Source: Pseudomonadota bacterium
GTDB lineage: Bacteria; Pseudomonadota; Gammaproteobacteria; Pseudomonadales; UBA5518
DNA: 9,972 bases
Reading direction: 5' to 3'
Assembly: GCA_022705125.1 (NCBI GenBank)
Contig: JAKJFB010000076.1
Coordinates: forward strand, 1 to 9,972
This document shows positions 1 through 9,972 of the stretch, piece by piece. Made by a program: the position numbers and the translations under genes. The notes below the pieces were generated by a model. It saw only the letters and a list, made by a program, of their open reading frames with translations. It was not told the DNA's origin and ran no database searches. How positions within the stretch are numbered: the stretch's first letter is position 1; the number at the start of each line of letters is the position of its first letter.

Positions 1-1
1 C

Positions 2-277
2 CTGCTCGGCGCGCTGACCGGCGTGATCGCGCTCGCGAGCGCGGGGAGCCGGCTTTTCCTCAGTTCCAGCACGGCCGATGGCGCGCCGGTGCAGCAGCCG
101 CCCGGTGCCGCGGGAGCGCCCACGCCACGCGAACTGCTCGCCGTGGGCGGCCTGCTCGGACTGATCGCCGCGCTCACGCTGGGCGCGGGGCCAGCGGTGG
201 AATTCGCGCAAGCCACCGCCGCGCAACTGCTCGCGCCGGCGGCCTACATCCACGCGGTGCTGGGAGTGACGCCATGA
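2..277 (+). CDS. mrpD: Mrp-type Na+/H+ antiporter subunit D, 3' end (partial)
   Basis: This is the last 91 codons of a membrane protein whose start lies outside the window. MrpD is one of the large, NuoL/M/N-related proton-translocating subunits of the multisubunit cation/proton antiporter in the inner membrane. The visible part begins in a hydrophobic stretch (LLGALTGVIALASAG) and contains a GSRLF segment like that near the C-terminus of MrpD/MnhD/PhaD proteins. A polar linker rich in Pro and Ala follows, then two more hydrophobic stretches ending in YIHAVLG. The call rests mainly on position: the stop codon overlaps the start of mrpE as ATGA, and mrpE, mrpF and mrpG follow in the canonical order. 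The key transmembrane Lys and Glu residues are upstream and cannot be checked. Confidence 0.85.
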   Translation: MLGALTGVIALASAGSRLFLSSSTADGAPVQQPPGAAGAPTPRELLAVGGLLGLIAALTLGAGPAVEFAQATAAQLLAPAAYIHAVLGVTP

Positions 278-771
278 ACGGGTTCGCGCGCTGGCTGCCG
301 CATCCGCTGCTCACCCCGGTGCTCATGGCAACGTGGCTGCTGCTGAACAACAGCCTCGCGCCGGGACACCTCGTGCTCGGGCTGCTGCTGGGGCTGGTGA
401 TCCCGCGCTTCACGCTCGCCTTCTGGCCCGAGCGGGTGCGCATCCGCCGCCCCCGCGCGCTGCTCGGCCTCGCGGGCGTGTTCCTGCAGGATGTGCTGCT
501 CGCCAATTTCGCCGTCGCGCGGCTGGTCCTTGCGGGCCCGCGCGCGCTACGCCCGGCCTTCGTCGTGGTGCCGCTCGCGCTGCGCGACGAGCTCGCGATC
601 AGCCTGCTCGCCAACATCATCTGCCTCACGCCGGGCACGGTATCGGCACGGCTCTCGGCGGACCGACGGGAGCTGCTGGTCCATGCACTGGATTGCGCCG
701 ACACCGTGGCGCTGGTCGCCACCATCAAGTCGCGCTTCGAGGCGCCGCTCAGGGAGATCTTCGAATGCTGA
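274..771 (+). CDS. mrpE: Mrp-type Na+/H+ antiporter subunit E
   Basis: MrpE is a small integral membrane subunit of the Mrp (Mnh/Pha) cation/proton antiporter and is needed for assembly and activity of the complex. The 165-residue length is normal for the family. Two hydrophobic segments lie at about residues 12-48, including NNSLAPGHLVLG, a typical MrpE N-terminal signature. A basic loop follows, then a hydrophobic segment at about 62-88. A cytoplasmic domain holds the family-typical stretch NIICLTPGTVSARLS at about 114-128 and LLVHALD at 134-140. The ATG at 274 overlaps the mrpD stop and has a GGGAG ribosome site 7 nt upstream, so the genes are translationally coupled. The 3' end overlaps mrpF by 7 nt. 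Confidence 0.93.
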   Translation: MNGFARWLPHPLLTPVLMATWLLLNNSLAPGHLVLGLLLGLVIPRFTLAFWPERVRIRRPRALLGLAGVFLQDVLLANFAVARLVLAGPRALRPAFVVVPLALRDELAISLLANIICLTPGTVSARLSADRRELLVHALDCADTVALVATIKSRFEAPLREIFEC

Positions 772-1034
772 ACGTCGCGCTGGCCATCGCCTTCGCGCTG
801 GTCGGGGCCGCCTTCGTGCTCAGCGTCGTGCGACTGCTGCGCGGGCCGCACGCGCCGGATCGCATCCTGGCGCTCGACACGCTCTACATCAACGCCATCG
901 CCCTGCTGGTGCTGTTCGGCATCCGGCTGGCGAGCCCGCTATATTTCGAGGCGGCCCTGCTCATCGCCCTGATGGGCTTCGTCGGCACCGTGGCGCTGGC
1001 GAAGTTCCTGCTGCGCGGAGACATCATCGAATGA
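765..1034 (+). CDS. mrpF: Mrp-type Na+/H+ antiporter subunit F
   Basis: This 89-residue, almost wholly hydrophobic protein has three predicted membrane segments at about residues 3-25, 36-55 and 59-82. The first loop holds RGPHAPDRILALDTL, a strongly conserved MrpF/PhaF signature. The family forms part of the small-subunit cluster of the Mrp antiporter. In some bacteria the paralogue has been linked to bile-salt or cholate efflux, but the operon context here indicates the antiporter role. The ATG at 765 overlaps the mrpE stop, and an AGGGAG ribosome site sits 8 nt upstream. The next gene starts within its stop codon (ATGA). Confidence 0.93.
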   Translation: MLNVALAIAFALVGAAFVLSVVRLLRGPHAPDRILALDTLYINAIALLVLFGIRLASPLYFEAALLIALMGFVGTVALAKFLLRGDIIE

Positions 1035-1396
1035 ACCCCGCGCTCGAAATCCTGCTGAGCGTCCTGGTGGTCGTGGGCGCGCTCTTCACCTTCATCGGCT
1101 CGCTGGGACTGGTCCGCCTGCAGGATTTCTACACGCGCCTGCACGGCCCGACCAAGGCGACGACGCTGGGGGTGGGTTGCCTGCTCGTCGCGTCGTCGGT
1201 CTATTTCAGCGTCGCCGGCGAGGGCCTCAGCCTGCACGAGTTGCTGGTGTCGCTGTTCCTGTTCATCACCGCGCCGATTTCCGCGCACCTGCTGGCCAGG
1301 GCCGCGCTGCACCTGGACCTGCCCGGTGCCGTGGCGCGTCCACCGCCCGACGCGAGCGCATCGCCCGAATCGGCGCGCGACACGCCACGGCACTGA
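1031..1396 (+). CDS. mrpG: Mrp-type Na+/H+ antiporter subunit G
   Basis: This is the last gene of the Mrp operon, 121 residues long. Three hydrophobic segments lie at about residues 6-27, 43-62 and 67-93. The signature GLVRLQDFYTRLHGPTKATTLG at about 26-47 is diagnostic for the MrpG/PhaG family. The C-terminal 25 residues are a Pro/Ala/Ser-rich, probably disordered tail, which commonly varies between species. It completes the complex with MrpD, E and F and presumably the A, B and C subunits upstream. The ATG overlaps the mrpF stop as ATGA, with a CGGAG ribosome site 10 nt upstream. No clear terminator hairpin with a T tract follows the stop. Confidence 0.93.
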   Translation: MNPALEILLSVLVVVGALFTFIGSLGLVRLQDFYTRLHGPTKATTLGVGCLLVASSVYFSVAGEGLSLHELLVSLFLFITAPISAHLLARAALHLDLPGAVARPPPDASASPESARDTPRH

Positions 1397-1427
1397 ACCG
1401 CCCGTCGCGCGGCCAGCCCCAGCGGCA

Positions 1428-1455
1428 TTGACGGCGCCCGGCGCATCGTCATACT
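1428..1455 (+). promoter_or_regulatory. possible sigma70-type promoter for the acyl-CoA ligase operon
   Basis: In the 153-nt gap between mrpG and the first ligase gene, TTGACG (1428-1433, 5 of 6 matches to consensus) is followed after 16 nt by CATACT (1450-1455, 4 of 6). Transcription would begin near 1462 and leave a leader of about 88 nt before the ATG at 1550. This is pattern matching only. A chance match is possible, although such boxes are fairly rare in DNA of this GC content. Confidence 0.35.
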
Positions 1456-1549
1456 GCCCGAGCCCGGAGCGCCGGTGCGCGAGCCATCAGCGGCGAAGCG
1501 CTATCGATCGATCGCGGCCGGGCGCAAAGCGATAACGAAACGGCAGACG

Positions 1550-3160
1550 ATGAACGACTACGCAAGCACCCGCCGCGACTACCGCTGGGATTGCCCGGCA
1601 CGTTTCAACTTCGCGCGCGACGTGATCGACCGCTGGGCGGCGGCCGATCCCGCGCAGCCCGCGATGCTGTGGGTCGACGATCACGGCCGCGAGGAAAGGC
1701 GCACTTTTGCCGATATTGCCACGGCCTCGTGCCGCGCCGCCAACGTGCTCGCCGCCGCGGGGGTGGTGCCAGGCGATCGCGTCGTGCTGCTGCTGGGCCG
1801 GCAGATCGCGTGGTGGGAAGTACTGACCGCCTGCCTGCGCATGGGCGCGGTCGCGAGCCCCGGCACGGCGCAGCTCTCGGCGAAGGATCTCGCCTTTCGC
1901 ATCAACGCGGCGCAGGCCACCTGCGTGGTGACCGACACCGGGAATGCCGCGAAAGTCGACGCGGTGCTCGGCGAATGCCCGAGCCTGAAGGCGCGCGTGC
2001 TGGTGGACGGATCCCGCGACGGCTGGATCGACTACGCCGCCGCGCTGCGCGCGGCATCCGAGGCGTTCGTCACCGTCGACAGCGCGGCCGAGGACGAGGC
2101 ACTGTGCTATTTCACCTCGGGCACGACCGGTCAGCCGAAGATGTGCATGCACGCGCATTCCTACGGGCTGGCGCACCAGACCACGGGGCGCTACTGGCTG
2201 GACCTGAAGCCCTCGGACCTGCACTGGAACCTGAGCGACACCGGCTGGGCCAAGGCGGCGTGGAGCAGCTATTTCGGGCCGTGGAACTGCGGCGCGGCAA
2301 TCTTCGTGCACCACACGCAGGGCTTCAGCCCCAGGCGCGCGCTCGAGCTGCTGGCGACGCAGCCGATCACCACGTTCTGCGGCGCCCCGACCATCTACCG
2401 CATGTTCGTGCAGGAGGACCTCGCGCGTTACCGCTTCCCCCGCCTGCGCCACTGCGTGGGCGCCGGCGAGCCGCTGAACCCCGAGGTGATCGAGACCTGG
2501 CGCAAGGCCACGGGACTGGTGATCCGCGACGGCTACGGCCAGACCGAGACCGTGCTCCTATGCGGCAACTACCCGTCGCTGGAGCCGCGCCTGGGCTCGA
2601 TGGGCAAGCCCGCGCCCGGCATCGGGCTGGCGGTGATCGACATGCAAGGCCGCGAACTGGCGCCGGGCGCCGAGGGCGACGTGGCGGTGCGCGTGAAGCC
2701 GCGGCGCCCGCCCGGGCTGTTTCTCGAGTACAAGGGCGATCCGCGCAAGACGGCCGCGAGTTACCGCGGCGACTGGTACCTCACCGGCGATCGCGCCACG
2801 GTGGACGCCGACGGTTACTTCTGGTTCGTCGGCCGCTCCGACGACGTGATCCTCTCGGCCGGCTACCGCATCGGTCCCTTCGAGGTCGAGAGCGCGCTGA
2901 TCGAGCACCCGGCCGTGGCCGAATCCGCGGTCGTCAGCAGCCCGGACGCGCAGCGCGGCGAAATCGTGAAGGCCTTCGTGGTGCTGGCGCCCGGCCACGA
3001 GGCCAGCGAGGCGCTGGCCACCGAACTGCAGGCGCACGTGAAGAGGGTCACCGCACCGTACAAGTACCCGCGCCGCATCGAGTTCGTCGAGGAGTTGCCG
3101 AAGACCGTGAGCGGCAAGATCCGGCGCGTGGAACTGCGCAACCGCGAATGGGGACGCTGA
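1550..3160 (+). CDS. ACSM-like acyl-CoA ligase (AMP-forming)
   Basis: This is an adenylate-forming enzyme that activates a carboxylic acid with ATP and joins it to CoA. The 536-residue protein has the full motif set: FTSGTTGQPK at 188-197 (ATP-binding loop), YGQTET at 329-334, YLTGD at 410-414, GRSDDVILSAGYRIGP at 428-443, and a C-terminal PKTVSGKIRR with the likely catalytic Lys523. The segment WNLSDTGWAKAAW at about 226-238 resembles medium-chain (ACSM) and branched-chain acyl-CoA synthetases rather than acetyl-CoA synthetase or long-chain FadD. Substrate is inferred as a short/medium or branched fatty acid, possibly aromatic. I chose the ATG at 1550 because the frame's upstream GTG at 1475 adds 25 basic residues of no recognisable homology. 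No strong ribosome site is visible at either. It lies 4 nt before the next ligase gene. Confidence 0.88.
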   Translation: MNDYASTRRDYRWDCPARFNFARDVIDRWAAADPAQPAMLWVDDHGREERRTFADIATASCRAANVLAAAGVVPGDRVVLLLGRQIAWWEVLTACLRMGAVASPGTAQLSAKDLAFRINAAQATCVVTDTGNAAKVDAVLGECPSLKARVLVDGSRDGWIDYAAALRAASEAFVTVDSAAEDEALCYFTSGTTGQPKMCMHAHSYGLAHQTTGRYWLDLKPSDLHWNLSDTGWAKAAWSSYFGPWNCGAAIFVHHTQGFSPRRALELLATQPITTFCGAPTIYRMFVQEDLARYRFPRLRHCVGAGEPLNPEVIETWRKATGLVIRDGYGQTETVLLCGNYPSLEPRLGSMGKPAPGIGLAVIDMQGRELAPGAEGDVAVRVKPRRPPGLFLEYKGDPRKTAASYRGDWYLTGDRATVDADGYFWFVGRSDDVILSAGYRIGPFEVESALIEHPAVAESAVVSSPDAQRGEIVKAFVVLAPGHEASEALATELQAHVKRVTAPYKYPRRIEFVEELPKTVSGKIRRVELRNREWGR

Positions 3161-3164
3161 GGCC

Positions 3165-4856
3165 GTGACGCTCGCGCTCAGCCATTGCAGCGGTCCCGAT
3201 GACCGCCCGCTGCTCGAGCAGACCATCGGCGAGGCCTTCGTCGCCACCGCCGGGCGCTTCCCCGACCGCCCGGCGCTGGTGGTGCCTCACCAGGGCATCC
3301 GCTGGAACTACACCGAATACCGGCGCGAGGTCGATCGCCTCGCGGCCGCACTGCTCGTGCTCGGCATCGAGCCCGGCGATCGCCTCGGCATCTGGGCGCC
3401 CAACTGCGTCGAGTGGTGCCTCACGCAGTACGCGAGCGCGCGCATCGGCGCGATCATGGTGTGCATCAACCCCGCCTACCGACTCCACGAGCTCGAGTAC
3501 GCGCTGAACAAGGTGCAGTGCAAGGCGCTGATCACGGCCGAGCGCTTCAGGAGCAGCGACTACCTCGGCATGCTGCAGACGCTGGCACCGGAACTCGCGC
3601 GCGCCACGCCGGGGCAGCTCGATGCACACCGGCTGCCGCACCTGAAGGCCGTGATCCGCATGGGCGAGGAGCACACGCCCGGCATGTTCAATTTCGATTC
3701 GATCCGCGCCGCGGTGGAAGCGCCCGACATCGCGCGCGTCGAAGCCGTCGCCGCGCAACTACGCCCTGCCGACCCGATCAACATCCAGTTCACCAGCGGC
3801 ACCACCGGCAACCCCAAGGGCGCGACGCTGACGCACCGCAACATCCTGAACAACGGCAGCATCGTCGGCGAGGGCATGCGCCTCACGGAGCACGACAGGC
3901 TGTGCGTGCCCGTGCCGCTCTACCACTGCTTCGGCATGGTGATGGGCAGCCTGGCGTGCGTCACGCACGGTGCCGCGGCGATCTTCCCGGCGGAGGCCTT
4001 CGATGCGCTCGCCACGCTGCAGGCCGTGGCCGCCGAGCGCTGCACCGCGCTGCACGGCGTGCCCACGATGTTCATCGCGCAGCTCGATCACCCGCGCTTC
4101 GCGCAGTTCGACCTGTCGACGCTTCGCACCGGCATCATGGCCGGCGCCCCCTGCCCGGTCGAGGTGATGAACCGCGTGCTGACGCAGATGCACCTCCCGG
4201 AGATCCTGATCGCCTACGGCCAGACCGAGACCAGCCCCGTGAACCACATGACGCGCGCCGACGACCCGATCGGCAAGCGCGTGGGCTCGGTGGGCCGCGC
4301 GGCCGCGCATTGCGAGATCAGGATCGTCGATGCCGAGGGACGCACGCTGCCCGTGGGCGAGAGGGGCGAGATCTGCTGTCGCGGCTACGCCGTGATGCAC
4401 GGCTACTGGGACGACGAGGAAAGGACGCGCGAGACCATCGACGCGCAGGGCTGGCTGCACTCGGGCGACATCGGCGTCATGGACGCCGAGGGCTACGTGC
4501 AGGTCACCGGCCGCATCAAGGACATGATCATCCGCGGCGGCGAGAACATCTATCCGCGCGAGGTCGAGGAATTCCTCTACACCCATCCCGACATCCAGGA
4601 CGTGCAGGTATTCGGCGTGCCCGACGCGAAATACGGCGAACAGGTCTGCGCGTGGATCCGCCTGCGCCCCGGCGCGGCGCTGGATGCCGATCGGGTCAGG
4701 GACTTCTGCAGGGAGCGGATCGCGCACTTCAAGGTGCCTCGGTTCATCCGCTTCGTCGACGACTTCCCCATGACCGTCACCGGCAAGGTGCAGAAATTCC
4801 GCATGCGCGAGCAGATGATCGCGGAGCTCGGCCCGGCTGATCCGCGGCCTTCCTAG
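3165..4856 (+). CDS. ACSF2/FadD-like fatty acyl-CoA ligase (AMP-forming)
   Basis: This second AMP-binding ligase (563 residues) is from a different subfamily than its neighbour. Motifs in order: FTSGTTGNPKG at 209-219, YGQTET at 351-356, HSGD at 432-435, GRIKDMIIRGGENIYP at 449-464, and PMTVTGKVQK with catalytic-type Lys541. The RGGENIYP form of the hinge motif and the overall length fit the ACSF2/medium-to-long-chain acyl-CoA synthetase group. The expected product is a fatty acyl-CoA for beta-oxidation or lipid synthesis; chain length cannot be read from sequence. The GTG start is 4 nt after the previous stop, with GGGGA about 10 nt upstream, indicating one transcript with the ACSM-like gene. 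No in-frame ATG lies near the N-terminus. Its TAG stop shares CTAG with the stop of the convergent small gene. Confidence 0.88.
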   Translation: MTLALSHCSGPDDRPLLEQTIGEAFVATAGRFPDRPALVVPHQGIRWNYTEYRREVDRLAAALLVLGIEPGDRLGIWAPNCVEWCLTQYASARIGAIMVCINPAYRLHELEYALNKVQCKALITAERFRSSDYLGMLQTLAPELARATPGQLDAHRLPHLKAVIRMGEEHTPGMFNFDSIRAAVEAPDIARVEAVAAQLRPADPINIQFTSGTTGNPKGATLTHRNILNNGSIVGEGMRLTEHDRLCVPVPLYHCFGMVMGSLACVTHGAAAIFPAEAFDALATLQAVAAERCTALHGVPTMFIAQLDHPRFAQFDLSTLRTGIMAGAPCPVEVMNRVLTQMHLPEILIAYGQTETSPVNHMTRADDPIGKRVGSVGRAAAHCEIRIVDAEGRTLPVGERGEICCRGYAVMHGYWDDEERTRETIDAQGWLHSGDIGVMDAEGYVQVTGRIKDMIIRGGENIYPREVEEFLYTHPDIQDVQVFGVPDAKYGEQVCAWIRLRPGAALDADRVRDFCRERIAHFKVPRFIRFVDDFPMTVTGKVQKFRMREQMIAELGPADPRPS

Positions 4857-5263
4857 CCCAGGGCCCCGAGCTCGTGCTGGCGCAGGGTATCGAGGTACTC
4901 CCAGACTTCCGCGATGCGCCCGTCGGCCATGCGGAAACGGAAGAAATAGCGGTTCTCGTAGGCGGCACCGTTCGCGAGCAACGCGTTCAGCGTGAACTGC
5001 GCCGCCACGTCGTGGCGGTCGGCGATCACGGCTTCGAGGTGCACATCTAGGCTCCCCGGCGCGTAGACGCCCACGCCCGAGCTCAGCACCTGCATCACGC
5101 CGTCGATGCCGCACGCGGGGTTGGGCTTGATCATCGGGTTGCTGGGCGGCACGTGCCAGCGCACATCCGGCGTGAAGCATTCCTCGAGCGGCGCGGCGAG
5201 CCTGCCGCCGATGATGTCGAAATAGCGCATAACGATGGCCTTGTTGGCCGCTGCGGCATCCAT
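4853..5263 (-). CDS. NTF2/SnoaL-like small protein
   Basis: This 136-residue soluble protein looks like an NTF2-fold member (SnoaL-like). An N-terminal helix (MDAAAANKAIVMRYFDIIGG) leads to an FTPDVRWHVP strand, and YENRYFFRFRMADGRIAEVWEYLD at about 102-125 is the characteristic terminal strand pair of this fold. The superfamily includes polyketide cyclases, ketosteroid isomerases, epoxide hydrolases and many non-enzymatic proteins, so no reaction is assigned. The ATG at 5263 is chosen because a perfect AGGAGG lies just upstream. A longer open frame from 5371 would run 77 nt into the acyltransferase gene and adds only Arg/Pro/Ala-rich sequence. It starts 31 nt after the acyltransferase stop, so the two are probably co-transcribed. 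The gene overlaps the convergent ligase gene by 4 nt. Confidence 0.8.
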   Translation of the reverse strand: MDAAAANKAIVMRYFDIIGGRLAAPLEECFTPDVRWHVPPSNPMIKPNPACGIDGVMQVLSSGVGVYAPGSLDVHLEAVIADRHDVAAQFTLNALLANGAAYENRYFFRFRMADGRIAEVWEYLDTLRQHELGALG

Positions 5264-5267
5264 GATC

Positions 5268-5273
5268 CCTCCT
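5268..5273 (-). promoter_or_regulatory. ribosome binding site fixing the NTF2-like start
   Basis: On the - strand AGGAGG stands 4 nt before the ATG at 5263 (AGGAGGGATCATG). It is the strongest Shine-Dalgarno sequence noted in the window and decides the start in favour of the 136-residue product. Confidence 0.75.
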
Positions 5274-5294
5274 GCTTCCCGTGCCTCGGGACAC

Positions 5295-6854
5295 TCAGTC
5301 GCGCCGGCGCGCGGCACGGCGCACGGCCGGCTTTCGCCCGGCCCGCGCGGTCGCGGCGCGCGCCGGTTCACGCGCTCGTCCAGCCGCCTTGCGTGCGCCT
5401 GCCGGCGCGCTCTTCCTCGTCGCGCTTCGGCCCGGCCGTACTGCCTTCGCCGCCTCGCGCAGTTCCTCGAACGAGGCCACGATGCACTCGGCGTAGAACG
5501 CCGGGTCCGGCATCATCTCGCGGCACGAGTTGATGGCGATGGACACCTTGCCGTCGTAGCTCATGACGGCATGGAAGAGCCCCATGGAATCCATCACCGG
5601 ACCGAATCCGGCCATGGTGACCAGGCGCGCGCCGGCCAGGTACAAGGGCGTCTGCGGCCCGGGCACGCTGGTGATCACGGTGTTCACCGGCACCGCGATA
5701 CCGGTGGCGAGCAGCAGGCGCGTGCCGAACTCCAGGAAACCCAGCGAGGCGAGCTGCGAGGGCACGGCCTCGATGAGGTCCAGCGCGTTGTGCGGGCCCA
5801 GTGCCTCGGCAATCCTGCGGGCGCCGGCGGCATCGCGCTGCACCGCCGCCAGGCGCTGCAGCGGATCCTCGATCGTGGTGTGGAGGGGGATCGCCATCGC
5901 GCTCACCCGGTTGCCACCGAGTTCGCGCGCCTCGGCTTCGCGCACGCTGAGCGGCGCGATCGTCACCGGCGACACGTCGCCGAGTTCCCCGCGCGACTGC
6001 AGGTACCTGCGCAACGCGCCGCCGATCACCGTGACCACCACGTCGTTCAGGGTGCTCTGGGGCACCGCGGCGCGCACCACCTTCAACTCGGCCAGGGAGA
6101 AGAAGGTACTCTCGACCACGCGGTACGATGAAATCCGCCCGTTGAAACGCGTGTTGACCGCGGCCTGGGAGCGCGCGCCGTGCTGCTCGCGCACCGCGGC
6201 GACCATGCGCCCGAGCGCCGGCACCAGGTTGCCGGCCAGGCGCCCCCAGCGCAGCGGCGCCCCCAGCGCGTGCAGTCCGGCGCGCGCGAGCATCTCGCGC
6301 ACCGGCAATTCGCCGTCATCGGCCTGCGCTTCGCCCGCAGCCTCGTGCGCGGCGTGCGGCGCCTTGTCGTGCAGCCTCTCGAGGGCTTGCAGCGCCGCCA
6401 GGCCGTCGATGGCCGCGTAGTGCACCTTCAGCAGGATCGCGAAACTGCCGCGCGGCAGGAACTCGATATTGTCCAGCCCCTCGATCACGGTCGCCTCCCA
6501 CAACGGCCGCGAGCGGTCGACGGGGCGCGCGTGGATCCGCGCCGCCATGATGCAGAGCTGGCGCCAGTCACCCGGCTTGGGCAGCGCCACGTGGTTCACG
6601 TGCGACTCGATGTTGAAGTGCCCGTCGTGCACCCAGTACGGATTGTCCAGACCGAACGGCACCTCCTGCACGCGGCAGTGCAGGAACGGTACCTCGCGGG
6701 CACGCTCGGCGAAGACGTTCATGATGTCGCGCAGGCGCACGCGCCCGCCGGGCGCCGTCTGCTGGGAATAAAACAGCAACGCGCTCAGGTGCGCCGCGCA
6801 GCGCGGGCTTTCCTGGGTGAGATACAGCCGATCCAGGGCGCTCAACTGGTGCAT
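5295..6854 (-). CDS. WS/DGAT-family O-acyltransferase with HY for HH in the active site
   Basis: The family transfers acyl groups from acyl-CoA to fatty alcohols or diacylglycerol, making wax esters and triacylglycerol at the membrane or lipid-droplet surface. The 519-residue protein shows the family layout: LSALDRLYLTQES near the N-terminus, DRSRPLWE at 113-120, STLNDVVVTVIGGALRRYL at about 267-285, GNRVSAM at 314-320, SVPGPQTPLYLAG at about 396-408 and SYDGKVSIAIN at 432-442. The catalytic HHxxxDG motif reads VHYAAIDG (144-151): His145, Asp150 and Gly151 are kept, but the second, usually catalytic His is Tyr146. Residues 468-519 form an Ala- and Arg/Lys-rich tail (18 basic, 18 Ala of 52). 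The ATG at 6854 has an AAGGAG site 6 nt upstream. An FNR/Anr-like box lies 69-82 nt upstream. Family assignment is firm; activity is uncertain. Confidence 0.88.
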   Translation of the reverse strand: MHQLSALDRLYLTQESPRCAAHLSALLFYSQQTAPGGRVRLRDIMNVFAERAREVPFLHCRVQEVPFGLDNPYWVHDGHFNIESHVNHVALPKPGDWRQLCIMAARIHARPVDRSRPLWEATVIEGLDNIEFLPRGSFAILLKVHYAAIDGLAALQALERLHDKAPHAAHEAAGEAQADDGELPVREMLARAGLHALGAPLRWGRLAGNLVPALGRMVAAVREQHGARSQAAVNTRFNGRISSYRVVESTFFSLAELKVVRAAVPQSTLNDVVVTVIGGALRRYLQSRGELGDVSPVTIAPLSVREAEARELGGNRVSAMAIPLHTTIEDPLQRLAAVQRDAAGARRIAEALGPHNALDLIEAVPSQLASLGFLEFGTRLLLATGIAVPVNTVITSVPGPQTPLYLAGARLVTMAGFGPVMDSMGLFHAVMSYDGKVSIAINSCREMMPDPAFYAECIVASFEELREAAKAVRPGRSATRKSAPAGARKAAGRAREPARAATARAGRKPAVRRAARRRD

Positions 6855-6894
6855 TCGCTTCTCCTTCTGTTGGCGGCGCCGACGACGCCGCGCA

Positions 6895-6900
6895 ATTCTC
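6895..6900 (-). promoter_or_regulatory. possible -10 element of the acyltransferase promoter
   Basis: On the - strand the hexamer GAGAAT (4 of 6 matches to TATAAT) lies 22 nt downstream of the FNR/Anr-like box. If the box centre is -41.5, this hexamer falls exactly at -12 to -7, as in class II FNR-activated promoters. The predicted start is near 6888, giving a 34-nt leader that contains the AAGGAG ribosome site. Confidence 0.4.
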
Positions 6901-6922
6901 CGCCCGCAGGGCCGGCGCGCGA

Positions 6923-6936
6923 TTGATCGAGGTCAA
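6923..6936 (-). promoter_or_regulatory. FNR/Anr-like binding site upstream of the acyltransferase
   Basis: On the - strand the sequence is TTGACCTCGATCAA, which differs from the FNR/Anr/CRP-family consensus TTGAT-N4-ATCAA at one base. It lies in the 97-nt gap between the AMMECR1 stop and the acyltransferase start, 69-82 nt before the ATG. The site implies oxygen- or nitric-oxide-responsive activation of the acyltransferase and NTF2-like pair. This is a sequence match only; no regulator gene is in the window. Confidence 0.5.
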
Positions 6937-6951
6937 CCGCGCGGCACGGAT

Positions 6952-7530
6952 TCACGGTATCGATTCGGTGGTGTAGCGCTCGACGCGGACAGCGTCCGAC
7001 CAGTGAGCGCAATCCAGGCCGGCCTTCTGCTTCAGGCGCGCCAGGAATTCGCGCGGCTCGGGCAACTGCTCCCACACCGAGGGCAGGAAGGTGCCGCGCG
7101 CGTGGCGCTCGCTGAGGATCAGCCCGTCGATGCCGGGACGCAGCTGGCCGAGCAGCTCTTCCTCGGAGTCGAACACGAGCAGCTCCGGCGGGCTCAGCAC
7201 CGAGATATGCAGTTCGATGCGCTCGAACTCCTCGCGAGCGAGCGCGGGGAAGCGCGGATCGCCAAAGGCCGCGGCATGCGCCATCTCGGCCACCTCGAGA
7301 ACCAGCGCGCGCCGTGCCTCCAGCGTACCCATGCACCCGCGCAGGCGCCCGGCCAGGTTCAGCGTGACAAAGCTCGCTCGTGGTTGGGCGAGCGCAGGCG
7401 CGAACGCCTCGACCTCCACCCGCAGGCGCTCGCCATCGAGCCCCGCGCGGATCGCCTGGCCCGCCAGCGCCAGCAGCGTGGCGCGCTCGGCCGGGCCGAA
7501 GGCGCACTCAGCCGACGAGCCAGGCGCCAT
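6952..7530 (-). CDS. AMMECR1-domain protein (AmmeMemoRadiSam system protein A)
   Basis: This 192-residue protein is a compact AMMECR1 domain. The invariant signature LRGCMG (63-68; usually LRGCIG) holds the conserved Cys66. Other family-typical stretches are DPRFPAL at 91-97, ELHISVLSPPE at about 106-116, GLILSERHARGTFLPSVWEQL at about 136-156, and EFLARLKQKAGL at 161-172. The human homologue is linked to a syndromic disorder, but no enzymatic activity is established for the bacterial family. It follows MEMO on the same strand, with the chosen ATG at 7530 overlapping the MEMO end by 23 nt, which suggests translational coupling. An upstream in-frame ATG at 7566 would add 12 residues and lengthen the overlap. 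It belongs with MEMO and the radical SAM enzyme nearby. Confidence 0.9.
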   Translation of the reverse strand: MAPGSSAECAFGPAERATLLALAGQAIRAGLDGERLRVEVEAFAPALAQPRASFVTLNLAGRLRGCMGTLEARRALVLEVAEMAHAAAFGDPRFPALAREEFERIELHISVLSPPELLVFDSEEELLGQLRPGIDGLILSERHARGTFLPSVWEQLPEPREFLARLKQKAGLDCAHWSDAVRVERYTTESIP

Positions 7531-8293
7531 AGCCCACCACGCGCTCGCGATCGCCCGCCGTATCACCGGAATTGCGCAGGTCCACCGTGGTCACGCGCAG
7601 GCCGCGGCGGCGCGCCAGGCACAGCAGCCCGCCCAGCGGCACGCGCCCGCAGGCCGAGTCGCGCCCCAGGTCCTCGAAGCGCAGCGCCTCGATAGCCGCG
7701 CAGGTCGTGCGGTCCAGGCGCTGCGCGGTCTCGTAATCGTAATAGTGACTGAGGTCCGTGCTGACGACGACCAGCGTGCCCGGGCCGTCCCAGACGCGCT
7801 CGAGCACCTCGGCAACCTCTTCGGCCGATGCCTCGCCGACCACCAGGGGAACCAGGGAGAAATCACCCAGCACTTCCTGCAGGAACGGCAGGTGCACCTC
7901 CAGGCTGTGCTCGTGGGCGTGGGCCGCATCGAGGCAGACCACCTGCGCCAGCGCCGACAGCGCCGCGATCGCCGCGTGATCGAGCTCGATGCGTCCGAAC
8001 GGGGTCTCGTAGCTCTCGCAGCTCGGCACCGAAAGACCGTGAAACGCAACCCGGTGCGAGGGACCGAGCAGCACGACGCGCTTCACGCGACCGCGCGCCG
8101 GCGCAAGCCGGGCATAGGCCGCGGCGGCCACGGGCGCCGAATACACATAGCCCGCATGGGGCACGATGATGGCCTTCGGGATCTCGCCACCCTGCGGCAC
8201 GACGCTCAGGAACGCCCGCACCTCTTCATGCAGGCTCTCGGGATCCGCCGGATAAAACACCCCCGCCACCGCTGGTTTGCGCACCGCCCTCAT
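7508..8293 (-). CDS. MEMO-family protein (AmmeMemoRadiSam system protein B)
   Basis: This 261-residue protein matches the MEMO family, which has the fold of LigB-type extradiol dioxygenases. The start RKPAVAGVFYPADP (5-18) is typical. Candidate metal ligands are in place: His46 in PHAGYVYS, His80 in LLGPSHR, and His183 in STDLSHYYDYETA. Cys215 in ACGRVPL corresponds to the conserved active-site-like Cys of the family. HAHEHSLEVHLPFLQ (125-139) is another hallmark. Metal binding (iron or copper) has been reported for human MEMO1; the bacterial reaction is unknown. The ATG at 8293 is chosen because GGAGGG lies 6 nt upstream and family homology begins within a few residues. An in-frame ATG at 8353 would run into the divergent control region. 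Confidence 0.92.
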   Translation of the reverse strand: MRAVRKPAVAGVFYPADPESLHEEVRAFLSVVPQGGEIPKAIIVPHAGYVYSAPVAAAAYARLAPARGRVKRVVLLGPSHRVAFHGLSVPSCESYETPFGRIELDHAAIAALSALAQVVCLDAAHAHEHSLEVHLPFLQEVLGDFSLVPLVVGEASAEEVAEVLERVWDGPGTLVVVSTDLSHYYDYETAQRLDRTTCAAIEALRFEDLGRDSACGRVPLGGLLCLARRRGLRVTTVDLRNSGDTAGDRERVVGYGAWLVG

Positions 8294-8299
8294 GGCATG

Positions 8300-8305
8300 C
8301 CCTCC
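8300..8305 (-). promoter_or_regulatory. ribosome binding site fixing the MEMO start
   Basis: On the - strand GGAGGG stands 6 nt before the ATG at 8293. It supports the 261-residue form of MEMO over longer versions of the frame. Confidence 0.65.
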
Positions 8306-8320
8306 ATGGTCGAGGGTTCC

Positions 8321-8346
8321 AAAATGCGCCCCTTGCCGTGCATTTT
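8321..8346. promoter_or_regulatory. inverted repeat in the divergent MEMO / radical SAM control region, possible operator
   Basis: AAAATGC (8321-8327) and GCATTTT (8340-8346) form perfect 7-bp inverted arms around a 12-nt GC-rich spacer. The A/T-rich arms stand out in very GC-rich DNA. The repeat lies in the 101-nt gap between the divergent MEMO and radical SAM starts. It coincides with a weak - strand promoter match: TTGAAA (8344-8349, 5 of 6), a 17-nt spacer and CATTTT (8321-8326, 3 of 6), which would start MEMO transcription near 8314. It could be an operator, a promoter, or both; no cognate regulator gene is visible. Confidence 0.35.
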
Positions 8347-8394
8347 CAAGCACCGCGTGCTGAACTCGCCCGCGATCCTGCGCTCCAATGGCGC

Positions 8395-9495
8395 ATGACC
8401 GGCAGCGAACGTTTCGAAGGCTCCTTTCCCACCCGGCACTGGCACACGCTCTCCGACGGGCGCGTGCAGTGCGATGTCTGCCCGCGCTTTTGCAAGTTGC
8501 ACCCGGGGCAGCGCGGATTGTGCTTCGTGCGCGGCAACCAGGACGACGCCATCGTGCTGACCACCTGGGGACGCTCCAGCGGGTTCTGCGTCGACCCCGT
8601 CGAGAAGAAGCCGCTGAACCATTTCCTGCCCGGCACGCCGATCCTGTCCTTCGGCACCGCCGGCTGCAACCTGGCCTGCAAGTTCTGCCAGAACTGGGAC
8701 ATCAGCAAGTCGCGCGAATGGGACACGCTGGCCGATGCCGCGACGCCCGAAACGATCGCGCGCGCGGCGCGGGAACTGGGCTGCCGCAGCGTGGCCTACA
8801 CCTACAACGACCCCGCGATCTTCCCCGAGTATGCGATCGACGTCGCCGCGGCCTGCCGCGAGCTCGACATCAGGTCGGTGGCCGTGACCGCGGGCTACAT
8901 GACGCCGGCGCCGCGCGCGGAGCTGTTCCGCCACATGGACGCCGCCAACGTCGACCTGAAATGCTTCACCGAGGATTTCTACCACAAGCTGTGCGGCGCG
9001 CATCTCGCCTCCATCCTGGAGACGCTGCTCTACCTCAGGCACGAGACGACGGTGTGGCTGGAGCTCACCACGCTGCTGATCCCGGGCCTGAACGACTCCG
9101 ATCGCGAGATCGAGGAGATGACGCAGTGGGTGGTGGAAAACCTCGGCCCGGACGTACCGTGGCACTTCACGGCCTTTCACCCCGATTGGAAGATGCGCGA
9201 CATCCCGCCCACCCCGCTCGGCACGCTGCTACGCGCGCATGCGATCGCGCGCAGGAACGGCGTGCGCTACGCCTACACGGGAAACGTGCACGACGAAGCG
9301 CACGGCGCCACCCACTGCCACACCTGCGACACGCGCCTGATCGGGCGTGACGGGTACCGCATCACCGACTGGAACCTCGGACCCGGCGGCACGTGCCGCA
9401 GCTGCGGCAGCGCGTGCGCGGGCCTGTTCGACGCCGACCCGGGCACCTGGGGCGCCAGGCGTCAGCCGGTGCGACTGCTCGACTACCACGTCTGA
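8395..9495 (+). CDS. AmmeMemoRadiSam system radical SAM enzyme
   Basis: This radical SAM enzyme of the PflA-like (COG1180) group has 366 residues. The [4Fe-4S] motif is CNLACKFC (Cys91, Cys95, Cys98), preceded by SFGTAG. The N-terminal region has a Cys cluster, QCDVCPRFCKLHPGQRGLC (Cys26, 29, 33, 43), typical of AmmeMemoRadiSam enzymes. TYNDPAIFPEYA (about 136-147), DLKCFTEDFY (187-196) and TTLLIPGLND (225-234) fit the group. The C-terminus has a zinc-ribbon-like set (Cys308, 311, 334, 337, 341). The substrate is unknown. The ATG at 8395 is chosen because homology begins shortly after it; a GTG at 8338 would add 19 residues and cross the inverted repeat. Neither start has a clear ribosome site. 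It is transcribed divergently from MEMO and AMMECR1. Confidence 0.92.
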   Translation: MTGSERFEGSFPTRHWHTLSDGRVQCDVCPRFCKLHPGQRGLCFVRGNQDDAIVLTTWGRSSGFCVDPVEKKPLNHFLPGTPILSFGTAGCNLACKFCQNWDISKSREWDTLADAATPETIARAARELGCRSVAYTYNDPAIFPEYAIDVAAACRELDIRSVAVTAGYMTPAPRAELFRHMDAANVDLKCFTEDFYHKLCGAHLASILETLLYLRHETTVWLELTTLLIPGLNDSDREIEEMTQWVVENLGPDVPWHFTAFHPDWKMRDIPPTPLGTLLRAHAIARRNGVRYAYTGNVHDEAHGATHCHTCDTRLIGRDGYRITDWNLGPGGTCRSCGSACAGLFDADPGTWGARRQPVRLLDYHV

Positions 9496-9522
9496 GGCCG
9501 GTCTGGCGTGGGTTCTGTGTGG

Positions 9523-9564
9523 GTTGAGCTTCAGCCCGACAAGGGTTCGGCGTGGGTCGGGCTG
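9523..9564. repeat. REP-like inverted pair downstream of the radical SAM gene
   Basis: CAGCCCGAC (9532-9540) and GTCGGGCTG (9556-9564) are perfect 9-bp inverted copies separated by 15 nt. The first lies inside a smaller imperfect hairpin, GTTGAGCTTCAGCCCGAC (9523-9540). It resembles a decayed form of GTCGGGCTTCAGCCCGAC, a common proteobacterial intergenic palindrome. GGCGTGGGT also occurs twice (9505-9513 and 9549-9557). There is no T tract after the stem, so a standard intrinsic terminator is unlikely, though the stem could protect the 3' end of the transcript. Confidence 0.5.
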
Positions 9565-9644
9565 CAGAGGGTGTCGCAAAACCATCTGTGCCCTGGATAG
9601 CGATAGCGGCCCGACAATATCCCGCGTATCGCGAGCCATCGGCG

Positions 9645-9825
9645 CTCGAGCACCCATCGGTGCCGCGGACACGCCGTGAATCCCCCTCCGGGGCCCGGCC
9701 CGAAATCGCAGATTTCGGGCGTTCGGCGGGGCGAAGCAGTGCTTCGCCGGAATCCGCCTCACCCCTGCAGGCTACCTGTCGCCGTCCTGGCGACAGAGTG
9801 TCCGCCGCACCGATGGGTGCTCGAG
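9645..9825. repeat. large inverted-repeat element with nested hairpins
   Basis: Arms at 9645-9672 and 9798-9825 are inverted copies matching at 27 of 28 positions. Extended outward to 9641 and 9829, they match at 30 of 32. Between them are three perfect hairpins: a 10-bp stem GCCCGAAATC/GATTTCGGGC with a GCA loop (9698-9720), an 8-bp stem GGCGAAGC/GCTTCGCC with an AGT loop (9730-9748), and an 8-bp stem CTGTCGCC/GGCGACAG with a GTCCT loop (9776-9796). I see no open reading frame and no obvious target-site duplication. It could be a MITE-like element, a compound REP-type repeat or a structured RNA. Confidence 0.7.
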
Positions 9826-9935
9826 CCCCTCGCCGTGGTGGAAACCCTCGAAAAGGCGGACATTCCCGGATTCGCGCGACGCGGCACGCGCTCAGCCGAG
9901 CGGCTGTGCTGCCCGCTGTTGGCTTGCGGGGCCTT

Positions 9936-9954
9936 GCGCCGCAGGACGCGGCGC
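9936..9954. repeat. short GC hairpin near the window edge
   Basis: GCGCCGC (9936-9942) and GCGGCGC (9948-9954) form a perfect 7-bp stem with an AGGAC loop. It is followed by GGAGCTACAGGGACGTAC up to the edge. The form resembles repetitive intergenic hairpins of high-GC Proteobacteria; no T tract follows within the window. Confidence 0.4.
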
Positions 9955-9972
9955 GGAGCTACAGGGACGTAC

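Follow-up and report, generated by a model that had tools for sequence, protein, structure and literature searches.

The window, meaning the whole stretch of 9,972 nucleotides that was analysed, carries at positions 6952-9495 the genes for an AMMECR1-family protein (amrA), a MEMO-family protein (amrB) and a PflA-like radical SAM protein (amrS) (Table 1). A sequence-only reading had placed these three families together here, and all three products pass the curated NCBIfam cut-offs: 189.7 bits against a cut-off of 99 for AMMECR1, 268.4 against 26 for MEMO, and 629.9 against 220 for the radical SAM protein. The Pfam AMMECR1, Memo and Radical_SAM models also match. The ATG starts at 7530, 8293 and 8395 are inferred, with upstream GTG alternatives at 7566, 8353 and 8338. 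The residues singled out earlier (Cys66 of the AMMECR1 LRGC motif; His46, His80, His183 and Cys215 of MEMO; Cys91, Cys95 and Cys98 of the radical SAM protein) are all present at the numbers quoted, and the overlap of the MEMO and AMMECR1 genes was found as noted.

Table 1. Coordinates of the trio genes and associated features in the window
Feature	Positions	Strand	Basis
amrA, AMMECR1-family, 192 aa, LRGC Cys66	6952-7530	-	TIGR04335, PF01871; start ATG 7530 inferred
amrB, MEMO-family, 261 aa, putative His46/His80/Cys215 triad	7508-8293	-	TIGR04336, PF01875, MEMO1 structures matched
amrB end / amrA start overlap, 23 nt	7508-7530	-	sequence
amrB-amrS divergent intergenic region, 101 nt	8294-8394	.	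sequence
amrS, PflA-like radical SAM protein, 366 aa, three Cys regions	8395-9495	+	TIGR04337, PF04055

A sigma-70-like promoter pattern was sought in positions 8200-8500 and none was found, and no RNA family scored above its gathering score in the window. Plasmid records were matched in 5 cases by DNA and in 16 by protein. With all three members in place, the locus is a complete AmmeMemoRadiSam set of the ordinary kind, and nothing was found that sets the window apart.

Conservation and arrangement of the three genes

Among 185 genomes, all three genes are present in 90, none in 90, and a subset in only 5. Pairwise co-occurrence of the families gives Fisher p values of 2e-46 to 3e-53, uncorrected for kinship and from a sample in which one class is dominant, and bears out the earlier view that the three belong together. 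The radical SAM profile matches 8 of 14 control genomes by E-value, E. coli included, with 4 above the cut-off; by E-value alone it is unspecific, and a score limit was therefore used. The radical SAM column comprises matches of at least 280 bits plus G117 (271 bits), leaving out G057 (225 bits) and G089 (244 bits), both over the cut-off, and a 51-bit fragment in G029, so that 92 genomes are counted against 94 over the cut-off. The trio is not kept together in every organism: of the 14 control genomes, Haloferax volcanii has an AMMECR1 match without MEMO and Thermus composti a MEMO match without AMMECR1. In two further genomes (G112, G121) amrA adjoins amrS and amrB lies on a separate contig, and in the 26 genomes with a partnerless or reordered radical SAM locus, amrB is wholly absent in 5 and amrA in 4, some of these perhaps being incomplete assemblies.

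The split, divergent layout that had been remarked upon is present, but it has no special status, because a divergent radical SAM gene is the norm of the clade: of 76 same-contig MEMO/radical SAM pairs in one bacterial class, 71 point away from each other at a distance of no more than 1.5 kb. The methanotroph Methylomonas sp. LW13 (L050) is among the organisms with this order. An unusual gene order at the window is thereby ruled out. Nor does the arrangement support the suggestion that the radical SAM enzyme is dosed separately.

The proposal that MEMO and AMMECR1 are made as one unit fared better. The two genes are adjacent on the same strand in 86 of 93 genomes, and in 31 of 38 unfused window-like loci an AMMECR1 start codon stands 1-40 nt ahead of the MEMO end, with an ATG at exactly -23 in 13 window-like loci including the window (12 of 46 relatives). 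The MEMO frame runs through AMMECR1 in 9 of the 47 window-like one-strand loci, the window being counted among the 47; this frame walk adds L072 to the fused frames detected by regular expression (8 of 53). Further MEMO-AMMECR1 fusions were chosen by eye from equal open-frame lengths, and their number is a minimum. A structure model of one fusion has a pTM of 0.88, an indirect sign of physical interaction. Taken together, the adjacent and overlapping genes, the naturally fused proteins and the confident model of a fusion give good support to MEMO and AMMECR1 acting as a unit.

A predicted exported branch

Some distant relatives of the trio look exported. They come from a phylum that is presumably Acidobacteriota and from related metagenome proteins; their AmrS is predicted to carry a Tat-type (twin-arginine) signal, and the corresponding MEMO-AMMECR1 fusion is predicted to carry a Sec- or lipoprotein-type signal. 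One AmrS subgroup has a CxxCH motif after the Tat-type signal: the motif occurs in all 120 P0001 homologs among the matches listed, of which 109 are Tat-like by a first test and 104 by a stricter one. A second exported-type group without CxxCH accounts for 16 of the 30 loci L109-L138, and the Tat test failed in 5 of these 30 (L109, L110, L129, L130, L137). AmrS was identified in 80 of 81 window-like loci and in 30 of 30 others. Window-like proteins lack both signals: none of the 80 AmrS proteins is Tat-like and none of the 53 MEMO frames has a signal-like start, the window included in each case. Tat passengers are exported folded, and heme is attached to unfolded apocytochromes; the CxxCH motif of exported AmrS may therefore be a plain metal site rather than a site of heme c.

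Of 55 exported-type genomes, 50 also encode a large membrane protein that contains a spermidine-synthase-like domain, versus 6 of 144 others; exported-type here denotes a P0001 match of at least 322.8 bits, a limit set by hand post hoc at no clear gap and not by signal. In one of the six (G231), the contig that encodes the membrane protein also gives a partial match to AmrS. The spermidine-synthase-like domain possibly binds a SAM-type ligand, which the membrane partner perhaps supplies or recycles.

Phrase searches of the open-licence PMC literature for exported or periplasmic radical SAM enzymes found no report, and a paper there that names both radical SAM and a Tat signal proved unrelated. 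Export of the whole trio would be surprising for this enzyme class. If confirmed, it would sharply narrow the choice of substrate and would raise the question of the source of SAM and electrons outside the cytoplasm, to which the membrane protein offers a testable answer. The branch, if real, speaks against a substrate found only in the cytosol. We give even odds to its export. AmrS would then carry out its radical chemistry beyond the cytoplasm, and the target of the trio in general, that of the window too, would be a small molecule or a protein and not RNA.

Candidate functions of the trio

AmrS has a predicted radical SAM fold, a match to PF04055 and the CxxxCxxC cluster motif (Cys91/95/98), and its predicted fold is nearest to that of the PFL activating enzyme with bound peptide. 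Beyond this activase-like core, four-cysteine regions lie at the N-terminus (Cys26/29/33/43) and the C-terminus (Cys308/311/334/337), as seen in an alignment (A2) that omits L029, L033, L040, L045 and L071 and in which L007 is shortened by one codon. In MEMO, His46, His80 and Cys215 align with H49, H81 and C244 of human MEMO1, which a study of that protein gives as the metal ligands, H192 being near the metal and non-binding (PMC11081632). His183 of the window protein is for this reason probably not a ligand. Of 169 aligned MEMO rows, some loci appearing twice, 143 have a residue in each of the three columns, and all 143 show the H-H-C triad.

Family membership, co-occurrence, gene order, fusions and conserved residues, all observed directly, frame the reading that we consider likely, namely that AmrA and AmrB form a stable unit and that AmrS serves the same pathway. 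AmrA and AmrB would associate physically in this organism, AmrB contributing the H-H-C site with its putative bound metals and AmrA the conserved LRGC cysteine. AmrS, with its activase-like core and two additional four-cysteine regions, would most likely perform radical chemistry on a substrate that AmrA-AmrB binds or finishes, the substrate being shared between them.

Modification of a nucleotide base or an isoprenoid by the system was reportedly proposed from gene context by Burroughs et al. 2019. A later paper cites that work for 'recently-described Memo-Ammecr1 systems', in which a related radical SAM domain occurs (PMC7159879). A weak match of AmrS to a QueE-like profile (25.3 bits) also speaks for this reading. 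PHROGs gave one weak radical SAM match in the window. A search for a fourth conserved gene by ORF clustering across 80 window-like loci (L081, a duplicate of L001, excluded from the counts) argues against such a function: no cluster besides amrA, amrB and amrS occurs in more than 10 of the 80 loci, and only two clusters are large. The one from 80 loci consists of 175 ORFs, every one of which overlaps one of the three genes; in the one from 76 loci, 182 of 185 ORFs do so. A rarer link may exist among the small clusters. An exported branch of the trio would not suit an RNA substrate in the cytosol, and we judge this reading unlikely.

AmrA-AmrB might instead be no catalyst but a unit that handles iron for AmrS and enzymes like it, or repairs their iron-sulfur clusters. 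In the human study, iron is bound by MEMO1 at the equivalent H-H-C site and the protein has an effect on iron homeostasis, and dioxygenase activity was not detected with the substrates tried (PMC11081632). AMMECR1 is also one of seven Pfam markers of anaerobes, present in 3.38% of 4,227 aerobes and 50.66% of 1,293 anaerobes (PMC13386939). Such a role leaves unexplained both the pairing with one particular radical SAM family and the LRGC cysteine of AmrA, and appears quite improbable.

An O2-dependent extradiol dioxygenase activity of AmrB is very doubtful. A fold search with a MEMO-AMMECR1 fusion did return DOPA and aminophenol extradiol dioxygenases, but their third ligand is Glu where MEMO has Cys in all 143 complete rows, and the association of AMMECR1 with anaerobes speaks against dependence on O2.

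Equally remote is the idea that AmrS is an activase that places a glycyl radical on AmrB, one concrete form of the earlier suggestion that the radical SAM enzyme may modify a partner. The PFL-type glycyl-radical motif is RVSGY-type, and the C-terminus of AmrB reads RVVGYGA; VVGY is found in 66 of 76 MEMO frames, the human strand reads SSVSYAA (aligned via L090), and the predicted AmrS fold is activase-like. This reading is largely refuted because several MEMO proteins from loci with a radical SAM gene (L149, L150, L151, L092, L135) have Ser, Thr or Asp in place of the motif glycine. Ala replaces it in others, such as L165, whose genome holds a radical SAM homolog. The column contains Gly 124, gap 21, Ser 11, Ala 6, Thr 6 and Asp 1 (169 rows, some loci twice), and the motif arginine varies too. 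With the glycine replaced in some radical-SAM-linked members, MEMO is rejected as a glycyl-radical protein, and no glycyl-radical enzyme model matched the window proteins scanned.

Comparison with known systems

MEMO and AMMECR1 relatives extend to humans, and we know of no reaction assigned to AMMECR1. The bacterial set links both proteins to a radical SAM enzyme, the product or target of which would be the first chemical clue. The molecular function of human MEMO1 is called unknown in the study cited above, which makes no mention of AMMECR1 or radical SAM (PMC11081632). Open-licence PMC papers, as far as their text was accessible, mention AmmeMemoRadiSam in annotation only, and no paper treating AMMECR1, MEMO1 and radical SAM together was found in that literature.

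AmrB has sequence, fold and the H-H-C site in common with human MEMO1 (PDB 7kq8, 7l5c, 3bcz), but the bacterial protein has AMMECR1 and a radical SAM gene as its partners. LigB-type extradiol dioxygenases have the MEMO fold and bind iron through two His and a Glu/Asp, whereas MEMO has Cys in third place. AmrA matches archaeal AMMECR1-family proteins in sequence, LRGC included (PDB 1vaj, 1zq7, 1wsc); these were deposited as hypothetical proteins and therefore bring no function. AmrS differs from the PFL activating enzyme (PDB 3cb8) in its added N- and C-terminal four-cysteine regions. The closest counterpart of the locus is the AmmeMemoRadiSam system (amrA, amrB, amrS) itself, with which the window shares scores over the cut-offs for all three families, the pairing of amrB with amrA and a divergent amrS.

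The window genes and their order

The residues that the sequence-only reading had named in the three window proteins, the AMMECR1-family protein (AmrA, A), the MEMO-family protein (AmrB, B) and the PflA-like radical SAM protein (AmrS, S), are all found at the numbers it quoted. The closest relative found is L001, a locus of a Pseudomonadales MAG with a layout identical to that of the window and a radical SAM protein of 90% identity. An imperfect inverted repeat lies downstream of amrS, and its exact 20-base core is absent from the 218 loci compared.

Features of the window and of the loci used in comparison
Feature	Location	Strand	Remark
AMMECR1-family gene	window 6952-7530	-	above curated NCBIfam cut-off
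MEMO-family gene	window 7508-8293	-	above curated NCBIfam cut-off
PflA-like radical SAM gene	window 8395-9495	+	above curated NCBIfam cut-off
Cation/H+ antiporter subunits E, F, G genes	window 274-1396		
Two acyl-CoA ligase-like genes, SnoaL-like gene, wax ester/triacylglycerol synthase family acyltransferase	window 1475-6854		
Imperfect 37-nt inverted repeat	window 9641-9829		arms 89% complementary, 115 nt apart
AmrS relative	L091:17-1327		
Membrane protein	L142:10040-12214		example; also L139, L141, L143-L148, L150-L155, L157
DUF362-like / DUF6599-like genes	L142:8047-8940, L150:10239-11348, L142:7020-7937		

The 80 top radical-SAM relatives retained from the genome collection showed A- B- S+ in 46 loci, B- S+ in eight, and S+ B- and S+ B+ in one each; the other 24 had S alone within the fetched stretch, which was short in some cases. 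The genomes of these 24 loci and of L014 and L079, 26 in all, were searched in full: 21 contain B and 22 contain A (20 above the cut-off), and most of these genomes thus carry the partners elsewhere or past the fetched stretch. A survey of 185 genomes from the class of L001's genome, uncorrected for kinship, found S in 92, B in 94 and A in 93; the full trio was present in 90 and none of it in 90, with A and B in three, B and S in one, and S alone in one. B and S shared a contig in 76 genomes, being divergent within 1.5 kb in 71, co-directional and near in two, and far apart in three; they were on separate contigs in 15. The split, divergent layout emphasized in the sequence-only reading is therefore not special. 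Of the control genomes, Haloferax volcanii matches AMMECR1 without MEMO, and Thermus composti matches MEMO without AMMECR1.

MEMO and AMMECR1 as a probable functional unit

A lies downstream of B, in the same orientation and no more than 400 nt away, in 86 of 93 genomes, the remainder having separate contigs (five) or wider spacing (two). The two window genes share 23 nt. Both genes share a strand in 47 window-like loci, the window included, and in nine of these the MEMO frame continues through AMMECR1. An AMMECR1 start codon lies 1-40 nt ahead of the MEMO end in 31 of the 38 unfused loci (seven lack such a start), and 13 of the 38, including the window, have an ATG at exactly -23. MEMO-AMMECR1 fusions occur in seven or more of the 185 genomes of the class (L082-L088) and in five loci from other genomes (L089-L093), with MEMO first in 12 of 12. 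One fusion used as a query scored 7999 proteins, and both Pfam domains were present in all 120 matches listed. The AlphaFold2 model of the fusion P0003 has a mean pLDDT of 96.0 and a pTM of 0.88, and its halves match MEMO1 and AMMECR1-family structures, respectively. Adjacency, overlapping starts and ends, fusions and this model together lend good support to the earlier proposal that MEMO and AMMECR1 form a unit. At L094, MEMO is followed by a tandem pair of AMMECR1-like genes, the first far more diverged and below the cut-off.

A branch with predicted export signals

The AmrS relative at L091 has an N-terminal twin-arginine motif and a hydrophobic stretch, and adjoins a MEMO-AMMECR1 fusion whose own N-terminus is signal-like. 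Of its homologs, 7917 passed the E-value; among the 120 listed (P0123-P0242), 109 are Tat-like (104 by a stricter test); when the N-terminal 70 residues were shuffled 50 times, an average of 4.46 and at most 11 of 120 scored as Tat-like. In all 120, a CxxCH motif precedes the radical SAM domain. A Tat-like N-terminus was found in 0 of 120 cytosolic-type fusions. The best matches to the L091 protein in 199 genomes from the phylum of G200 (the genome of L042, a MAG), which we read as Acidobacteriota, are loci L109-L138; by one common test 25 of these 30 are Tat-like versus 0 of 80 window-like proteins, and CxxCH is present in 14.

The same script scored seven of nine MEMO frames in L109-L138 as signal-like, versus 0 of 53 among window-like loci. 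For the 13 MEMO frames found in the wide loci L139-L158, the best upstream 12-residue hydropathy ranges from 1.69 to 3.91 and is at least 2.0 in 11, and some frames have, by eye, a lipobox-like cysteine; a similar, not identical, test at 2.0 picks out one of 120 cytosolic-type fusions. Also seen were divergent MEMO-like proteins carrying long extensions at the N-terminus (L100/L214 at G196:C156; L198-L201; L203-L208); for several of the genomes concerned, no AmrS match reached the score limit used. Two exported-type AmrS proteins and two exported-type fusions were scanned, and all four exceed the AmmeMemoRadiSam cut-offs. In a 65-protein tree, one group comprises the window type (100/100) and a separate one the CxxCH type (100/99). 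The third type does not resolve cleanly into a single group, and long outgroup branches fall close to it or within it.

In 16 of 20 wide loci, a gene near that of AmrS encodes a membrane protein containing a spermidine-synthase-like domain; the other four loci include no more than 1.6 kb downstream of these genes. PF01564 was found in all three copies scanned, and hydropathy suggests, in 13 copies, 5-7 spans on the N-terminal side of the domain and 6-7 on its C-terminal side. The protein occurs in 56 of the 199 genomes: 50 of the 55 with exported-type AmrS, as defined by our own score limit, versus 6 of 144 others (p 2.7e-34, kinship uncorrected). When on the same contig as AmrS, it lies within 5 kb in 34 of 35 pairs. 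The L142 copy aligns ICNLPEP with IIDLTDP of spermidine synthase, replacing an Asp that we take to be catalytic, which makes aminopropyl transfer by this protein appear doubtful; its domain may bind a SAM-like ligand. DUF362-like proteins, some with their own RR motif, are encoded near exported-type AmrS in nine of the 20 wide loci, and a DUF6599-like gene in four.

Possible mechanism and site of action

AmrA and AmrB would constitute a metal-carrying unit. A dioxygenase role for AmrB is unlikely, since it has Cys in place of Glu and AMMECR1 is tied to anaerobes, occurring in 50.66% of 1,293 anaerobes versus 3.38% of 4,227 aerobes (PMC13386939). AmrS would be a radical SAM enzyme in the same pathway as the AmrA-AmrB unit. 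Placement by AmrS of a glycyl radical on the RVVGYGA strand of AmrB fails as an explanation because the Gly position is Ser, Thr or Asp in MEMO proteins sharing a locus with radical SAM genes; it is Ala in other MEMO proteins.

Export of this branch of the trio is predicted by simple sequence rules applied to inferred starts, in many cases on MAG contigs. If the prediction is true, the trio could work together as a unit beyond the cytoplasm. This would speak against a cytosolic substrate such as tRNA for the exported branch and, weakly, also for the window trio. We found no discussion of an exported AmmeMemoRadiSam branch in open-licence papers, and such discussion may exist elsewhere. The window itself is a typical member of a system that is known but unexplained; what merits follow-up is the related branch with predicted export.
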